Shown: positions 1 to 64,000 of the stretch, in pieces
Numbering within the stretch: the first letter of the stretch is position 1
Layout of the letters: the number at the start of each line of letters is the position of its first letter
Origin: Candidatus Saccharimonadota bacterium
GTDB taxonomy: Bacteria; Patescibacteriota; Saccharimonadia; Saccharimonadales; UBA4665
DNA length: 64,000 nucleotides
Reading direction: 5' to 3'
NCBI GenBank assembly: GCA_028286245.1
Contig: JAQBRY010000004.1
Span: 186,001 to 250,000, forward strand
Made by a program: the position numbers and the translations under genes
Notes under the pieces: generated by a model
Seen by the model: only the letters and a program-made list of their open reading frames with translations
What the model was told of the DNA's origin: nothing
Database searches by the model: none

Positions 1-1358
1 CGGACGTCTTCGGCAGCCTTGGGGTTGTCGGTTATAACCTGAGCGACTATGGCGGCAATAGCACCCTCATCGGATTCTTGGATATAGCCTTTGTCGCTGG
101 CATAAGCGGCAATATCATCCGGCAAGGACGGCGCAGCTAACAGCTCTACCAGCATTGCCTTGGTGTTCGTTGAGCTGAGCTTACCATCGGCAACAAGCAC
201 GGCAGTCGTTCGGTACAGGCGCTCACGGTCAATCGTTCGAACTGATTCGGCAGGCTGTTCGCGGACGTAGGGCACGTCAACGTTTACCAGCCAGTTGGCA
301 ATCTGCTTGGCCAGCGCATTATCGTTGATCACCTTTTCGAGGAGCTGCAGGTAATTTTCCTGTAAAAAGTCTACTTGGGCATCGATGAGCGTCTCTGTTT
401 GGGCGGTATCTAGGCCTAAATTGCTAAGACGCTTACGCCAAACGTTGGGCATGTCCGGCATCTCTGCCTTAATAGCTGCAATATAATCTTCGGCTAGCAC
501 CACTGGTGGAATATCCGGGTCGGGCATGTAGCGATAGTCATCGGCGTTTTCTTTGCTGCGCTGGCTAAAGGTACTCTGTTTGGTGTCATCCCAGCCGCGC
601 GTTTCCTGAACGATAATCTCACCGGCCTCCAGTTGTTCTATTTGGCGGGCAATTTCGTAGTCCACGGATTTTTCGACGGCCCGGAAGCTGTTGATATTCT
701 TAGTTTCGGTACGGGTACCTAACGCATCTGTTTTACTAACACTAACATTGACGTCAAAACGCATGTTTCCGTAATAAAGGTTGGCGTCCGAAACGTCGGC
801 GTAGCGCATGCGGAGGTAGAGCTCACGGGCGTAGGCCTTGGCTTCGGCGCTGGTGTGCATGTCGGGTTCACTCACTATCTCTAACAGCGGCGTGCCGGCT
901 CGGTTGAGGTCTACCAGGCTGTAATCTTTGCCCGCCGGGTGGGTGCTCTTGCCGGCGTCCTCTTCCATGTGGGCTCTGGTAATGCCAATTGTCCGGATCT
1001 GGCCGTCAACATTGATGTCGATAGCGCCCTTACCTATGATGGGCTCGTCGAACTGGCTTATCTGGTAGCCCTTTGGCAGATCCGGGTAAAAGTAATGTTT
1101 GCGGTCAAATTTACTAAAGCGCTCCGGTTCGGTGCCAAGCGCAAAGGCTGCTTTGACGGCTAGGTATAATGCCTGCTTATTGAGGACGGGCAGAGCGCCG
1201 GGCATGCCAAAATCAATGTGGCTTACCAGGGTGTTGGCCGGTGCTTCACGGGCGTCATTGCCGACGGCCGAAAAAAGCTTGGTGGCAGTTTTGAGCTGCA
1301 CGTGGCACTCAATACCGATGGTGGCGGTGTAGTCAGCTAAAACTTTTGGGTCTATCAT
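1..1358 (-). CDS. gatB: Asp/Glu-tRNA amidotransferase subunit B (partial, C-terminus off the left edge)
   Basis: GatB binds mischarged Glu-tRNA(Gln) or Asp-tRNA(Asn), phosphorylates the misacylated residue and receives ammonia from GatA. About 452 residues are visible, so only some 20-25 C-terminal residues are missing compared with the usual length of about 475. Family motifs are clear: IGIECHVQLKT near the start, then KHYFYPDLPKGYQISQ and RAHMEEDAGK, followed by the helical YqeY-like tail domain. The ATG at 1358 overlaps the stop of the upstream small gene as ATGA, so translation is probably coupled. It is the last visible gene of gatC-gatA-orf-gatB. The identification is firm. Confidence 0.97.
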   Translation of the reverse strand, partial: MIDPKVLADYTATIGIECHVQLKTATKLFSAVGNDAREAPANTLVSHIDFGMPGALPVLNKQALYLAVKAAFALGTEPERFSKFDRKHYFYPDLPKGYQISQFDEPIIGKGAIDINVDGQIRTIGITRAHMEEDAGKSTHPAGKDYSLVDLNRAGTPLLEIVSEPDMHTSAEAKAYARELYLRMRYADVSDANLYYGNMRFDVNVSVSKTDALGTRTETKNINSFRAVEKSVDYEIARQIEQLEAGEIIVQETRGWDDTKQSTFSQRSKENADDYRYMPDPDIPPVVLAEDYIAAIKAEMPDMPNVWRKRLSNLGLDTAQTETLIDAQVDFLQENYLQLLEKVINDNALAKQIANWLVNVDVPYVREQPAESVRTIDRERLYRTTAVLVADGKLSSTNTKAMLVELLAAPSLPDDIAAYASDKGYIQESDEGAIAAIVAQVITDNPKAAEDV

Positions 1359-1822
1359 GGCTTGTTTCCTTCGGCGGCTGCCTCGGGCTGCGCCGGCGGC
1401 GTAATTACTTTTTCTCGCAGTGCTCCCAAGTCCTTAAGCGCCTGCCGGAAGCCGCTTAGAGCCTCAAGGGTATCCTGCTTGCTGATTCTTTTTACGTCTT
1501 CTTGCTCGATACGATTTTTGAGCTTATGGCCAAACCACAGCGATTCATTATTAGTAAAGTCGTGCTGCGCACTCACCAAGCGTTCGCCGGGTGTTTTGCC
1601 CTTATAGTGACGGCGCTTGAGCACGTCATCGAGCAGCTTATCGGCTTCGGTCACTGCCTGGTGCCAGGTTTTACGATTTGAGCAATTCTTTTGTAGCTCC
1701 TGCCAGCGTTTTGTGCAGGCATCAGCGTTTATTTTTCGTGGGCGTTTTTTAAACACCACGGCAAGCACTAACAACAGGACTACACCGACAGCCCCACCTA
1801 TAACGATGTACTGGGAGTTCAT
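1355..1822 (-). CDS. small single-pass membrane protein between gatA and gatB
   Basis: 155 residues, not recognised. An N-terminal hydrophobic helix (about residues 6-24, IVIGGAVGVVLLLVLAVVF) is followed by a basic stop-transfer stretch (KKRPRK). The rest is a mostly helical, charged cytoplasmic domain with Trp and Cys residues, ending in a Pro/Ala-rich tail. It is joined to gatA and gatB by ATGA overlaps at both ends, so it is translated as part of the amidotransferase operon. A role in anchoring or modulating GatCAB is only an inference from position. Confidence 0.85.
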   Translation of the reverse strand: MNSQYIVIGGAVGVVLLLVLAVVFKKRPRKINADACTKRWQELQKNCSNRKTWHQAVTEADKLLDDVLKRRHYKGKTPGERLVSAQHDFTNNESLWFGHKLKNRIEQEDVKRISKQDTLEALSGFRQALKDLGALREKVITPPAQPEAAAEGNKP

Positions 1823-3240
1823 ATTTGCAGCTCCTCAACTTTTTTAGCAATTGATAAAAGTGCCCGATCCTGTCGCTGGGCGGCCATTAATTGCAGGCCG
1901 ACCGGCAGGCCATCGACACTACCAACCGGGATGTTTATAGAGGGCACGCCCACTAGGTTGGCGGCAACTGTTAGGATATCAGTAAGATACATTTTAAGCG
2001 GGTCATCGGTGTTTTCGCCAATTTTAAAGGCCACATCGGCGGCGGTTGGTCCAAGCAAAAAATCTACCTGGCTCAAGGCATCATTAAATTCATTTATAAG
2101 TTTGGTGCGGACCGTTTGAGCTTTTTTGTAATAGGCGTCATAGTAGCCGCTGCTGAGCACGTAGGTACCGATCATAATGCGGCGTTTGGCTTCTTTACCA
2201 AAGCCGGTAGAACGTGACTTTTTATAGCTTTCGGTCAGGTCTTTTGCATCTTTGTAGCTGTGGCCATAGCGCTGGCCGTCATAACGACTAAGATTACTGC
2301 TGACCTCAGCAGGACAAAGAATGTAATAAACGGCCAGTGCTGTTGGCAGGCTGGGCAGGCTAACTTCGCTTACGACTGCTCCAGCGGCTTTGAGCTGCTC
2401 AATAGCAGCTTCGATGCGTTCCCGGACGCCCGGTGCAATACCTTCGGCCATATATTCTTTAACAACGCCTATCTTTTTGCCCACGAGATCACCATTGAGA
2501 TCGATGTAGCCCGCGGCTTCAGCGGGAATAGTCGTGCCGTCCATGTCATCAAGGCCGCTCATAACGTCGAGCACCAGGGCGCTGTCATCGACGGTTTTGG
2601 TTATTGGCCCTATTACGTCAGTGCTGCTGGCCATTGCAACTACTCCTGACCTGCTTACCAGCCCGTAGGTTGGTTTGTAGCCCACTGCACCGCAGTAACT
2701 AGCTGGCAATCGAATAGACCCGCCGGTATCAGTACCGAGTGCGAACGGTGCCATGTCCAGCATGACCGCGGCGGCTGAGCCGCCGGAGCTGCCGCCGGGA
2801 ACCCGGGTTACGTCGTGCGGATTCTTGGTAACCATAAAATCGCTGTTTTCTGTGCTAGAGCCATGGGCAAAGGCATCCAGGTTCGCCTTGGCCACGCAGA
2901 TTGCGCCCTCGGCTTCTAGACGTTCAATGGCCGTTGCCTGATAAGGTGCAGTAAAGCCGCGCAGGATATTGCTGGCAGCCGTCGTTTCGGCTCCAAATAC
3001 CAGGAAGTTATCTTTGGCAATAAAAGGTACGCCGGCTAGGCGGCCTACCGCTTCGCCCTTAGCAATCCGGTCGTCGATTATTTTGGCACGTTCCAGGGCA
3101 CGATCTTCTAACGTTGCAATAATCGCGCTGAATTCTTGTTTGTCCTCAATAGTTTTAAAGGCGGCCGTTACTTGATCGAGTGCTGTGATTTCTCCAGCCT
3201 GTACCTTTCGGGCAATCGTAGCAATCGAATCCCAAGCCAT
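1819..3240 (-). CDS. gatA: Asp/Glu-tRNA amidotransferase subunit A
   Basis: GatA is the amidase-family glutaminase that releases ammonia from glutamine and channels it to GatB. The Ser-cisSer-Lys catalytic set is visible: Lys in FIAKDN (about residue 76), the serines of GGSSGGSAAA (about 150-155) and Ser of TDTGGSIRLPA (about 175). The length of 473 residues is normal. The ATG at 3240 follows the gatC stop by one base. An in-frame TTG at 3249 preceded by AAGGATGA would add three residues and overlap gatC by 8 bases, and cannot be excluded. The 3' end overlaps the next small gene as ATGA. Confidence 0.97.
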   Translation of the reverse strand: MAWDSIATIARKVQAGEITALDQVTAAFKTIEDKQEFSAIIATLEDRALERAKIIDDRIAKGEAVGRLAGVPFIAKDNFLVFGAETTAASNILRGFTAPYQATAIERLEAEGAICVAKANLDAFAHGSSTENSDFMVTKNPHDVTRVPGGSSGGSAAAVMLDMAPFALGTDTGGSIRLPASYCGAVGYKPTYGLVSRSGVVAMASSTDVIGPITKTVDDSALVLDVMSGLDDMDGTTIPAEAAGYIDLNGDLVGKKIGVVKEYMAEGIAPGVRERIEAAIEQLKAAGAVVSEVSLPSLPTALAVYYILCPAEVSSNLSRYDGQRYGHSYKDAKDLTESYKKSRSTGFGKEAKRRIMIGTYVLSSGYYDAYYKKAQTVRTKLINEFNDALSQVDFLLGPTAADVAFKIGENTDDPLKMYLTDILTVAANLVGVPSINIPVGSVDGLPVGLQLMAAQRQDRALLSIAKKVEELQI

Positions 3241-3241
3241 A

Positions 3242-3535
3242 CTATCCAATCATCCTTTTGACCTTAATGTGGTCGTCGAGGACATCGGGCAGGTTTTTAA
3301 GTAGGTCGGTAGTAGCGTAACCGTAATCTTTTATAACGTCGTCGCGGGTAACATTGGTGAGCCCGGTAACTTGATTGGTAGGCAGCAGCCCTGTAACATC
3401 AACCGATTGCAGCATTTCTACGTATTGCAATATCTCACTCAGCTCCGCGCTGTACTCGGCAATTTCGTCGTCGGTGAGGTCTAGGCGGGCAAGTTGTGCC
3501 AATTTAATAATTTCGTCTCGTGATAGTTTGCCCAT
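3242..3535 (-). CDS. gatC: Asp/Glu-tRNA amidotransferase subunit C
   Basis: GatC is the small belt subunit that holds GatA and GatB together. The 97-residue protein has the family pattern: LSRDEIIKLAQLARLDLTDDE at the start, a helix ending in LSEILQYVEMLQ, the linker VDVTGLLPT and the D-V-I C-terminal segment. The ATG at 3535 is the first gene of the operon, preceded by a promoter whose -10 lies 11 bases upstream, giving a very short leader. gatA starts one base after its stop. Confidence 0.96.
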   Translation of the reverse strand: MGKLSRDEIIKLAQLARLDLTDDEIAEYSAELSEILQYVEMLQSVDVTGLLPTNQVTGLTNVTRDDVIKDYGYATTDLLKNLPDVLDDHIKVKRMIG

Positions 3536-3546
3536 AGGTACCTACG

Positions 3547-3575
3547 ATTGTAGCAGAACAAATCTTAAATGTAGA
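3547..3575 (-). promoter_or_regulatory. promoter of gatC-gatA-orf-gatB
   Basis: Read on the minus strand: TCTACA, a 17-base spacer ending in TGC (extended -10), then TACAAT at 3552-3547. The -10 ends 11 bases before the gatC ATG, so the 5' leader would be only about five bases. Confidence 0.6.
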
Positions 3576-3673
3576 GGGATTTTTATCTGTTATTTTGCAA
3601 ACCGCAAATCCAAAAATGTGCTTTACATTCTGCATGCGGAGGACTACGATTATCTCAAGAAGAAACAAAAGTA

Positions 3674-4603
3674 ATGAAAACCGCATCACCATCTGCAGAA
3701 ATGCTTATGCCGCCCCTAGCTCCGAGCGGTGAGTTGCAGTTACTATCTCCTCTCGAGCAGTACGACGTCAACATTGACCATATGGATTTTCATTACAGCC
3801 TCCGAAAGGGCGATGGGGCTACTAGCGATAGGGCTACCATTATAGTGCCGGGCTTCTACGGTATTGAGAGTGGCTACGCTGATCTTCGGGATAATCTGGC
3901 CCTTAGTGGCATGACGACTGTCACACTTGGCCAACCGCGCAAACACGATCTATGGCATCCTCGCCTTAATCGCCTTATGAACCCCGGCAATATACTAGCA
4001 AAGACCGTCTGGGGCACCATGCGCGACTTATCCGAGCAGCACAGCATCACTGAGTTCGACTTACTCTGCCACTCCAATGGTGGCCCGGTTGGCACAAACG
4101 CCGCCGAACACGTCATGATTACCAAACCGAGGCCTAACATAAAGGTAAAATCTGTCACGCTCTGTGCTTCTGCGGGCGTAACCAACGACAGTGGCATAGG
4201 TGTGGGTCCGATGGTCGTACCTCATCTGTGCGAAGAACTGATAGAAAACCGGCGCGTTCTGAGTGACACCCTAGCATCGTCAGATTACTTAACAAAAGTG
4301 GTAGAAGAAATAATAAAATATAGCACGTGCCTTCGTATCTTATCTGAGGCTGTTAGTGCTAACCGCTGCGATGTAAAAGCCAGGGTCGAGCGCCTAGGTA
4401 AGGCTAGTGTGGCAACCGCCGGTTTGTTTTTTGTCGCCGATCGACTTTTTAGGGCTGCCGAGGCCGAAAAGAACCTCACCCCAATCGTCGATGCCTTTTC
4501 CGTGATGGACGATCCAAGCTTGGCTGGCCACTTAGCCACCTGGCTCTACCCCAAAGAAGTCGCTGCCAGCTACCTAGACCTTCGCGCCGAGCTGGCTGCC
4601 TAA
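3674..4603 (+). CDS. alpha/beta-hydrolase fold protein
   Basis: 309 residues. An alpha/beta-hydrolase is suggested by TIIVPGFYGIESGY (oxyanion-loop region, about residues 55-68) and the nucleophile elbow LLCHSNGGPVG (Ser at about 134), close to the G-x-S-x-G consensus but with Cys for the first Gly. Downstream helices are Ala/Leu-rich. The substrate cannot be deduced; a lipase/esterase-type or acyltransferase role is possible. The ATG at 3674 is preceded only by a weak AAGAAG. The stop abuts the uvrB stop on the opposite strand (4603/4604) with no space for a separate terminator. Confidence 0.75.
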   Translation: MKTASPSAEMLMPPLAPSGELQLLSPLEQYDVNIDHMDFHYSLRKGDGATSDRATIIVPGFYGIESGYADLRDNLALSGMTTVTLGQPRKHDLWHPRLNRLMNPGNILAKTVWGTMRDLSEQHSITEFDLLCHSNGGPVGTNAAEHVMITKPRPNIKVKSVTLCASAGVTNDSGIGVGPMVVPHLCEELIENRRVLSDTLASSDYLTKVVEEIIKYSTCLRILSEAVSANRCDVKARVERLGKASVATAGLFFVADRLFRAAEAEKNLTPIVDAFSVMDDPSLAGHLATWLYPKEVAASYLDLRAELAA

Positions 4604-6568
4604 CTATTGCTTGGCTTTGATCTGGTCGATTAGGTCGCGGAGTTCGGCGGCTTGCTCGAACTGCAGGTTGGCGGCGGCTAGCTCCATTTGACCCGTTAGG
4701 TCCTTGATGAGTGACTTGTATTCGTCTTTTGGAATCTTTTTAAGGTCGAGTTTGGCGCGCTTGGCTTCTTCCGGCATATCGGGGCGCATGCCGGCTTCGA
4801 CGGCCCGGTTAATACCGGTTGGCGTAATGCCGTGTTCGGTGTTGTAGGCCTCCTGAATTTTTCGACGGCGAGTGGTTTCGTCGAGCGTGGCCTGCATGCT
4901 GCGCGTGACGTGATCGGCATACATTATGACACGACCCTCAACGTGACGGGCGGCACGACCAACGGTCTGCACTAGCGCCTGCTCACTGCGCAAAAATCCC
5001 TCTTTATCCGCGTCCAGGATGGCCACCAGTGATACTTCCGGTAGGTCGAGGCCTTCGCGGAGCAGGTTAATGCCAATGAGTACGTCATAAACGCCAAGCC
5101 GGAGGTCGCGCAAGATATCAGTACGATCGAGCGTGTCTACATCGGAGTGCAGGTAGGCCACCTTAATGTTGAGGTCTTTTAAATAATCAGTTAAGTCCTC
5201 GCTCATGCGCTTGGTAAGCGTGGTGACTAGGACGCGCTGGTGCTTTTCGACCGTCAGGCGGATCTCGGCAATCAGATCATCCACTTGGCCGTCGACCGGA
5301 CGGACCTCTATGGGCGGATCGAGCAGGCCGGTTGGTCGGATTACCTGCTGCGCCGGTGCCGGGCTACGGCTGAGCTCATACTCGGCTGGTGTGGCCGACA
5401 CATAGACGGCTTGATTAACATGACGCTCAAATTCGGTAAAGGTCAGCGGCCGGTTATCAAGCGCGCTCGGCAAACGAAAACCGTGCTCCACCAATGTTTC
5501 TTTACGGGCTCGGTCGCCGTTATACATACCACGGATTTGCGGCATCGTCATGTGTGACTCATCGACCAACAGCAGGTAATCATCCGGAAAATAGTCCATC
5601 AGTGTGGCAGGCTGCTCGCCGGGCTCGCGATTAGTTAGGTAGCGGCTATAGTTTTCGATTCCCTTTACAAAGCCGGTTTCTTCCAGCATTTCTAGGTCGT
5701 AACGAGTACGCTGTTCTATGCGCTGGGCCTCAATGAGCTTGCCCTCCATTTTAAACTGGGCAATTCGCTCCTGGAGTTCTTCGGTGATTTTGCCGAGTGC
5801 CACCTTGAGCTTGTCGAAAGGCGTCACGTAGTGCGAGCTCGGGAAAATCCGCAGCTTATCGAGCGTGGCCAAAATTTCGCCTGTTAAAGGGTCGACCTTG
5901 GTGATGCGCTCGATTTCGTCGCCAAAAAAATCTAGCCGATAGGCAACTTCTTCACCGGATGGGAAAATATCCACGACGTCGCCGCGGACCCGGAAAGTAC
6001 CACGGTGAAAGTCGATGTCATTGCGCTGATACTGCATGTCTGTCATGTGGCGCAGCAGTTTATCGCGCTTGCGAGTTTCGCCCTGTTCCACGCTCAGCGA
6101 CATGCCGCCGTAATCCTCTTTGGAACCAATGCCGTAAATACAGCTGACGCTGGCCACAATAATGACATCCTTCCGGCTCAGCAGCGCATCGGTGGCGGCG
6201 TGGCGCAGCCGGTCAATCTCTTCGTTGATCTGGCTATCTTTTTCGATAAAGGTGTCCGAGCGGGCAATGTAGGCTTCCGGTTGGTAGTAATCAAAGTAGC
6301 TCACAAAGTAATGAACGGCATTATTTGGGAAAAAGCTTTTAAACTCACCATATAACTGGGCCGCCAAAGTTTTGTTATGACTCAGCACCAGCGTTGGCTT
6401 TTGGGTGTTTTGGATGAGGTTCGCCATCGTAAAGGTCTTGCCTGAACCCGTTACTCCCAATAGAGTCTGCTCCTTAAGGCCACTATTAAGGCCGCCAGTT
6501 AGCTGCGCAATTGCCGCAGGCTGGTCGCCCATTGGCACAAAATTAGCATCAATCTCAAGCTTGCTCAT
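4604..6568 (-). CDS. uvrB: excinuclease ABC subunit B
   Basis: UvrB is the damage-verifying helicase-like subunit of nucleotide excision repair; it receives DNA from UvrA and recruits UvrC. The 654-residue protein has Walker A GVTGSGKT (38-45), the beta-hairpin that clamps DNA ([21 protein letters not shown] region), DESHMTMPQ, the motif VI stretch QTVGRAARH, and a C-terminal UVR domain ([17 protein letters not shown]) that binds UvrC. The ATG at 6568 has no Shine-Dalgarno but a TACAAT box exactly six bases upstream, so the message is probably leaderless. Confidence 0.98.
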
Positions 6569-6574
6569 CCTACT

Positions 6575-6580
6575 ATTGTA
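6575..6580 (-). promoter_or_regulatory. leaderless-type -10 box of uvrB
   Basis: TGC-TACAAT (extended -10) on the minus strand, followed by AGTAGG and the ATG; the six-base gap puts the expected transcription start at the start codon. Confidence 0.6.
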
Positions 6581-6589
6581 GCAAGTTCT

Positions 6590-7156
6590 TTATTGGTAGA
6601 GGTCTTTGTATTTGACGTGTTCTACGTCTAAGTGGTCGGTGAGCTCTTTGATAAGGTCGTCGGGTGATTCATTAAACGTCACCATGGCTCCGGCCCTTAG
6701 GGGGTGCGCCAGAGTCATAAGCGTCTGAATTTCTTCGCTAATACCGCCGGCTCCTTGCAAAAAGCCGATCGGCGTATCGGTTTCCATGGCAATAGTAAAC
6801 TCGTGCAGCGTCCCCAGGCGGCCGCCAATACTTACCACAGCATCGCTAGAGGTAATAAGCAGCGTGTCGCGACCGACGTAGTGGAGGCCGGTGTAGAGAA
6901 TGCTGTCATAGGCTTTAATGGGCAAGCGGTACTTCATAACGTGCTCAATCTTACTGGCAGCCGGGCTTAGCCCAATGCTCATAAGGCCACCGGCTTTTTT
7001 GTAGGCTTCGGCGGCGTAATTAGGCAGGCCTATAGTTGCGCCCGTTAAGAGGCTGTGTCCAGCCTTGGCAATGGCGATGCCCAGAGCGGCAGCTAACTCC
7101 TTGCCCTCTTCGACACTGTCGCCTTTGGCGGCTCCGGAAACGCAAATCTGATACAT
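6590..7156 (-). CDS. LOG/lysine-decarboxylase-like (SLOG-fold) protein
   Basis: 188 residues from the ATG at 7156, chosen because AAAAGGGA lies about eight bases upstream; an ATG further upstream (7207) would run into the preceding gene. It has the Rossmann-like LOG pattern: ICVSGAAKGDS at the N-terminus, LLTGATIGLPNYAAEAY, and the nucleotide-phosphate loop GGRLGTLHEF (about residue 110-120), close to the PGGxGTxxE signature of cytokinin-activating LOG and related nucleotide-binding proteins. The reaction is not determined. It lies 25 bases downstream of the 414-residue unknown gene and is probably co-transcribed with it. Confidence 0.8.
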   Translation of the reverse strand: MYQICVSGAAKGDSVEEGKELAAALGIAIAKAGHSLLTGATIGLPNYAAEAYKKAGGLMSIGLSPAASKIEHVMKYRLPIKAYDSILYTGLHYVGRDTLLITSSDAVVSIGGRLGTLHEFTIAMETDTPIGFLQGAGGISEEIQTLMTLAHPLRAGAMVTFNESPDDLIKELTDHLDVEHVKYKDLYQ

Positions 7157-7181
7157 GTAATAATCCCTTTTAAATATTCTT

Positions 7182-8426
7182 TTAGGCACTAACCGGTGCA
7201 AATGCAAACTGCGGTTGCAGCTCTGCTAAAACTGCTTGTTCAACTGTATCATGCTTAAGGTAACGTAAACAGAGTTCATGCCACAGAGATTTTTGAAAAT
7301 AACTGCTAATCCTGCGCTCAAAAGGTAGTTGATTACAAAGGTTAAGGGCAGCATCAATGACATTCATAGACACCGGTTGGCGGTCATGAAGCTGCGCCAG
7401 GTGGTGGCTTTCCTGCCAAAAATGTAGGCTAGGCTCTATAAGCGCCATGGCTTGTTCTATGCCGTGCCACGATAAATCTTCTAGCCGGATGTGTGGCTCA
7501 AACAATTCTTCGTGGAAGTGGTGCTGCATTCGGGCATAGTAGCGCTGAACGAGCTGCCATGGCACCGAACGATCGAGCAAACTTGCCTGCAAATGCGGCT
7601 CCTCTTGGGCAACTGACTGTACCACGCTGCCAAAGTCCGGGCGAACTTGGCATAGCTTTAAAAAGGTACTGCTGGCCTTGATCTCGTTTACCGCGTGCAG
7701 TGTGAGCGCCAAGCTGGCCGTGACCGCTCCTGCCGGTGCCTGTGCCGGAAGCGGCAATAATACTATGGCACCCAGCTCCGGAAAGGCCAGTACGTTGTGC
7801 TTTCGTTCTGCCACACTCGCCTGGGCCAGCTTTTGCCAGCGCTTATCGCTTGCATAGGTCACGCCTATCGCCCTCGTCTCAAAATCTGTTGGTGTCAGAT
7901 GCTTGTAACGCTCCAATAAACTCCGCAACCAGGTGGCTGATTCACTGAGCTGGGCCGCTGCCAGAATTGATGCCGATGATTCATGCTTGAGCATAGATTC
8001 GAGCGAGCGGTACCCAAGCTGCTTCATGGCCCGCTTAGGCGGCAGTTTTTTTATAATTGCCTTAAAGCTACTCGGTTTAAGGGCATAGCACTGCTTACCA
8101 ATAGGCAGTGCTTGGATGGCGTAAGCCATACCGGCTACCACGTCGGCTTCGAGAGAGATATGCGTTGCCGCCAGCGTGCGGAGGCGCTTGGTTAACCGAG
8201 CGTCATCATTACGAATACGCGTCTGGAGCGTTAAGTAGAGTTCCTTTGGGGTAGTGTCAGAGGGATCCAAACCCAAACTGACGAGCTTTGTCCGCAAAGC
8301 CTGGTGGACTTCGCTGGTAAGGCGAATATCCGCGCTCGGATTACCATGCGCCAGCTCTAACCGCCGCAGTGCCGTTCTAAAATAAGGCTCGGGCGCCTGC
8401 AACGATTCTGAGAGAAAGCGGGTCAT
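7182..8426 (-). CDS. conserved-looking protein of unknown function
   Basis: 414 residues, not recognised. The sequence is Leu/Ala-rich and mostly helical, without a signal peptide or clear transmembrane helices, and with several His-rich stretches in the C-terminal half (e.g. ARMQHHFHEELFEPHIR and WQESHHLAQLHDR). The ATG at 8426 is preceded by AAGG at six bases. It lies upstream of the LOG-like gene on the same strand. No catalytic motif can be named. Confidence 0.7.
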   Translation of the reverse strand: MTRFLSESLQAPEPYFRTALRRLELAHGNPSADIRLTSEVHQALRTKLVSLGLDPSDTTPKELYLTLQTRIRNDDARLTKRLRTLAATHISLEADVVAGMAYAIQALPIGKQCYALKPSSFKAIIKKLPPKRAMKQLGYRSLESMLKHESSASILAAAQLSESATWLRSLLERYKHLTPTDFETRAIGVTYASDKRWQKLAQASVAERKHNVLAFPELGAIVLLPLPAQAPAGAVTASLALTLHAVNEIKASSTFLKLCQVRPDFGSVVQSVAQEEPHLQASLLDRSVPWQLVQRYYARMQHHFHEELFEPHIRLEDLSWHGIEQAMALIEPSLHFWQESHHLAQLHDRQPVSMNVIDAALNLCNQLPFERRISSYFQKSLWHELCLRYLKHDTVEQAVLAELQPQFAFAPVSA

Positions 8427-8487
8427 ACTGTACCTTGTTGTATCACTTAAAGTCCTTAGCTATAGATTAGCATAAGCGCTGGCAATA

Positions 8488-8509
8488 GTGCTACGCTTTT
8501 TGCTAGCAC
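8488..8509. other. hairpin downstream of pfkB
   Basis: Inverted repeat GTGCTA...TAGCAC with a ten-base loop, just after the pfkB stop. Neither strand shows a U-tract, so it is not a standard intrinsic terminator. Confidence 0.4.
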
Positions 8510-8516
8510 AGCCGAT

Positions 8517-9527
8517 TTATTGCATAGGGGTTGGTTGGTACCAATCCGGTGAGTTCTTAAGTAACTCTTCTAGTTGGACCTCTGTTAATAGGCCATTCTG
8601 AGCGCCCACATTTTGGACAACGCTCATAGAATTAATCGGTCCCCACTGCAAGGCGCCCTCTATAGTGTTGCCTTTGGCGAGAGCGGCTACAAAGGTAGAG
8701 GCAAAGGCGTCACCGGCACCGGTTCGCTCAACGGGAGGCGCTGGGTCGGGATAGAGCGGCATCTGCAGGCGTTTATGACCATCCGAGGCATAGGCACCCT
8801 TAGGGCCATCGGTAATCACGACAATCTTAGGGCCTATGTGGTGCAAACGATCAAATAGGTCGTGCAAGTTGTGGTAGTCACCGCCAGAAACATAGACAGC
8901 TTCTTCGCGGTTGAGGACTAGTACCTCGGTACGAGCGTAGAGCCGGGCCAGACGTTCCACACCGGCTTCCATCTGGAACGTTCCGGGCTGAAAGGCAAAC
9001 TTAACCTCTGGATGTTGTTCCAGCCAATCGGCCACATCATCGTGATACGGGATGGCGTTCTCGGAAATAGAACTAAAGTAGAGCCAGCGCGGAACGTCCT
9101 TAGGGGCAAAGTGCGGCCAGTGATAGTCGTACTCTTCGTGCTTAATAAGAATGGTGCGCTCTTCCTTGTACCAGAGTACGTAGTGGTAATTGCTCTTTTT
9201 ACCGGGGTTGATACGCACAAAACGGTGGTCAATGTGATTCTTTTCGAGAGCGGCAATCATATCGCGGCCCTCTTGATCGCCACCGACATTGGTAACGAAG
9301 GCAGTTTTTAAGCCGAGGTTTGCAAAAGCCACCGCAGCATTGGAGGCATTACCGACCGCTTGGAGTACTTCAACGTGGTCAAAGGGCAGCTTTGTGCCAA
9401 ACTGCATGGCCAGCCATTTACCGTGCTCGTTAGCGTAGGTGTGTGCCTGACCGTCAATCAACTTAATAAAAGCGTCGGTTACAATATCACCGACACTGAT
9501 CACATCTATTTGCGCCACGTTTCCCAC
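8517..9527 (-). CDS. PfkB/ribokinase-family carbohydrate kinase
   Basis: 336 residues. PfkB-family kinases phosphorylate sugars or nucleosides with ATP. Visible signatures are an N-terminal ISVGDIVTDAF, the glycine-rich NASNAAVAFANLGLKTAFVTNVGGDQEG stretch (about residues 60-87, family signature 1), and the anion-hole/catalytic-base motif RTGAGDAFASTF (about 268-279; Asp is the base). It starts at GTG 9527; another GTG three codons in is possible. Placed next to class II aldolase, it is a candidate for a 6-phosphofructokinase-like step, but ribokinase- or adenosine-kinase-like activity fits equally well by sequence. Confidence 0.9.
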   Translation of the reverse strand: MGNVAQIDVISVGDIVTDAFIKLIDGQAHTYANEHGKWLAMQFGTKLPFDHVEVLQAVGNASNAAVAFANLGLKTAFVTNVGGDQEGRDMIAALEKNHIDHRFVRINPGKKSNYHYVLWYKEERTILIKHEEYDYHWPHFAPKDVPRWLYFSSISENAIPYHDDVADWLEQHPEVKFAFQPGTFQMEAGVERLARLYARTEVLVLNREEAVYVSGGDYHNLHDLFDRLHHIGPKIVVITDGPKGAYASDGHKRLQMPLYPDPAPPVERTGAGDAFASTFVAALAKGNTIEGALQWGPINSMSVVQNVGAQNGLLTEVQLEELLKNSPDWYQPTPMQ

Positions 9528-9570
9528 CGCTTTCTGTTACTGTTTATGCTTATGTCTATTGTGCCATATG

Positions 9571-9601
9571 CACCCCGCCTAAAGCAAATCTAGGCAGGGT
9601 G
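9571..9601. other. strong inverted repeat between aldolase and pfkB
   Basis: CACCCCGCCTA and TAGGCAGGGTG form an 11-bp stem (one wobble in RNA) around a nine-base loop, 17 bases past the aldolase stop. No U-tract follows on the minus strand. It may be an attenuator, a processing site or a protein-binding palindrome. Confidence 0.5.
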
Positions 9602-9618
9602 TATACCCTAACCAATCT

Positions 9619-10533
9619 CTAAAGAACAGCTTTGCCGGCAGAGTTAAAGTCAACGATTTTACTCTCGACTACTGCTTGTACGGCCGGGATAACATCCTTG
9701 TTGATCAACTTAGCTACCGAGTACTCATCCGGGTTATCAGCCAAAGACTTATCGAGCGTAGTGCGGAAAGCAAAGCGCATATCCGAGTTAATATTTATTT
9801 TGGTAACTCCGATTTTTACGGCGTCGCGGAAGTAATGACCAGGAGTGCCGCTGCCGCCATGGAGGCTAATATTAGCATCTGAGGCATTCCGGAGCTGCTG
9901 TAGTAATTCCAGGTCGAGCATTTTTGGCACCGGATATTTACCGTGCAAGTTACCGATAGCAGCGGCAAAGGTGTCGATGCCGGTAGCGTTCACAAAGGCA
10001 TTCATATGCTCGGGTGTGCTAAAGGTCTTCTTGATTTCCTCGTAGTCAATAGCTGTCTTAAAGACATTTGAGCCACCACCGAAGTAGTGTGGTTCGCTCT
10101 CTACCAGCGCACCGGTGAACTTAGCGTAGTCAACGACGGCCTTGGTGGCCGCAATGATAGCTTCATCGCTGGCATCGTGATCGGCCTGGCTAACGTCAAT
10201 ATGGATAAACTCAAAGCCTGCCTCGATACCGGCTATGGCCGCTTCCACACTCGGACTGTGGTCCAGATTGATATACATCTCCACGCCGTACTGGTACTTC
10301 ATGTTGTCGACGAGGTCGCGGACATTATCAATACCTATATCATCAACCTCACCCTGACTTACCTCAACGAGTACTGGCGCATTCTGTGCAGCCGCGGCCA
10401 TAACCACCGCTTTTAGCGTGGCTTGGTCATCTAGGTTAAAGGCGCCAAAGGCCCAGTGCTCGGCCCGAGCCTGCAACATGCGCGCCCGCGCCTTATCACA
10501 GTTTAGTCGTATTTCTCTGAGGGTTAATGGCAT
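9619..10533 (-). CDS. fba: class II fructose-bisphosphate aldolase
   Basis: 304 residues. It cleaves fructose-1,6-bisphosphate to DHAP and glyceraldehyde-3-phosphate using a divalent metal, usually zinc. Class II features are INLDHSPSVEAAIAGIEAGF (Asp91/His92), the acidic loop ESEPHYFGGG, AAAIGNLHGKYP (metal His at about 199), LHGGSG (metal His at about 228) and KININSDMR (phosphate binding). A tagatose-bisphosphate preference cannot be excluded. The ATG at 10533 has GGAGATACC upstream, and a TGG-TATGAT extended -10 lies in the 53-base divergent region shared with the next plus-strand gene. Confidence 0.93.
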   Translation of the reverse strand: MPLTLREIRLNCDKARARMLQARAEHWAFGAFNLDDQATLKAVVMAAAAQNAPVLVEVSQGEVDDIGIDNVRDLVDNMKYQYGVEMYINLDHSPSVEAAIAGIEAGFEFIHIDVSQADHDASDEAIIAATKAVVDYAKFTGALVESEPHYFGGGSNVFKTAIDYEEIKKTFSTPEHMNAFVNATGIDTFAAAIGNLHGKYPVPKMLDLELLQQLRNASDANISLHGGSGTPGHYFRDAVKIGVTKININSDMRFAFRTTLDKSLADNPDEYSVAKLINKDVIPAVQAVVESKIVDFNSAGKAVL

Positions 10534-10574
10534 GGTATCTCCTTACTTCTTATGGTTATCATACCATGGGGTGA

Positions 10575-10580
10575 TAGTAT
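10575..10580 (+). promoter_or_regulatory. leaderless-type -10 box of the gene at 10587
   Basis: TGA-TAGTAT followed by six bases and ATG. Confidence 0.5.
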
Positions 10581-10586
10581 TTGATC

Positions 10587-11069
10587 ATGTATAGAGTTGA
10601 GTTTTTCGAGTCACTGACTGCTTATGAGATTCGTGACCCTCTAGCGCTGGCCTGCGAGAGTGTGGCCCGGGCAATAGGAATATATGCTCGTTTTGAACAA
10701 CCTCAGCAAGTAGCTTTTACAAGTCCTGTATATGGGCCCAATGGGCGGCAAGCTAAGCGCGAACGAATAGGAAATGGCAACCATAAGGCCTGGTTGGTCT
10801 ATTTCCAAACAGAGCCACCGCAAACTAGCCGGCCTACGGTAGAATCGGCGATTGCCCTACGAAGCTTGGTTGATCCGGCCAAGAAGCAATACGGCGGCTT
10901 TGATTACGGTGTGTACGGCGAGACCAGCCCACGCTACTCCTACGTGGATCTTCTGACGCCATCGGAGGCGGGAATGTGGCGACCAGCCGATCCTTCCGAA
11001 GAATTTTTAAATGCCATTCACGAGGCAGTCGAAGCTGCCTTTGATACGGGCCAGGAACGATTATTCTGA
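10587..11069 (+). CDS. unknown soluble protein
   Basis: 160 residues from ATG 10587; a TTG two codons earlier is a less likely start. Not recognised. Predicted soluble, with many aromatic residues (YGGFDYGVYGETSPRYSYVDL at about residues 112-132), suggesting a compact beta-rich fold. Its start is preceded by a leaderless-type -10 box. The 3' end overlaps the transketolase C-half convergently by nine bases. Confidence 0.65.
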   Translation: MYRVEFFESLTAYEIRDPLALACESVARAIGIYARFEQPQQVAFTSPVYGPNGRQAKRERIGNGNHKAWLVYFQTEPPQTSRPTVESAIALRSLVDPAKKQYGGFDYGVYGETSPRYSYVDLLTPSEAGMWRPADPSEEFLNAIHEAVEAAFDTGQERLF

Positions 11070-12041
11070 TTTTTTCTTGGCAGTGACTTCGTGGGCCGCA
11101 AGGCGAATGTGCTTGGCATCGAGGCCAAAATGTTCAAGGAGTTCATTGGGTTCGCCAGATTCGCCAAAGTGATCGAGCATGCCAATGCGCTTTAAATGCG
11201 CCGGGAAGTTTTCGGCTAGTAACTCGGCGATTGCGCCGCCTAGGCCGCCAATAACCTGACCTTCTTCGGCGGTTACGACGCAGCCGGTTTTTTTAACGCT
11301 TTTTAAAATAGTTTCGGCATCGAGCGGCTTGATAGTGGGGCAGTGAATAACTTCGGCTTCAATACCATCTTTATAGAGCTGCTCGGCGGCTACCAAGGCT
11401 TGGTAGGTCATGGTTCCGGTGGTGATAATGGTGACGTCGCTGCCCTTTTCGTACACATAGGCTTTGCCGATTTCGAAGGGGGTTTTGTCGGTAGTAATAA
11501 TGGGGGTGGCTTCGCGTGCCAATCGGAGATAGTTTGGGCGGCCGTCTTTGGCCATGGCCAGAGTGGCGCGCTCAGCTTCTAGACTGTCGCCGGGGACTAT
11601 CACTACCATGTGCGGCAGTACGCGCATCAGAGCAATATCTTCGAGCATCTGGTGAGTAGCGCCATCCGGACCAACGCTGACGCCGGCGTGCGACCCCACC
11701 ACTTTAACGGCGCGCTCATTTAAACAAATAGTGGTACGGATTTGCTCCCAGTTACGGCCCGGGCTAAAAGCGGCGTAGCTACTCACAAACGGAATTTTTC
11801 CCATGGCAGCCAGTCCCGCACCAACCGTTACCAGGTTTTGTTCGGCAACGCCGATTTCTACAAAGCGCTCCGGGAACTCGGCCTTAAAAAGACTCATCTG
11901 CGTAGAGTCAGTCAGATCAGCACAGGCAGCCACCACGTTTACGTCGAGCTGGCCGGCCTTAAGCAGTCCGCGTCCAAAGCCCTTGCGGATTGGCTCCTGC
12001 TCTAGATCGCCGGTAATGTCAGCCAGGTGCAGATTGCTCAT
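11061..12041 (-). CDS. transketolase, C-terminal half (pyrimidine-binding and C-terminal domains)
   Basis: 326 residues covering the second half of transketolase, which with the N-terminal subunit transfers C2 units between pentose- and hexose-phosphates. It has the catalytic glutamate segment FVEIGVAEQNLVTVGAGLA (about residues 60-78), the ARNWEQIR-like FSPGRNWEQIRTTI, the substrate loop VVGSHAGVSVGPDGATHQ and the C-terminal fold with VVTAEEGQVIGGLG. Two-gene transketolases are common in archaea and some bacteria including CPR lineages. Its ATG overlaps the small upstream gene as ATGA. Confidence 0.95.
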   Translation of the reverse strand: MSNLHLADITGDLEQEPIRKGFGRGLLKAGQLDVNVVAACADLTDSTQMSLFKAEFPERFVEIGVAEQNLVTVGAGLAAMGKIPFVSSYAAFSPGRNWEQIRTTICLNERAVKVVGSHAGVSVGPDGATHQMLEDIALMRVLPHMVVIVPGDSLEAERATLAMAKDGRPNYLRLAREATPIITTDKTPFEIGKAYVYEKGSDVTIITTGTMTYQALVAAEQLYKDGIEAEVIHCPTIKPLDAETILKSVKKTGCVVTAEEGQVIGGLGGAIAELLAENFPAHLKRIGMLDHFGESGEPNELLEHFGLDAKHIRLAAHEVTAKKKSE

Positions 12042-12340
12042 GCCGTCTTCCTAGACATCCGGATGGCGTGCGTCAGCGCAGCGGCTGCAATACCGACAGC
12101 GCCAAGAAAGATGAGTAGCAACACCACGTCTGTAACATCAAATGACGCTTTACCGCAGGTGTTGAGTGATAAACCCGGGTTGTTAACGCTACAAGGACGA
12201 AGCGAGCCAATGGTATTAATTGCTAAAAAGCTAACCGGCCAGAGTAGTAAACCACTGGCAATTACGCCAAACCAGCTCCATATAATAATGGCGATTGATC
12301 GCCGCTGAGGGGTATACTGATTAACTCCGACACTATTCAT
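12038..12340 (-). CDS. small two-helix membrane protein between the transketolase halves
   Basis: 100 residues from ATG 12340, supported by AGGAG five bases upstream (inside the N-half gene); a GTG at 12346 is the alternative. Two hydrophobic segments are visible (about residues 15-45 IAIIIWSWFGVIASGLLLW and 70-90 VVLLLIFLGAVGIAAAALTHA) around a short loop with two cysteines. Not recognised. It overlaps both neighbours (8 bases with the N-half, ATGA with the C-half), so it should be made in step with the enzyme. Confidence 0.8.
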   Translation of the reverse strand: MNSVGVNQYTPQRRSIAIIIWSWFGVIASGLLLWPVSFLAINTIGSLRPCSVNNPGLSLNTCGKASFDVTDVVLLLIFLGAVGIAAAALTHAIRMSRKTA

Positions 12341-13187
12341 GTTCACTCCTAATTTTTCCGCCCAATGTTCTTAATTCGTGTAAGGCTGCTTTGGCTTGCT
12401 CGTGATTTGGCGGTGCACCGTGCCAATGAAAATCATATTCCATAAAGTCTACGCCCTTACCTGGGATGGTGTAGGCGATTATCATCACCGGCTTGTCTAC
12501 TACGGCTCGGCCCATGGCAGCGGCATCAATCACGGCCTCAATATCATTGCCGTTTATTTCTATAACATGCCAGCCAAAAGCCTCCCATTTAGCTTTGAGA
12601 TCGCCAAGCGGCATGACGTGCTCGGTTGGGCCATCAATCTGAATGTTATTACGGTCAATAATCCCAATAATGTTGCCGAGCTTTTCCTTGCCAGCCAGCA
12701 TGGCAGCTTCCCAGACATTACCCTCATCGAGTTCGCCGTCGCCCATTACTACATAAATCCAGCGCTTCTTAGTCTGGTCCATACGCATAGCCAATGACAT
12801 ACCGCAGGCCTGGCTCAGACCACAACCGAGTGGTCCACTGGTGGTTTCCATACCGGGCAGACGCGTTCGTTCCGGGTGCCCCTGCAAACGCGAACCCAGC
12901 TTACGCAGTGTCATCAGCTCTTTGCGCGGAAAGTAACCAACGTTCGCCATGGTGGCATAGCGCACCGGCACGCAGTGGCCATTACTGAGCAGCAAAATGT
13001 CACGCTCATCCCAGTCGGGGTTCTTTGGGTCGTGCTTTAAAATTTCGTAGTATAAAGCCGTAAAAATATCGGCCAGGCCAAGTGGCCCGGCACTGTGACC
13101 GCTGCCGGCGTGCTCAAGCATACGGATAATATCTTCGCGTATCTGGGTGGAAATGGTTTCTAACTGATCGACTGTATGTTTAGGCAT
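12333..13187 (-). CDS. transketolase, N-terminal half (ThDP pyrophosphate-binding domain)
   Basis: 284 residues, the thiamine-diphosphate-binding half of the split transketolase. SGHSAGPLGLADIFTALYYE near the start matches the family GHxG region; the ThDP/Mg motif runs from GDGELDEGNVWEAAMLAG (about 149) to the Asn of DRNNIQIDG. The C-terminal loop IPGKGVDFMEYDFHWHGAPP corresponds to the GKG..E....WH region. It starts 12 bases after the rpe stop, so the order rpe-tktN-orf-tktC forms one operon supplying non-oxidative pentose-phosphate exchange. Confidence 0.95.
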   Translation of the reverse strand: MPKHTVDQLETISTQIREDIIRMLEHAGSGHSAGPLGLADIFTALYYEILKHDPKNPDWDERDILLLSNGHCVPVRYATMANVGYFPRKELMTLRKLGSRLQGHPERTRLPGMETTSGPLGCGLSQACGMSLAMRMDQTKKRWIYVVMGDGELDEGNVWEAAMLAGKEKLGNIIGIIDRNNIQIDGPTEHVMPLGDLKAKWEAFGWHVIEINGNDIEAVIDAAAMGRAVVDKPVMIIAYTIPGKGVDFMEYDFHWHGAPPNHEQAKAALHELRTLGGKIRSEHE

Positions 13188-13199
13188 AATATTTTGATG

Positions 13200-13826
13200 T
13201 TATAACAATTGTATTAGTTTATCATAAGCGGCATGTGGATCACCACTCTTTTGTATGAATCCGCCCACATTCAGCACGTCAACGCCGTTTTGCATTAGCT
13301 GCACAATATTTTCGTCATTAATACCACCATCCCAACCAATCTCGGCGTCCGGGTGATGGGCTTTTATCTTCTGCACCTTATCGAGTAGGCCCAAGTCGGC
13401 ATGGCCCCCGTGATGCCCCAGATTCCCGCTAAAAACCAGGATGTGGTCAAAGCTATGCATAATCTGGTAGGCATATTCCACCGGCGTATCGTGCAGGATG
13501 GCTAGCCCGGCCTCGATGCCGGCCTTGTGAAGCTCAGCCGCAAAGTGCATGTGGTGCACATGGGCCTCATTATGAATAATCACCATTCGGGGCTTGAGCG
13601 CAATCAACCGCTCCAGATGATCCATAGGGTTTTTGTACATCAGGTGAATATCAACCGTCAGCTCATGCGGCCACCAAACGTATGCCAGGTCCGGCGACAC
13701 CGTCGGCGCAAAAACGCCGTCCATCAGGTCAATATGAATACGCTCAGCAAACGGCTTGAGCGCCAGTATTTGCTCCTTATATTCGTGCTCACTAAATGCA
13801 GTAACCGTCGGACAGATAATAGCCAT
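13200..13826 (-). CDS. rpe: ribulose-phosphate 3-epimerase
   Basis: 208 residues. It interconverts ribulose-5-phosphate and xylulose-5-phosphate. The TIM-barrel motifs include RIHIDLMDGVFAPTVS (metal His/Asp), DIHLMYKNP, a phosphate-binding GLAILHDTPVEYA, and IGWDGGINDENI (second catalytic Asp). The frame stays open upstream to 14177, but the true start is ATG 13826: length and N-terminus (MAIICPTVTAF) fit the family and the extra sequence overlaps a divergent gene with its own promoter. TACAAT lies six bases before this ATG. Confidence 0.93.
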   Translation of the reverse strand: MAIICPTVTAFSEHEYKEQILALKPFAERIHIDLMDGVFAPTVSPDLAYVWWPHELTVDIHLMYKNPMDHLERLIALKPRMVIIHNEAHVHHMHFAAELHKAGIEAGLAILHDTPVEYAYQIMHSFDHILVFSGNLGHHGGHADLGLLDKVQKIKAHHPDAEIGWDGGINDENIVQLMQNGVDVLNVGGFIQKSGDPHAAYDKLIQLL

Positions 13827-13832
13827 AAGCTT

Positions 13833-13838
13833 ATTGTA
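13833..13838 (-). promoter_or_regulatory. leaderless-type -10 box of rpe
   Basis: TACAAT, six bases (AAGCTT), then ATG on the minus strand; no convincing Shine-Dalgarno at normal spacing. Confidence 0.55.
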
Positions 13839-13869
13839 CCTAGGCAGACCGCTAATGTCACTCGGGTAC

Positions 13870-13899
13870 TCGACAAGTAGCAATTTATGAGTGTATACT
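13870..13899 (+). promoter_or_regulatory. promoter of the glycine-rich membrane protein gene
   Basis: TCGACA (13870-13875), an 18-base spacer and TATACT (13894-13899); a clear AAGGAG follows before the ATG at 13921. Confidence 0.6.
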
Positions 13900-13920
13900 T
13901 TGCGCATATAAGGAGTTACT

Positions 13921-14241
13921 ATGCCGCGAAAGTCAAAAGCAGAGATACGATCCGACCGCATTTTCTTTGGTGTCATCGGGTTTGCAATCGGAGGCGTTAT
14001 ACTCGGTGGCGTCGCGCATTTCGCACAACATGTGCAAAATGACGAAACCACTGTGACTGCAGCCGGCGATACGGTACACGAATACACTATCTCTCGCTCT
14101 GAGATGCTCGAAACCGACGCCTTAGGCGTCGTAGTCGGAGGAGCAATCGGTGCCCTAGCGCTCAATATAGTGTACACGGGGAATGGTGGCGAAAACCATT
14201 TATTAACAGATCAAGAACGATGGGATCTGTTCGACGACTAG
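13921..14241 (+). CDS. small glycine-zipper membrane protein
   Basis: 106 residues, not recognised. Two Gly/Ala/Val-rich hydrophobic segments (about 18-36 FFGVIGFAIGGVILGGVAH and 68-86 LGVVVGGAIGALALNIVY) flank a polar loop rich in Thr/Val. The repeated GxxxG spacing suggests tightly packed helices. It has a good promoter and AAGGAG ribosome site, and ends seven bases from rpiB on the other strand. Confidence 0.8.
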   Translation: MPRKSKAEIRSDRIFFGVIGFAIGGVILGGVAHFAQHVQNDETTVTAAGDTVHEYTISRSEMLETDALGVVVGGAIGALALNIVYTGNGGENHLLTDQERWDLFDD

Positions 14242-14247
14242 GTCTCG

Positions 14248-14694
14248 CTAGTTCAGTTGGTCGAGTTCTTTTATGCGGCGGATAAAGCGTGGAGCGCCAG
14301 CAAAGGGTGTGCGCAGAAACACAGTGACGATGGCCGAAGCATCCTCGGCACTGGTGTAGCGCGAGCTTAGGACCAGGACGTTGCTGTCGTCGTCGTTGCG
14401 GCTGGCCCGAGCTTCATCCAGATTCCAGCATAGGCTGGCCCGAATACCCTTAAAACGGTTGGCGGCCATGGCCATACCTTGGCCGCTGCCGCAAATTAAT
14501 ATGCCTTTGGCCTGCGGGTCGTCGCTGCTTAATATCTGATGGGCGACGCGGCCGGCAAACTGCGGAAAGTCATCGTCCGGGTCTACGCTGACGCTGCCCT
14601 CGTCAACCACTTCGTGGCCGGATCTGGCAAGCAAGACTGCCAGGTCCTTTTTAAACTGATGCCCGTTGTGGTCGGCGCCGACGTATATCTTCAT
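14248..14694 (-). CDS. rpiB: ribose-5-phosphate isomerase B
   Basis: 148 residues. It interconverts ribose-5-phosphate and ribulose-5-phosphate. The N-terminus MKIYVGADHNGHQFKKDL is typical, and the active-site Cys sits in ILICGSGQGMAMAANRFKGIRA (about residue 70), where most RpiB have CGTGIG. It starts ten bases after gapdh on the same strand and also has a TAGAAT box six bases before its ATG, so it may be read both from gapdh and as a leaderless message. With rpe and transketolase it completes the non-oxidative pentose-phosphate set apart from transaldolase. Confidence 0.93.
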   Translation of the reverse strand: MKIYVGADHNGHQFKKDLAVLLARSGHEVVDEGSVSVDPDDDFPQFAGRVAHQILSSDDPQAKGILICGSGQGMAMAANRFKGIRASLCWNLDEARASRNDDDSNVLVLSSRYTSAEDASAIVTVFLRTPFAGAPRFIRRIKELDQLN

Positions 14695-14700
14695 AGCTAT

Positions 14701-14706
14701 ATTCTA
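14701..14706 (-). promoter_or_regulatory. possible leaderless-type -10 box of rpiB
   Basis: TAGAAT overlapping the gapdh stop codon, then six bases and ATG. The overlap with the stop makes coincidence more likely than elsewhere. Confidence 0.35.
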
Positions 14707-15735
14707 GTGGTTGTGTTGAACTTTTTGGTGGAGTAAACGGCCAATGTCGGCAACGTTTTCGACCAGGCGGTTAGAGTAACCCCATTCATTGTCATACCAA
14801 GCTACTACCTTGAGCATATTGCCGGCGACAACAGCAGTTAATTTAAGGTCAACGATACAGCTGTGGCTGTTACCAATAAAGTCACTGCTCACCAGCTCTT
14901 CTTCGGTCACATCAAGGATTCCCTGATAGTAGGGTTCTTTGGCGGCCTTTTTAAAGACTTCATTAACTTCTTCGATGGTGACGTTTCGCTTAGTTATAAT
15001 TACAAAGTCGCTCAGTGAGACTACGGGCGTCGGGACACGAACGCTTAAGCCTCCAAAAATGCCCACGAGGGCAGGAAGGGCTTGGCCGGCAGCAATGCTG
15101 GCACCAGTAGTGGTAGGCACGATGTTTTCGGCGGCGTTTCGGCCTTCACGGAGGTCCTTGGACGGTGCATCCTGCAGCTTCTGGCTGGCAGTGTAGCTGT
15201 GAATGGTGGTCATCATGGCCTTTTCGATGCCAAAATTGTTCTCGATGACGGCAGCCACCGGTGTAATACAGTTGGTGGTACAGCTGGCATTGCTAATAAT
15301 TTCGCTGGCTTCTGGCAACTGGTCTTCGTTTACGCCCAGCACGATGGTAGTTGCACCTTCGCCCTTGGCTGGTGCGCTGATAACTACTTTGTGTGCGCCG
15401 GCAGTAATGTGCGCCCGGGCTTTGGCAGGGTCTACAAAGAAACCGGTTGATTCAATTACAACGTCAATCTTGTGCTCGGCCCATGGCAAGTTAGCCGGGT
15501 CCATCTCGGCAAAAACGGTGACGTGCTTGCCATCAACAATAATTCCCTTGTCGTCGTAGCCGACTTCGTGGTGATAAGTGCCGTAGTTGCTATCGTGCTT
15601 TAGGAGGTGAGCTAAGGTTTTTGTATCGGTTAAGTCGTTGAGGGCAACAACTTCCATATCGCTACGCTCAAAAGCCACTTTGAAGGCATTGCGGCCAATG
15701 CGGCCGAATCCATTAATTGCTACTCGTGTCTTCAT
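14704..15735 (-). CDS. gap: glyceraldehyde-3-phosphate dehydrogenase (type I)
   Basis: 343 residues. It oxidises glyceraldehyde-3-phosphate to 1,3-bisphosphoglycerate with NAD(P). The Rossmann start VAINGFGRIGRNAFK, the catalytic Cys in SNASCTTNCITPV (about 155-158), HSYTASQKLQD and WYDNEWGYSNR are all present. The ATG at 15735 has AAAGGAAAT upstream and a consensus promoter about 40 bases before it. The 5' leader holds a 14-base sequence also found in the pfkB leader. Confidence 0.97.
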   Translation of the reverse strand: MKTRVAINGFGRIGRNAFKVAFERSDMEVVALNDLTDTKTLAHLLKHDSNYGTYHHEVGYDDKGIIVDGKHVTVFAEMDPANLPWAEHKIDVVIESTGFFVDPAKARAHITAGAHKVVISAPAKGEGATTIVLGVNEDQLPEASEIISNASCTTNCITPVAAVIENNFGIEKAMMTTIHSYTASQKLQDAPSKDLREGRNAAENIVPTTTGASIAAGQALPALVGIFGGLSVRVPTPVVSLSDFVIITKRNVTIEEVNEVFKKAAKEPYYQGILDVTEEELVSSDFIGNSHSCIVDLKLTAVVAGNMLKVVAWYDNEWGYSNRLVENVADIGRLLHQKVQHNH

Positions 15736-15777
15736 TTATTTCCTTTTGTTGTTTTAGTGTTTATGCTTATGCCTACA

Positions 15778-15806
15778 ATTATAGGGGCCAGCTGCGTAGC
15801 ATGCAA
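15778..15806 (-). promoter_or_regulatory. gapdh promoter
   Basis: Minus strand: TTGCAT (15806-15801), exactly 17 bases, then TATAAT (15783-15778). The 17-base spacer lies inside a GC-rich imperfect palindrome (GGGGC...GCCCC) that could bind a regulator or end the upstream ppa transcript. Confidence 0.75.
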
Positions 15807-15842
15807 GCCCCCCTTCTTTCACATCTGTTAACCGCGAATATC

Positions 15843-16376
15843 TTAGGCCTGAGATTTGTAGCGTTCGATTGATTCAGCAATAATCGCCTTGGCATCTTCA
15901 ACGTTGCCCCAGCCCTCAACCTTGGTGGTACCTGGTTTTTTGAGGTCTTTATAGTGCGTAAAGTGTTCGGCAATCTGCTGCTGCCAGCGTTCACCTAAGT
16001 CGTCGAGGGAATTGATACTATCACCAGTGTTGCGATCATCTGCCGGAACTACCACTATCTTGTGGTCGGCTTCACCGTCATCAATAAAGTTAAGGATGCC
16101 GATAACCTTAGCTTCAAGATACACCCCTGTTGGAATGGGTTCGGCGCACACAACTAGTACGTCGAGTTCATCGCCATCTTCGTCAAGCGTTTGCGGAATA
16201 AAGCCGTAATTAACGGGCTTAGGGTAAATACTGGGCTCAACGCGGTCGAGCATAAAGGTGGCTCGCTTACGGTCCCACTCAATTTTTAAGATACTGCCCT
16301 GTGGAATTTCCACGACAGCGTTGACGATGCCATTTTGGTAATCGCCGGGGGTAAGTACTTGGTTAAAATCGGCCAC
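15843..16376 (-). CDS. ppa: inorganic pyrophosphatase (family I)
   Basis: 177 residues. It hydrolyses pyrophosphate and so drives biosynthetic reactions. Family I motifs include VVEIPQGSILKIEWD, YGFIPQTLDEDGDELDVLVV (the D-x-D-P-x-D-V-like metal-binding stretch, with ELDVLVV) and a later Lys/Tyr-rich segment HFTHYKDL. The start is GTG 16376 with AAGGAG five bases upstream. An upstream TACAAT (plus strand 16413 region) is a likely -10. Confidence 0.95.
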   Translation of the reverse strand: MADFNQVLTPGDYQNGIVNAVVEIPQGSILKIEWDRKRATFMLDRVEPSIYPKPVNYGFIPQTLDEDGDELDVLVVCAEPIPTGVYLEAKVIGILNFIDDGEADHKIVVVPADDRNTGDSINSLDDLGERWQQQIAEHFTHYKDLKKPGTTKVEGWGNVEDAKAIIAESIERYKSQA

Positions 16377-16458
16377 ACGAACTCCTTATTTTTCCGCTTG
16401 TTTCAGATCATATTGTACACCACCGTTACGGAATCGGGCAGCCCCCACGAATATTTGG

Positions 16459-16464
16459 TACACT
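16459..16464 (+). promoter_or_regulatory. leaderless-type -10 box of the GDPD gene
   Basis: TACACT, six bases (TAGGCG), then ATG at 16471. Confidence 0.55.
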
Positions 16465-16470
16465 TAGGCG

Positions 16471-17142
16471 ATGAAAATTATTGGACACCGCGGCGCCCGC
16501 GGCCTCGCCCCAGAAAACACCCTCGCCTCATTTGCCAAGGCGCTGGAGTACGGCGTCGACGAAATTGAGCTCGACGTCCGCACCACTAAGGACCACACTG
16601 TTATTGTTCACCACGACAGGCGGGTCAGCGACCACACCGGTGCTATGCTCAACATCAGCAAGCATAACTACGCCGAGCTTCTAGCCCACAAACCGGATCT
16701 TGTTACCTTCGACGAGGCCATGCGCAGTATTAACCGGATTGTACCGGTTATCGTCGACATTAAGCCCGGTGCGGCTGCTAAGCCCCTTGTTAAAGCCATA
16801 GACCAGCTAATGGCTGATGGCTGGAAGGCAGATGACATGTCGTTCCAGTCCCTGAACCACCCGCTACTTTTGGCCTTGCATAAAACATATCCCAACATTC
16901 CAAAAATCATCGTTGAACGCTGGAGCAGCATCCGGGCAGTTCGCCGTGCCAAGCAGGTCTCCACCAACCGGCTCAACATGCGGTCCTGGTGGCTCTGGGC
17001 ACCAGTTATTAAGGGACTGAGCAGTCGCAACTACGCTCTTATCACCTACACCGTAAACGACCCGGCTAAAATCAAGCGCTGGGAAAAATATGGACTGTAC
17101 GGTGTCGTAACTGATTGCCCCGACCGCTTTAGCGGCCGCTAG
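16471..17142 (+). CDS. glycerophosphodiester phosphodiesterase family protein
   Basis: 223 residues. GDPD enzymes release sn-glycerol-3-phosphate and an alcohol from deacylated phospholipids. The catalytic His/Arg pair of GHRGARGLAPENT (about 5-17), the metal Glu/Asp of EIELDVR (36-42) and the second His of VHHDRRVS (about 51-58) are visible. It is probably cytoplasmic since no signal peptide is seen. It is followed after 17 bases by the flavin reductase gene, which has its own -10 box. Confidence 0.92.
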   Translation: MKIIGHRGARGLAPENTLASFAKALEYGVDEIELDVRTTKDHTVIVHHDRRVSDHTGAMLNISKHNYAELLAHKPDLVTFDEAMRSINRIVPVIVDIKPGAAAKPLVKAIDQLMADGWKADDMSFQSLNHPLLLALHKTYPNIPKIIVERWSSIRAVRRAKQVSTNRLNMRSWWLWAPVIKGLSSRNYALITYTVNDPAKIKRWEKYGLYGVVTDCPDRFSGR

Positions 17143-17147
17143 TCTGC

Positions 17148-17153
17148 TACACT
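17148..17153 (+). promoter_or_regulatory. leaderless-type -10 box of the flavin reductase gene
   Basis: TGC-TACACT (extended -10), six bases, then ATG at 17160. Confidence 0.55.
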
Positions 17154-17159
17154 TACATA

Positions 17160-17861
17160 ATGAATGTAACCTTTATTAAATCCGTACTAGAAGCCGAAAA
17201 CATCTGGACCTTTTACTTTGAGCCGGAGCAAACCTACCGCTATACTGCTGGGCAATTTACCGAACTGATCGTACCGCACAACAATCCTGACGATCGTGGC
17301 ATTAAGCGTTGGTTTACGCTGTCATCATCACCTTCGCAGGAATTACTATCAATCACCACAAAGTTTAATCCCAAGGGCAGCAGCTTCAAAAATGCCTTGC
17401 AAAAGCTAGAGCCGGGCACCACGCTCAAGATGGCTGACCCAATGGGCGATTTTGTACTGCCCAAACTTACGCAAACGCCATTAATTTTTGTGGCCGCCGG
17501 CATTGGCATTACTCCGTTCAGAAGCATGTTACAGTGGCTCGCAGATACAGGTGAAGAACGCCCGATTAAACTAATATACGGCGTTAGTAACGAAGATGAA
17601 ATTATTGCCCAGGACATTTTTGACGCCGCCAACGTTCACGGCACCGTTGTGGTTAGTAACCCTTCCGACGCCTGGGGCGGCGAACGCGGCCGCCTTACGG
17701 CCGAAATGATTATCGGTGTAGAGCAGCCCTCAGACGAAACGCAAGTTTATCTTTCCGGACCGGAAGGCTTCGTAGAGGATCTCACGAAAGACTTGCAGAA
17801 AACAGGCATCTCCGCTCAACAATTATTAACCGACTATTTCCCCAACTACGACCGAATTTAG
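17160..17861 (+). CDS. ferredoxin-NADP reductase-family FAD/NAD(P) oxidoreductase
   Basis: 233 residues with FAD- and NAD(P)-binding domains but no fused iron-sulfur domain. The FAD motif is RWFTLSSSP (RxYS type, about residues 44-52), a second FAD contact lies at GSSFKNAL, the nucleotide loop is FVAAGIGITPFRSML (about 105-119), and the C-terminal signature is VYLSGPEGFV with a terminal YFPNYDRI. It would pass electrons between NAD(P)H and an unidentified acceptor. It ends three bases before the stop of the next minus-strand gene. Confidence 0.9.
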   Translation: MNVTFIKSVLEAENIWTFYFEPEQTYRYTAGQFTELIVPHNNPDDRGIKRWFTLSSSPSQELLSITTKFNPKGSSFKNALQKLEPGTTLKMADPMGDFVLPKLTQTPLIFVAAGIGITPFRSMLQWLADTGEERPIKLIYGVSNEDEIIAQDIFDAANVHGTVVVSNPSDAWGGERGRLTAEMIIGVEQPSDETQVYLSGPEGFVEDLTKDLQKTGISAQQLLTDYFPNYDRI

Positions 17862-17864
17862 GAT

Positions 17865-18626
17865 CTAGCTAACTGGTTTAAGGCTAAATACGGGATCCGG
17901 AGTTCCGCCTTGCGAAGGCTTGTGCCAAGGCTTGTTTACGTATCTATTAATATAACGCATGCCTACCTGACCCCCCGGCTTTCCAGCCATAAGCTGTCGT
18001 CGTTTATAGGCACCTTGCATATTTACACTTCCCAGTACTGCTATCGCCCCTATGAGGCAACCAATCCCGCCGGCAGTCACCGTCTCCCCCGTATCACTTT
18101 CGGCAAATATGAGTGCAGCCGAGGTTCCAGCTACTAGTGGTCCAAGAATAAATGCCGACCAAAATTTGCGAGCATATGACCGAGTGCCTTCTTTATAGGC
18201 TATAGCCTGCAACCGTCCTCGCTCAAAGTGTCCATTTAGGGCTATCTCAAGCTCAGCTGCGAGTTCTCCATCAGGCACACTTGAAGCGACTAATTCACCA
18301 GGCATTCTTACAGTAATCTGGTTAGTGGTATGGTCAAACAGCATTTCGCTCTGTTCTTCAGAGGTATCAGTCTGTAAGAAAGGATGACGTGAGTCACCGA
18401 GCTCAATAATTACACCTCTTAAGCGGTGACCTTCAGTATGATCTCCGTATCTGTTGGCGACCCTAACCCTATTCGCAAGCAGCGTCTCATCAAAGCCTAC
18501 AGCGTATGGCATGCCGTTAATAACTACCGGCTGTTCGGGGAGCGTAACACCGAACGTTTCATACGGCACTTCGAAACTTTGAGTAGCTACTTCAGGGGCG
18601 GGCGCAAGTTCACTAAGTTCAGGCAT
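17865..18626 (-). CDS. unknown protein with two transmembrane helices
   Basis: 253 residues from ATG 18626, chosen for the GGAGA six to seven bases upstream over a TTG at 18632. The N-terminal 150 residues look soluble and acidic. Two hydrophobic segments follow (about 158-178 FWSAFILGPLVAGTSAALIF and 185-205 TAGGIGCLIGAIAVLGSV), then a basic C-terminal tail. Not recognised. It is flanked by trxB on the same strand. Confidence 0.75.
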   Translation of the reverse strand: MPELSELAPAPEVATQSFEVPYETFGVTLPEQPVVINGMPYAVGFDETLLANRVRVANRYGDHTEGHRLRGVIIELGDSRHPFLQTDTSEEQSEMLFDHTTNQITVRMPGELVASSVPDGELAAELEIALNGHFERGRLQAIAYKEGTRSYARKFWSAFILGPLVAGTSAALIFAESDTGETVTAGGIGCLIGAIAVLGSVNMQGAYKRRQLMAGKPGGQVGMRYINRYVNKPWHKPSQGGTPDPVFSLKPVS

Positions 18627-18679
18627 ACACAATCTCCATTCATTACTGCCCCTAACTATAGCACGCGATTGTTCCCTAT

Positions 18680-19645
18680 TTAGTTCTGAACGGGGTGGGC
18701 GCGGCCTTCGAGGTACTCACGGATTTTTAGGGCGGCAGTAGCGCCTTCACCGACGGCGCTGGCAACTTGCATGGTGGCGCCGGAACGAATATCACCGGCT
18801 ACGAATACGCCCGGCAAGTTGGTTTGCAGATCTTCGTTACTAAGAACCAATCCGACTTCATCGAGCTCAACCGGAGTATCCTTAAGGAACTGTGAGTTTG
18901 GCGATAAGCCAACAAAAACAAAGACGCCATCGACTTTAAACTCGACTTTTTGGCCATCTTTCGTGGCCATAACTTTGTCCACGGCGTTGTCGACGCCAAC
19001 AATTTCATCTGTAATGGTACCCAGATGGATGGTGATCTTGCCGTCATCGACAAACTTCTGCAAATCTTGTTGCAAGACGTCGCTGGCTTTGATGGTTGAG
19101 CGGACCACGAGGTCGATATGAGTGGTAAACCGGGTTAAGAACATGGCCTCTTGAACAGCCGAGTTGCCGCCGCCAATCACGGCCAGCGTTTTACCGCGGT
19201 AAAACGCGCCATCACAAGTTGCGCAGTAGTGCACGCCGCGGCCGTAGAGTTCGAGCTCGCCAGGAACTCCAATTTTTTTATAATCACTGCCGGTTGCAAT
19301 CAAGACTGCCCGGGCCCGCATGGTGCCACTAGTTGTCTCCAGGCGCTTAAACTCGCCCTCATCTTCTATGGCGGTCACCTCACCGAGTTCGATGACTGCC
19401 CCAAACCGCTCGGCCTGCTTCTGCAGGTCCTGTGCCAGGTTGAGTCCCTCGACCCCGTCAGGAAAGCCGGGATAATTATCGATTTTATCCGTAACGGCAG
19501 CTAAGCCGCCAATAACACCACGTTCAAATAAAAGCGTTTCAATATCTTCGCGAGTAGTATAAATTGCCGCCGACAGCGCTGCCGGCCCAGCACCAATCAT
19601 AATCACATCATGTGTCGGAATATCCTGTACTGCTGCTTCGTCCAA
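18680..19645 (-). CDS. trxB: thioredoxin reductase
   Basis: 321 residues. It transfers electrons from NADPH through FAD to thioredoxin-type proteins. The FAD motif IGAGPAALSAAIY (about 17-29), redox-active CATCDGAF (about 142-149), NADP loop VIGGGNSAVQEA and the C-terminal GVFVAGDIRSGATMQVASAVGEG (in two parts) are present. The start is TTG 19645, backed by a strong AAGGAG six bases upstream; the first ATG lies after the FAD motif begins. It pairs functionally with the glutaredoxin gene upstream, from which it is separated by a repeat region. Confidence 0.96.
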   Translation of the reverse strand: MDEAAVQDIPTHDVIMIGAGPAALSAAIYTTREDIETLLFERGVIGGLAAVTDKIDNYPGFPDGVEGLNLAQDLQKQAERFGAVIELGEVTAIEDEGEFKRLETTSGTMRARAVLIATGSDYKKIGVPGELELYGRGVHYCATCDGAFYRGKTLAVIGGGNSAVQEAMFLTRFTTHIDLVVRSTIKASDVLQQDLQKFVDDGKITIHLGTITDEIVGVDNAVDKVMATKDGQKVEFKVDGVFVFVGLSPNSQFLKDTPVELDEVGLVLSNEDLQTNLPGVFVAGDIRSGATMQVASAVGEGATAALKIREYLEGRAHPVQN

Positions 19646-19701
19646 ACTAATCTCCTTAAAATTCCACCATTAACTCGTACCATCTTACCACTTAAAACAC
19701 G

Positions 19702-19756
19702 GCTTAGTTTTTTAGGGGATGAAATGCAAGCACATTTTACCGCTAAAACACTAGGC
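19702..19756. repeat. short palindromic repeat, apparent deletion derivative of the larger element
   Basis: A 55-base copy whose left 29 bases match the left arm of the neighbouring full element (two substitutions and one indel) and whose right 17 bases (CCGCTAAAACACTAGGC) resemble its right arm. The two ends also pair with each other at 14 of 17 positions. It appears to lack the central part. Confidence 0.6.
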
Positions 19757-19772
19757 GCAAAGTATTTTCAGG

Positions 19773-19892
19773 GCTTAGTTTTTAGTGGATGAAGTGCAAG
19801 GCGCAGATGAAGCCCGTAAGCGAGCCGTACTAGAGTACGGTGAGTGCGGACTGGAATCTGCAACGCCGCAATTCGCCGCTAAAAAGCTAAGC
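19773..19892. repeat. REP/MITE-like palindromic element, copy A
   Basis: A 120-base imperfect palindrome. Terminal arms GCTTAGTTTTTAGTGG and CCGCTAAAAAGCTAAGC pair with one indel and one mismatch. The centre is CCGTACT-AG-AGTACGG, preceded by GCGAG and followed by TGAG. It lies between the glutaredoxin stop (it overlaps the last codons) and the trxB leader. Copy B at 53574-53691 shares the core GCGAGCCGTAC...GTACGGTGA. Confidence 0.7.
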
Positions 19893-20135
19893 GACGGCGG
19901 GTGCTAGGCGGGCTAAGTTGTAGCCCACTATTACTTCCCGCGTGTCATCATTCTTAGTAACAACCGTAACCGGCACCGTCATAGCACCACTAAGACTCAA
20001 GGCCTCGGCTTGGCGGTGAGGGCTCTGATCGAGGTTGACCTCTTCATAGCCAAGACCCTTGGCCGTCAGGTACTTTTTGACCATGACGCAGTAGCCGCAG
20101 GTGTTTGTGGTAAAAATCGTGATATTTTTTGGCAT
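19887..20135 (-). CDS. glutaredoxin-like protein
   Basis: 82 residues from ATG 20135, which has AAGGAG eight bases upstream; an in-frame start further out at 20189 lacks such a site. The thioredoxin-fold start ITIFTTNTCGYCVMVKKYL carries a CGYC redox pair (about residues 12-15), and AMTVPVTVV contains the cis-Pro. It probably reduces disulfides or accepts electrons from the nearby thioredoxin reductase, as in NrdH/mycoredoxin-type proteins. The 3' end runs into the palindromic repeat. Confidence 0.92.
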   Translation of the reverse strand: MPKNITIFTTNTCGYCVMVKKYLTAKGLGYEEVNLDQSPHRQAEALSLSGAMTVPVTVVTKNDDTREVIVGYNLARLAPAVA

Positions 20136-20187
20136 AATTGTTCTCCTTACTTGAGCTTTTTGGCACTGGCGTTCATCATTAATAACC

Positions 20188-20216
20188 ATTATATATAGCG
20201 CTTATGTAATTAGCAA
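20188..20216 (-). promoter_or_regulatory. glutaredoxin promoter
   Basis: Minus strand: TTGCTA (20216-20211), 17 bases, TATAAT (20193-20188). Predicted leader of roughly 45 bases with AAGGAG. Confidence 0.7.
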
Positions 20217-20256
20217 TACGCTACATATTGTGCTTTTTAGTACGTTTTGGTGTTTT

Positions 20257-20823
20257 TTACTTGCTGACAGATTTGAGGGTGATGTCGAATACTAGGTCGG
20301 CATTGGCAGGGATACCGGAACCCGATGGCGGGTTAGCGCCGTAAGCGAGGTTAGCCGGAATCAGGAGGCGACGCGTGCCACCGACCTTCATGCCAGGAAC
20401 ACCCTGCGACCAGCCGGCAATGACCTGACTGAGCGGAAAGGTTGCTGGGCTACCGCTATCGAGAGAGCTCTGGAAAACAATGCCCGTGGCGGCAACGGCA
20501 CCGGTGTAATCGGCCGTAACCGTGTCCCCGGCTTTAACTTCGGCACCAGTACCGGGTGTGGTATCGATGGCCTTAAGTTCGGTAATGCTGCTGACTGGCG
20601 TAAAGCCGGCAAGTGGTTTGCCTTGTAACTGAGTAGCTGGGTTCACGGTAGTATCCTTTGTGGTATTAGTTGCTGCTGGGGTGCTGCTAGCACCATTGCT
20701 AGCTTTTTTATCGTGGCTATCTTGGACCAGGGTGTAGATAACGGTGACCGTTAGCGCTGATGAGCTGATAATAAATAGTACTGCGAAAAATGACGCGAAA
20801 ATACGATCACGTTTACGTGCCAT
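20257..20823 (-). CDS. membrane-anchored FKBP-type peptidyl-prolyl isomerase
   Basis: 188 residues. An N-terminal signal-anchor (about 11-33, FASFFAVLFIISSSALTVTV) precedes a Ser/Thr/Ala-rich linker and a C-terminal FKBP domain: VKAGDTVTADYTGAVAATG, GWSQGVPGMKVGGTRRLLIPANLAYG and the closing DLVFDITLKSV. It would catalyse proline isomerisation on the outer face of the membrane. The ATG at 20823 is preceded by AAGGAGGA, and a TGC-TATACT extended -10 lies at 20854-20862. Confidence 0.93.
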   Translation of the reverse strand: MARKRDRIFASFFAVLFIISSSALTVTVIYTLVQDSHDKKASNGASSTPAATNTTKDTTVNPATQLQGKPLAGFTPVSSITELKAIDTTPGTGAEVKAGDTVTADYTGAVAATGIVFQSSLDSGSPATFPLSQVIAGWSQGVPGMKVGGTRRLLIPANLAYGANPPSGSGIPANADLVFDITLKSVSK

Positions 20824-20853
20824 AGGTTTGTTATCCTCCTTATTTCTTCAAAT

Positions 20854-20862
20854 AGTATAGCA
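20854..20862 (-). promoter_or_regulatory. extended -10 promoter of the FKBP gene
   Basis: TGC-TATACT on the minus strand about 30 bases before the ATG; no good -35 was found. Confidence 0.5.
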
Positions 20863-20882
20863 TCTTAGCCGGCGCCCTACGG

Positions 20883-21332
20883 TTAATTAAGAGCAATTGG
20901 CTCATTTGGCCACGAACTACCGTACTGCAGCAAGCACACTTTTAGCCGCTCCGGCAGCAATCGTGTTGCCGGCAGATCCTGGAGGGGCAACCACATGGGC
21001 TCATAAAAGTTTCTCCCTCGCTCCATGAGCACCCTTTCGATAGCATCAGGCGCCAGAGTCGGTTCCCCTGATACATATGACGCCAAGTAAATAAACTGCT
21101 CGCCAAATTCGTCTGTCACATCAGTAGCTACCAGCCGCGGGCTGGCTATGATAATACTGGCTTCCTCTAGGACTTCGCGGTGCAGCGCCTGCTCGGCATT
21201 CTCACCGGGATCAATGCCGCCGCCGACCAGCGAGTAAAATTCCTCGCCGTCCTTATTGCGCTTCATGACTAGCAAGGCGTCATCTTTATACACAATGGCC
21301 CGCACCGACTGACGAGTATCAGTTGAGCTCAT
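20883..21332 (-). CDS. NUDIX hydrolase
   Basis: 149 residues. The Nudix box spans GGGIDPGENAEQALHREVLEEA (given here to its conserved Glu residues, about 36-57), with the metal-binding REVLEE core; Ala replaces the usual Gly after EE. The family hydrolyses nucleoside diphosphates linked to another moiety; the substrate is unknown. Its start lies inside the 3' end of the ABC transporter gene (14-base overlap), placing it last in the long pheS-to-NUDIX operon. Confidence 0.92.
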   Translation of the reverse strand: MSSTDTRQSVRAIVYKDDALLVMKRNKDGEEFYSLVGGGIDPGENAEQALHREVLEEASIIIASPRLVATDVTDEFGEQFIYLASYVSGEPTLAPDAIERVLMERGRNFYEPMWLPLQDLPATRLLPERLKVCLLQYGSSWPNEPIALN

Positions 21333-23085
21333 AGGCCTGTAGTTTCTTTTTATCGGCGGCCCCGGCGTGGGTTTGCAGCTCTAAGAGCTGCTGGTAAATA
21401 CCGCCGCTCAGCGCCAGTGCAGCCGGGCTGCCAACTTCGTCGACCTTGCCGCCGCGGATAGTAATTATTTGATCAACGGCTTCGATAGTACTCAGTCTAT
21501 GGGCAATAATCAGCGTGGTACGCCCCTTCATGAGTCGCTCTAGGGCTTCTTGAACGGTCCGTTCGCTCTTAGTATCTAAGCTGCTCGTGGCTTCGTCCAG
21601 TATGAGGATGGGGGCATCTTTTAAGAGGGCGCGGGCAATAGCGATGCGCTGCTTTTGGCCGCCACTGAGCTTAAGGCCGCGTTCGCCAATCTGGCTGTCG
21701 TAGCCCTTTTCGAACTTGCTTATAAAATCATGGGCGTTAGCAGCCTTAGCGGCGGCCACAATCTCCTCTTGGCTGGCCGAGGGCTTGGCATAGGAGATAT
21801 TTTCGCTGAGCGTGCCGCTAAATAGGGCCGGCTCCTGGAAAACCACGGCTATCGATTGCCGCAGCGACGCTTGGGTGACTTGAGCTATATCTTGACTGTC
21901 TATGCTAATACACCCGCTGTCAATATCGTAGAGCCGCATCAACAAATTAGTGATGGTGGTCTTGCCCTCACCGCTCTCACCAACCAGCGCGGTCTTAGAA
22001 TCTGCCGGTAGTGTAAAGCTGACGCCTTTAAGAACCTGCTCCTTTTCGTAGCCAAAGGTTACGTCGTCAAAGACTATGCTGGCTTGATCAACGTGCAGTT
22101 TCTTGGCATTAGGCGCATCAGCAATGCTCGGCTCGATGCTCATAATTTCAAAATAGTCCTTACTGTCAGCGATGGCCCGCTGAAAACTATCGACCATAAA
22201 GCTGATTGTAAAAATCGGTATGCGGATTTGTGTACCATACAAAATTAACGCTACAGCTGCTCCCGGCGACAAATTGCCATTGGCGCCTTCGATAAATATA
22301 AACAGATAAATGCCAAAAAAGATGATATTGAGTACCAGCCGGCGGTAAAAATCATTAGTATGCCAGTGCATGGACTGCGGCTTATTAATGTCGATGGTAG
22401 CTTGATAGTGACCATCAAATATGCCCAGCTCACGCCTTTCTTGCCGGAAGCTCTTTACGACTTTAACTTGATTGATAACTTCTGCAAATCGGCCATTGGC
22501 TATGTCGAAATGCTCGTTTTTTCGCTTCTGGTAATCCTGCCATTTGGAGCTACTCATGACCGTTATCAGGATATATATTGGGTAGAGTAAAGACATTAAG
22601 ACGCCTACCTGCCAGCTGTAATAAAATACGACAATCAGCGTAAAGACAGTCGTGAATAATAGCTGGAGGAAGTTGTTAGTTAAGAACTGGAAAAAGTTTG
22701 TTAGCTGGGATATGGAACGGTTGAGCCGGTTAATAATTTTACCTGTCAGCTCAGTGTCAAAAAATTGTTGCGGCAATTCTAGCAAATGTTCGTAGTAACG
22801 ATGGCTTAAATTATAATCCAGGCGACGCTGTAACTGGTCACCGATGTAGCCGCTAACATTACTAAAAACATTCGAGAATAGATCGAGGGCAAATATGCCA
22901 ACGGCCAACCACACTACATAGCTAATGTGCGCATGCGTGCCGCCGCGCATTTCATTAATGGCCCAACCTGCCAGCAGGGGCTGCAGCAGGTTCATGAGCG
23001 CTACCAGGATGGTCAGGATACTTATAGAAAGATAGTATCGCCAGAGGTCAGCGGTAAAGACGATAATGCGCCAAAGTTGCTTCAT
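21319..23085 (-). CDS. ABC exporter, fused membrane and ATPase domains (MsbA/multidrug type)
   Basis: 588 residues, working as a dimer. Six hydrophobic segments occupy roughly residues 15-310. The nucleotide-binding domain has Walker A GESGEGKTT (about 374-382), Q-loop FQEP, signature LSGGQKQR, Walker B ILILDEATSSLD and H-loop AHRLST. The cargo is unknown (lipid, peptide or drug). The ATG shares one base with the stop of the DUF2207 gene (TAATG), so the two are translationally linked. Confidence 0.93.
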   Translation of the reverse strand: MKQLWRIIVFTADLWRYYLSISILTILVALMNLLQPLLAGWAINEMRGGTHAHISYVVWLAVGIFALDLFSNVFSNVSGYIGDQLQRRLDYNLSHRYYEHLLELPQQFFDTELTGKIINRLNRSISQLTNFFQFLTNNFLQLLFTTVFTLIVVFYYSWQVGVLMSLLYPIYILITVMSSSKWQDYQKRKNEHFDIANGRFAEVINQVKVVKSFRQERRELGIFDGHYQATIDINKPQSMHWHTNDFYRRLVLNIIFFGIYLFIFIEGANGNLSPGAAVALILYGTQIRIPIFTISFMVDSFQRAIADSKDYFEIMSIEPSIADAPNAKKLHVDQASIVFDDVTFGYEKEQVLKGVSFTLPADSKTALVGESGEGKTTITNLLMRLYDIDSGCISIDSQDIAQVTQASLRQSIAVVFQEPALFSGTLSENISYAKPSASQEEIVAAAKAANAHDFISKFEKGYDSQIGERGLKLSGGQKQRIAIARALLKDAPILILDEATSSLDTKSERTVQEALERLMKGRTTLIIAHRLSTIEAVDQIITIRGGKVDEVGSPAALALSGGIYQQLLELQTHAGAADKKKLQAYELN

Positions 23086-24851
23086 TACCAGCCGCCTCCG
23101 CCACCGCCACCGCCGCCGCCACCAGAAAATCCACCGCCGCTAAACCCGCTGCTGCCGGAACTGGTTGGTGCCGAAAAGGCAGTCGCTACGGCACTGTTAA
23201 TATTGCTGCTGACTGCTGAGGCCAAGTAAACGGAATTAAAGTTATTGCTACTGCCGTTAAACCAGCTCGGTGGTTGCTTGTATAAATCGGCAAACTGCTT
23301 AGCCCATTGTGTCTCAACACCCAAAATAATGGCATAGGGTAACAACTTCTCAAATAGGTCCACGGTTCGGGCCGGGCCGGTACCCTGCGCGGCATAGGGC
23401 GCATCAGGCGACTGCAGCATCTTAATCCGGTCAGCTTCAGCAGTTTGCAAGTATAGTTTAAGGCCGGCTACCTTTTCGTTGGCGAGCACGCCTTTGGTAG
23501 TGCGAGCATTCATGACTCTCCTAAACAGAATAACTATGACGGTACTAATAATAACGCTCGCTATGAGTAATCCTCCGCCAACTTCTATCAGTATAAAGGC
23601 TGCCAGAAACGCTGCAATCAAGATGGTAGCTGCAATGTTCGTGCCGGGTTTACCGGCTGATGAGCGAAAATAGCCATCAGCTTTTAGTTGTTTGTTGACT
23701 GACTTTTTAAGGGCGGTGGCAGTGGTATACAGGCTATTCTTGAGGCCCGCAACGTCCACCTGTGTACCGATTGGTTTATCCTGAAAAATGGCATTCATGA
23801 GCGTGATTTCGTTACTATTCAGCTTTGAGAAATCATCATTTGCTAGCTCAAAGTTGTAAAGGAGTTTGGAATATATCTTGAGGCGAACAACTTTTTGCTC
23901 GATAATAGTAATGTAGCCGCGTATTGCTAGGTCAACTATAGTGGCCGTTAGGTCTTTGTCATCGACTTCAAAATCAATTAATGCTCCGACTTGTAGCGGC
24001 GTCATGTTATCAGGCGGTGCGTATTCTGGAACAATAGTACCCCTACCCTTGGCGTCGCGTCCAAACCGAAACCAGATGGTAAAACTTGTGATAAACACCA
24101 CCAGCGGCAGCGCCAGTAGCTTGGCGGCGGGAACCACATAGTTTTTGACTCTATCGACAGCGGTTGGTGCCGTAAAGTAGCCCGTCTTAAAGGCCGTAAC
24201 ATAGCTGAGCGTCTGCCGTGGAGCTAGCACACTAGTCGTCGCAAAGATTATATCCCTACCATCGTTATACACCATACAGTTAGCATCGTGACTGCCGTAA
24301 CTACCCGTAAAGCACCGCGCGGTCTTGGTGCTATCCAGCTGCACGTCTGAAGGTAGGTGCAAGCTCGCGGTTACGGTTTCAAACGGTTGATCCCACTGGT
24401 CGCCGTTTACATCCCAATAAAGTTCGCTATGATCATTATAAAAACTGATGACATTGTGCAACGTGTAATCTATAACATAGCTCTGCTCACCGGTGACCGT
24501 TCGATTGGCGTCACCGATTTTAAGGACTGTGTTGCCGTTAGACTGGTAGGTAGTATAACTAGCCGGTGCCCGTGTGGGTGACGAAACACTATTAATATGC
24601 AGGTCGAGTTTTTGCTTTTTATAGGTGTTGGGTATGGCCCTGAGAATACCGTGATTATTGTCGGTGTAGGCCAAATTTATAGTCTCTACAACGTGGAGCT
24701 GGCCATGTGGATCAGTGCGGCTCAGTGTTTCAACCGACGCAAAGTTTGTAATAGTAAAATCATTAGTATCGGCATTCGCCACACCGGCCGTAGCAGTCAA
24801 ACCGGTCAGGATTACTAGTGCACCGGCAGCGAGGAGGCGGAGCGATTTCAC
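23085..24851 (-). CDS. DUF2207-type membrane protein with glycine-rich tail
   Basis: 588 residues. A signal peptide (about 1-27, ending AGVANA) precedes an extracytoplasmic beta-rich domain of about 230 residues, then transmembrane helices near 235-258 and a pair near 415-450, with a cytoplasmic domain between and after them. The C-terminus is FSGGGFSGG followed by an unbroken glycine run ending in Trp, the hallmark of DUF2207 proteins. Function is unknown in the family. It starts five bases after the pheT stop and is coupled to the ABC exporter. Confidence 0.88.
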   Translation of the reverse strand: MKSLRLLAAGALVILTGLTATAGVANADTNDFTITNFASVETLSRTDPHGQLHVVETINLAYTDNNHGILRAIPNTYKKQKLDLHINSVSSPTRAPASYTTYQSNGNTVLKIGDANRTVTGEQSYVIDYTLHNVISFYNDHSELYWDVNGDQWDQPFETVTASLHLPSDVQLDSTKTARCFTGSYGSHDANCMVYNDGRDIIFATTSVLAPRQTLSYVTAFKTGYFTAPTAVDRVKNYVVPAAKLLALPLVVFITSFTIWFRFGRDAKGRGTIVPEYAPPDNMTPLQVGALIDFEVDDKDLTATIVDLAIRGYITIIEQKVVRLKIYSKLLYNFELANDDFSKLNSNEITLMNAIFQDKPIGTQVDVAGLKNSLYTTATALKKSVNKQLKADGYFRSSAGKPGTNIAATILIAAFLAAFILIEVGGGLLIASVIISTVIVILFRRVMNARTTKGVLANEKVAGLKLYLQTAEADRIKMLQSPDAPYAAQGTGPARTVDLFEKLLPYAIILGVETQWAKQFADLYKQPPSWFNGSSNNFNSVYLASAVSSNINSAVATAFSAPTSSGSSGFSGGGFSGGGGGGGGGGGW

Positions 24852-24856
24852 AAAAA

Positions 24857-27376
24857 CTATACCTGCGCCACGTCAAATTTTTGAGCCAGACTGGCTGCTA
24901 GCTGCTCCACCAGATTGCTTACTTCCTTATCAGTTAGCGTACGCTCATAGCTCGTCAGGCGTAGGCGGAAAGTGATTTGTTTATGGTCGGTGTCATCCTG
25001 ACGCTGATAAATATCCAGCGGACTTATTTGCAGCAAACTGTTGGGCGGCTTAATTACGCTCAGGTCGCTAAAGACCGCCTGCTGCAACTCGCCGTAGGAC
25101 AAAATATTAGGTATGCGGAAACAAATGTCCTGCTCGGTAGCCGGGAATTTGGAAAGGGTGCGATAGCCCTTGCTACCGGCAATACCAAACAGGGCTTCTA
25201 TATCTAGTTCAAAACCGGCACTAAAGACTGGCAATTTAAGGTTTTTACGGACAGCTGCGCTAAATTCTCCAACAATACCCAGTGGTTCACCACTAGCAAC
25301 GTCGGAGACGGCGGCGCATCGTTCAGGATCAAACGGTTTGACAAACGAAGAATCCGGCATGGTCGTAATTGGCTCAAAACGGAGCGCTAAGCCAAAATGG
25401 CTGGCCAGCGATTCCAAATAATACTTAGCCATGTGGTACGCAGCGCCGGATTTTTTGAGTTTGTCGTTGGCAGCGTATACAAATGCAAGTTTTTCGAACT
25501 CCTGAGGCAGGCCGTCAGCGTCGCTGTCAATGTAGTCCAGGCTGTGTACCTTGCCGAGTTCGAATAGCGCAAACTCATCATAGCCGGATTTTACATTGGC
25601 ATGAACTTTGTTGAGTAGGCTTGGGACCAGTGACAAGCGATAATACTGCAGCTCTGGGCTGAGCGCGTTATTGAGCTTAAAGGCCAGATCTTTGTTTTGG
25701 CCAACGTTATCAAGCAGCTTGCCGTGCACAAAGCTATAGGTGAGGACTTCATTGGCACCGCCACGGCTAAGCTGGTTGCGAATAGCCGTCTTAAAGTTAA
25801 ACAAATAATTGGTGGTAGCTGGAGCAACCGATCTAAGAGGCAGCTGCAAGGGCAATTTGTCAAAACCATGTAGACGACCAACTTCTTCTACAATGTCTTC
25901 TCTGAGTTCAATATCGGTGCGCCAGAATGGGGCACTTACTTGTAGCCAGTCGTCGTGGGATTCCACCGTAAATTCAGCATTCGCAAGCACCGTAGCCATT
26001 TCGCTGCCGCTCAGTAAAAAGCCAAGTCGAGCATTTATAAAAGCAGTTTCGATACTCATTGGCGGGTGGAGTGATCCACGTTGTAGCGTCTCGGAAGGCA
26101 GGCTGGTACTGTCTAGAACATCACTAGCGAGTTGCGCCGTCCCACCGGCAAGTAATTCCTGCGCTGCCTTTAAGAGGACAGCCTCATTTTGGAGTGGACT
26201 TTGGCCCTTGTTAAACCGCGTCACGGCGTCACTAAACAAGCCGTGCGCCATGCTGGTGCGACGAATTGAGTACATATCAAAGGTGGCACATTCTAAAATA
26301 ATAGCAACCGTTGCGTCGGTTACTTCCGTTTCTGCACCGCCCATGACGCCGCCGAGTCCGACCGGTGTGGTTTCGGTGGCAATCATAATAGCTTCCTTGC
26401 GGGGATCAATCGTTTTGCCATTAAGTAACGTCAGGCGCTCGCTATCACGCGGGTTGCGCGCAATTAAGGTTGCCGTATCGGTACCATCAAGCGCTCGTAC
26501 CTTGTCGTAATCATAGGCGTGGAGAGGCTGCCCGGTGAGCATCATCATGTAATTAGTGACGTCAACAATATTGTTGATGGGGCGGATACCTACCCGGCTC
26601 AGCAGCGTCTGTAGCCAGATTGGACTTGGTTGTACTTTGAGCCCGCTTATGGCCACCGCCATAAATCGCGGTACCAGTTCGGGCAGCTCGTTTTTAATTA
26701 CCAAGGGCAAGCGGTCAGCGCTAAGCGGCAGCTCTTTACTAGGGTTTTTGTACCAATCGGGTGAAGTAAACTGCTGACCCAGTACGGCGGCAACTTCACG
26801 GGCCACACCTAGCTCGCCAAAGCAATCAGGACGGTGGGTAAACATTTTGTTTTCGACGTCTATAATAACGTCGTCAAGCTTGTAGGTTTTAGCAAAATCG
26901 GCACCCGGTTCACCGGCATCAATTTCCATAATGCCTTCGTGCCCATCGCCAATGGCCAGCTCTTTAGGGCTGGCTAACATGCCATTACTGAGCGTGCCGC
27001 GAAGACTCCGAGCCTCTAATACAAAGGGATCCTTGCCAAAACTACTCGGCACAGTAGTACCGGGAGGTAACCAGGCTACTAAAATCCCGGCCCGGACATT
27101 AGGCGCACCACACACTACCTGCACCAGCCCCTGATCATTGCGCTCAACATTACTGGCCTTACCGCCGTCATCAATCCAACAAACATTAAGATGATCGGAG
27201 TCGGCTAGTTTTTCGCAGCTAACAACACGAGCAATTAGCACGTCCTTGTACTGCGCACCCAGATCAATCACGGCTTCGACTGCACCAATTTGCGCACCAA
27301 TACATGCCACTAGCTCGTCTGTGGGTGGAAGTTCAAAATCTAAATATTCTTTAATCCAGTTGACGCTTACTTTCAC
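24857..27376 (-). CDS. pheT: phenylalanyl-tRNA synthetase beta subunit
   Basis: 839 residues. PheT forms the alpha2-beta2 synthetase with PheS; it binds tRNA and carries the editing site. Domains in order: N-terminal VSVNWIKEYLDF, an EMAP-like tRNA-binding domain (residues about 40-150), the B3/B4 editing domain, B5 domain (RLGFLLSG region) and the C-terminal anticodon-binding FDX-ACB domain. The start is GTG 27376, overlapping the stop of the small upstream gene as GTGA and preceded by AGAGG. An ATG six codons upstream (27394) is less likely. Confidence 0.96.
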   Translation of the reverse strand: MKVSVNWIKEYLDFELPPTDELVACIGAQIGAVEAVIDLGAQYKDVLIARVVSCEKLADSDHLNVCWIDDGGKASNVERNDQGLVQVVCGAPNVRAGILVAWLPPGTTVPSSFGKDPFVLEARSLRGTLSNGMLASPKELAIGDGHEGIMEIDAGEPGADFAKTYKLDDVIIDVENKMFTHRPDCFGELGVAREVAAVLGQQFTSPDWYKNPSKELPLSADRLPLVIKNELPELVPRFMAVAISGLKVQPSPIWLQTLLSRVGIRPINNIVDVTNYMMMLTGQPLHAYDYDKVRALDGTDTATLIARNPRDSERLTLLNGKTIDPRKEAIMIATETTPVGLGGVMGGAETEVTDATVAIILECATFDMYSIRRTSMAHGLFSDAVTRFNKGQSPLQNEAVLLKAAQELLAGGTAQLASDVLDSTSLPSETLQRGSLHPPMSIETAFINARLGFLLSGSEMATVLANAEFTVESHDDWLQVSAPFWRTDIELREDIVEEVGRLHGFDKLPLQLPLRSVAPATTNYLFNFKTAIRNQLSRGGANEVLTYSFVHGKLLDNVGQNKDLAFKLNNALSPELQYYRLSLVPSLLNKVHANVKSGYDEFALFELGKVHSLDYIDSDADGLPQEFEKLAFVYAANDKLKKSGAAYHMAKYYLESLASHFGLALRFEPITTMPDSSFVKPFDPERCAAVSDVASGEPLGIVGEFSAAVRKNLKLPVFSAGFELDIEALFGIAGSKGYRTLSKFPATEQDICFRIPNILSYGELQQAVFSDLSVIKPPNSLLQISPLDIYQRQDDTDHKQITFRLRLTSYERTLTDKEVSNLVEQLAASLAQKFDVAQV

Positions 27377-27804
27377 GACTGAGCCTCTTTCCATAACGCG
27401 TATTTGTTTCGCAGGTTTTCCATTTCTTTGGCGTCCTTTTTAGCTGACAACTGCATGGCGTTTTCGGTGCCACGCTTAATAGCGTCAATAATTTTGCTGA
27501 GTCGCAGCAAAATATCGGGATCAAGCTCCAGGAATGACCGCTTGCCGGCAAAACGGTACATAGTTAGCAGCGTGTAGGCATGTTTATGGGCACTGCCCCA
27601 TTCGTATTCGGTAGTAGTCGGCTCAAGGTTTCCCACGGCTAGCGATAGATAGTAGAGGGTTTCGTTGGCAGCGGTGCGGAGCTTTGCTTGGGTATCCCAT
27701 TTTTCTTCTTCGGGTAGCTCGGCCAGCTTGCCATACATATAGCCCACTAGGTCCAGGGTTTCGTTGAGCAACACCGTATTGTCGTCGATAGCTGGCTTGG
27801 TCAT
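27373..27804 (-). CDS. small helical protein between pheS and pheT
   Basis: 143 residues, predicted all-helical and soluble, with four amphipathic stretches (about 8-29, 36-60, 68-92 and 95-140). The arrangement (conserved hydrophobic heptads, LRTAANETLYYLSLAVGN) resembles the four-helix-bundle family related to 23S rRNA intervening-sequence proteins, but this is only a fold impression. It overlaps pheS by ATGA and pheT by GTGA, so it is translated between the two synthetase subunits. Confidence 0.8.
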   Translation of the reverse strand: MTKPAIDDNTVLLNETLDLVGYMYGKLAELPEEEKWDTQAKLRTAANETLYYLSLAVGNLEPTTTEYEWGSAHKHAYTLLTMYRFAGKRSFLELDPDILLRLSKIIDAIKRGTENAMQLSAKKDAKEMENLRNKYALWKEAQS

Positions 27805-28850
27805 GAAAATTGCCTCAAAAAGTCTAGTTTGGCGCTTTCAAAGTGGCGAATATCTTCGATACCATACTTCATGAGTACCAGACGCTCAATACCAAAGCCC
27901 CAGGCAAAGCCGGTATACACTTCTGGATCTATGCCAGCATGGCGCAGCACATTAGGGTGGATCATGCCGCAACCAACCAGTTCCAGCCACTGCTGTTCTT
28001 CCGAATCATCCTTACGAAGCACGGCTGGCCGTTCTATGGCAAACTCAAAGCTTGGCTCAGTGAATGGAAAATAAAAAGGTTGCGTTTTGGTTTTAAGTTC
28101 CTGGCCGAAGTAGCTGTTTAAGAATGTTTGTAGCGTTGCCATCAGCATACCGGCATTAACACCCGTGGATACGTAGACGCCTTCGAGCTGGTAAAAGGTA
28201 TGCTCGTGTGTGGCATCCAGGTCCTCGTTACGGAAAACGCGTCCGGGCATCACACTGGCAATGGGAGTGCCGGCTTCTAGCTGTGCCTTACCGGCCTTGA
28301 GAATACGGTGCTGCATGATGCTGGTATGGGCCGGCGCAATCAGTGATTTTCCGTTCTTATCGGTTTGTTCAGTGGTAAAGGTATCAAAGTCATCTCGGGC
28401 CGGATGGCCTTCGGGGAAGTTGAGGGTATTAAACATGTGGTGGTCGTCATCTATCTGGCGTGATTCAACGGCTGCAAAGCCCATCCGGCCAAAAATATCT
28501 ACGATAGTGGCAATTTCGGTCATGAGGGGGTGCACACTACCGAGCTCCGTGGGGAGCAGATGCGGTCGATCGGCGACGGCAGTATTACTGGCAAAAGGCG
28601 CTGTGACATCAATTGGCGGCAACGACGCGGCATCGACCTGCGTAGCCTGCACTAGAGCTGTTAGCTCCTGGCGTAGCGCATTAACCTCTTGACCGAACGA
28701 TGCCTTCTCTTCTGGTGGCAAAATCCGCAGCTGGTCGTAGAGGGCCCTAAGCTCAACAGCCTTAAAAATGTCCTGCTTTACGCTCAACTCTTGTAAGCGA
28801 TTTTTGAGCAATTCGGCGGTTTGGTCTATTAGGGTATTTTGGTAGCTCAT
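27801..28850 (-). CDS. pheS: phenylalanyl-tRNA synthetase alpha subunit
   Basis: 349 residues from ATG 28850. PheS carries the aminoacylation site. After an N-terminal coiled coil (about 1-85), class II motifs are seen: motif 2 GRVFRNEDLDATHEHTFYQLEG (its core FRNEDLDATH at about 197-206) and motif 3 GFAWGFGIERLVLMKYGI near the end. The frame is open upstream to 29024 but that part lacks family similarity and overlaps the divergent gene. TATTCT lies six bases before the ATG, and a second TATACT overlaps it. Confidence 0.96.
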   Translation of the reverse strand: MSYQNTLIDQTAELLKNRLQELSVKQDIFKAVELRALYDQLRILPPEEKASFGQEVNALRQELTALVQATQVDAASLPPIDVTAPFASNTAVADRPHLLPTELGSVHPLMTEIATIVDIFGRMGFAAVESRQIDDDHHMFNTLNFPEGHPARDDFDTFTTEQTDKNGKSLIAPAHTSIMQHRILKAGKAQLEAGTPIASVMPGRVFRNEDLDATHEHTFYQLEGVYVSTGVNAGMLMATLQTFLNSYFGQELKTKTQPFYFPFTEPSFEFAIERPAVLRKDDSEEQQWLELVGCGMIHPNVLRHAGIDPEVYTGFAWGFGIERLVLMKYGIEDIRHFESAKLDFLRQFS

Positions 28851-28856
28851 ATCTGA

Positions 28857-28862
28857 AGAATA
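28857..28862 (-). promoter_or_regulatory. leaderless-type -10 box of pheS operon
   Basis: TATTCT, six bases (TCAGAT), ATG on the minus strand; an overlapping TATACT sits five bases further upstream. Confidence 0.5.
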
Positions 28863-28970
28863 GTATAACAGCCCTTTGAGTTTGATGCATAAAAAACAAT
28901 TTCCATAAAGCGATATAACGTATACACTGAGCATAAACATACCGTAAGCACTATAAAATAAGGAATAACA

Positions 28971-29393
28971 ATGACAACGGTCCTCCAATCTCCCGAACTC
29001 GTTCATCAATCTACCGCAGAGCAACGAGAGAGGCTGACTCCCCGTGTCGGCGAATACGCTGTCGTAGAAGTTACGGATATACGGTTAGTAAAGTCTGAAG
29101 AACCTCGAGTAAACGGCCAAAAACAAAAATATAAAAAGCACAAGATCATCACAGCCTACTGCGGACTCGTAATACAGACGCCGGAAACTACACCTGCCTT
29201 CGAAGCTATCAGATATGCTAGCGAAGCCGCACCCAGGGTATACGAGCGTGCACCAATATACCAGCTTACCGATGTAAGATTGGATGGGACAGATACCGCT
29301 AGCGAAATAGCTCGCACTGCTGATCTGATTCTAATTCCTGGTGCTTCTCAGGAATTTAAGTTTACACGCATTGAAACCCCTCTCGATCTGTAA
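28971..29393 (+). CDS. unknown soluble protein
   Basis: 140 residues, not recognised. It is soluble, with alternating hydrophobic residues suggesting beta structure (YAVVEVTDIRLV and LILIPGASQEFKFTRIE) and a basic patch QKQKYKKHK at about 48-58. The ATG is preceded by AAGGA. A TACACT box at 28923-28928 followed by AGCATAAACA marks the probable transcript start, divergent from pheS. Confidence 0.65.
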   Translation: MTTVLQSPELVHQSTAEQRERLTPRVGEYAVVEVTDIRLVKSEEPRVNGQKQKYKKHKIITAYCGLVIQTPETTPAFEAIRYASEAAPRVYERAPIYQLTDVRLDGTDTASEIARTADLILIPGASQEFKFTRIETPLDL

Positions 29394-29411
29394 GTTTGAC
29401 CTCGAGTAAGC

Positions 29412-29417
29412 TATACT
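29412..29417 (+). promoter_or_regulatory. leaderless-type -10 box of yajQ
   Basis: TATACT, six bases (AGGCCT), ATG at 29424. Confidence 0.6.
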
Positions 29418-29423
29418 AGGCCT

Positions 29424-29921
29424 ATGGCAAATTTTTCTTTTGATGCAGTCAGCGATTATGACAAGGCCGAGATGAACAATGTCTTTGACCAAACGCAGCG
29501 CGAAATTACCAGCCGCTACGACTTTAAAGGCACGCCGGCCGATCTCGAATGGCTCGACGGCGAAAAGGCCGGCTTTAAAATCACCGGCAACGGCGAATGG
29601 CAAATCGAAGCCATCTTGGATATTATCCGCAAAAAACTGGCCGCCCGCGAGCAAAGCCAAAAACTGCTCGATCTCTCGAGCGAAATAGTTGAGAGCAACA
29701 TGAAAGCTACCAAGGAAGTTCCTCTCAAAAAGGGCCTCGACCAAGAAAAGGCTAAAAAAATCACCAGCCTCATCCGCGAGCAATACCCTAAGGTCAAAAC
29801 CCAGATCCAGGGCGACCTAGTCCGCATCACCAGCAATAGCAAAGACGACTTGCAACAAGTCATGCAGATACTACGCGCTGCCGACTTTGACTTTCCCGTA
29901 AGCTTTACCAACTACCGCTAA
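29424..29921 (+). CDS. yajQ: YajQ-family nucleotide-binding protein
   Basis: 165 residues, full length for DUF520/YajQ. These small proteins with two ferredoxin-like domains bind nucleotides; some bind cyclic di-GMP. The family start FSFDAVSDYDKAEMNNVFDQ and SRYDFKGT, then NMKATKEVPLKKGLDQEKAK and the closing DFDFPVSFTNYR are all clear. A cytoplasmic regulatory or RNA-related role is known only for some members. It is followed by the GH63-like gene after 19 bases. Confidence 0.95.
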   Translation: MANFSFDAVSDYDKAEMNNVFDQTQREITSRYDFKGTPADLEWLDGEKAGFKITGNGEWQIEAILDIIRKKLAAREQSQKLLDLSSEIVESNMKATKEVPLKKGLDQEKAKKITSLIREQYPKVKTQIQGDLVRITSNSKDDLQQVMQILRAADFDFPVSFTNYR

Positions 29922-29940
29922 AGACTATACTTATAAGCAT

Positions 29941-31260
29941 ATGCAAGATTCGACTGACCTCTTTTCCCGGATGAAAGCCGTTTTAGACATGAACGATCGT
30001 GGTAGTTACACCCAGCCGGCACATGGGCTCTACCCACACCAGTGGCTCTGGGACAGCTGTTTTATTGCCATTGGTCTTAGGCACATCGATGTTGAGCGGT
30101 CCAAAATGGAAATTATCAGCCTGCTCCGCGGCCAATGGCATAACGGCATGATGCCTAACATTATTTTTCGTGATGATCCGCAGTACCGCACCGACCGTGG
30201 TATTTGGCGCAGCTGGGTCAACCCATTTGCCCCTGACGGCGTAGCCACTACCGGCATTACCCAGCCACCGATGCTGGCCGAGGCAGTGGTCCAAATTGGT
30301 AGCCTAATGGAATGGCCGGAATGTAGGGCGTGGTACCGCCAAGTCTGGCCGGCCCTGCTCGCCTATCATGAGTGGCTGTATGCCGACCGCGACCCGCACC
30401 ACGAGGGCTTAGTCCTCCAGATTCACCCCTGGGAAACCGGGCTCGATAATACGCCACCGTGGATGGCCGAAATGCACCAGCACCAGCTGCCGCTCTGGAT
30501 AAACATCATCGAAAAAACCAGATTTGATAAAGTTATCAGCCTTTTCCGCCGTGACACGCACTCGGTGCCTATGGATGAGCGCTTCTCCACCATCGAGGCC
30601 ATTGGCCTATTTGATATCCAGCGCCGCCTCCGCCGCAAAGCCTACGACAGCAACAAAATTCTGGACCACGGGCTGTTTGCCATCGAGGACTTGGCCTTTA
30701 ACAGTATCTTTATCCGGGCAAACCAACACCTGCGTGACATTGCCCACAGCCTCAAGGAGATCCTGCCAAAAGAGCTTGAACATCACATATCGCTGACAGA
30801 AAAAGCCTTCGAAGAACTTTGGGACCCCTACACCATGCAGTACTATTCACGCGACTTTATTACACACCGGCTGCTCAAAGAACCGAGTATTGCCACGTTA
30901 TTGCCCCTATACGCCGGTCACGTTACTCCCGAACGAGCCAAGGAGCTGGTAAAACTCCTCGAAAATGAATACGCCTTTGGGCCAGCCTTCCCGGTACCCA
31001 GCGTTCCTATTAATTCCACCTGGTATAATCCACGGCTCTACTGGCAAGGACCCAGCTGGGTAAACATGAACTGGCTAATTATTGACGGCCTCAAGCGTTA
31101 CGGTTTTAGCGACCACGCTGAGGCCCTACGCGAAAGCACCTTAGAGATGGTCGAAAAAAGCGGCAGCTCCGAGTACTTTGATCCGCGTGATGGCTCGGGT
31201 GCCGGTGCCGACAATTTTTCCTGGACAGCCGCCCTGGCTATTGACCTACTTAAGCGTTAA
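29941..31260 (+). CDS. GH63-like glycosidase (mannosyl-/glucosylglycerate hydrolase type)
   Basis: 439 residues forming an (alpha/alpha)6 toroid typical of GH63/trehalase-like enzymes. Conserved stretches are YPHQWLWDSCFIAIGL (about 31-46), the substrate loop HPWETGLDNTPPW (about 161-173) and the C-terminal SGAGADNFSWTAAL. Members of this group hydrolyse mannosylglycerate, glucosylglycerate or oligosaccharides. No signal peptide, so the substrate should be cytoplasmic. A TATACT lies nine bases before the ATG. The stop overlaps that of the convergent TrmB-like regulator by four bases, a hint that the regulator may act on this gene. Confidence 0.82.
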   Translation: MQDSTDLFSRMKAVLDMNDRGSYTQPAHGLYPHQWLWDSCFIAIGLRHIDVERSKMEIISLLRGQWHNGMMPNIIFRDDPQYRTDRGIWRSWVNPFAPDGVATTGITQPPMLAEAVVQIGSLMEWPECRAWYRQVWPALLAYHEWLYADRDPHHEGLVLQIHPWETGLDNTPPWMAEMHQHQLPLWINIIEKTRFDKVISLFRRDTHSVPMDERFSTIEAIGLFDIQRRLRRKAYDSNKILDHGLFAIEDLAFNSIFIRANQHLRDIAHSLKEILPKELEHHISLTEKAFEELWDPYTMQYYSRDFITHRLLKEPSIATLLPLYAGHVTPERAKELVKLLENEYAFGPAFPVPSVPINSTWYNPRLYWQGPSWVNMNWLIIDGLKRYGFSDHAEALRESTLEMVEKSGSSEYFDPRDGSGAGADNFSWTAALAIDLLKR

Positions 31261-32012
31261 TCATCAATCGGAAAAGGTCCCCAGATTTTCTTAAATACCA
31301 GACGTTGCAGCGTGGCAATGGCAGTATCTTCTACCACCACGCCCCGAATATAGCCTGTTTCTGGCAGCGTGATCTGAGCTACCTTATTACCGTAAATAAT
31401 CACGTATGCGGCCGGCCGTTCTCTAGTGCTGAGCAGTTTACGTTTGGCTAAATTCGCCTTTCGGCCGACCTTGCCGACGCCTATCACCTGCACATTTATC
31501 CCCATTTGCACCCGCCTGCGTGTAAAGTTGCGAAATTTAGCATACAAATGGTTCCGCACCTCAGCCGACGAAAATACGTGGTAGGTCTTATCTTCCAGGG
31601 CCGCTACCGTTGTTAGCACGTCCTGGAGTAACGTCGCTACTTCTTCTTCGCCGTCATAATACTTGGTGAACTGCGCAGCCTGGCTCACCGGCTGCAACTG
31701 CTTTAACATGGTCACGTACTCTGCAATCTTAGGCACTTCGTTGCCTATTGCCCGCTGGCGCTCGACTGCATAGGCCTGCAGCTTCTCGGGAGCTTCAGCC
31801 GCATAATATTTTCGTTTATTTTTAAGATGGCTACTGAGCAGACCGTATGACTGTAATTTTTTAATTACCTCGTAGGTGGTGCCACGATTCATGCCGGTCA
31901 GCTCGGCCACCGTACGGATACTTGCCGCCTCGCGCTGCTGTAGTAATGCCTCGTACACCTTAAGATCACGAGGTTCGAGCGCCAGCAGCTGATGGTCAAA
32001 TGGTAATGACAT
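31257..32012 (-). CDS. TrmB-like helix-turn-helix regulator
   Basis: 251 residues from ATG 32012 (upstream ATG 32048 would add 12 residues with a poor context). The N-terminal winged helix reads VYEALLQQREAASIRTVAELTGMNRGTTYEVIKKLQSYGLL (recognition helix about residues 40-55), as in TrmB-family sugar-responsive regulators and the archaeal HTH_34-type domains. The C-terminal 150 residues resemble the phospholipase-D-like effector part of TrmB proteins (YHVFSSAEVRNHL). TATACT lies eight bases before the ATG. Effector and targets are unknown. Confidence 0.8.
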   Translation of the reverse strand: MSLPFDHQLLALEPRDLKVYEALLQQREAASIRTVAELTGMNRGTTYEVIKKLQSYGLLSSHLKNKRKYYAAEAPEKLQAYAVERQRAIGNEVPKIAEYVTMLKQLQPVSQAAQFTKYYDGEEEVATLLQDVLTTVAALEDKTYHVFSSAEVRNHLYAKFRNFTRRRVQMGINVQVIGVGKVGRKANLAKRKLLSTRERPAAYVIIYGNKVAQITLPETGYIRGVVVEDTAIATLQRLVFKKIWGPFPIDD

Positions 32013-32138
32013 TTGATTGCAGTATACAACACACTCAAAAACATGCATATTTTTGTCATTTTTTTTCGGCCATTACATCTTACTTTTTGAATAGTGCCGA
32101 CATATCATAGTAAAGCCATTTAAAAAGGAGTTAAGCAT

Positions 32139-32555
32139 ATGGGTTATGACAGAGTGAGATTATTTGAAGGCGTCGGCGGCGAAAGCACGTTAATATCCGC
32201 CGATAAAGCTTCATCACAGACGGTGTACGGATATAAATTTGGTCACTTCGCATCGCTTATCGGTTTTACAGTTAGGAGAGTTGTAGATATACAGGCACTC
32301 GTGAGCGATGAAGGCTTACAATCGTTAGTAAACAACGGTCGAGCACAAGTAGCAGAATTTCCTGAAGCAGCACGTCAGAAGTGGCATGCCGAAAAATCAC
32401 GCGCTGAAGACGCTATTGAACTTAAGCCGCCGTTAGACGAACACACACTACCAATCATATTAGCGTATTTGAAGACACACTGCGATCCGAATGACGCAGG
32501 CATGATTATTGATAACCGTACTGAACCAGAAATGTGTATTGCTGATCTGGCCTAG
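32139..32555 (+). CDS. unknown small protein
   Basis: 138 residues, not recognised. Soluble, acidic in the C-terminal third, no membrane segment. The start is supported by AAAAAGGAG eight bases upstream. It is followed after 54 bases by another unknown gene with its own AAAGGAG, and the pair may form a small operon. Confidence 0.65.
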   Translation: MGYDRVRLFEGVGGESTLISADKASSQTVYGYKFGHFASLIGFTVRRVVDIQALVSDEGLQSLVNNGRAQVAEFPEAARQKWHAEKSRAEDAIELKPPLDEHTLPIILAYLKTHCDPNDAGMIIDNRTEPEMCIADLA

Positions 32556-32609
32556 AGCTAGCAACCAGCTCGGGCCCGATAGAGAAACCCACTAATAAAG
32601 GAGAACCCT

Positions 32610-33221
32610 ATGTCACTACCCACTATAGAAATGCGTCATCGAGATGTCAGTGCCCCGGCGCACGAGCTGACAGTCTGCCTAGCTCTAGAAGACCTGGACG
32701 GCGCATACACAACCATGCTGATAGAAGGTCGGCATAGAACTGAGCTTGGACCGTTATCAGAAAGACCGTACACGCTCAGTGATAGTGTAGTGTATTTAGC
32801 GAGCATCGGGGGCCAGGTATGGTTTAACGATCCGCAAAACCAGGAACGGCTTGATAGATGCCAAGGCATATATCAGCGGCTCGGACAGAGTGCTGTGGTA
32901 TCCACTCTTGAGTCCGATTTTACAATTCTTAGGCGCCGCCCGGCAGCTGCTAATGGTGTATACGTAAATATGAAAGCTACGAATGCATTTGCTACCAGGA
33001 TGGTAGCAGTATCGACAGCAGAGAACCAAAGTGAGGAGAGTATATTCGGTATGCCGCCCTATATCACCGTCACAGACGTAATAAGCACACTCGCGCATGG
33101 CGGCCTCGAAGCATACTGCAGAGGACCCTTACAGGAATCGGCTAGAAAGATGATTTTAGAGAGATTTATAGGCCACAATATGCAATTACTTGCTCGAGCC
33201 GATAGCACTGAACTCGCGTAG
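32610..33221 (+). CDS. unknown protein
   Basis: 203 residues, not recognised. Predicted soluble mixed alpha/beta protein. AAAGGAG lies about seven bases before the ATG. It ends 14 bases from the rmuC stop on the other strand. Position beside the 138-residue gene suggests linked roles, without further clue. Confidence 0.65.
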   Translation: MSLPTIEMRHRDVSAPAHELTVCLALEDLDGAYTTMLIEGRHRTELGPLSERPYTLSDSVVYLASIGGQVWFNDPQNQERLDRCQGIYQRLGQSAVVSTLESDFTILRRRPAAANGVYVNMKATNAFATRMVAVSTAENQSEESIFGMPPYITVTDVISTLAHGGLEAYCRGPLQESARKMILERFIGHNMQLLARADSTELA

Positions 33222-33235
33222 TTGTAGTTTGTAGC

Positions 33236-34324
33236 TTACGAATCGGGATCGCTTGGCCGGTCGAGGATGAGCGGCTCGACGGCCGGGGCGGTGTCGGCAA
33301 TCTTTATGACGTCTTTGTCGATCTTTTTGAGCTCTTTGTGGGCGGCGTTGTAGTGATTGACGGTGGTGCCGAGACTAACGCCCAGTTTCTGCATAAAGAC
33401 CTCGTAGGCGCTAATGTGGCGGCCAAGCTCACCGACGCGCTGCTGAATTTCTTTGGCTTGGTCTTCTATTTGCAGGCTGCGCAGGCCTTGCAAAACAGTT
33501 TGGAGGTAAGCCATAAAGCTGGTGGGGCTAACGATAATCACCTTCTTTTCGCGAAAGGCGTATTCAATTAAGTCCCGGGCGCTGGTGCCGGTGGTGCCAA
33601 CCTTGTTTACGAGCAGGTCGTAGTAAATCGCCTCGCTCGGGATAAACATAAAGGCAAAATCCATGGTGCCGTCGCGTGGGCGAATATATTTGGCAGTCTC
33701 ATCGATCCTGGCTTTTAAGTCGGCTTTAAATAATCGGGCCAGGCCCTCACGCTCCAATTTATCTTTTGATTCAACCAGCCGGTTGTAATTTTCTAAACTA
33801 AATTTAGAATCGATTGCCAATAACTTTCCCTTATCGAGTACTACCACAGCGTCGGCAATCAGATCCTTGCCATCATCTGCCTTACCGATTTTGTGCTGCA
33901 AATGGAACCGCTCGGGCGGCAACACGTTTTCTAGTACGGATTGCAGATAGTATTCGCCCAGCACGCCGCGCTGCTTTGGGTTTTGTAGAACATTTTGCAG
34001 GGTTTTTAGCTCGTCGGTAACGGCAAAGACTTGCTTATTGGTTTCTTTGAGTTCGGTTAAGTTACGCGTTACTTCGGCAATAATTTTACTGCTCTCACTA
34101 AACTGCTTCTGCAGACTGCCCAGCATCATAGCCTGGTTTTTATCAAATCGATCGGCCATCTGGGTTTGCAAGCCGGCTTTTAGGTCGGTGATATCGGTAC
34201 TGAGCTTGGTTAAGTCCTGCTTGAGCAAGAGGGCGCTCTGACCATCTGTACCAGCGGGCTTACGGAGCAGCATGGCAATTAGCACTACAACAGCCAATCC
34301 CAAAACAATAACAGCGATAATCAT
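33236..34324 (-). CDS. rmuC: RmuC-family DNA recombination protein
   Basis: 362 residues. RmuC limits rearrangement at inverted repeats and may be a nuclease. An N-terminal membrane helix (about 2-18, IIAVIVLGLAVVVLIAML) is followed by a long coiled coil (about 30-110) and a PD-(D/E)XK-like domain: QRGVLGEYYLQSVLE, then DAVVVLDKGKLLAIDSKF with the D-x-K pair, and FMFIPSEAIYYDLL. TATGAT with an upstream TGT lies six bases before the ATG, so the transcript is probably leaderless. Confidence 0.93.
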   Translation of the reverse strand: MIIAVIVLGLAVVVLIAMLLRKPAGTDGQSALLLKQDLTKLSTDITDLKAGLQTQMADRFDKNQAMMLGSLQKQFSESSKIIAEVTRNLTELKETNKQVFAVTDELKTLQNVLQNPKQRGVLGEYYLQSVLENVLPPERFHLQHKIGKADDGKDLIADAVVVLDKGKLLAIDSKFSLENYNRLVESKDKLEREGLARLFKADLKARIDETAKYIRPRDGTMDFAFMFIPSEAIYYDLLVNKVGTTGTSARDLIEYAFREKKVIIVSPTSFMAYLQTVLQGLRSLQIEDQAKEIQQRVGELGRHISAYEVFMQKLGVSLGTTVNHYNAAHKELKKIDKDVIKIADTAPAVEPLILDRPSDPDS

Positions 34325-34330
34325 GACTCT

Positions 34331-34336
34331 ATCATA
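34331..34336 (-). promoter_or_regulatory. leaderless-type -10 box of rmuC
   Basis: TGT-TATGAT (extended -10), six bases, ATG. Confidence 0.55.
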
Positions 34337-34352
34337 ACATTTCTTATGCTTA

Positions 34353-35081
34353 TTAGCTGTGGGCGAGGCTAATGGCGAACATTACGGCTGCGCCGAATAC
34401 GGTCAGCGCGATCGTGCGGTAGCTAGAGTGTTTACTGTGGGCTTCGGGCAAGATTTCGCTGGCCCCAATGTAGAGCAAAAAGCCTGCAAAAAAGCCAAGA
34501 TATATCACTAGGGCTCCCTCAGAAACGGTAAAAAAGAGGGTGCTCACGGCACCGAGTACGGGCGCTAGGGCGTCCACAAAGAGCAGTTGGAGCGCGCGCT
34601 TCCTATTATTCTTATTGAGCAGCATTAAGCTAACGGTGTTTATGCCGTCGCTAAAATCATGGGCAATGACGGCAATGGCCACGGCAACACCGATACTGTT
34701 GCCTGCCTGAAAGCCGAGCCCAATTGCCAGGCCATCAAAAAAACTGTGTGCCGCCAGCGCCAGTGCGCTTATAATGCCAACCTGAGGGTGATGGTGTGAC
34801 CCGTACTCATCCTCTTGGCTGTGATGAATGAGTATACTTTTTTCGATTATATGAAATGCCAAAAACCCACAAACCAGAGCGATCATAGCGTAGCGCGCGT
34901 TGGCGTGATGGTGCTGGATGAGCTCGAATATTTCGGGCAGCAAGTCAAAGGCGACGACACCCAACAGTATACCGGCGGTAAAGCCCAGGATACGGTGCAA
35001 TCGATCGCGATTACGGAGCGCAAACATGCCGCCAGCGGCGGTAGAGACAAAGGTAGTAGCAGCAAGAATTATCGGTAACAT
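34353..35081 (-). CDS. ZIP-family metal transporter
   Basis: 242 residues from ATG 35081; a TTG three codons upstream is the alternative. ZIP proteins import divalent metals such as zinc. Seven to eight hydrophobic helices are visible. A His-rich cytoplasmic loop (HHSQEDEYGSHHHPQ, about 87-101) follows helix three, and the metal-binding helices contain HSFFDGLAIGLGF and AHDFSDGINTVSL. The gene ends 28 bases before rmuC begins on the same strand. Confidence 0.92.
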   Translation of the reverse strand: MLPIILAATTFVSTAAGGMFALRNRDRLHRILGFTAGILLGVVAFDLLPEIFELIQHHHANARYAMIALVCGFLAFHIIEKSILIHHSQEDEYGSHHHPQVGIISALALAAHSFFDGLAIGLGFQAGNSIGVAVAIAVIAHDFSDGINTVSLMLLNKNNRKRALQLLFVDALAPVLGAVSTLFFTVSEGALVIYLGFFAGFLLYIGASEILPEAHSKHSSYRTIALTVFGAAVMFAISLAHS

Positions 35082-35135
35082 TGTATACAAGCTAGTTTGG
35101 AGGCTACGGGCTGTATTTGCAAATTATTATTGCCT

Positions 35136-35160
35136 AAAAATCCGAGGTGTTACCTCGGAT
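35136..35160 (-). terminator. intrinsic terminator after the mpg operon
   Basis: Minus strand: ATCCGAGGT-AAC-ACCTCGGAT, a nine-base-pair perfect stem with a three-base loop, followed by TTTTT. It lies 62 bases after the mpg stop, before the ZIP transporter. Confidence 0.85.
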
Positions 35161-35222
35161 TAGTGGAAGCCTCACACTTCCTATACTGGATTATACCGCT
35201 CATGGCAAAAAATAGTTGTGGG

Positions 35223-35804
35223 TTATTTTACAGCCAAAACCGGATTAGAAGCGTACGGATTATCTTTAATGTAAAAGCGCCATGGCACATCTTTAGCCCT
35301 AGAGATACCGATGCGGGTCGTCTGGGCAATTGTGCTCGGTGCGAGCGGCGGATTAATCCGTAAGACGAGCGGTGGCCGGCTCAGCTCGTGTCCGTTTAAC
35401 TGTTTATCTATACCGAGAGCCTGGCAAACCTTGGCCGGGCCATTGGTGGCGGTAATACCCGTCTTACCGCGGCGTGCTTCTATGAGCTCAGTGCCGCGTA
35501 CCGGCTCCACCGCCCGAATAAGCACTGCCGATCCCTCGCCAACCGGTCCAGCCACCACATTACAGCAATAGTGCAGTCCATAGGTAAAGTAGACGTACAG
35601 ATGGCCAGCTGGCCCAAACATAACTCGCGTTCGTTCGGTTTTGCCCTTGTAGCTATGGCTGGCAGCGTCCGACTGATGGTACGCCTCGGTCTCAACAATT
35701 TTTACGAGCATTGTTTGGCCATCGAGCCGCCGTTCAAGGTAACACCCGAGTAAACGGGCGGCCACCTGCTCAACCGGACCTTGCAGGGCGGTCTGGAGAC
35801 TCAT
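35223..35804 (-). CDS. mpg: DNA-3-methyladenine glycosylase (AAG/Mpg family)
   Basis: 193 residues. It removes alkylated purines to start base excision repair. Family features are LLGCYLERRL, the active-site region IVETEAYHQSDAASHSYKGKTERT with the catalytic Glu in VETEAY (about 37-42), FGPAGHLYVYFTYGLHYCCNVV and the C-terminal RIGISRAKDVPWRFYI. Its start overlaps the upstream hydrolase stop (ATGA). A clear terminator follows. Confidence 0.95.
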   Translation of the reverse strand: MSLQTALQGPVEQVAARLLGCYLERRLDGQTMLVKIVETEAYHQSDAASHSYKGKTERTRVMFGPAGHLYVYFTYGLHYCCNVVAGPVGEGSAVLIRAVEPVRGTELIEARRGKTGITATNGPAKVCQALGIDKQLNGHELSRPPLVLRINPPLAPSTIAQTTRIGISRAKDVPWRFYIKDNPYASNPVLAVK

Positions 35805-36655
35805 GACAACAGATCCTTTAACCGGCTGTGGCCGGTGCTAGTCTGGCCTGCTTTGAGGGCAGCTCGGACTCTTTCGTATATAAATAAGCTGGCCCGCTGG
35901 GTAACGCGGTGCCGTTCCCGAATAGTATGGGCACTAATATGCCCTGTGTCTGTGCCAAAAATTTGCTGGACCTTACCGCGAATAACGAGCATGTCGCGGC
36001 GTCCAAACAGTACATCAATGGGCATTTTGAGCTGCACAATCTCGGCGGCGGCATTTTGTTTAACGATAGTGTTTTTTAAACTCTTTACATACGGCTGCCA
36101 GCTAGCGGCATCAATTTGCTGACCGGTTACTTTCTGCACCAAGGCCTGGGCAAGGCCCTGCTTCCCCTTGGCGACCGGCTGCATTGCACTAATTTGATCA
36201 TACAGGGTGCGGTAAGCGTCAACGCGCCACCGATAGCGCCGTTTGTTTGGCAAACCTTCATAAATGGGCATTTCGTAGAGCACCAAGTGTTTGACCAGAT
36301 CCGGACGCCGGTAAGCCAGCCTAACGGCTATTAAGCAGCCCATCGAGTGGCCGACAAGAATGATGGGTTGTGTAGGCCGGAGCTTTTTAATACTCGCCAG
36401 CAGCGCGTCCACATGATCATCTACCGTGTAATCAAGCCAGTCCGGTATGGGTGACTCACCAAAACCGAGCAGGTCAAAGCCCACAACCCGGCAATTATCG
36501 CGACTAAACATCGGCACCAGCGGCTGCCAAACGACATGCGATTGCCCAATGCCGTGCAATAGAACTACCAATGGTCCCTTTCCAGTATCTGTACCCCGAT
36601 GGAGCCTAAGGGGACGCCGAAGAACACGATATTTTAGATATTCACTAACCGTCAT
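35801..36655 (-). CDS. alpha/beta hydrolase
   Basis: 284 residues. The oxyanion region VVLLHGIGQSHVVW (about 31-44), nucleophile elbow LVGHSMGCLIA (Ser about 102), acid segment DVLFGRRDML (about 220-229) and a His in RERHRVTQ give a complete catalytic triad. The substrate is unknown; the family includes esterases, epoxide hydrolases and C-C bond hydrolases. AGGAGGT is placed nine bases before the ATG. It lies between DUF475 and mpg in one operon. Confidence 0.88.
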   Translation of the reverse strand: MTVSEYLKYRVLRRPLRLHRGTDTGKGPLVVLLHGIGQSHVVWQPLVPMFSRDNCRVVGFDLLGFGESPIPDWLDYTVDDHVDALLASIKKLRPTQPIILVGHSMGCLIAVRLAYRRPDLVKHLVLYEMPIYEGLPNKRRYRWRVDAYRTLYDQISAMQPVAKGKQGLAQALVQKVTGQQIDAASWQPYVKSLKNTIVKQNAAAEIVQLKMPIDVLFGRRDMLVIRGKVQQIFGTDTGHISAHTIRERHRVTQRASLFIYERVRAALKAGQTSTGHSRLKDLLS

Positions 36656-36669
36656 GGTCGTGCTACCTC

Positions 36670-37701
36670 CTATTTAGAAGCATTAGAAGCGAGGGCGCGA
36701 GCCGCGTTGAACTTGCGAGACGAAATAACCGACGCAATAATAATCACAATGCCCGTGGTGCCGGTAATAACTTCTGGAACTTCGTGAAAAATACTAAACA
36801 TCAGTGCTGCCGCCAATGCAAAGATGGCGTAGTGCGCCCCATGCTCCAGAAAACGGAAGGCTTCGAGCGTGCCGTTTTTAACCATATACACCGTGAGCGT
36901 CCGAACCCAGAAGGCGCCCACACCCAGCCCAATAGCAATCAGTGGCACTGAGTTAGTAATTGCAAAGGCGCCGAGTACGCCGTCAAAACTAAAGCTGGCG
37001 TCTAGGATTTCAAGGTAAATAAAGGCTACAAAGGCACCCCAACCAACATATTTAGCACTAGCGTCCTTACCCGTGGCCCGGCTGAGGCCGGCAATCAGAA
37101 GATGGATGGCAGTATAGGCAACTACGCCGGACAGGCCGCCCTTAAGTACCTCACCACGGTCACTAGACAGGAGCCCGACAACAACTACCACCATGGTCGC
37201 AATCAGCGGTGCCAACCAAAGGCCACCACCAATCTTTTGCAAGGGGCGTTCGAGCTTATGCAGCCATAAGATTTCTCGGTCGCTATCTAAAAAGAAGTAC
37301 AGCGTGAGCAGCAAAAGAAAGGCGCCACCAAACGAAGAAATAGTAAGGTGGGCTGCCCCAAGATAATGCGCGTAGTGCGTCGGATCATTGAGGGCCAGGT
37401 CTAAAACCTGACGCCATCCCAGATTGGCCGTAAACGAGACGATTGCAATCGGAAAAACAAGTCGCATCCCGACTACCGCTATGAGTATACCGACGGATAG
37501 AAACACCAGTTGCCACAACTTAGACATCCGGATCAGAGTCTTAGCATTTATAACAGCATTGTCAAAGCTAAAGACTACTTCTAGGGCAATTAAAATCGCT
37601 ACCGTAATGGCTGCACCAAATCCTAGATATATCCAGGCGCCACCAATCGAAAGTATCGTCAGGACAAAGGAGTAAAAGAACTCTTTAAACAGGCTTTTCA
37701 T
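36670..37701 (-). CDS. DUF475/TerC-like integral membrane protein
   Basis: 343 residues with about nine hydrophobic helices. TerC-superfamily acidic motifs occur twice: EVVFSFDNAVINAKTL (about 40-55) and EILDASFSFDGVLGAFAI (about 215-232). DUF475 members have been linked with tellurite resistance and metal (manganese) export in related families; the exact role is not known. Its start is preceded by AGGATAGAG. The gene heads the DUF475-hydrolase-mpg operon. Confidence 0.88.
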   Translation of the reverse strand: MKSLFKEFFYSFVLTILSIGGAWIYLGFGAAITVAILIALEVVFSFDNAVINAKTLIRMSKLWQLVFLSVGILIAVVGMRLVFPIAIVSFTANLGWRQVLDLALNDPTHYAHYLGAAHLTISSFGGAFLLLLTLYFFLDSDREILWLHKLERPLQKIGGGLWLAPLIATMVVVVVGLLSSDRGEVLKGGLSGVVAYTAIHLLIAGLSRATGKDASAKYVGWGAFVAFIYLEILDASFSFDGVLGAFAITNSVPLIAIGLGVGAFWVRTLTVYMVKNGTLEAFRFLEHGAHYAIFALAAALMFSIFHEVPEVITGTTGIVIIIASVISSRKFNAARALASNASK

Positions 37702-37752
37702 ATCACTCTATCCTACCATAGGGCTATTAGTTTTCAGATACACATTTGTATT

Positions 37753-38352
37753 TTATGCGGCAGCTCGCCAGGCGCGTGTGCGGCCAAAAATTGCCAGCAA
37801 GCGCGTTTGCAGATCGGCATTAGCAGGTACGCTTATTGGCTGATCAAACAACGTATGGGCCGGTAGGGCTGAGGCGTTTGGAACTACGGTCGTTTCCATA
37901 ACCGTTTCGGCAACACGCGGATCAAAACGGACTGGCATACCTATAGCCTCACCCAAATCCCAAGCATGAATTAATATATCACCGGAGACCTTTAGTAAGT
38001 AGTCTTCGATGCTATCTTCACTGCCATCAACATTGGCAACGTCTTCCAGGTCTACTTCTGCCAAGGCAGCCTCAACCCTATCGGCGGCGGCCTGCCAGCG
38101 AGCACTAATGTCCAAGGCGTCTTGGTCAATACTGCCATCAGCCACGCGAGTCCCGTGTAGACTTTCCTCGCCATCAAGCACCCTGGCTACGTCATTCAAA
38201 ATAACCATCATGTGGTGCACCAGGTCCTCCACATCATATTCGGCGTCCGGGGTGTCATTGGCATAGTGGCTGGGCAGCACTTGCTTAACCACATAGGTAG
38301 CCTGGCCTAGGCATTTAGAAAATAATTCTGCTCCGTCCATTGCTAGTGCCAT
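37753..38352 (-). CDS. DinB/maleylpyruvate-isomerase-like protein (TIGR03086 type)
   Basis: 199 residues. The four-helix DinB-like N-terminal part (DLVHHMMVILNDVARVL, about 43-59) and the signature HAWDLGEAIGMPVRFDP (about 127-143) match actinobacterial-type metal-binding proteins related to mycothiol-dependent maleylpyruvate isomerase. The role is unknown. A strong AAGGAGGGG precedes the ATG. Single-gene unit between DUF475 and mscS. Confidence 0.78.
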   Translation of the reverse strand: MALAMDGAELFSKCLGQATYVVKQVLPSHYANDTPDAEYDVEDLVHHMMVILNDVARVLDGEESLHGTRVADGSIDQDALDISARWQAAADRVEAALAEVDLEDVANVDGSEDSIEDYLLKVSGDILIHAWDLGEAIGMPVRFDPRVAETVMETTVVPNASALPAHTLFDQPISVPANADLQTRLLAIFGRTRAWRAAA

Positions 38353-38426
38353 GCATCCCCTCCTTACTTATCTGAACATCATAGGGCGGCAGACTTAAAG
38401 CTGACTGTAAGGATTTTCTCTCTGAC

Positions 38427-38451
38427 AAAAAAATGCTAGTGTTTTTTAGCA
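38427..38451 (-). terminator. weak intrinsic terminator overlapping the mscS stop
   Basis: Minus strand: TGCTA-eight-base loop-TAGCA followed by seven T. The stem is only five pairs and includes the stop codon. Confidence 0.5.
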
Positions 38452-39314
38452 GATTTTTCTGTTGGCGCTTCGTGAAGTATTCGTTGCGGCAGTGCAAATG
38501 ATACTGCAGAATCCTTGAGCGCCACCGACAAACGGCGGCGGAAGTCACCAGCAATGTCCCACTGACTAGCTGGCTTAACTTTGCCGTAACAGCGCACAAT
38601 AATCCCATTCTCGGCAAAGTCCTCGGTACGTAGGTAGCTAATAGGCTCAATAAAGAGTGGTTTCCACTTGTCTACTTCGAGCATTTCCAGCCCCACTCGG
38701 TTAATAATTTTTTCGGCTTCATGCAGATCGCTTTCAAAGCTAACCGTAACGTCCACCACTACCGTTGAATATTTAAAGGTCCGGTTAGTAATAATGGTGG
38801 CCTCACCATTTCTCACCACATTGAGCGTTCCGTTGAGGTCTCGCAACTTAGTGATGCGTAAGGTTATTTCCTCAACCACACCCGAGGCACCGGCCGCACC
38901 GGTAGTTCCACCGCTCAGCGTCACGATGTCCCCCACTCGATACTGATTTTCGCTCAGTATAAAGATGCCCGCCAAAAAATCCTTGATGGTGTTTTGGGCA
39001 CCGAGTCCAATAATTACACCAAATACACCGGCCCCGGCGAGGAGTGCAGCCAAGTTAACGTTTAGGAGAGTTAAAACAACCAGAGCCACAATCACCCACA
39101 GTGCAAAGGAGAAAGTCGTATGAAAAATACTAATGATAGTGTTTTCACGCTTTAGCTCCTCTACCTTCGATTCGTAGCGGTCCGCCCGGACAGCCCGGCG
39201 CACCAATCGGTCAATGAGGTTACGGCCGGCAGTTCGTACTACAAAAGCAGCTAGCACAGTGATGATGATTGGTAAAAAGTGGTCCGTAAAGAGCTGGTGA
39301 TAGTGAATATGCAT
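38436..39314 (-). CDS. small-conductance mechanosensitive channel (MscS family)
   Basis: 292 residues. Three hydrophobic segments (about 11-28, 66-85 and 88-112) precede the pore-lining helix LLAGAGVFGVIIGLGAQNTIKDFLAGIFI, the family hallmark, then the beta domain (YRVGDIVTLSG) and the C-terminal alpha/beta domain. It releases solutes upon osmotic downshock. A Gly/Ala/Thr insertion (GGTTGAAGASG) sits in the beta domain. TACTGT lies six bases before the ATG. Confidence 0.95.
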   Translation of the reverse strand: MHIHYHQLFTDHFLPIIITVLAAFVVRTAGRNLIDRLVRRAVRADRYESKVEELKRENTIISIFHTTFSFALWVIVALVVLTLLNVNLAALLAGAGVFGVIIGLGAQNTIKDFLAGIFILSENQYRVGDIVTLSGGTTGAAGASGVVEEITLRITKLRDLNGTLNVVRNGEATIITNRTFKYSTVVVDVTVSFESDLHEAEKIINRVGLEMLEVDKWKPLFIEPISYLRTEDFAENGIIVRCYGKVKPASQWDIAGDFRRRLSVALKDSAVSFALPQRILHEAPTEKSAKKH

Positions 39315-39320
39315 AGTTAG

Positions 39321-39326
39321 ACAGTA
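39321..39326 (-). promoter_or_regulatory. leaderless-type -10 box of the MscS gene
   Basis: TACTGT, six bases (CTAACT), ATG. Confidence 0.45.
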
Positions 39327-39357
39327 CCCTATTTGCTAGCGCATACGCAACCAAATC

Positions 39358-40716
39358 CTACAGTAGCGTAGGCTGACCGGAAAATTCATCTTCTGGCTTT
39401 TGGGTGGTCTGTTCTGGCGTAGCCTCTGGCAGTAACTCAGGAATAAGGTCCTCCTCCAAGCCATCATCAAGCTCAAGGGTTTTTATGGACGGCAGCGCCC
39501 GATTAGTAATACCCTGCAAATCACCATACATGCCTATGGTGTTATCAATAACATTGCGGATTGCTTTTTCCTGATGTGCCCAGCGCAATGCGGCCGCCCG
39601 CTTTTCTTTTTCTATTTCGGTCTGCAGCGTACCGTAATTTTCTACAATAGCCTCCACCCGGTGGCGAAATTCCGGGCCAACCAGGTACTGAAAGAGGTAC
39701 TCCATACTGGCATCTTTATTGGCATTCATTTTAGTGGCAGCATCAACTTGCAGAATAATGCCGCGGAGGGCCACGGCTAAACGAGTAGCAAAGGCCGGAC
39801 TCGACACCCAAACATTATTTTCGAGCTGTTTAAAATCTTTAATGTCACCGGGTAACTCCTGCGAAACAATGACGCCGATATTGGCATTGGCTTCGCGAAT
39901 ATCAGCCTTAAACTTGGCAATCCAGGCGGGTTGCCATTTGCCATTCTTGGTTTCCCAAAGCAGCATACCGCAGCTCGCACCACCCTGGTTGTGCACAATC
40001 TGCTTCATATCGGCCCCGCGAGCGCCTTTCTTGACCTCTTGGATTTCGTCGAACGGGAACTCCTCCCGCAGTCGGTTTTCTAGGTCAAGCTCCAAAACTT
40101 CGCCCTGATTTTGCTGCGAGCCTTGCTCGGCCTTACGCTGAGCATCAGCGAGGGCTTTTTGGGTGTCGGCTAATTTTTTCTCGCTCTCGGCTATCTTAAG
40201 CCGATAACTTTCCGCTGCCAAATGAGCACTCTCTTCACGGATTTTGGCTTCCTCGGCACTAAATTTCTTTTGGGCTTCGAGGTCAGCGTTGGCCCGAGCC
40301 TGCTTTTCGGCGCGTAGTTCAGTCATAATTTCGCCCAGCTGCTCGCGGAGCTGCTTATTGGCGGCCTTTTCGGTGGCAGCATCGTCTTGCAGCTGCTTAG
40401 TAGTGAGCTCTTGCTCGGCAGCTAATTGTTTCTGAGCGCTGCTTGCAGCCAGTTCAATCTTTTTCTTGGCGAGCTCAAGCTCGGCGGTGGCCTGCTGCTG
40501 CAACAGCTCACGCTCGCCGGCAAGTTGCTTTTCCGTAAGAGCTTTAGCAGCCTGACGCTCTTTGAGGACCGATGCCTCTGATTCTAGGCGTAGCTTTTCT
40601 AGCTCGTCTTGATGTTTATGACGCTCGGCAGCTAGCACCCTGGCCTCTATTTGACCCTCGAGTGCCTTGTCTACCTCAATCTCTACACCACAATTTTTAC
40701 AAACTATCGTATTCAT
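39358..40716 (-). CDS. DUF2130 nuclease-like coiled-coil protein
   Basis: 452 residues. An N-terminal CKNCGVEIEVDKALEGQIEA segment with two Cys leads into a long Lys/Glu/Ala-rich coiled coil (about 35-200). The C-terminal DUF2130 domain has FPFDEIQEVKKGARGADMKQ and LWETKNGKWQPAWIAKFK, a probable PD-(D/E)XK-type nuclease core. Function is not established in the family. GATAAT with an upstream TGC lies six bases before the ATG. Confidence 0.85.
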   Translation of the reverse strand: MNTIVCKNCGVEIEVDKALEGQIEARVLAAERHKHQDELEKLRLESEASVLKERQAAKALTEKQLAGERELLQQQATAELELAKKKIELAASSAQKQLAAEQELTTKQLQDDAATEKAANKQLREQLGEIMTELRAEKQARANADLEAQKKFSAEEAKIREESAHLAAESYRLKIAESEKKLADTQKALADAQRKAEQGSQQNQGEVLELDLENRLREEFPFDEIQEVKKGARGADMKQIVHNQGGASCGMLLWETKNGKWQPAWIAKFKADIREANANIGVIVSQELPGDIKDFKQLENNVWVSSPAFATRLAVALRGIILQVDAATKMNANKDASMEYLFQYLVGPEFRHRVEAIVENYGTLQTEIEKEKRAAALRWAHQEKAIRNVIDNTIGMYGDLQGITNRALPSIKTLELDDGLEEDLIPELLPEATPEQTTQKPEDEFSGQPTLL

Positions 40717-40722
40717 ATACCT

Positions 40723-40728
40723 ATTATC
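40723..40728 (-). promoter_or_regulatory. leaderless-type -10 box of the DUF2130 gene
   Basis: TGC-GATAAT, six bases (AGGTAT), ATG. Confidence 0.45.
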
Positions 40729-40778
40729 GCAATACCGGGCGACAACCCCAAATTATTTTACATAAATGTAAGAATTAT

Positions 40779-40997
40779 TTAATGTTTAGTATTGTGCTTT
40801 TTGCCTTCGCCGTAGGCCGTACCAACCGCAAAGCCAAGTCCCGAACCAAGCGCAATACCCGGTCCAATACCCAGCGCCAAATTATCCATTAGCGCTCCCA
40901 CAATAGCACCTGCGCAAATTCCTACCGAAATACCCAGTGACATGCCAACAGCGCCGTAACTGGCAGGACTATCCGAATCAATCTTATCTTTGTGCAT
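40779..40997 (-). CDS. small glycine-zipper membrane protein
   Basis: 72 residues from ATG 40997, chosen because AAGGA lies seven bases upstream; ATG 41024 would add nine residues. Two Gly/Ala-rich hydrophobic stretches (SYGAVGMSLGISVGICAGAIVG and LGIGPGIALGSGLGFAVG, each shown in part) with GxxxG spacing, then a His/Lys tail. Not recognised; it resembles the 106-residue protein at 13921 in kind but not obviously in sequence. Confidence 0.7.
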   Translation of the reverse strand: MHKDKIDSDSPASYGAVGMSLGISVGICAGAIVGALMDNLALGIGPGIALGSGLGFAVGTAYGEGKKHNTKH

Positions 40998-41068
40998 GCC
41001 ATTTCCTTTTTTAGCTACTCCCATAGTAACCGTTATTAAAAATTTGACTGTAATAATTCTCGTAGCGC

Positions 41069-41878
41069 TTAGCGGCTAGCTTGTCTGCGAAAGAGTATGG
41101 AGGCCAGTGGAATCGTAATTATCATTGATCCCAATCCCCAAGCAAGTGCAATCCAGCCATGGTTGCCAATCGGCGTGCCCAGTAGCAGCGCTCGGAGCGC
41201 ATCAATAAACTGGGTAATCGGCTGATTCTGCGCAAAGGCCTTCAGTACGGAATTCATGCTGTCCGTACTTACAAAGGCGCTACTGGCAAAAGTCAACGGA
41301 AAAATAATCACAAAGGTAAGCCACTGTACGGCTTCCACGCTTTTAGCCAGCACGCCGACGATGGCCGCCAACCAAGAGAAGGCTAGGGTAAAGAGTACGA
41401 TTAAGCCGGCAATTTGCAGCCACTCAAAAAGGTTGGCGCTGCTACGGAAACCAATTGCCAGCCCCGCCAAAATCATAACTACTGTCGATAAACCATTGCG
41501 AAACAGGTCCGAAATAACGTGGCCACTCAGAACGGCAATATTATTCATAGGCAGCGACCGAAATCGATCAATGATACCCTGTTGCAAGTCGTTGCAAATA
41601 GATACTGCCGTTGTGGTAGAACCAAAAGCCACGGTCTGAATAATAATCCCCGCCATCAAAAAGTTAATGTAGCTGACGCCGTGTGGCAACGACTTCTCGA
41701 TAGCACCACCGAATACGGCCGCAAACAGTACAAGAAACATGATTGGCTGAAAGAACGTACCAAGCAGCTGGTCGGTATTACGAACAATGTGCGTTGTGCT
41801 GCGCCTAATCATGATTAAGGCGTCGGTTATTGCAAATACGATTTTTGGTTTGTGCTCAAATTGTAATTCGGTCGCCAT
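41069..41878 (-). CDS. ABC-2 type permease (DrrB-like)
   Basis: 269 residues with six hydrophobic segments. The ABC-2 pattern is clear: an N-terminal cytoplasmic stretch ending in FFQPIMFLVLFAAVFGGAIE, then YINFLMAGIIIQTVAFGST, and the NDLQQGIIDRFRSLPMN coupling region (about 95-110). It pairs with the ATPase gene immediately upstream (stop and start are adjacent). The DrrAB-type pair usually exports drugs or lipids; the substrate here is unknown. Confidence 0.92.
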   Translation of the reverse strand: MATELQFEHKPKIVFAITDALIMIRRSTTHIVRNTDQLLGTFFQPIMFLVLFAAVFGGAIEKSLPHGVSYINFLMAGIIIQTVAFGSTTTAVSICNDLQQGIIDRFRSLPMNNIAVLSGHVISDLFRNGLSTVVMILAGLAIGFRSSANLFEWLQIAGLIVLFTLAFSWLAAIVGVLAKSVEAVQWLTFVIIFPLTFASSAFVSTDSMNSVLKAFAQNQPITQFIDALRALLLGTPIGNHGWIALAWGLGSMIITIPLASILFRRQASR

Positions 41879-42847
41879 TTATTTGTCTCCTGCTTTCTTA
41901 CTCGGGGTTTGTTTACCGGTAAGCGACAAAAAGACGTCATCCAGCGTTGGTTTGTGAACGGCCATCGATACTAAAGTAATTTTAGCTGCCGTTAACAGGT
42001 CAAGGACATGGCGAACATCTTTGTTGGTATTAGTAATAATAATTGTGGCCGACTGCTCTTTTTCGTTAGTATCTACCACTTCTTTGCCAAGCGCCTCGGT
42101 GGCAGCCTGCAAGGCTTTGGCATCTTTAAAACCGAGTTCTAAACGATCCTTGCCCACCCGGCTCTTGAGCTCGGTGGCAGTCCCTTCGGCAATAACCCTC
42201 CCGCCATCAATCACTATAATTTGATCGGCAAGTTGATCAGCTTCTTCGAGATACTGGGTGGTGAGTAAGATGGTAGTGCCATTGGCCATCAGCTTTTTAA
42301 TAATATCCCACATAGCTAGCCGTGAGCGGGGGTCGAGACCGGTCGTAGGCTCGTCCAAAAAAATAACCGGTGGCGTTGCAATCAAGCTCACCGCCAGGTC
42401 GAGGCGGCGGCGCATGCCGCCGGAATAGGTCTTAGCCGGACGGTTAGCCGCCTTTAAAAGGTCAAACTCTTCGAGTAGTTCTTCGGCCCGATCTTTGGCG
42501 CTTTGCTTAGTGAGGCGGTAGAGCCGCCCCATCATCACCATATTTTCTCGGCCGGTGAGAAGCTCATCAACTGCTGCAGACTGCCCAGTAAGACCGATGA
42601 CACTACGGACCTTATCAGCGTCCTTAGCAACATCAAAGCCCTCAACCATAACGCTGCCGGCATCAGCCTTGAGCAAGGTGCTTAGGATACGAACTGTTGT
42701 TGTCTTACCGGCACCGTTTGGGCCCAGCAAGGCGAGCATAGTGCCCCGTTCTACCTTTAGGTCAATGCCCTTAAGCACCTCGTTGCTGCCATAAGACTTT
42801 TTAAGCCCTTTGGCTTGGATAACATAATCGGGCTTAGGCACAGGCAC
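41879..42847 (-). CDS. ABC transporter ATPase (DrrA-like)
   Basis: 322 residues. Walker A LLGPNGAGKTTT (about 35-46), Q-loop GLTGQSAAVDELLTGREN, signature YSGGMRRRLDLA, Walker B VIFLDEPTTGLDP and H-loop TTQYLEEAD identify the ATPase. The C-terminal DrrA-type extension ends near DVFLSLTGK. The start is GTG 42847 with AAGGAG five bases upstream. It is directly followed by the permease gene. Confidence 0.94.
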   Translation of the reverse strand: MPVPKPDYVIQAKGLKKSYGSNEVLKGIDLKVERGTMLALLGPNGAGKTTTVRILSTLLKADAGSVMVEGFDVAKDADKVRSVIGLTGQSAAVDELLTGRENMVMMGRLYRLTKQSAKDRAEELLEEFDLLKAANRPAKTYSGGMRRRLDLAVSLIATPPVIFLDEPTTGLDPRSRLAMWDIIKKLMANGTTILLTTQYLEEADQLADQIIVIDGGRVIAEGTATELKSRVGKDRLELGFKDAKALQAATEALGKEVVDTNEKEQSATIIITNTNKDVRHVLDLLTAAKITLVSMAVHKPTLDDVFLSLTGKQTPSKKAGDK

Positions 42848-42970
42848 TCCTTAATAGATGGTAATGCAGCCATAGTATCATGTTGGCGTAGCCTGTAGCC
42901 AGCATATAGTTACAGATAAGGAATTTTGGATATTTTGCGTATAAATCACTAGTTTTAGCACGTTTTGAGC

Positions 42971-42976
42971 TATACT
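42971..42976 (+). promoter_or_regulatory. probable -10 box of the methyltransferase-helicase-nuclease operon
   Basis: TATACT about 36 bases before the GTG start; a second box, TACAAT, follows at 42983-42988. No good -35 was found. The 164-base region divides the divergent ABC and defence-type operons. Confidence 0.5.
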
Positions 42977-43011
42977 ATTTAGTACAATGAGTTTCATATC
43001 TAACAGAGGCG

Positions 43012-45822
43012 GTGCTTAAGGTGCCTATTACGTTTTCTCAGGCCCAGCGCAATGTCACAGAACTTGCTAATCGCACCACGTACAGTAAGGATGTTGTGTT
43101 TGAATTGCTAGCAGCCTTTGGCCGTTCGGCATCGGCCATCGCCAAACTTAGGAATGGCACCAATAACCTGGCCACCGACCAAGCAAATGAAGTACTGCAG
43201 CGCGGTGTCGTATATTTTAAGCAAACACAACAATCCGGCCTGCTTCTAGACATCGAAAAATTGGAACAAGATCCGCTGACGGTACGCTACAATCCGCGCT
43301 ATCTCATCGTCACCGACTATCGGCAACTGGTAGCAAAAGATACCAAAAAGGGCAGCACCCTTGACATTAAGATTCAGGACATTGATCGGCATGTTGATTT
43401 TTTTTATGGCTGGACCGGCAACGAGGTCACCAGCGAGCGGACCGAAGCCGTGGCCGATCGTCGAGCTGCCGACAAAATGAAGGAACTGTACTACGAAGTA
43501 GCTGATGTTAATCGACAAAAGTTTGCAGTACCGGGCAATAATTTCCGTCACGACCTAAACGTATTCTTTACGCGACTGCTGTTTTGCTTTTTTGCAGAAG
43601 ACACCCGGGTGTTTAGTAAAACGGATGCCAACATTTTTACTGACGCTATTCGTGATTTTACGCAGCTAGATGGCAGTGACCTTAATGAATTTCTAGAGAC
43701 ACTGTTTATGGCACTCGACAGCAAAGAAAAGGGCCAGTTTAGCAGCCCCTTCTCAAACTTTCCTTACGTTAACGGCAGTCTGTTCGACACCAAACGAGAT
43801 TTTACGGTCCCAGACTTTAATGCCCAAGCCCGCAAACTTATCATTGACTGCGGTTCACTCGATTGGTCAAAAATAAGTCCTGACATTTTTGGTTCTATGT
43901 TCCAAAGTATTGTCGAAGAAGAGCGTCGGGCCGCCCACGGCATGCACTACACGTCGGTACCAAATATTATGAAGACCATCGAACCGCTATTCTTAAACGA
44001 ACTTCGCGATGAATTTGATAAGTACTACGACAACGTTCCCCGCCTTATAAAGCTCTACGATCGGATTGCAAAAATTAAAGTTTTTGACCCCGCCTGTGGT
44101 TCCGGTAATTTTCTTATTATTGCCTACAAAGAACTGCGCAAGCTGGAGCACGGCATTATTGAACAGATTATTGAACAGCGTGGCGCCCTGGAAGGTCTGA
44201 AGCTTACCAGTAGTATTAATCTTGATAACTTTTACGGCATCGAGATAGATGATTTTGCCCACGAAATTGCCATCCTTTCGCTATACCTCGTAAAGCACCA
44301 AATGAATATTGAGTTCCAAAAACAGTTTGGTAAAGAAATTGAGCTCATCCCCCTCAAAGATAAGGCCAATATTATCCTCGGTAATGCCGCGCGGTTGGAC
44401 TGGCAAGACGTTTGCCCAAACATTGCCCGGAGCGGCAGTACCAGCCTAGAACAGGGCCAGCTCATAGAAGACGACTACCAGCAAGCAGTCCTACTTAACG
44501 AACAGGATACTAAACAGTGGGACGAAATTTACCTTATAGGCAACCCGCCTTATCAAGGCGGCAAAACCATCAAAGAAGCTTCCATGAAGGAGGACGTTAA
44601 ACGCGCCTTTGCCGGCAGTAGCTACTCAAAAAATATCGACTATATTTCTATTTGGTTTTTGCAGGGTGCAAGGTATATTGCCGGCTCAAAAGCAAAGCTG
44701 GCATTTGTTTCCACCAACTCCATTTGCCAAGGTGAGCAAGTAAGTATGCTCTGGCCCCGGGTGTTTAAACTAGGTCTCGAAATTCAGTTTGCCTACACCT
44801 CGTTCAAATGGAAAAACAGTGCCAAAGATAACGCCGGCGTTACCTGCGTTATTGTGTGTCTGGGCGCTGTCAGTCCAAATAAAAAACTACTCTTTACAGA
44901 CAACGTCGGCGCCAGCGTTGAGCATATTAATGCCTACCTTATTGCCAGCTCCAATGACACCATAGTCACCAAGCGCTCCTCGCCATTATCCGACCTACCT
45001 AAGATCGCACTAGGAAGCATGCCTAAAGACGGCGGCGGCCTAGTGCTCACAAAACAGGAATATCTGGATGCAGTTAACGCTGATCCGGCTGTGGAACACT
45101 ACATCAAAAAGTTTGTGGGCTCGGACAATTTTATTAAGGGAGTTGACCGCTACTGCCTATGGATTACGCCCGATCAGTACAATGAGGCCAAACAGGTACC
45201 ATTTATAGCCGAGCGGCTGGAAATGGTACGTAAGTATCGCAGCGACAGTGACGCCGAAAGTACCGTTGCCTATGCCAGTAAACCCTACCGCTTTATTCAG
45301 ATTAGCTATCAAAATACTGATTCAATTATTATCCCGCGTATTTCGTCGGAGCGCCGCGTCTACATCCCCGTTGGCTATCTCGATAAAAACAGCGTGGTCT
45401 CCGATGGAGCCAATGTTATTTACAATGCTGAGCCCTCTATTTTTGGGCTGATGTCCTCCCTGATGCATAATGTGTGGGTTAAGGCCGTATCTGGTGGGCT
45501 GGAAACGCGAATCAACTATTCGTCCACGCTCTGCTATAACAACTTTCCGGTGCCCACACTCAGCCAGCAAGATAAGCAGCAGCTCACCGCCCAAGCCCGT
45601 GGGGTGCTCTTTGCCAGAGAAAATCACAGCGAAAAGAGCTTGGCAGAAATGTATGATCCGGATAAAATGCCGGAAGATTTGCGCCAGGCGCATCACGAAC
45701 TCGACCTGGTCGTGGACCAACTGTACCGCAGTAAGCCCTACGAGCATAATGAAGCCCGCTTGGCCGATCTGTTCACGCTCTACGAACAAATGACACTAAC
45801 CGCCCTAACAAGAAAGCCCTAG
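43012..45822 (+). CDS. MmeI-like DNA adenine methyltransferase (Type IIL-related), nuclease motif not seen
   Basis: 936 residues. SAM-binding motif I FDPACGSGNFLII (about 358-370) and catalytic motif IV GNPPYQG (about 508-514) mark an N6-adenine methylase. Around them are the MmeI-type helical spacer (FTRLLFCFFAEDTRVF), a target-recognition region ending in YNNFPVP, and the C-terminal domain (MYDPDKMPEDLRQAHHELDL). At the N-terminus, where MmeI has its PD-ExK nuclease, the corresponding strand reads GVVYFKQTQ and lacks the E-x-K pair, so this protein probably only methylates and specifies the site. Start GTG 43012 (AGAGG very close) or GTG 43021. Confidence 0.9.
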   Translation: MLKVPITFSQAQRNVTELANRTTYSKDVVFELLAAFGRSASAIAKLRNGTNNLATDQANEVLQRGVVYFKQTQQSGLLLDIEKLEQDPLTVRYNPRYLIVTDYRQLVAKDTKKGSTLDIKIQDIDRHVDFFYGWTGNEVTSERTEAVADRRAADKMKELYYEVADVNRQKFAVPGNNFRHDLNVFFTRLLFCFFAEDTRVFSKTDANIFTDAIRDFTQLDGSDLNEFLETLFMALDSKEKGQFSSPFSNFPYVNGSLFDTKRDFTVPDFNAQARKLIIDCGSLDWSKISPDIFGSMFQSIVEEERRAAHGMHYTSVPNIMKTIEPLFLNELRDEFDKYYDNVPRLIKLYDRIAKIKVFDPACGSGNFLIIAYKELRKLEHGIIEQIIEQRGALEGLKLTSSINLDNFYGIEIDDFAHEIAILSLYLVKHQMNIEFQKQFGKEIELIPLKDKANIILGNAARLDWQDVCPNIARSGSTSLEQGQLIEDDYQQAVLLNEQDTKQWDEIYLIGNPPYQGGKTIKEASMKEDVKRAFAGSSYSKNIDYISIWFLQGARYIAGSKAKLAFVSTNSICQGEQVSMLWPRVFKLGLEIQFAYTSFKWKNSAKDNAGVTCVIVCLGAVSPNKKLLFTDNVGASVEHINAYLIASSNDTIVTKRSSPLSDLPKIALGSMPKDGGGLVLTKQEYLDAVNADPAVEHYIKKFVGSDNFIKGVDRYCLWITPDQYNEAKQVPFIAERLEMVRKYRSDSDAESTVAYASKPYRFIQISYQNTDSIIIPRISSERRVYIPVGYLDKNSVVSDGANVIYNAEPSIFGLMSSLMHNVWVKAVSGGLETRINYSSTLCYNNFPVPTLSQQDKQQLTAQARGVLFARENHSEKSLAEMYDPDKMPEDLRQAHHELDLVVDQLYRSKPYEHNEARLADLFTLYEQMTLTALTRKP

Positions 45823-45824
45823 CC

Positions 45825-47807
45825 ATGTCTGATGCCGCCACGCAAAACGAAACTATTAACATCGTTGACGTCAGCTACGAGCAGACGGGTGCTAGCACTA
45901 AAACTGATGCGCTCGGTATGCGCGAAATGCAACAACGGGCCTACGCCAAACGCAGCAGTCGGCATCTACTCATAAAGGCGCCGCCGGCATCAGGCAAATC
46001 GCGCGCGCTGATGTATATTGGCCTCGATAAACTGCACAATCAAGGCAAGCGCAAAGTTATAGTTTCGGTACCGGAACGAACTATTGGCGCATCATTTGAG
46101 ACCACCGATTTGCAGCAAGAAGGTTTTTTTGCCAACTGGGAAGTAGCACCCCGTAATAACCTCTGCGTCGGTAGTGGCGATGATAAAAGCAAGGTTGCTG
46201 CCTTTAGCCGCTTTATGGCGGGCGACGACCCAATATTGGTCTGTACTCACGCTACGCTTCGCTTTGCCTTTGAGGTCCTCGACGCAGCGGCATTTAATAA
46301 TTGCGTGCTGGCTATTGACGAATTTCACCATATTTCTACCAGCGAAACCAGCAAGCTCGGTGAGCTGCTGCACCAAATTATGGCCCAGTCGGATGTCCAG
46401 ATTATTGCCATGACCGGATCATATTTTCGTGGTGATGCCGTCCCGATCCTCACACCAGAAGATGAGGCCGAGTTTGATAAAGTAACCTACACCTATTATG
46501 AGCAGCTCAATGGTTACACCTATTTAAAAACACTGGGCATTGGTTACCACTTTTACACCGGTAGCTACCTCAGTGATGGCGCGCTTGATGCCGTACTCGA
46601 TACCACTAAAAAGACTATTATCCATATTCCCAGCGTCAATTCTAAAGAATCTACCCAGGTTGGCAAACGTGAGGAGGTCGAGCAAATTTATGACCTGATT
46701 GGCGAATGGCAGGAGCAGGATCCAGCGAGCGGCATCGAAATTGTTAAAACCAGTGACGGTCGCCTACTCAAGGTGGCCAATCTGGTAGAAGATGAGCCAA
46801 ATCACCGCGCAAAAATTAGTGAATACCTGCGGCAGGTTGCTCGCAATGATATCGCCGGCATTGATATTATCATTGCGCTTGGTATGGCCAAAGAGGGTTT
46901 TGACTGGCCCTACTGCGAGCAGGCCTTAACCATTGGCTACCGGGCCAGCCTGACAGAAATTGTACAAATCATCGGCCGCTGCACGCGTGATAGCTACAAC
47001 AAGTCGCACGCCCAGTTTACTAATTTAATCGTGCAGCCAAACGGCACCAAGGATGATGTTCAAATATCGGTGAACAACATGCTCAAAGCCATTACAGCGT
47101 CCCTACTCATGGAACAAGTACTGGCACCTAATTTTACCTTTAAACCACGTACCTCGCCTGAGCAAAAAGCCCGGGCCGGAGAAGTATTTGTAAAAGGCTT
47201 GCGAAAACCGCCGAGCGACATGGTTAAACAAATCCTTGCTACACAGCTGGAGGACCTGACGGCCGACGTGCTCCAAAATACACAGATCCAGCGAGCGGCA
47301 GCCGCCGGCCACACCGGTGAGTATATGAAGCACCTGCAGTCCAAGATCATTCGAAACCGCCTCCCCGGCCTGACAGAAGACGAAGTAGAGGTAACCAGGC
47401 AGTACCTAGCAGCCAACTTGGCTTTTAAAACTGCCATTCCAACCAAGGATGAGAACGGCGACACCAAGTTTTTAACTATGGCCAATAGCTTTATAAATCT
47501 CGACGAGTTAAGCATCGATCTGATCGATTCCATAAACCCTTTCCAGCATGCCTTTGAAGTGCTGTCTAAAAAAGTAGGTGCCGACGTGTTCCGAGTTGTC
47601 CAAGACACCATTGCCGGTTCACGAATTGACATGTCAGACGAAGACGCCTTGGCACTAGTACCAAATATTCAGGCCTTTGTGGTGGCACACAATGGCAAAT
47701 ATCCTGCCCTCAATGCCGATGATAAGCAGGAACAGCTGCTTGCCCAGGCACAAGCCTATATAACCGCCCGCAAAATGCAATGGCTCCGCGAAAAGCAGGC
47801 CGAGTAA
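45825..47807 (+). CDS. DEAH-family superfamily 2 helicase/translocase of the defence-type cassette
   Basis: 660 residues. Walker A IKAPPASGKS (about 49-58), motif II DEFHH (about 164-168), motif III MTGSYF, and motif VI QIIGRCTRD (about 380-388) after GMAKEGFDW place it with ResIII-like SF2 translocases used by restriction systems. The last 230 residues are helical and unassigned. It starts two bases after the methyltransferase stop and ends one base before the GIY-YIG gene, so all three are almost certainly made together. It probably moves along DNA to license or drive cleavage. Confidence 0.9.
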   Translation: MSDAATQNETINIVDVSYEQTGASTKTDALGMREMQQRAYAKRSSRHLLIKAPPASGKSRALMYIGLDKLHNQGKRKVIVSVPERTIGASFETTDLQQEGFFANWEVAPRNNLCVGSGDDKSKVAAFSRFMAGDDPILVCTHATLRFAFEVLDAAAFNNCVLAIDEFHHISTSETSKLGELLHQIMAQSDVQIIAMTGSYFRGDAVPILTPEDEAEFDKVTYTYYEQLNGYTYLKTLGIGYHFYTGSYLSDGALDAVLDTTKKTIIHIPSVNSKESTQVGKREEVEQIYDLIGEWQEQDPASGIEIVKTSDGRLLKVANLVEDEPNHRAKISEYLRQVARNDIAGIDIIIALGMAKEGFDWPYCEQALTIGYRASLTEIVQIIGRCTRDSYNKSHAQFTNLIVQPNGTKDDVQISVNNMLKAITASLLMEQVLAPNFTFKPRTSPEQKARAGEVFVKGLRKPPSDMVKQILATQLEDLTADVLQNTQIQRAAAAGHTGEYMKHLQSKIIRNRLPGLTEDEVEVTRQYLAANLAFKTAIPTKDENGDTKFLTMANSFINLDELSIDLIDSINPFQHAFEVLSKKVGADVFRVVQDTIAGSRIDMSDEDALALVPNIQAFVVAHNGKYPALNADDKQEQLLAQAQAYITARKMQWLREKQAE

Positions 47808-47808
47808 C

Positions 47809-48963
47809 ATGGAATTTTCCGACGAGCTCATTAAGCTGTTTGAGTCTGACGAGGGCCTATTTGACCCTCCAAAAAAGGCCATACCCGTCACGTCCGACGA
47901 TCGTTTGACTGAATCTTTTAAAAAAATTACCGAGTTTGTGGAGCAACATAACCGAATGCCGAGTGTTGACGCCCAAGATATTTCCGAAGCCATGATTGCC
48001 ACCCGCCTGGCAGCCATCAGGAACGATGCCGGCAAGGTTGCAGCGCTAAAACCCGTCGACACATTGGGCCTCCTCGACATGCCGGCAGCACCCGCGTCTA
48101 TGGACGAATTATTTAGCAATGATACCTTTGGCCTCTTTAATACTCCTGCCGATCAGATACTCGACGTCAAACATGTCCCGGTACGCCTAAGATCACCCAT
48201 CGAGTCAAAAGCCCAACGAACCAGGGCCCAAGATTTTGAAAGCTATAAGGCCGGCTTTGAGGAGCAGCAAGTCAAACTGGCCAGCGGCGAGCTCAAGCTG
48301 GTTAGGTATACCACTGTCGACCAACTCTATTTGGACCACTACTACGTGCAGGATGGCTTGATGTTAAAAATTATTGACGTTGGCGAAAAAAAGCGCGTTT
48401 ACGATCGCAACAAAGAGCGCTTTCGAGTGATATTCGAAAACGGCACCGAATCCAATATGTACCGCCGCTCGTTGTCGCAACGTTTGTACGAGAATGGATT
48501 TGCGGTGGTTGCACCCGACTACACTGGAGAATACGCACAGCTCAGTGAGGATGATGTTATAAAGGGTTATATTTACGTCTTGGCATCTAAGAGCACCGCC
48601 GAGCACATTACCGCCATACAAGACCTCTACAAAATCGGCTTTTCAACCACCCCTGTGGCCGAGCGCATAAAACATGCCAAAAAAGATCCTACCTATCTTA
48701 TGTCAGACGTAGAAGTCGTCGATAGCTACACGGTAACTGGTGATTACAATCCACAAAAGATTGAGCATTTTTTGCATCGAATTTTTTCTGAGGCGGCAAT
48801 TGACATAAATATTATTGATGCCGACGGCAATGATTACCGACCTCGGGAATGGTACACCGTGCCGCTGCCAGTTATTGAGCAGGCCATTAATCTATTGCTC
48901 AATGGTGATATTATTCATTACCATTACGACGCCACTACCCAGAAGATTGTGCCGACTACCTAG
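47809..48963 (+). CDS. GIY-YIG nuclease (T5orf172-like) of the defence-type cassette
   Basis: 384 residues. The C-terminal GIY-YIG domain is clear: KGYIYVLASKS (about 251-261), LYKIGFS (about 271-277), catalytic Arg in VAERIKHAKK (about 283), metal Glu in QKIEHFLHRIF (about 318) and the T5orf172-type PREWYTVPL near the end. The N-terminal 240 residues have no motif I know; a helical region with NRMPSVDAQ-like helicase-associated look and a DNA-contact-like MYRRSLSQRL occur. It probably supplies the cutting activity missing in the methyltransferase. Confidence 0.88.
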   Translation: MEFSDELIKLFESDEGLFDPPKKAIPVTSDDRLTESFKKITEFVEQHNRMPSVDAQDISEAMIATRLAAIRNDAGKVAALKPVDTLGLLDMPAAPASMDELFSNDTFGLFNTPADQILDVKHVPVRLRSPIESKAQRTRAQDFESYKAGFEEQQVKLASGELKLVRYTTVDQLYLDHYYVQDGLMLKIIDVGEKKRVYDRNKERFRVIFENGTESNMYRRSLSQRLYENGFAVVAPDYTGEYAQLSEDDVIKGYIYVLASKSTAEHITAIQDLYKIGFSTTPVAERIKHAKKDPTYLMSDVEVVDSYTVTGDYNPQKIEHFLHRIFSEAAIDINIIDADGNDYRPREWYTVPLPVIEQAINLLLNGDIIHYHYDATTQKIVPTT

Positions 48964-49035
48964 TAGCTTTAGGGCAAATCATGCTGTCATGCCGTCCAAA
49001 TAAGCGTATGCTATGTCTATAACAAAGGAGATAAT

Positions 49036-49413
49036 ATGTTAAAAGACGCACCAGCCTTTAGTGGCTTTTCAACCGATGACGTGGCTAAGGCCCAAGTATT
49101 TTATAGTGAGATGCTGGGGCTGGATGCCCACATGAATGACATGGGCATACTCACGCTTAAATTTAGTAATGGTGGTCACACCATCGTCTATCCAAAGGGT
49201 GATCAACACGTCCCGGCCGAGTTTACTGTTCTAAACTTTCCGGTCCGCGACATAGACAGCACCGTTGATGATTTAACGGCTAAGGGTGTCAGCTTTGAAC
49301 ACTACGAGGGCATGGGTCTGGACGAAAAAGGTATTGCAAGGTCCGGTGGCCCGCTGATTGCCTGGTTTAAAGATCCGGCCGGCAATATACTGTCGGTTAT
49401 TCAGCAGAACTAG
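49036..49413 (+). CDS. VOC/glyoxalase-family protein
   Basis: 125 residues forming the paired beta-alpha-beta-beta-beta units of the vicinal-oxygen-chelate fold: FSTDDVAKAQVFYSEMLGL at the start, FPVRDIDSTVDDLTAKGVSFE in the second half and WFKDPAGNILSVIQ at the end. Possible roles are glyoxalase, dioxygenase or resistance protein; metal ligands cannot be assigned surely. AAAGGAG precedes the ATG. It follows the nuclease gene by 72 bases and appears to have its own promoter region. Confidence 0.9.
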   Translation: MLKDAPAFSGFSTDDVAKAQVFYSEMLGLDAHMNDMGILTLKFSNGGHTIVYPKGDQHVPAEFTVLNFPVRDIDSTVDDLTAKGVSFEHYEGMGLDEKGIARSGGPLIAWFKDPAGNILSVIQQN

Positions 49414-49479
49414 CAGTCACTCAAGCCACTGACTATACGTTTCAGGGGTTTCAAAAAATGACATGCATGCTTCTTTTGG

Positions 49480-50151
49480 TTAGTCGCCAAACAAGTCATT
49501 GCGGCCCGTTACGATGCTAATGACATTAATCATATCAGCCATCGCCGTAGATACCAGACTTGGTTCGCCGGTGATGCCATGTAAACTTTGATCAAATTCA
49601 TTTGCAGCAACTGATGTGCTATCAGTAAAATCAGTTGCTGCTACCACTCTACCGGTAATAACGGTCAAGAAACCCTGCTCCTGTTGCGGAACAAAATCTA
49701 CCGCATCATATACGGGCCGACCGTTGCGTGTGATGTATGCGGCTACGGCTTTTTCGCCAATTTTGTACTGCACCCGGTTGAGTACGGTAACGGTGCGTGT
49801 ATCGGTTTCTAAGGCAATGTCCTTACAGTTAGTTTCTATAACACCTAGCCTTGTAAGCTCGCTGCTGTCAACATCCTCTAAGTCACCCGTGATTTGTTCC
49901 GGTAGCCGTAGCAAATGAGTGTCGGTACCACTATGGGTGGCAATCCGGACACCGGCTGGATTGCTTTGGGCGTCATACTTTCGAATAACGCGGAGCAGGA
50001 AGTGATTTTCCGGGAAGCCCTTTCCGGCTTCCAGCCGACGTTGCAAATAATAGCCGGGGCGCATTCCTTGGCGATATACGTCATCACCCAGCTCTTCACT
50101 AAGAGCAACTACCGTATCTAAAAATTTCTCTGGGCTAATAACATTGGACAT
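49480..50151 (-). CDS. unknown protein
   Basis: 223 residues, not recognised. Soluble with a charged N-terminal helix (FLDTVVALSEELGDD) and a beta-rich centre (TRTVTVLNRVQYKIGEKAVAAY). No Shine-Dalgarno is seen; TATAAT sits nine bases before the ATG. Stands alone between the VOC gene and a membrane protein gene. Confidence 0.65.
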   Translation of the reverse strand: MSNVISPEKFLDTVVALSEELGDDVYRQGMRPGYYLQRRLEAGKGFPENHFLLRVIRKYDAQSNPAGVRIATHSGTDTHLLRLPEQITGDLEDVDSSELTRLGVIETNCKDIALETDTRTVTVLNRVQYKIGEKAVAAYITRNGRPVYDAVDFVPQQEQGFLTVITGRVVAATDFTDSTSVAANEFDQSLHGITGEPSLVSTAMADMINVISIVTGRNDLFGD

Positions 50152-50205
50152 GAAAGTATTATTATAAATTTTTTAACTATTCGCGTCAATAGTAGCCAGT
50201 ATACC

Positions 50206-51231
50206 CTAGGCCTTACGGCGCTCCTGCGACAGGGCAAAGTTGAGCACCACAAGCAAGCCAACATTGGTGATAAAGCCGGGGATTGCATCAAATTCAACCC
50301 TTGAGAATATAAAGAACTCGGTCAGGAAAATGGTAATGAGGACCGCCCTGCGGAACCATTCAAAGCTCTCACTGCGCGAGCCCGCGAGCTTTACTGCTCC
50401 AACCACTGCAAAAGCACTGGCCACAATTGTAGAAAGTAATTGCCCAATAATAACAAAGCTCCCGTAGGCGCTATCACCGCCGTGAAATAACTTATTTACT
50501 ACGTCAAGGTTGCCAGCCAGCGTGCTAAATATAGCCAGTGCAAAGATAATTGCCTCCGCAATAAATATGGCACCGATAAGCCGGTTTGAGCCTCGCTTAT
50601 TCCAGAACTTTCTGTACTGGACGTTTATTTTGGTAAGCATACGCGCACGGAAGGTTGGCTCCTCGCTCCTTGCCGTTGTTACATTCTTAAGCAGTTCTTG
50701 CAACTGGCGCGTAATTGGGTCGTCTTGACGTGCTTTGGAGAGTAATTGTTGAACACGTCGCTTTTCCGTGGCGTCCATATCCTGCATTACAGCTTCTTCG
50801 AGTTGATTAAGCGCATTGAGCTGATACTCAATATGCCGGTAGTGCGTACTCCGTGTTAAAAAACTAAAACTAAGATACAGGACAATAAAGGTCGCATAAA
50901 TCAGTCCAATAGTAGGCTGAAAAAAGTAGTTGTTGTCCTTGGTAATAAACTTACCGAGCTCATCAATAAAAATACCAAAACCTACACCACCAATCAGCGC
51001 AGCTAGGCGTTGGGCTCGACGACCAATAAAGCTAATCATAATTACCATAGAAGCCAGCATAAATATGCCGCCATACAGCATGTGAGCAATGTGCAGGCTG
51101 CCACCGCCGACTTGCGGATAGCCGGTAATATACAGATAAAACCGCAGAAGCAATAAACTGCTCACCGCTGACACCAGTAACAGTTCGAGGTTATCGCGGG
51201 CCTGGATGTTGCGATTGAATAGATTGTTCAT
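50206..51231 (-). CDS. multi-pass membrane protein of unknown function
   Basis: 341 residues with about seven hydrophobic segments: four in the first 130 residues (including HIAHMLYGGIFMLASMVIMI and FGIFIDELGKFIT), a charged cytoplasmic stretch (about 130-210) and three in the last 130. The pattern with the GGGSLHIAHMLYGG motif is one I associate with uncharacterised actinobacterial-type membrane proteins. TACACT is eight bases before the ATG. Confidence 0.75.
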   Translation of the reverse strand: MNNLFNRNIQARDNLELLLVSAVSSLLLLRFYLYITGYPQVGGGSLHIAHMLYGGIFMLASMVIMISFIGRRAQRLAALIGGVGFGIFIDELGKFITKDNNYFFQPTIGLIYATFIVLYLSFSFLTRSTHYRHIEYQLNALNQLEEAVMQDMDATEKRRVQQLLSKARQDDPITRQLQELLKNVTTARSEEPTFRARMLTKINVQYRKFWNKRGSNRLIGAIFIAEAIIFALAIFSTLAGNLDVVNKLFHGGDSAYGSFVIIGQLLSTIVASAFAVVGAVKLAGSRSESFEWFRRAVLITIFLTEFFIFSRVEFDAIPGFITNVGLLVVLNFALSQERRKA

Positions 51232-51247
51232 ATAGCCATAGTGTAGC

Positions 51248-51664
51248 CTAAAACTTGAGTAAGAAGTACGGCTTGCTCAAAAACAGCACAAAGCGGCCCG
51301 GCTTACTGTCGAGCTTAATGAGGTGGGTGTGCTGATGAGGCTGGGAGCGCTGGGCACTATCCACGGCGCGGGCATAGACGTTATAGCCTTTTGCTTCATA
51401 CTCGGCTATCAGTTTAATGATGTCCAACATAGCGGCTTCAGGTAGTTCTGCTAATCCAAGGACGTGCTTTTTAGGAATCACCATTAAGTGCTCGGTAACA
51501 TTACGCATTTCCCACATGTCGTAAGAAACGCGATTTGGCAGCACGTAGGCATACTTTGTCTCACGGATAACAAGGCTTTTGACGGCGTCATAATCACAAA
51601 ATGGACAGTGCTCTGGCTTAAGCAAACTTTCGTAGGCTGTCAGATTCTTGCGGTAGTGAAACAT
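51248..51664 (-). CDS. HIT-family nucleotide hydrolase/transferase
   Basis: 138 residues. The histidine triad QPHQHTHLI (about residues 109-117) is intact. A CPFC pair (about 20-23) and PNRVSYDMWE precede it, as in HIT proteins that act on dinucleoside polyphosphates or AMP-linked substrates. It starts ten bases after the typA stop on the same strand and is probably co-transcribed. Confidence 0.92.
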   Translation of the reverse strand: MFHYRKNLTAYESLLKPEHCPFCDYDAVKSLVIRETKYAYVLPNRVSYDMWEMRNVTEHLMVIPKKHVLGLAELPEAAMLDIIKLIAEYEAKGYNVYARAVDSAQRSQPHQHTHLIKLDSKPGRFVLFLSKPYFLLKF

Positions 51665-51674
51665 GGCTTATACT

Positions 51675-53498
51675 TTAGCGTTTGCGTTTTTTGGGGTCAA
51701 GTTCGCGCTTGCGAAGACGGAGGTTCTTGGGGGTTACTTCCAGAAGTTCATCGTTCTCAATAAAGTCCAAACACTCTTCCAAGCTAAAGATAACCGGAGG
51801 AGTAAGTTGCACCACGCCGTCGCTTGAGCTAGAGCGCATGTTAGTAAGGTGCTTTGCCTTACAAACGTTCATTTCCATGTCTTCCATGCGGCTGTTAAGG
51901 CCAACAATCTGGCCGGCGTAAACTTTTTCGGCAGGACCTACAAAGACGGTGCCGCGGGCTTCGGCAGTTTGCAATGAGTAGGGTGTTGTTACACCGGTTT
52001 CAAAAGCAATTAGTACGCCACTGCGGAGTTGCTGTAATGCAGTGCCCTGCGGCTGATAACCAATAGTCAGTGAGTTCATAACAATCGTACCCTTAGTGTT
52101 GGTAAGCAAAATGTTACGCATACCAAGCAGCGCGCGTGTTGGCATCTCGTACACCAGCTTGGTGACACCCTTGGGGCTAGCAAACTGTTCTTTGAGTTCG
52201 GCGCGGCGCTTGCCGAGTTCCATCTGAACGGCACCGACATGCTCAGCCGGGACTTCAATCAAGACTTCTTCGATTGGCTCAAGGGTTTTACCATCTTCTT
52301 CTTTGGTAACTACCTGCGGGCGGCCAACTTCAAACTCATAGCCTTCGCGGCGCATAGTCTCAATAAGCACGCCGAGGTGGAGTTCGCCGCGACCGGCAAC
52401 GGTAAAGCCGATACCATCGGGCTCAACCCGGAGACCAACATTGGTTTCGAGCTCTTTTTCAAGGCGTTCGGCAATCTGGCGAGAGGTGTTAAAATCACCT
52501 TCCTGACCCTTGAAAGGCGAGGTGTTTGGACCAAGGTAAATACGAAGGGTTGGAGCTTCTACTTCGATTGTCGGTAGCGCTTCCGGCTCATTAGCGTCAG
52601 CAATAGTTTCACCAATCTGCGCTTCAGAAATTCCAGTTAGCTGCACGATATCACCGGCAACACCGCCAGCTACTTCGAACTTACTGACACCATGGCTCAT
52701 AAAGACGTTATCAATCTTGGCACGAACTTGGCTGCCATCTTTTTTGCAAAGAACAACAGCGTCACCGGGCTTGATTGCGCCGCGGGTAATACGGCCAATA
52801 CTGTACTTACCCTTAAATGTGTCGTGGGCCAGTGCTGTTACCAACATCTGGAATGGCTTGTCCAGCTCAACGCTTGGAGCCGGAACCTTTTCGATAATAG
52901 CGTCAAAAATAACACTCAAGTCACCCTCTTCTTCAAAATCATCAGGCACCGCAAGCCAGGCCTTTCCGGCACGGCCGGTAGCGTAATAAACTGGGTAGTG
53001 CAGCTGATCTTCGTGTACGGCCAGCTCTAGAAAGAGGTCGGCGAGTTCGTCTTCGACTTCTTTGATACGGCGACCATCTTTGTCGATTTTATTGATAACA
53101 ACAATTGGACTCAGTCCGGCAGCCAGTGCCTTACTAAGTACGAACTTAGTCTGCGGCATTGGGCCTTCCTGAGCGTCAACAATTAAGAGGCAGCCGTCGG
53201 CTAAGTTAAGCGTTCGCTCAACTTCACCAGAAAAGTCGGCGTGTCCGGGAGTATCAATAATGTTTACCCGGTAGTCACCGTGCTGCACGGCGGTAATCTT
53301 GGCAGTGATAGTAATACCGCGCTCTTTTTCCTGATCACCAGAATCCATAATAAGGCTTTGGCCCATCTCGGCTTGGTTATCACGAAAGGTTTGCGACTGC
53401 TTTAAAAGACCGTCAACCAACGTCGTTTTGCCATGGTCAACGTGCGCAATAATAGCGACATTACGAATTTTGCTAGGGTCTTGAGTAGTTGGTTGCAT
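51675..53498 (-). CDS. typA: translational GTPase TypA/BipA
   Basis: 607 residues. G1 AHVDHGKTTL (about 18-27), switch region ERGITITAK, G3 DTPGHADFSGEVER, G4 NKIDKDGR, then domain II, EF-G-like domains III and V and the TypA-specific C-terminal domain with basic tail (RLRKRELDPKKRKR). It acts on the ribosome in assembly or stress, often at low temperature. AAGGA lies before the ATG, and a TGG-TATGAT extended -10 at 53542-53550 marks its promoter. Confidence 0.96.
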   Translation of the reverse strand: MQPTTQDPSKIRNVAIIAHVDHGKTTLVDGLLKQSQTFRDNQAEMGQSLIMDSGDQEKERGITITAKITAVQHGDYRVNIIDTPGHADFSGEVERTLNLADGCLLIVDAQEGPMPQTKFVLSKALAAGLSPIVVINKIDKDGRRIKEVEDELADLFLELAVHEDQLHYPVYYATGRAGKAWLAVPDDFEEEGDLSVIFDAIIEKVPAPSVELDKPFQMLVTALAHDTFKGKYSIGRITRGAIKPGDAVVLCKKDGSQVRAKIDNVFMSHGVSKFEVAGGVAGDIVQLTGISEAQIGETIADANEPEALPTIEVEAPTLRIYLGPNTSPFKGQEGDFNTSRQIAERLEKELETNVGLRVEPDGIGFTVAGRGELHLGVLIETMRREGYEFEVGRPQVVTKEEDGKTLEPIEEVLIEVPAEHVGAVQMELGKRRAELKEQFASPKGVTKLVYEMPTRALLGMRNILLTNTKGTIVMNSLTIGYQPQGTALQQLRSGVLIAFETGVTTPYSLQTAEARGTVFVGPAEKVYAGQIVGLNSRMEDMEMNVCKAKHLTNMRSSSSDGVVQLTPPVIFSLEECLDFIENDELLEVTPKNLRLRKRELDPKKRKR

Positions 53499-53541
53499 AA
53501 CGGTCCTTATTTAAAGCGATTTTCAAAAACTAATTCTTACT

Positions 53542-53550
53542 ATCATACCA
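53542..53550 (-). promoter_or_regulatory. extended -10 promoter of typA
   Basis: TGG-TATGAT about 44 bases before the ATG; no good -35. Confidence 0.5.
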
Positions 53551-53573
53551 GACGTCCGAGTCCAAATGAGTAC

Positions 53574-53691
53574 GACGGACTCCGGGCAGTGCAGTTTGGT
53601 TGCAAATGGAGCATTAGGTGCGAGCCGTACTTTACGTACGGTGAACGCCTAAGCGCACATTTGCGATCAAAATGTGCGCCCGGTGTTCGTC
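53574..53691. repeat. REP/MITE-like palindromic element, copy B
   Basis: A 118-base imperfect palindrome. Outer arms GACGGACTCCGGGC and GCCCGGTGTTCGTC pair at 12 of 14 positions; inside are GCAAATG/CATTTGC (53602-53608 with 53658-53664), TTAGG/CCTAA and CCGTAC/GTACGG. A competing hairpin, GCGCACATTT/AAATGTGCGC (53653-53662 with 53670-53679), uses the same CATTTGC. It lies between the DEAD-box helicase stop and the typA promoter. Confidence 0.7.
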
Positions 53692-53696
53692 GCGTC

Positions 53697-54911
53697 CTAG
53701 TTGCCGACGAACGTTAAAGCGTGGCCTATTTTTCCTGCGCGGCCGACCCTACCTATACGGTGCACATAGTCCTGGTAAGACTGCGGCATAGTGTAGTTAA
53801 CAACGTGCGTAACATCAGCAACGTCAATACCGCGGGCTGCAACGTCAGTTGCAACCAGGATGGTAGTTTTGTTCTGCTTAAAGCGGTCGAGGGCACGAAG
53901 GCGCTGGCCCTGTGACTTGCCACCGTGAATGGTATCAGCTTCAAAGCCGCGAGCTTGTAGTTCCATACCGAGGCGTTCAACGCTGCGCTGGGTTTCGTCA
54001 AAGACGATAACCTTGTTTACAGCAGGATCGAGTAAGATGTCGTGCAGTTTGGCCATCTTGTCGCCGGTGCCGCTAAAGCGGACAACGTCTTGGTGCACGT
54101 TGTCACTGGTTTCACCAGATTTAACCGCAACGGTCTTTGGGTCGTTAGCGAAGGTTCGGATCAAACCTTCAACGCGACCATCCATGGTTGCAGAAAAGAA
54201 GAACGACTGGCGCTCTGGAGCTAATTGCTTGAGCAAGTCGGTAACATCGTTTACAAATCCCATGTCGAGCATACGGTCGACCTCATCGAGGACTACCATG
54301 TTTACGTCGCCAACTTTAAGCGTACCGCGTTCCATGTGGTCTTTAATACGACCTGGCGTACCAATAATGATACGTGGGTTAAAGCGCAGATCACGAAGTT
54401 GTGAAACCATGCCGGTACCGCCAATAAGCAAGGCGCCGGTGAGGCCGCTGCCCTTGGCAATACTGCGACACTCTTCTTCAATTTGCTGAGCGAGTTCACG
54501 AGTAGGAGCAATAATCAAAACCTTGCTCTTAGGCTCGTTCATAAGACGGTGCAAAACTGGAACTGCAAAAGCAGCAGTTTTACCGGTACCGGTGTTAGCG
54601 ATGCCAATAATGTCAGCACCTTCTAAAGCAATCGGAATGGTTTGGTCCTGAATAGCCGAAGGAATGGTGTAGCCCTTAGCGAGCAAGTTGTTAAGAATAG
54701 TAGGTTCGATAACAAAGTCCTGGAAGGTATTAACCGACTCGTACTTAGTTTCTTCGACGGGCTTAGCTACGCGAACCAAGCGAGCTGGGTCGATGTATTC
54801 GCCGCGGCGCTTGCCGCCCGAACGACCACCGCCACCATTACGCTGGCCACCACCGTTGCGGCTACCACTGCGTTTAGCTGATGAATATACAGAATATTTG
54901 TATGAAGGCAT
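53697..54911 (-). CDS. DEAD-box-family RNA helicase
   Basis: 404 residues. A basic, Gly/Arg/Ser-rich N-terminus (about 1-38) precedes the helicase core: Q-motif with IPSAIQDQTIPIAL, Walker A ANTGTGKTAAF, motif II LDEVDRML (DEVD in place of DEAD), motif III SAT, motif V ATDVAARGID and motif VI HRIGRVGRAG. It ends a few residues after motif VI, so there is no C-terminal extension. The promoter lies over 100 bases upstream, giving a long 5' leader as often seen for cold-induced RNA helicases. Confidence 0.95.
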   Translation of the reverse strand: MPSYKYSVYSSAKRSGSRNGGGQRNGGGGRSGGKRRGEYIDPARLVRVAKPVEETKYESVNTFQDFVIEPTILNNLLAKGYTIPSAIQDQTIPIALEGADIIGIANTGTGKTAAFAVPVLHRLMNEPKSKVLIIAPTRELAQQIEEECRSIAKGSGLTGALLIGGTGMVSQLRDLRFNPRIIIGTPGRIKDHMERGTLKVGDVNMVVLDEVDRMLDMGFVNDVTDLLKQLAPERQSFFFSATMDGRVEGLIRTFANDPKTVAVKSGETSDNVHQDVVRFSGTGDKMAKLHDILLDPAVNKVIVFDETQRSVERLGMELQARGFEADTIHGGKSQGQRLRALDRFKQNKTTILVATDVAARGIDVADVTHVVNYTMPQSYQDYVHRIGRVGRAGKIGHALTFVGN

Positions 54912-55023
54912 AAAAAAAGAATCCTTTGTTTATTATTTAGTTATTTAGAAAACACGATTGCGCAGATGAAATCGAGTAATCTTAACCAAATACAAACCCG
55001 GATTCATTTAGAACAATACTTAA

Positions 55024-55052
55024 ATATTAGCACGATATAGTATTTAAGTCAA
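55024..55052 (-). promoter_or_regulatory. promoter of the DEAD-box helicase gene
   Basis: Minus strand: TTGACT (55052-55047), 17 bases ending in TGC, TAATAT (55029-55024). The predicted leader of about 105 bases is A/T-rich and precedes AAAGGA. Confidence 0.75.
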
Positions 55053-55091
55053 CAGTTGCCTGCAGACAAAACCGCAATGCCGCACGGTTGG

Positions 55092-56057
55092 CTAGCGTAG
55101 CTGCAAGCCCGCTAGTGTGGCTTCGTACTTCTTTAGTAGCAGTACCTGGAGCTTAACGGGCGCATGCGAATCGGTGGTATCGTATCCGGGAGAAAGTTTT
55201 AGATAGGCAGCGTTTTTAGCATTTTTATACTGGGTAAGTATTGCCTGGCTATCCTGTGAGGCCTTTAGTAGCGCCGCACTGCCGACAATGGTCGATGAAT
55301 TTTTAAGCACATCGGCGTAGGCGGCGTCAGCCGACTTGAGCTTGGGTGCAAACTGGTCAGTCACGGCGCAAACAGGGCGTAAGTCGGTGAGCGGGCAGGA
55401 CTTAGTGCCCTCTAGTGCGTACTGCTTTTGATACAGATCAATATAGAGTTTTTCAAAGGCAGTGCGATAAGCGGCTAGCTTGCTACCATCAGCTGGAGCA
55501 CATCCCGCCGGGTTATTACAAATGGTGCCGGTGGCTGAGGTGGGACCGTAAGGATCAGATAATGCCTTTAAATCAGCTTGGGCCTTGGCTTGTTCTTGCC
55601 CCAGCTGAGCTTCTTTTATATACACGCTGCAGTAAGTGGTGATTTCCGAAAGCGGCTGGGCAGCTTGCGCCTGATAGGCCGCGAGTGATGAATGTAGGTT
55701 TTTGCTCTTAAGTGATGCGGCCTTATAATTGCCGCTTAAAAGCCCAAACGGATGTGTACCTAGCGGTGGAGCCATAAGACCGGCAACAGTTTTTTGCGTT
55801 TGCTTGAGTGCATCGCAGTGTGTTGACTCGGCCTTTAATTCAGCAGCGGTCTCGAGCCGGTCAACAATGACATCGTTAGAAAATGCAGCGGTAGTCACCC
55901 CGTGAGCTGCCGTTGAGAATTTGGTATCTTTCCAAACAGCAACCTGATGTTTATAGCTTTCGGCAGCACTATTAGCCTTGTTTACTCCTACTGCGCCAAC
56001 GATACCAATCAATACTACTAGTAGGACGGCAGCTACAATCAAGTTTCTCTTCTTCAT
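55092..56057 (-). CDS. unknown membrane-anchored or secreted protein
   Basis: 321 residues, not recognised. An N-terminal hydrophobic helix (about 6-26, IVAAVLLVVLIGIVGAVGV) after MKKR serves as signal anchor. The remainder is Ala/Lys/Gln-rich and mostly helical with eight cysteines, two in a TICNNPAGCAP loop, suggesting disulfides outside the cytoplasm. TAGGCT is six bases before the ATG, in a 53-base region divergent from rarA. Confidence 0.75.
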   Translation of the reverse strand: MKKRNLIVAAVLLVVLIGIVGAVGVNKANSAAESYKHQVAVWKDTKFSTAAHGVTTAAFSNDVIVDRLETAAELKAESTHCDALKQTQKTVAGLMAPPLGTHPFGLLSGNYKAASLKSKNLHSSLAAYQAQAAQPLSEITTYCSVYIKEAQLGQEQAKAQADLKALSDPYGPTSATGTICNNPAGCAPADGSKLAAYRTAFEKLYIDLYQKQYALEGTKSCPLTDLRPVCAVTDQFAPKLKSADAAYADVLKNSSTIVGSAALLKASQDSQAILTQYKNAKNAAYLKLSPGYDTTDSHAPVKLQVLLLKKYEATLAGLQLR

Positions 56058-56063
56058 TATTCC

Positions 56064-56069
56064 AGCCTA
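56064..56069 (-). promoter_or_regulatory. possible leaderless-type -10 box of the gene at 55092-56057
   Basis: TGT-TAGGCT, six bases (GGAATA), ATG. Confidence 0.35.
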
Positions 56070-56110
56070 ACAGACACGTCGCTAGAATACTATTGCTATA
56101 CTATAAAGAT

Positions 56111-57298
56111 ATGGAGATGCAACCCTTAGCCGAACGCCTGCGCCCTACTACTCTTTCCGAAGTGGTCGGGCAGAGCCATTTGGTGTCCGGTGGCAAAATT
56201 ATTCACGAAATTATTGCTAACAAGCGACCGGTTAGTTTGATTTTGTGGGGGCCTTCTGGCACAGGTAAAACCACCCTGGCCAGAATAATTGCCAAGGAGA
56301 CCGATGCTGAATTTGTAGAGCTCAGCGCCGTTACCGCAGGAAAAGCGGATGTAATGAAGGTGATTGCCAGGGCCGAACAAAACCAGCGGCTCGGCATGCA
56401 AACCATTTTGTTTGTTGATGAAATCCACCGTTTTAATAAGGCGCAGCAGGACGCTTTTCTGCCGCATGTGGAGGCCGGCACTATAAGCTTAATTGGTGCC
56501 ACGACCGAGAATCCCAGCTTCGAGATTATTAATCCGCTCCTTAGTCGGGCTAGGGTAGTCGTACTCGAACCGCTCGATAAATCAGCCATCGTTACCATCC
56601 TGGAAAATGCGGCTAAAACGCTGAAGCTCAAGCCTAAAATACTGCCGCCTAAAAGTATTGACCTACTTGCAGAACTGTCGGGCGGCGATGCGCGGGTAGC
56701 ACTCGGCAACTTGGAGCTGGCACTGCAACTATCAGCCGGTGGCGTCGTCAATCAGCAAATCATCGAAACTGCCGCCCAGAGCCGCCTGCCCGGCTACGAC
56801 AAAAAGGGCGAGTATCACTACAATATTATTAGTGCCTTTATTAAAAGCATGCGCGGCTCCGACGCTAATGCCACGCTATATTACCTGGCTCGGATGCTCC
56901 AGGCTGGCGAAGATCCTAAATTTATCGCCCGCCGGATGGTCATTTTTGCATCTGAGGATATTGGGCTAGCTGCACCGGCCGCACTCAACTTAGCCGTCTC
57001 AACATTTTTGGCGGTAGAACGGATTGGCCTGCCGGAAGCAAATTATAATTTGTACCACTGCGCAGCCGTGCTTGCTAAGGCCCAAAAATCACGCGAGGTA
57101 GCCGACGCCATGCACGCTGCCCAAGCTGCCGCCGAACAGTACCCGGAGGCTGCCGTCCCGCTACACCTGCGCAACGCCCCGACCAAGCTAATGAAAGACC
57201 TAGGCTACGGCAAAGGCACAAAGTGGGAAGCCGGCTTTAAGCACCCCAAAGGTTTCCTGCCCTCGGAGCTGGACGACATTAACTTTTTTAAAGGCTAA
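56111..57298 (+). CDS. rarA: replication-associated recombination protein A (RarA/MgsA)
   Basis: 395 residues from ATG 56111 (ATG 56117 is an equally likely alternative). This AAA+ ATPase acts at stalled replication forks. RPTTLSEVVGQSHL, Walker A WGPSGTGKTTLA, Walker B LFVDEIHRFNKAQQDAFLP, sensor GATTENPSFE, the arginine-finger region LLSRARV, then the tetramerisation domain (HYNIISAFIKSMRGSDANA) are all present. TATACT lies eight bases before the start. The stop overlaps the metK stop by four bases. Confidence 0.95.
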   Translation: MEMQPLAERLRPTTLSEVVGQSHLVSGGKIIHEIIANKRPVSLILWGPSGTGKTTLARIIAKETDAEFVELSAVTAGKADVMKVIARAEQNQRLGMQTILFVDEIHRFNKAQQDAFLPHVEAGTISLIGATTENPSFEIINPLLSRARVVVLEPLDKSAIVTILENAAKTLKLKPKILPPKSIDLLAELSGGDARVALGNLELALQLSAGGVVNQQIIETAAQSRLPGYDKKGEYHYNIISAFIKSMRGSDANATLYYLARMLQAGEDPKFIARRMVIFASEDIGLAAPAALNLAVSTFLAVERIGLPEANYNLYHCAAVLAKAQKSREVADAMHAAQAAAEQYPEAAVPLHLRNAPTKLMKDLGYGKGTKWEAGFKHPKGFLPSELDDINFFKG

Positions 57299-58416
57299 TT
57301 TACAGGGACGATGTCTTCCCAAGGGAGCTCGGCCTTGCCAAAGTGGCCATAGGCACTGGTTTGGCTGTAAATAGGGCGACGCAGGTCTAGCTTGGCAGTG
57401 ATGCCCTTTACCGACGTATCGATCAGCTTGTCCTTAAAGGCATGCAGCTCAGCTTCGCTGACGGTGGCCGTGCCAAAGGTTTCAATAGTCTGCATGAGTG
57501 GCAGCGGCTGACCGATAACGTAGGCTAGCCCCACCTCACACCTAGTTGCCAGTCCGGCGGCCACAATATTTTTGGCAATGTAGCGGGCAGCGTAGGCACC
57601 GCTACGGTCGACTTTGCTGGGATCCTTGCCACTAAAGGCACCACCGCCCACACGGGCGTAGCCGCCATAAGTATCGACAACAATCTTTCGGCCCGTAAGA
57701 CCGGCGTCGCTTTCCGGGCCCGGAATGTGCCATAGACCGGTGCCATTAATAATGATGTCGGCATCGGCCGGGACAGCAAAGTTGTACTGCTCTAGTACCG
57801 GCGTCACCACGTGCTCAATAATGCCCTTTCTAACATCTTCGGCGCTAATGGCTTCGTCGTGAGCCACGGCCGCTACTACTTTTTCGATTGCCACCGGTTT
57901 ATCATCTTGGTAGCGGACGGTTATCTGAGCTTTACCATCCGGGCGCAGCCACACCAGCTCACCGGATTCACGAACCCGGTCGATTTTGCGCGCTAAGGCG
58001 TGGGCCAGCGCAATCGGCAGCGGCAATAGCTCCGGTGTTTCGGTACAAGCATAGCCGAACATCATGCCTTGGTCGCCGGCACCATCAGCATCAACGCCGA
58101 TGGCAATTTCTGGCGACTGCTGGTGAATATCATTGCTAAACTCCGATTCCTGACTGAAGCCCCAAGCCGGGTTGGTGTAGCCCAGCTCGCGGACTTTATC
58201 GCGGACGATCTTTTCAAAGTTTAAGTCCGCCGTGGTTTTAATCTCACCGAACAGGGCAATTTTATTGGCCCCGGCTACGGTTTCTATACCCGTACGGGCG
58301 TGTGGGTCCTGCGCAAGTGCAGCGTCTAAAATGGCATCGCTAATAGCATCGCAGATCTTATCGGGATGTCCGGCGCAAACAGATTCGCTTGTAAAATAGG
58401 TAGTGAGTTGTGACAT
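57295..58416 (-). CDS. metK: S-adenosylmethionine synthetase
   Basis: 373 residues. It makes SAM from methionine and ATP. FTSESVCAGHPDKICDAISD at the start, GAGDQGMMFGYA (about 117-128) and the phosphate loop GGGAFSGKDPSKVDRSGAY (about 253-271) are diagnostic. The usual ESVTEGHPDK has CA in place of TE. AAGGAAATA precedes the ATG. It is the third gene of the riboswitch-led operon, 21 bases after the metE C-half. Confidence 0.97.
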   Translation of the reverse strand: MSQLTTYFTSESVCAGHPDKICDAISDAILDAALAQDPHARTGIETVAGANKIALFGEIKTTADLNFEKIVRDKVRELGYTNPAWGFSQESEFSNDIHQQSPEIAIGVDADGAGDQGMMFGYACTETPELLPLPIALAHALARKIDRVRESGELVWLRPDGKAQITVRYQDDKPVAIEKVVAAVAHDEAISAEDVRKGIIEHVVTPVLEQYNFAVPADADIIINGTGLWHIPGPESDAGLTGRKIVVDTYGGYARVGGGAFSGKDPSKVDRSGAYAARYIAKNIVAAGLATRCEVGLAYVIGQPLPLMQTIETFGTATVSEAELHAFKDKLIDTSVKGITAKLDLRRPIYSQTSAYGHFGKAELPWEDIVPVN

Positions 58417-58437
58417 AAATATATTTCCTTATTGATT

Positions 58438-59565
58438 TTAAATTATTTCGCGGGCCAGCCGAGTACCGTGAGAAACTGCTAGCAATTTCTCGGAAGCAAC
58501 CGGCCAAGATCGTGTTCTGAGTCCACAATCCGGTGACGGATAAATCAATGCCGGATCGCCGACAATGTCTACCGCCCGCAGAATGCGATCCCGCACTAAC
58601 TCAGGAGTCTCAATGGTATCTTCATGAACGCTGGCCACCCCAAGCCCAATGCTCGTACCGGGCGCATAGCGAACAATGTCCTTCAGGACTTCATAGGCCG
58701 GACGGTCGCTGGTCGCCGTGCCAAGACCGTGGCCATCGCGGTTGGCAAATTCCAATGACAGTTGCGAGCAATTCTCGAGCTTTTCGATATGCGGCACTAG
58801 TAGCGTATAGTCCGAAAAGCATAGGTGCACACTAAACCTACCAACGAGTCCTCGAACTGATTCGTTAAAGCTTTCTACAAACAAGGGCACTTCGCCAGGA
58901 ACTGTGGTTGCGGCTGGTTCGTCAATTTGGATCCAACTGACTCCCTGCTCTAGTAAAGCTATAATATTTGGTCGAATAACATTACGCGCCAAAGCCCGTA
59001 CAAGATCTGCACGTTGAGTGTAATGCTCGTTGTACGACCATGCAGCCAGCGTATACGCGCCGGTAATTGGCACCTTAATATCTTTGTCGGTCAATCGTTG
59101 CAAGCGCGTTACTTCATCGCTATGCCACGGCTCACTAATCGAAGGTTCACCAATGCAGGCAGCTTTCTTGTACGATTTGGTATCAAAGGCTCGTACCCGG
59201 CCACGCCAAGCAAAACCCAGCGTCCGCGCTATAGAGTGTTGGTACATTTCTGATCTATCCTGTTCGCCGTCATACACAATATCTAGGCCCGCGTGCTCTT
59301 GCAACTGTACGGCATAGTGGGCGGCTAAATCGCGAACTGTCTCTTTTGTTCTATCCGAATAACGACCAACTGACGCAAATTCTGATTGGGCCGACTCTAA
59401 AACTTGTTGCCCATAGCTTGATGCGTCATTAGACCCGTATTCTTCGCTCCATGCACGTAAAGCATCGTAGCTACCTTGGCCAATAGGCTTGTCGCCCACG
59501 ACTGCTACGCGCCAGTCAGGCTTAGCTAGGCTGCCGACTTCCTGGGTCTGTAATAGTTCGCTCAT
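58438..59565 (-). CDS. metE: cobalamin-independent methionine synthase, catalytic C-terminal part
   Basis: 375 residues corresponding to the catalytic half of MetE, which transfers the methyl group of methyltetrahydrofolate to homocysteine. Zinc ligands expected in the family can be placed: His/Cys of HLCFSDY (about 249-251), a Glu in LSLEFANRDG and Cys of SPDCGLRTRSW (near 350). VSWIQIDEPA (about 207-216) binds substrate. The ATG overlaps the stop of the N-half gene as ATGA. The symbol covers both pieces. Confidence 0.9.
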   Translation of the reverse strand: MSELLQTQEVGSLAKPDWRVAVVGDKPIGQGSYDALRAWSEEYGSNDASSYGQQVLESAQSEFASVGRYSDRTKETVRDLAAHYAVQLQEHAGLDIVYDGEQDRSEMYQHSIARTLGFAWRGRVRAFDTKSYKKAACIGEPSISEPWHSDEVTRLQRLTDKDIKVPITGAYTLAAWSYNEHYTQRADLVRALARNVIRPNIIALLEQGVSWIQIDEPAATTVPGEVPLFVESFNESVRGLVGRFSVHLCFSDYTLLVPHIEKLENCSQLSLEFANRDGHGLGTATSDRPAYEVLKDIVRYAPGTSIGLGVASVHEDTIETPELVRDRILRAVDIVGDPALIYPSPDCGLRTRSWPVASEKLLAVSHGTRLAREII

Positions 59566-60533
59566 AGTGACGCCACCTCTGCCTGCGCTTGGCGAGCTAG
59601 TTCACCAAGCAGCTTCACTTTTTCTTGAGCATACCGTAGAGGTAACCTTTCAAGGTCAATGCTATGTGTCAGTACAACCCGGGCTGGGTTACACTCGGCT
59701 ATTACTCGCACCTGGTCGCGGTCAAGCGTGTGTTGCGGACGATCGGTCCTGGTCCCATCAACAATCGGTTGAATAATTTCGACGTTATTTAGTCTTGGCC
59801 GTAAGCCACGCGGAGTGTTTTTGGCAATGTGCGACAGTACCGACGATGGGATGGTGACACCAATATTGGTCGCTTCATCAACTGGTAACGCGACAGTATT
59901 TGGGTGCACTCCATGATGCGTCAGTAATCCTAATTGAAGACCCGGGTACCACGCCGAATGCCGCTCCAGGCTATCCAAAGGTTGGAGGGTTGTGCCGCCT
60001 GGGATGTAATCCTCAAACAGGACGCGCTTGACGCCACTATCTTCAAAGTGAGCCAAGATGTCGCTATACAATCGCCAGACGTTACGGTCAGCTGGGATGC
60101 CATCAAACCTGTTTCTGCAAAGTGATGCAAAAGTGTCGGGTGCCAGCAAACTGACGTTAGGGCCTAGTGGGCCAACTTGCTCTTCGAAAACTTTTGGATT
60201 GAACTCTAAGTCACCGGTAATGGTCGGCTCGCGATAAAACGTATTACTGTAATACCAGCGGGTGACGGGCGCATCGTTAATACCGGGCGCAAAGCCTTCC
60301 GTGGCGGCAACGATTGGGCGCAGATGGTCCTGCCAGCGCAATTTGCCATCTTCCGGATAGGTAATTCCCGCTTCAGCCTGCAAGGCTAGCCAATCGGCCG
60401 TCTCAATGGCGACTTGCTCATCAAAGTCTGCTTGCGTGGAGCGGCCACGTTCAACGTCTCCACCTAGAGTTAGCAGCTGGTCGCTGCGAGGTGCGATTCC
60501 GTGGACGGCGCTCTCGATTAATAGTTCTGACAT
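59562..60533 (-). CDS. MetE N-terminal-domain-like subunit of a split methionine synthase
   Basis: 323 residues. TRWYYSNTFYREPTI (about 89-103) with the following LLAPDTFASL resembles the W-x-x-T/S-N-x-x-Y-x-x-P and GPxTF stretches of the MetE N-terminal domain, and the C-terminal SIDLERLPLRYAQEKVKLLGELA resembles that domain's closing helix. It probably binds folate or supports the C-half. It is the first gene after the SAM riboswitch; AGGA sits seven bases before ATG 60533 inside a sequence that can be masked by pairing. Confidence 0.8.
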   Translation of the reverse strand: MSELLIESAVHGIAPRSDQLLTLGGDVERGRSTQADFDEQVAIETADWLALQAEAGITYPEDGKLRWQDHLRPIVAATEGFAPGINDAPVTRWYYSNTFYREPTITGDLEFNPKVFEEQVGPLGPNVSLLAPDTFASLCRNRFDGIPADRNVWRLYSDILAHFEDSGVKRVLFEDYIPGGTTLQPLDSLERHSAWYPGLQLGLLTHHGVHPNTVALPVDEATNIGVTIPSSVLSHIAKNTPRGLRPRLNNVEIIQPIVDGTRTDRPQHTLDRDQVRVIAECNPARVVLTHSIDLERLPLRYAQEKVKLLGELARQAQAEVASL

Positions 60534-60592
60534 AAAAATATCCTATCTGCCTAGTACTGAGCGGAAAGGATATTTAATAAAGTTCAAATATC
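60534..60592 (-). promoter_or_regulatory. expression platform of the SAM riboswitch (Shine-Dalgarno masking)
   Basis: In the RNA, AAATATCC (plus coordinates 60568-60575) can pair with upstream GATATTT (60586-60592) or with GGATATTT at 60536-60543, which contains part of the metE ribosome site AGGA. The two pairings exclude each other, a standard translation-control switch. Confidence 0.65.
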
Positions 60593-60690
60593 ATCCCTGC
60601 TCAAGGCGGGCTAGATGGAGCACCCACTTCCGACTTCTCGGTTGGGTTGCTGGCAGGTCACGGAGCTAGTTCTCTCGCTGCACTCTTTAT
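60593..60690 (-). ncRNA. SAM riboswitch aptamer (SAM-I/SAM-IV clan)
   Basis: Minus strand. The S-box core is recognisable: AAAGAG, then GCAG/CTGC and GAG/CTC pairings of P2, CGTGACCTGCCAGCAACC (equivalent to the ATGAAACCCGGCAACC-type core), a P3 hairpin ACCGAGAAGTCGGA and GGGTGCTCC (equivalent to GGTGCTAA). It is upstream of split metE and metK, the expected targets. Whether it is SAM-I or SAM-IV needs a covariance-model search. Confidence 0.85.
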
Positions 60691-60711
60691 ATTTAATTGT
60701 TAAGTACCCCC

Positions 60712-60740
60712 AGCATAGCAAGCTTAGGCCTCGGGCACAA
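60712..60740 (-). promoter_or_regulatory. promoter of the SAM-riboswitch operon
   Basis: Minus strand: TTGTGC (60740-60735), 17 bases ending in TGC, TATGCT (60717-60712). The transcript would begin some 15 bases before the aptamer. Confidence 0.6.
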
Positions 60741-60803
60741 GCGGTATCAGAATTCTTAATTCTGCTCACGCACTCACGCCCAAGAACAATACAGAGCGGG
60801 GTT

Positions 60804-60812
60804 TGCTATAAT
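60804..60812 (+). promoter_or_regulatory. extended -10 promoter of the antiporter gene
   Basis: TGC-TATAAT followed by AAGCATAATAAC; about 45 bases before ATG 60858. No Shine-Dalgarno is seen. Confidence 0.55.
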
Positions 60813-60857
60813 AAGCATAATAACTTTAGTATAAGAGCGCTTTTAAACAAAAACCGT

Positions 60858-62591
60858 ATGGATCAACCAATTTTTTACCAACTCGGCATCGTAATGGCGA
60901 TTGCTGCCGGCATCTCGCTGGTGGCAAAGCTGCTGCGCCAGCCCTTAATTATTGGCTACATTATTACCGGCTTTATCGTTGGCCCGGCGGCGCTTAGCGT
61001 CATACATAACCACGCTGCCTTTGAGTCTTTTAGCCAGATCGGCATCGCACTACTTCTCTTTATTATCGGGCTCGGGCTGAACGTGTCTATTATTAAGACC
61101 ACCGGCAAACCAGTGCTTACCGCCTTTATGAGCACCAACATCGTACTTGGCGGCGTGGCCTACCTGGTGGCACATCTGTTTGGCTTTAGTAAGGATGAGA
61201 GCATTATCATGGCGATTGCCCTGCTGTTTAGCAGTACCATCATTGTAGTAAAGTCGCTCAGCGATAAAAAGGAGCAGTCCCGGCTCTACGGGCAAATTGC
61301 CATCGGTATACTGCTTGCTCAAGATGTGCTTGCAACACTGTCGCTACTATATGTTTCGACGCATGGCCATGGTGACGCCAGCGGGTCCACAAACATTCTG
61401 GCATTGGCGGCAAAAGGCGTTGGTCTAGGACTCGGCCTAGCTCTAGTTGGCGGCTTGATTATGCCGCGTTTAAGTAAACTGTTTGCCAGCAGCCAGGAAC
61501 TCCTCTACATCTTTGCCTTGGCCTGGGTGTTTGGCATTGCCAGCCTATTTTCCTTATCTGGTTTTTCTATAGAGATCGGCGCGCTGTTTGCCGGTGTTTC
61601 GCTGGCCCACCTGCCCTATGCGCAGGCTATTGGCACCCGGCTAAAACTGCTGCGCGATTTCTTTATTGTGCTCTTTTTTATACAGCTCGGTTCGCATCTG
61701 GGGCTCAGCAATATTTCATCGGCCATAATCCCGGCGCTGGTGTTCTCTGCCCTGGCGCTGGTATCTAAGCCCCTGATTACCATGGCCAGCATGGGGCTGC
61801 TCGGCTACACCAAGCAGACCAGCTTCAAAACGGCTGTGCACCTGTCGCAGATCAGTGAGTTTTCTATTATTGTAGTGGTGCTGGCGCAGGCTAGTGGCAC
61901 CATCCACCGGGACCTGACCACTATTATTACGCTCACGGCCATCATTACCATTGCCGTTTCTACCTATCTTATGAAGTACGACGACGAGCTCTACCGCACC
62001 TTTAAAAAGCCCCTGGCCTTCTTTGAGCGTGCTACCACCAAACGCGAAGTCTCGGCGCTTGGCCACTACCCGCTGATTCTTATTGGTTACCACCAGGGCG
62101 GCTATAGTTTCGTGCAGACCTTCCGCGAAATGAAAAAGCGTTACGTGGTGATCGATTACGACCCGGAGGTTATAGAAATACTGGAACACCAGCATGTCAA
62201 TCACCTCTACGGTGATGCCACCGACACTGAATTACTCGATGAAATCGGCATTCACAAGTCTGAGCTTATTATTAGCACCATCGGCAGTGCCCGCACCAAC
62301 ACCATCCTGGCTGAATTTATATCTAGTGCAAACCCAGAGGCAATCTTTGTGTGCCACGCCAATACCCTCGACGACGCCGGCGCGCTCTACGATGCCGGCG
62401 CCTCCTACGTGATGCTGCCACAATTTATTGGCCACGAGCACATCAACCAGTTTATTAAGCGCAATGGCAGTGATAAGAACGCCTTTGCGCACTACAAGCA
62501 GCGCCACCTCCTGAGCCTTGGAAACATGGTGTCGCCGATGCCGCCGCGGGCCCACCATCCCCGCTTTCACGCTTCCAGCCTAAAAATATAG
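60858..62591 (+). CDS. Kef-type monovalent cation:proton antiporter with TrkA-N domain
   Basis: 577 residues from ATG 60858; the frame is open to 60615 but that part is riboswitch leader. Twelve or so hydrophobic helices (about 5-400) have CPA2 features: LIIGYIITGFIVGP (about 25-38), ALLLFIIGLGLN, GILLAQDVLA (the conserved Q-D) and FSIEIGALFAGVSL. The cytoplasmic C-terminal part has a nucleotide-binding TrkA-N/RCK fold: LILIGYHQGGYSFVQTF, YVVIDYDPEV and HLYGDATDTELL. It exchanges K+ or Na+ for H+. Confidence 0.93.
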   Translation: MDQPIFYQLGIVMAIAAGISLVAKLLRQPLIIGYIITGFIVGPAALSVIHNHAAFESFSQIGIALLLFIIGLGLNVSIIKTTGKPVLTAFMSTNIVLGGVAYLVAHLFGFSKDESIIMAIALLFSSTIIVVKSLSDKKEQSRLYGQIAIGILLAQDVLATLSLLYVSTHGHGDASGSTNILALAAKGVGLGLGLALVGGLIMPRLSKLFASSQELLYIFALAWVFGIASLFSLSGFSIEIGALFAGVSLAHLPYAQAIGTRLKLLRDFFIVLFFIQLGSHLGLSNISSAIIPALVFSALALVSKPLITMASMGLLGYTKQTSFKTAVHLSQISEFSIIVVVLAQASGTIHRDLTTIITLTAIITIAVSTYLMKYDDELYRTFKKPLAFFERATTKREVSALGHYPLILIGYHQGGYSFVQTFREMKKRYVVIDYDPEVIEILEHQHVNHLYGDATDTELLDEIGIHKSELIISTIGSARTNTILAEFISSANPEAIFVCHANTLDDAGALYDAGASYVMLPQFIGHEHINQFIKRNGSDKNAFAHYKQRHLLSLGNMVSPMPPRAHHPRFHASSLKI

Positions 62592-62611
62592 CCATCCGGT
62601 GCCCAGACTGC

Positions 62612-62640
62612 TTGGCAGTAGCCCCTAAACGCTGTATAAT
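62612..62640 (+). promoter_or_regulatory. tRNA-Gln promoter
   Basis: TTGGCA (62612-62617), exactly 17 bases, TATAAT (62635-62640), 22 bases before the tRNA. Confidence 0.85.
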
Positions 62641-62662
62641 CACCCCTTGTAGCGCTGGCCAA

Positions 62663-62737
62663 TGGGGATTCGCCAAGTGGTAAGGCACTGGTTTCTGGTA
62701 CCAGCATTCGGGGGTTCGAATCCCTCATCCCCAGCCA
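62663..62737 (+). tRNA. tRNA-Gln (CUG anticodon)
   Basis: Full cloverleaf, 75 bases including encoded CCA. The acceptor stem TGGGGAT pairs with ATCCCCA. The anticodon stem CTGGT/ACCAG holds a seven-base loop TTCTGGT with anticodon CTG. The T arm is GGGGG-TTCGAAT-CCCTC. U1-A72 is typical for tRNA-Gln. With GatCAB in the window it is presumably charged through Glu-tRNA(Gln). Confidence 0.96.
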
Positions 62738-62774
62738 AATAAATAAGGCCTGCGAAAGTAGGTCTTATTTATTT
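62737..62774 (+). terminator. tRNA-Gln terminator
   Basis: AAATAAATAAGGCCT and AGGTCTTATTTATTT form a 15-base stem with 14 matches around an eight-base loop; the right arm is U-rich. Confidence 0.75.
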
Positions 62775-62786
62775 GGTTTGGTGTGA

Positions 62787-62807
62787 GGGGGCCTAGAATC
62801 CCATGCC
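62787..62807 (+). repeat. degenerate copy of the tRNA-Gln T-arm/3' end
   Basis: GGGGG-CCTAG-AATCCC-AT-GCC resembles the T arm and 3' end of tRNA-Gln (GGGGG-TTCG-AATCCC-TCAT-CCCC). Likely an old attachment-site relic. Confidence 0.45.
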
Positions 62808-62895
62808 ACAGGCATTAGGGTTCGGTGGAGCGAGGACGCGCGCAGGAATTTATTCCGAGCACGCCGCAGCGGAGAAGCGTAATGAAGTGAAGCGC
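62808..62895. repeat. structured GC-rich stretch between tRNA-end copies
   Basis: No gene. It contains imperfect palindromes, including one centred on GGAATTTATTCC with GC-rich flanks, and GGCATTAGGGTT facing AATCCCATGCC. It may be another REP-like element, but does not share the GCGAGCCGTAC core. Confidence 0.4.
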
Positions 62896-62913
62896 ATCCC
62901 TCATCCCCAGCCA
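62896..62913 (+). repeat. exact 18-base copy of the tRNA-Gln 3' end (att-like)
   Basis: ATCCCTCATCCCCAGCCA is identical to 62720-62737, the last 18 bases of tRNA-Gln. Such duplications are left by site-specific integration at tRNA 3' ends. Confidence 0.8.
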
Positions 62914-62962
62914 GTTCAATTTGTATCTGTTATAAAACTTTAGGGCAAGTGAGACGTTAGAA
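62905..62962 (+). repeat. direct repeat, copy 1, flanking the hydrolase gene
   Basis: Starts with CCCCAGCCAGTTCA and continues through TATCTGTTATAAA to AAGTGAGACGTTA. Matches copy 2 at 63720-63776 over about 57 bases with scattered substitutions and small indels. Its first bases are the tRNA-Gln 3' end. Confidence 0.75.
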
Positions 62963-62965
62963 TTT

Positions 62966-63649
62966 TTAAGTGGTCTTGAGCCACTTATCAATTTCAGAGA
63001 CTACCATTTTCCTGTCCTTTTGTGAGGTAAGGCCATGGTTAGCATTGTCCAGTTCAACGAAATGCTTTGGTGATGTAACTTGCCGATAAAAGTCTTGAGA
63101 CTGCTTTATAAAAACGTATTTATCAACTTTGGAGTGAATTACTAATACAGGCACAGCAATCCTCTCTGGTTGTAATCTGCTTTTGTAGTAGAGTAGGATT
63201 TTTCTATACTTAGGAATTATTAAAGCTGCAACCCTAAACTTTATGTAAGTCTTACGATGTTCTTGTCCGACATCCCCTTGTCCAAAAAACCCGTTTAAAG
63301 TTATTAGTCGATTAATCCTTGATAACTGAATAGTCGCAATAGCTACTGTAAGCGCAGCAAAACTGCCTGCTAACAGTATCAATTCATTGTAATCTTTGAA
63401 GTGATTGACTATCTGAGCAACATCACCCACTTGGTGCTTAATATCAAACCCACCAGTGTTTTCTGAGAAGTTAAATGTAAATGTGTCATGACCCTTCTTA
63501 TTCAGGCCATGTGTAATAGCTATGATGGTCGGGTCTTTACTTGAACCTTGATAACCATGACATACAATAATAAGTTGCTTGCGAGAACTGGCATGACTCC
63601 ACTTTCCAGTGAGATTATTATTTGCCAGATTTACTGTCTCAAATTGCAT
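62966..63649 (-). CDS. alpha/beta hydrolase in an A/T-rich accessory segment
   Basis: 227 residues. IIVCHGYQGSSKDPTI (oxyanion region, about 27-42), nucleophile elbow LLAGSFAALTVA (Ser about 95; G-x-S-x-A type), acid VLVIHSKVDKYVF (Asp about 178) and LDNANHGLT (His about 206) form a full triad, as in dienelactone-hydrolase or acyl-peptidase-like enzymes. The codon use is clearly more A/T-rich than in neighbouring genes, which with the flanking direct repeats suggests horizontal gain. TAAACT is six bases before the ATG. Confidence 0.82.
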   Translation of the reverse strand: MQFETVNLANNNLTGKWSHASSRKQLIIVCHGYQGSSKDPTIIAITHGLNKKGHDTFTFNFSENTGGFDIKHQVGDVAQIVNHFKDYNELILLAGSFAALTVAIATIQLSRINRLITLNGFFGQGDVGQEHRKTYIKFRVAALIIPKYRKILLYYKSRLQPERIAVPVLVIHSKVDKYVFIKQSQDFYRQVTSPKHFVELDNANHGLTSQKDRKMVVSEIDKWLKTT

Positions 63650-63655
63650 ATTAAC

Positions 63656-63661
63656 AGTTTA
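63656..63661 (-). promoter_or_regulatory. leaderless-type -10 box of the accessory hydrolase
   Basis: TAAACT, six bases (GTTAAT), ATG on the minus strand. Confidence 0.45.
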
Positions 63662-63719
63662 ATCCAGATAGGAATAAAGTTCCAACCTAATACATAATAC
63701 TTCTAAACTCATCCACTAA

Positions 63720-63776
63720 CCCCAGCCAATTCAGTTGGTATCTGTTATAAATTACTGAGTAAGTGAACCGTTAAAA
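63720..63776 (+). repeat. direct repeat, copy 2, flanking the hydrolase gene
   Basis: CCCCAGCCAATTCAG...TATCTGTTATAAA...AAGTGAACCGTTA, matching copy 1 at 62905-62962. The A/T-rich stretch that follows, to 63880, has no gene and includes AGTGA-AATATC-TCACT, a possible operator palindrome. Confidence 0.75.
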
Positions 63777-63891
63777 CCACGGGTACTTCGAATACTTTTC
63801 TTGTAAATATTTTATGAGTATAGTGAAATATCTCACTGTATTATAAATATTAAATACTATGGTTAGAACATAAACTAACAAGGAGATTACT

Positions 63892-64000
63892 ATGGGTTCA
63901 GGCGGCGGAGCAGGATTTGGTGAAATAATGACGGGTGAAGCGCTTGTTGGCAGCGTCCAACCAGCAGCAAACATCGAAGAGCCAGCCTGTCTCGTGAATT
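63892..64000 (+). CDS. start of an unknown protein (runs off the right edge)
   Basis: Only 36 codons are visible: a Gly/Ala-rich start (MGSGGGAGFGEIM) followed by TGEALVGSVQPAANIEEPACLVN. AAGGAG six bases before the ATG makes the start convincing. No function can be proposed. Confidence 0.65.
   Translation, partial: MGSGGGAGFGEIMTGEALVGSVQPAANIEEPACLVN

Follow-up and report, generated by a model that had tools for sequence, protein, structure and literature searches.

The closest described relative of the locus studied here is the gene cluster published as dnmA(yeeA)-yeeB-yeeC of Bacillus subtilis (PMC7261158, PMC9973331), the synteny of which has been surveyed across bacteria (PMC9973331). 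DnmA of B. subtilis generates m6A at GACGAG (PMC7261158). PMC7261158 traces to Morgan et al. 2009 the observation that the nuclease motif is missing, attention to the neighbouring genes and the suggestion of a Type I-like system; the defence-island prediction is ascribed in PMC7261158 and PMC9973331 to Makarova et al. 2011. Deletion of dnmA, yeeB and yeeC left the phage sensitivity of B. subtilis unchanged, and the cluster was called a relic in this species, in which YeeB and YeeC have C-terminal stretches missing (PMC9973331); deletion of dnmA also left plasmid transformation unchanged (PMC7261158). In Vibrio crassostreae, which has homologues of the cluster, deletion mutants showed raised sensitivity to some phages, and GACGAG was found not to be depleted in Bacillus phages (PMC9973331). 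Because the B. subtilis deletions affect neither phage sensitivity nor plasmid transformation, restriction by DnmA-YeeB-YeeC clusters is not a general given, and we found no biochemistry of the helicase-nuclease pair in the literature.

We analysed a 64,000-nt stretch of DNA (the window) from a Saccharibacterium with a 1.13-Mb genome in four contigs, and found that positions 43012-48963 hold three intact + strand genes arranged head-to-tail, 2 nt separating the first from the second and 1 nt the second from the third. The features of this cassette are as follows:

42848..43011, no strand: A+T-rich spacer (36% GC) from the divergent ABC-transporter gene to the cassette, presumed promoter region
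43012..45822, + strand: MmeI-family (Type IIL-derived) N6-adenine DNA methyltransferase carrying a target-recognition domain, DnmA/YeeA type, GTG start, 936 aa
45825..47807, + strand: SF2 helicase/translocase, YeeB type, ATG start, 660 aa
47809..48963, + strand: GIY-YIG (T5orf172/MUG113) nuclease, YeeC type, ATG start, 384 aa

A promoter and terminator scan at the cassette returned sites not above the number in shuffles. An initial annotation of this DNA had described the head-to-tail genes with gaps of two and one bases, which the ORF coordinates bore out to the base, and had reported intact methylase, helicase and GIY-YIG motifs, all of which were located in a gene order that recurs across phyla and is not due to chance. 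Its further statement that the set could not be matched to a named system did not hold: the literature already contains a set built of these three subunits, with the same genes in the same order (PMC7261158, PMC9973331), a finding that it had itself named as evidence that would count against it. A new, unnamed architecture was therefore rejected, and the window trio is a further member of a known, widespread and under-studied restriction-type cluster rather than a new system. Like the DnmA-YeeB-YeeC cluster, it comprises an MmeI-family methyltransferase that lacks the nuclease motif of its N-terminal domain, an SF2 helicase immediately downstream and a T5orf172/GIY-YIG protein directly after, and it differs in its host, a Saccharibacterium. 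Judging from its sequence, the trio is real and intact, and probably functional. Within our data, B. subtilis gave an MmeI_TRD match and the full operon was found in two other Bacillus genomes (L014 and L030), of which L030 shares with DnmA the catalytic tyrosine of NPPY at position 465.

MmeI carries its D-x9-E-x-K nuclease site in the N-terminal domain and requires no helicase. The window methyltransferase contains DPACGSGNF at residue 359 and NPPY at 511, shows the full MmeI domain series (PF20464-PF20465-PF20473-PF20466-PF20467; best E 8.5e-98) and matches the MmeI structure 5hr4 at E 1.7e-167. We found D-x9-E-x-K with the exact spacing D67-x9-E77-x-K79 in 5 of 6 stand-alone MmeI relatives from the same class, which are without a helicase or GIY-YIG partner, and at the homologous position in none of 69 DnmA-type methyltransferases, the window protein included. 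In the window protein, E and K were aligned at the catalytic D and E columns and the catalytic K column was gapped. The same loss was seen in all 68 relatives, which were drawn from three-gene loci and the nearest kin of these, with E replacing D in 58, K or R replacing E in 64 and a gap at the catalytic K column in 65; the one D-x9-E-x-K of the L072 methyltransferase lies elsewhere in the protein and is a chance occurrence. From these alignments, the MmeI nuclease is read as dead in the DnmA-type lineage. The lost nuclease motif, together with the co-occurrence described below, ruled out a genuine Type IIL enzyme that lies beside the other two genes by chance. Separately, for a further same-class MmeI-like protein (L119:1919-4747) the alignment around the nuclease site was poor (DILLRPDQQARR), and neither a helicase nor a GIY-YIG gene accompanies it; this protein may represent another Type IIL subgroup.

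The helicase gave a DEAD domain match at E 4.7e-9, and all its motifs are intact (Walker A APPASGKS at 52, DEFHH at 165, TGSY at 197 and IGRCTRD at 383). Its structure model was of moderate confidence (pLDDT 73, pTM 0.60), and a fold search with this model returned generic SF2 helicase matches alone. HsdR families were absent from its profile matches, and its best PADLOC matches, to PbeA, Cas3 and Dpd-type helicases, were weak. Since helicase identity was 53-58% across phyla and 77% to the nearest relatives, we favoured selection as the reading.

To our knowledge, T5orf172 domains are largely uncharacterised. The window nuclease consists of a helical N-terminal region, a small beta-rich middle domain and a C-terminal nuclease domain, which matched T5orf172 at E 3.1e-11 and carries GYIY at 253, YKIG at 274, R286 and E319. 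Among 48 relatives, the catalytic Y, Y, G, R and E positions were invariant or nearly so; a whole-model fold search with the structure model (pTM 0.47) gave no significant match and no GIY-YIG structure. About a dozen conserved C-terminal residues were missing in the alignment from the two Bacillus nucleases (L014 and L030), whereas the conserved C-terminus was present in the window protein, as it was in a Vibrio relative (L013). This complete C-terminus makes an active system more likely here and is not proof of one.

We then considered whether the three genes occur together elsewhere, a check that had been proposed with the initial annotation and that came out in favour of a linked set. Helicase and nuclease were matched in the identical 5 of 195 same-class genomes, and a close methyltransferase adjoins the pair in 4 of those five. 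Close methyltransferases were also found in G024 and G102, both on short contigs, and in G024 a KilA-N gene follows the methyltransferase before the contig ends. A scan of one genome per species returned at least 583 helicase relatives, the best 80 of which were examined as loci and spanned many bacterial phyla plus a single archaeal genome. Among these 80, the methyltransferase lay upstream of the helicase in all 67 loci with enough sequence and the nuclease immediately downstream in all 77 with enough sequence (3 as split ORFs), these loci being the closest relatives, so that rarer arrangements could escape. The pairwise distance matrices of the three proteins across 60 loci correlated at r = 0.86-0.89, where permutation reached at most 0.17, as expected if the three proteins travel together. 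Across these loci the association of motor and cutter is obligate and the three genes share a history; as judged from such comparisons, the helicase does not separate from the nuclease, and the grouping of all three is ancient.

Insertions within the loci were confined to one junction. The methyltransferase-helicase gap exceeded 110 nt in 30 of the 71 loci with a methyltransferase upstream, and exclusion of L022 (split methyltransferase) and L055 (no ORF under the filter) left about 28 real inserts, encoding RhuM, Fic, Bro-N, Schlafen AlbA_2, RloC/PrrC-like AAA_13 ATPases and others; no inserts were found between helicase and nuclease in the loci examined. In Type I systems, inserts are located between hsdS and hsdR (PMC12255303), and rlo genes are harboured by such systems (PMC2610378). 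The restriction of inserts to the methyltransferase-helicase junction, as in Type I, supports the methyltransferase as a putative modification subunit and the helicase-nuclease pair as the putative restriction part. Defence-gene inserts at this junction are possibly less documented than the trio itself. A Desulfococcaceae locus (L041:4259-7952) has the Gabija layout nested at the junction, with a gene for an OLD-TOPRIM ATPase ahead of one for a UvrD helicase. At L023:3814-8025, L018:6231-7877, L017:6429-7934 and L032:7031-8008 the junction holds genes for RloC/PrrC-like ATPase and RhuM, Schlafen AlbA_2 and Fic proteins, possibly as phage-response cargo.

Other named systems share parts of this architecture. 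Type IIL MmeI enzymes (MmeI, NmeAIII) have the five-domain protein and recognition domain in common with the window methyltransferase, whereas D-x9-E-x-K in the same polypeptide is found only in MmeI and the two further genes only in the window. Type I systems (HsdM, HsdS, HsdR) likewise combine a gamma-type methyltransferase, an SF2 motor and a nuclease and have foreign defence genes embedded between the modification and restriction genes; in the window, however, recognition is fused to the methyltransferase through a single MmeI TRD with no separate two-TRD HsdS, and the nuclease is a separate GIY-YIG protein rather than the PD-(D/E)XK domain of HsdR. In Type ISP enzymes (LlaGI, LlaBIII), nuclease, translocase, methyltransferase and recognition domain are combined and the sites are asymmetric (PMC3874165); these are single polypeptides with an Mrr-like nuclease, in contrast to the three proteins with GIY-YIG of the window. 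DISARM class 1 and BREX share an adenine methyltransferase with a helicase, and the window methyltransferase gave weak matches to DrmMI and PglX (38 bits against the PglX profile, cut-off 500). None of the DISARM core proteins DrmA, DrmB (DUF1998) and DrmC (phospholipase-D) was found among the three window proteins, the cassette has no PglZ, BrxC or other core gene of either system, and a DISARM or BREX fragment was rejected because these core genes are absent. A PADLOC run, also proposed with the initial annotation, served in part: the methyltransferase alone was labelled, as Type IIG, while the helicase and nuclease were missed and PADLOC 2.0 holds no model of the trio. The Type IIG label is misleading because the nuclease of the methyltransferase protein is predicted to be dead.

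We consider it likely that the cassette is a Type I-like restriction-modification operon of the DnmA-YeeB-YeeC type. The MmeI-type protein would act as the modification and recognition subunit, reading a short asymmetric site and methylating one adenine, and the helicase (motor) and GIY-YIG protein (cutter) would form the restriction part. At an unmethylated site on incoming DNA, the methyltransferase would load the motor, which would travel along the DNA using ATP, and the GIY-YIG nuclease would cut or nick, while methylation would shield host DNA. That the operon methylates DNA, that its products form a complex, move along DNA at the cost of ATP and cut it, and that it defends this organism are inferences. 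The division of recognition and protection, movement, and cutting over three proteins, already suggested in the initial annotation, is well supported at the sequence level, the MmeI nuclease site having been lost and a helicase and GIY-YIG pair attached.

The cluster could instead be a relic, consisting of an epigenetic orphan methyltransferase and a helicase-nuclease pair that no longer restricts. B. subtilis provides a precedent (PMC9973331), and the same-class genome G179, one of the five above, retains only a decayed copy with small helicase and nuclease remnants (L124:5845-6174 and surroundings) adjoining a recombinase-like gene. The window genes, however, are full length with intact motifs and keep the nuclease C-terminus that is lost in Bacillus relatives, and the helicase identities across phyla and to the nearest relatives point to selection, which leaves a relic improbable here. 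A non-cutting or replication-blocking defence resembling BREX or DISARM, with methylation as a self mark, the helicase acting on foreign DNA and the GIY-YIG protein processing intermediates, would fit the weak helicase matches to PbeA, Cas3 and Dpd-type proteins, the methyltransferase domains common to DrmMI and PglX, and the undepleted GACGAG of Bacillus phages (PMC9973331). We regard it as quite improbable given that the cassette contains no BREX or DISARM partner genes and that the invariant GIY-YIG catalytic residues imply real cleavage.

Within the preferred restriction-modification reading, a broader proposal can be made, which we hold with somewhat more doubt than confidence: that the trio is a distinct, very widespread and active class of ATP-dependent restriction, with an MmeI protein of dead nuclease as the guide of an obligate pair of helicase and GIY-YIG nuclease, and that the methyltransferase-helicase junction is a dedicated slot for nested anti-phage systems. 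If so, the trio would be a counterpart of Type I systems with an unrelated nuclease. It is common, with at least 583 helicase relatives in one species-level collection and 231 plasmid records, yet PADLOC labels its methyltransferase alone, and its presence now extends to a Saccharibacterium with a reduced genome. A concrete, testable model follows from the dead nuclease, from the helicase and nuclease being inseparable and from the insertion slot.

Among the 231 plasmid records with helicase relatives, 116 were predicted to be conjugative. IS26 has truncated the methyltransferase on a Proteus conjugative multidrug-resistance plasmid (L128:7734-12138), where the annotation also divides the nuclease region into two ORFs. 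Many broken copies of the trio may therefore be present in databases.

The cassette of the window occupies a variable genomic slot. Genome G193, from the same genus, keeps the ABC-transporter genes and the TypA-side genes on either side, but its slot (L113:2208-4810) lacks the cassette and instead contains genes for a Fic-family protein and a mechanosensitive channel, among others; the same slot of the window (42848-50200) contains the cassette and a glyoxalase-like gene. Recent transfer marked by foreign base composition was rejected: with 47.5-49.8% GC in the cassette and 48.5-49.1% in the flanks, the base composition is native.

The position-specific recognition rules of MmeI (PMC4833311) were applied to the window methyltransferase after its alignment to MmeI, positions 1 and 4 being unreadable. 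Under these rules, R751-D773 predicts G at position 3, E806-R808 predicts C at position 6, and M645 predicts A at position 2, the least certain of the calls. The 806/808 pair was ER in 27 of 68 relatives and KD in another 27; as these two pairs account for 54/68, the MmeI recognition code is maintained. The resulting motif, N-A-G-N-(m6A)-C, is a tentative prediction with the strongest support at positions 3, 5 and 6, and it departs from the GACGAG of B. subtilis DnmA at position 6, with C in place of G.
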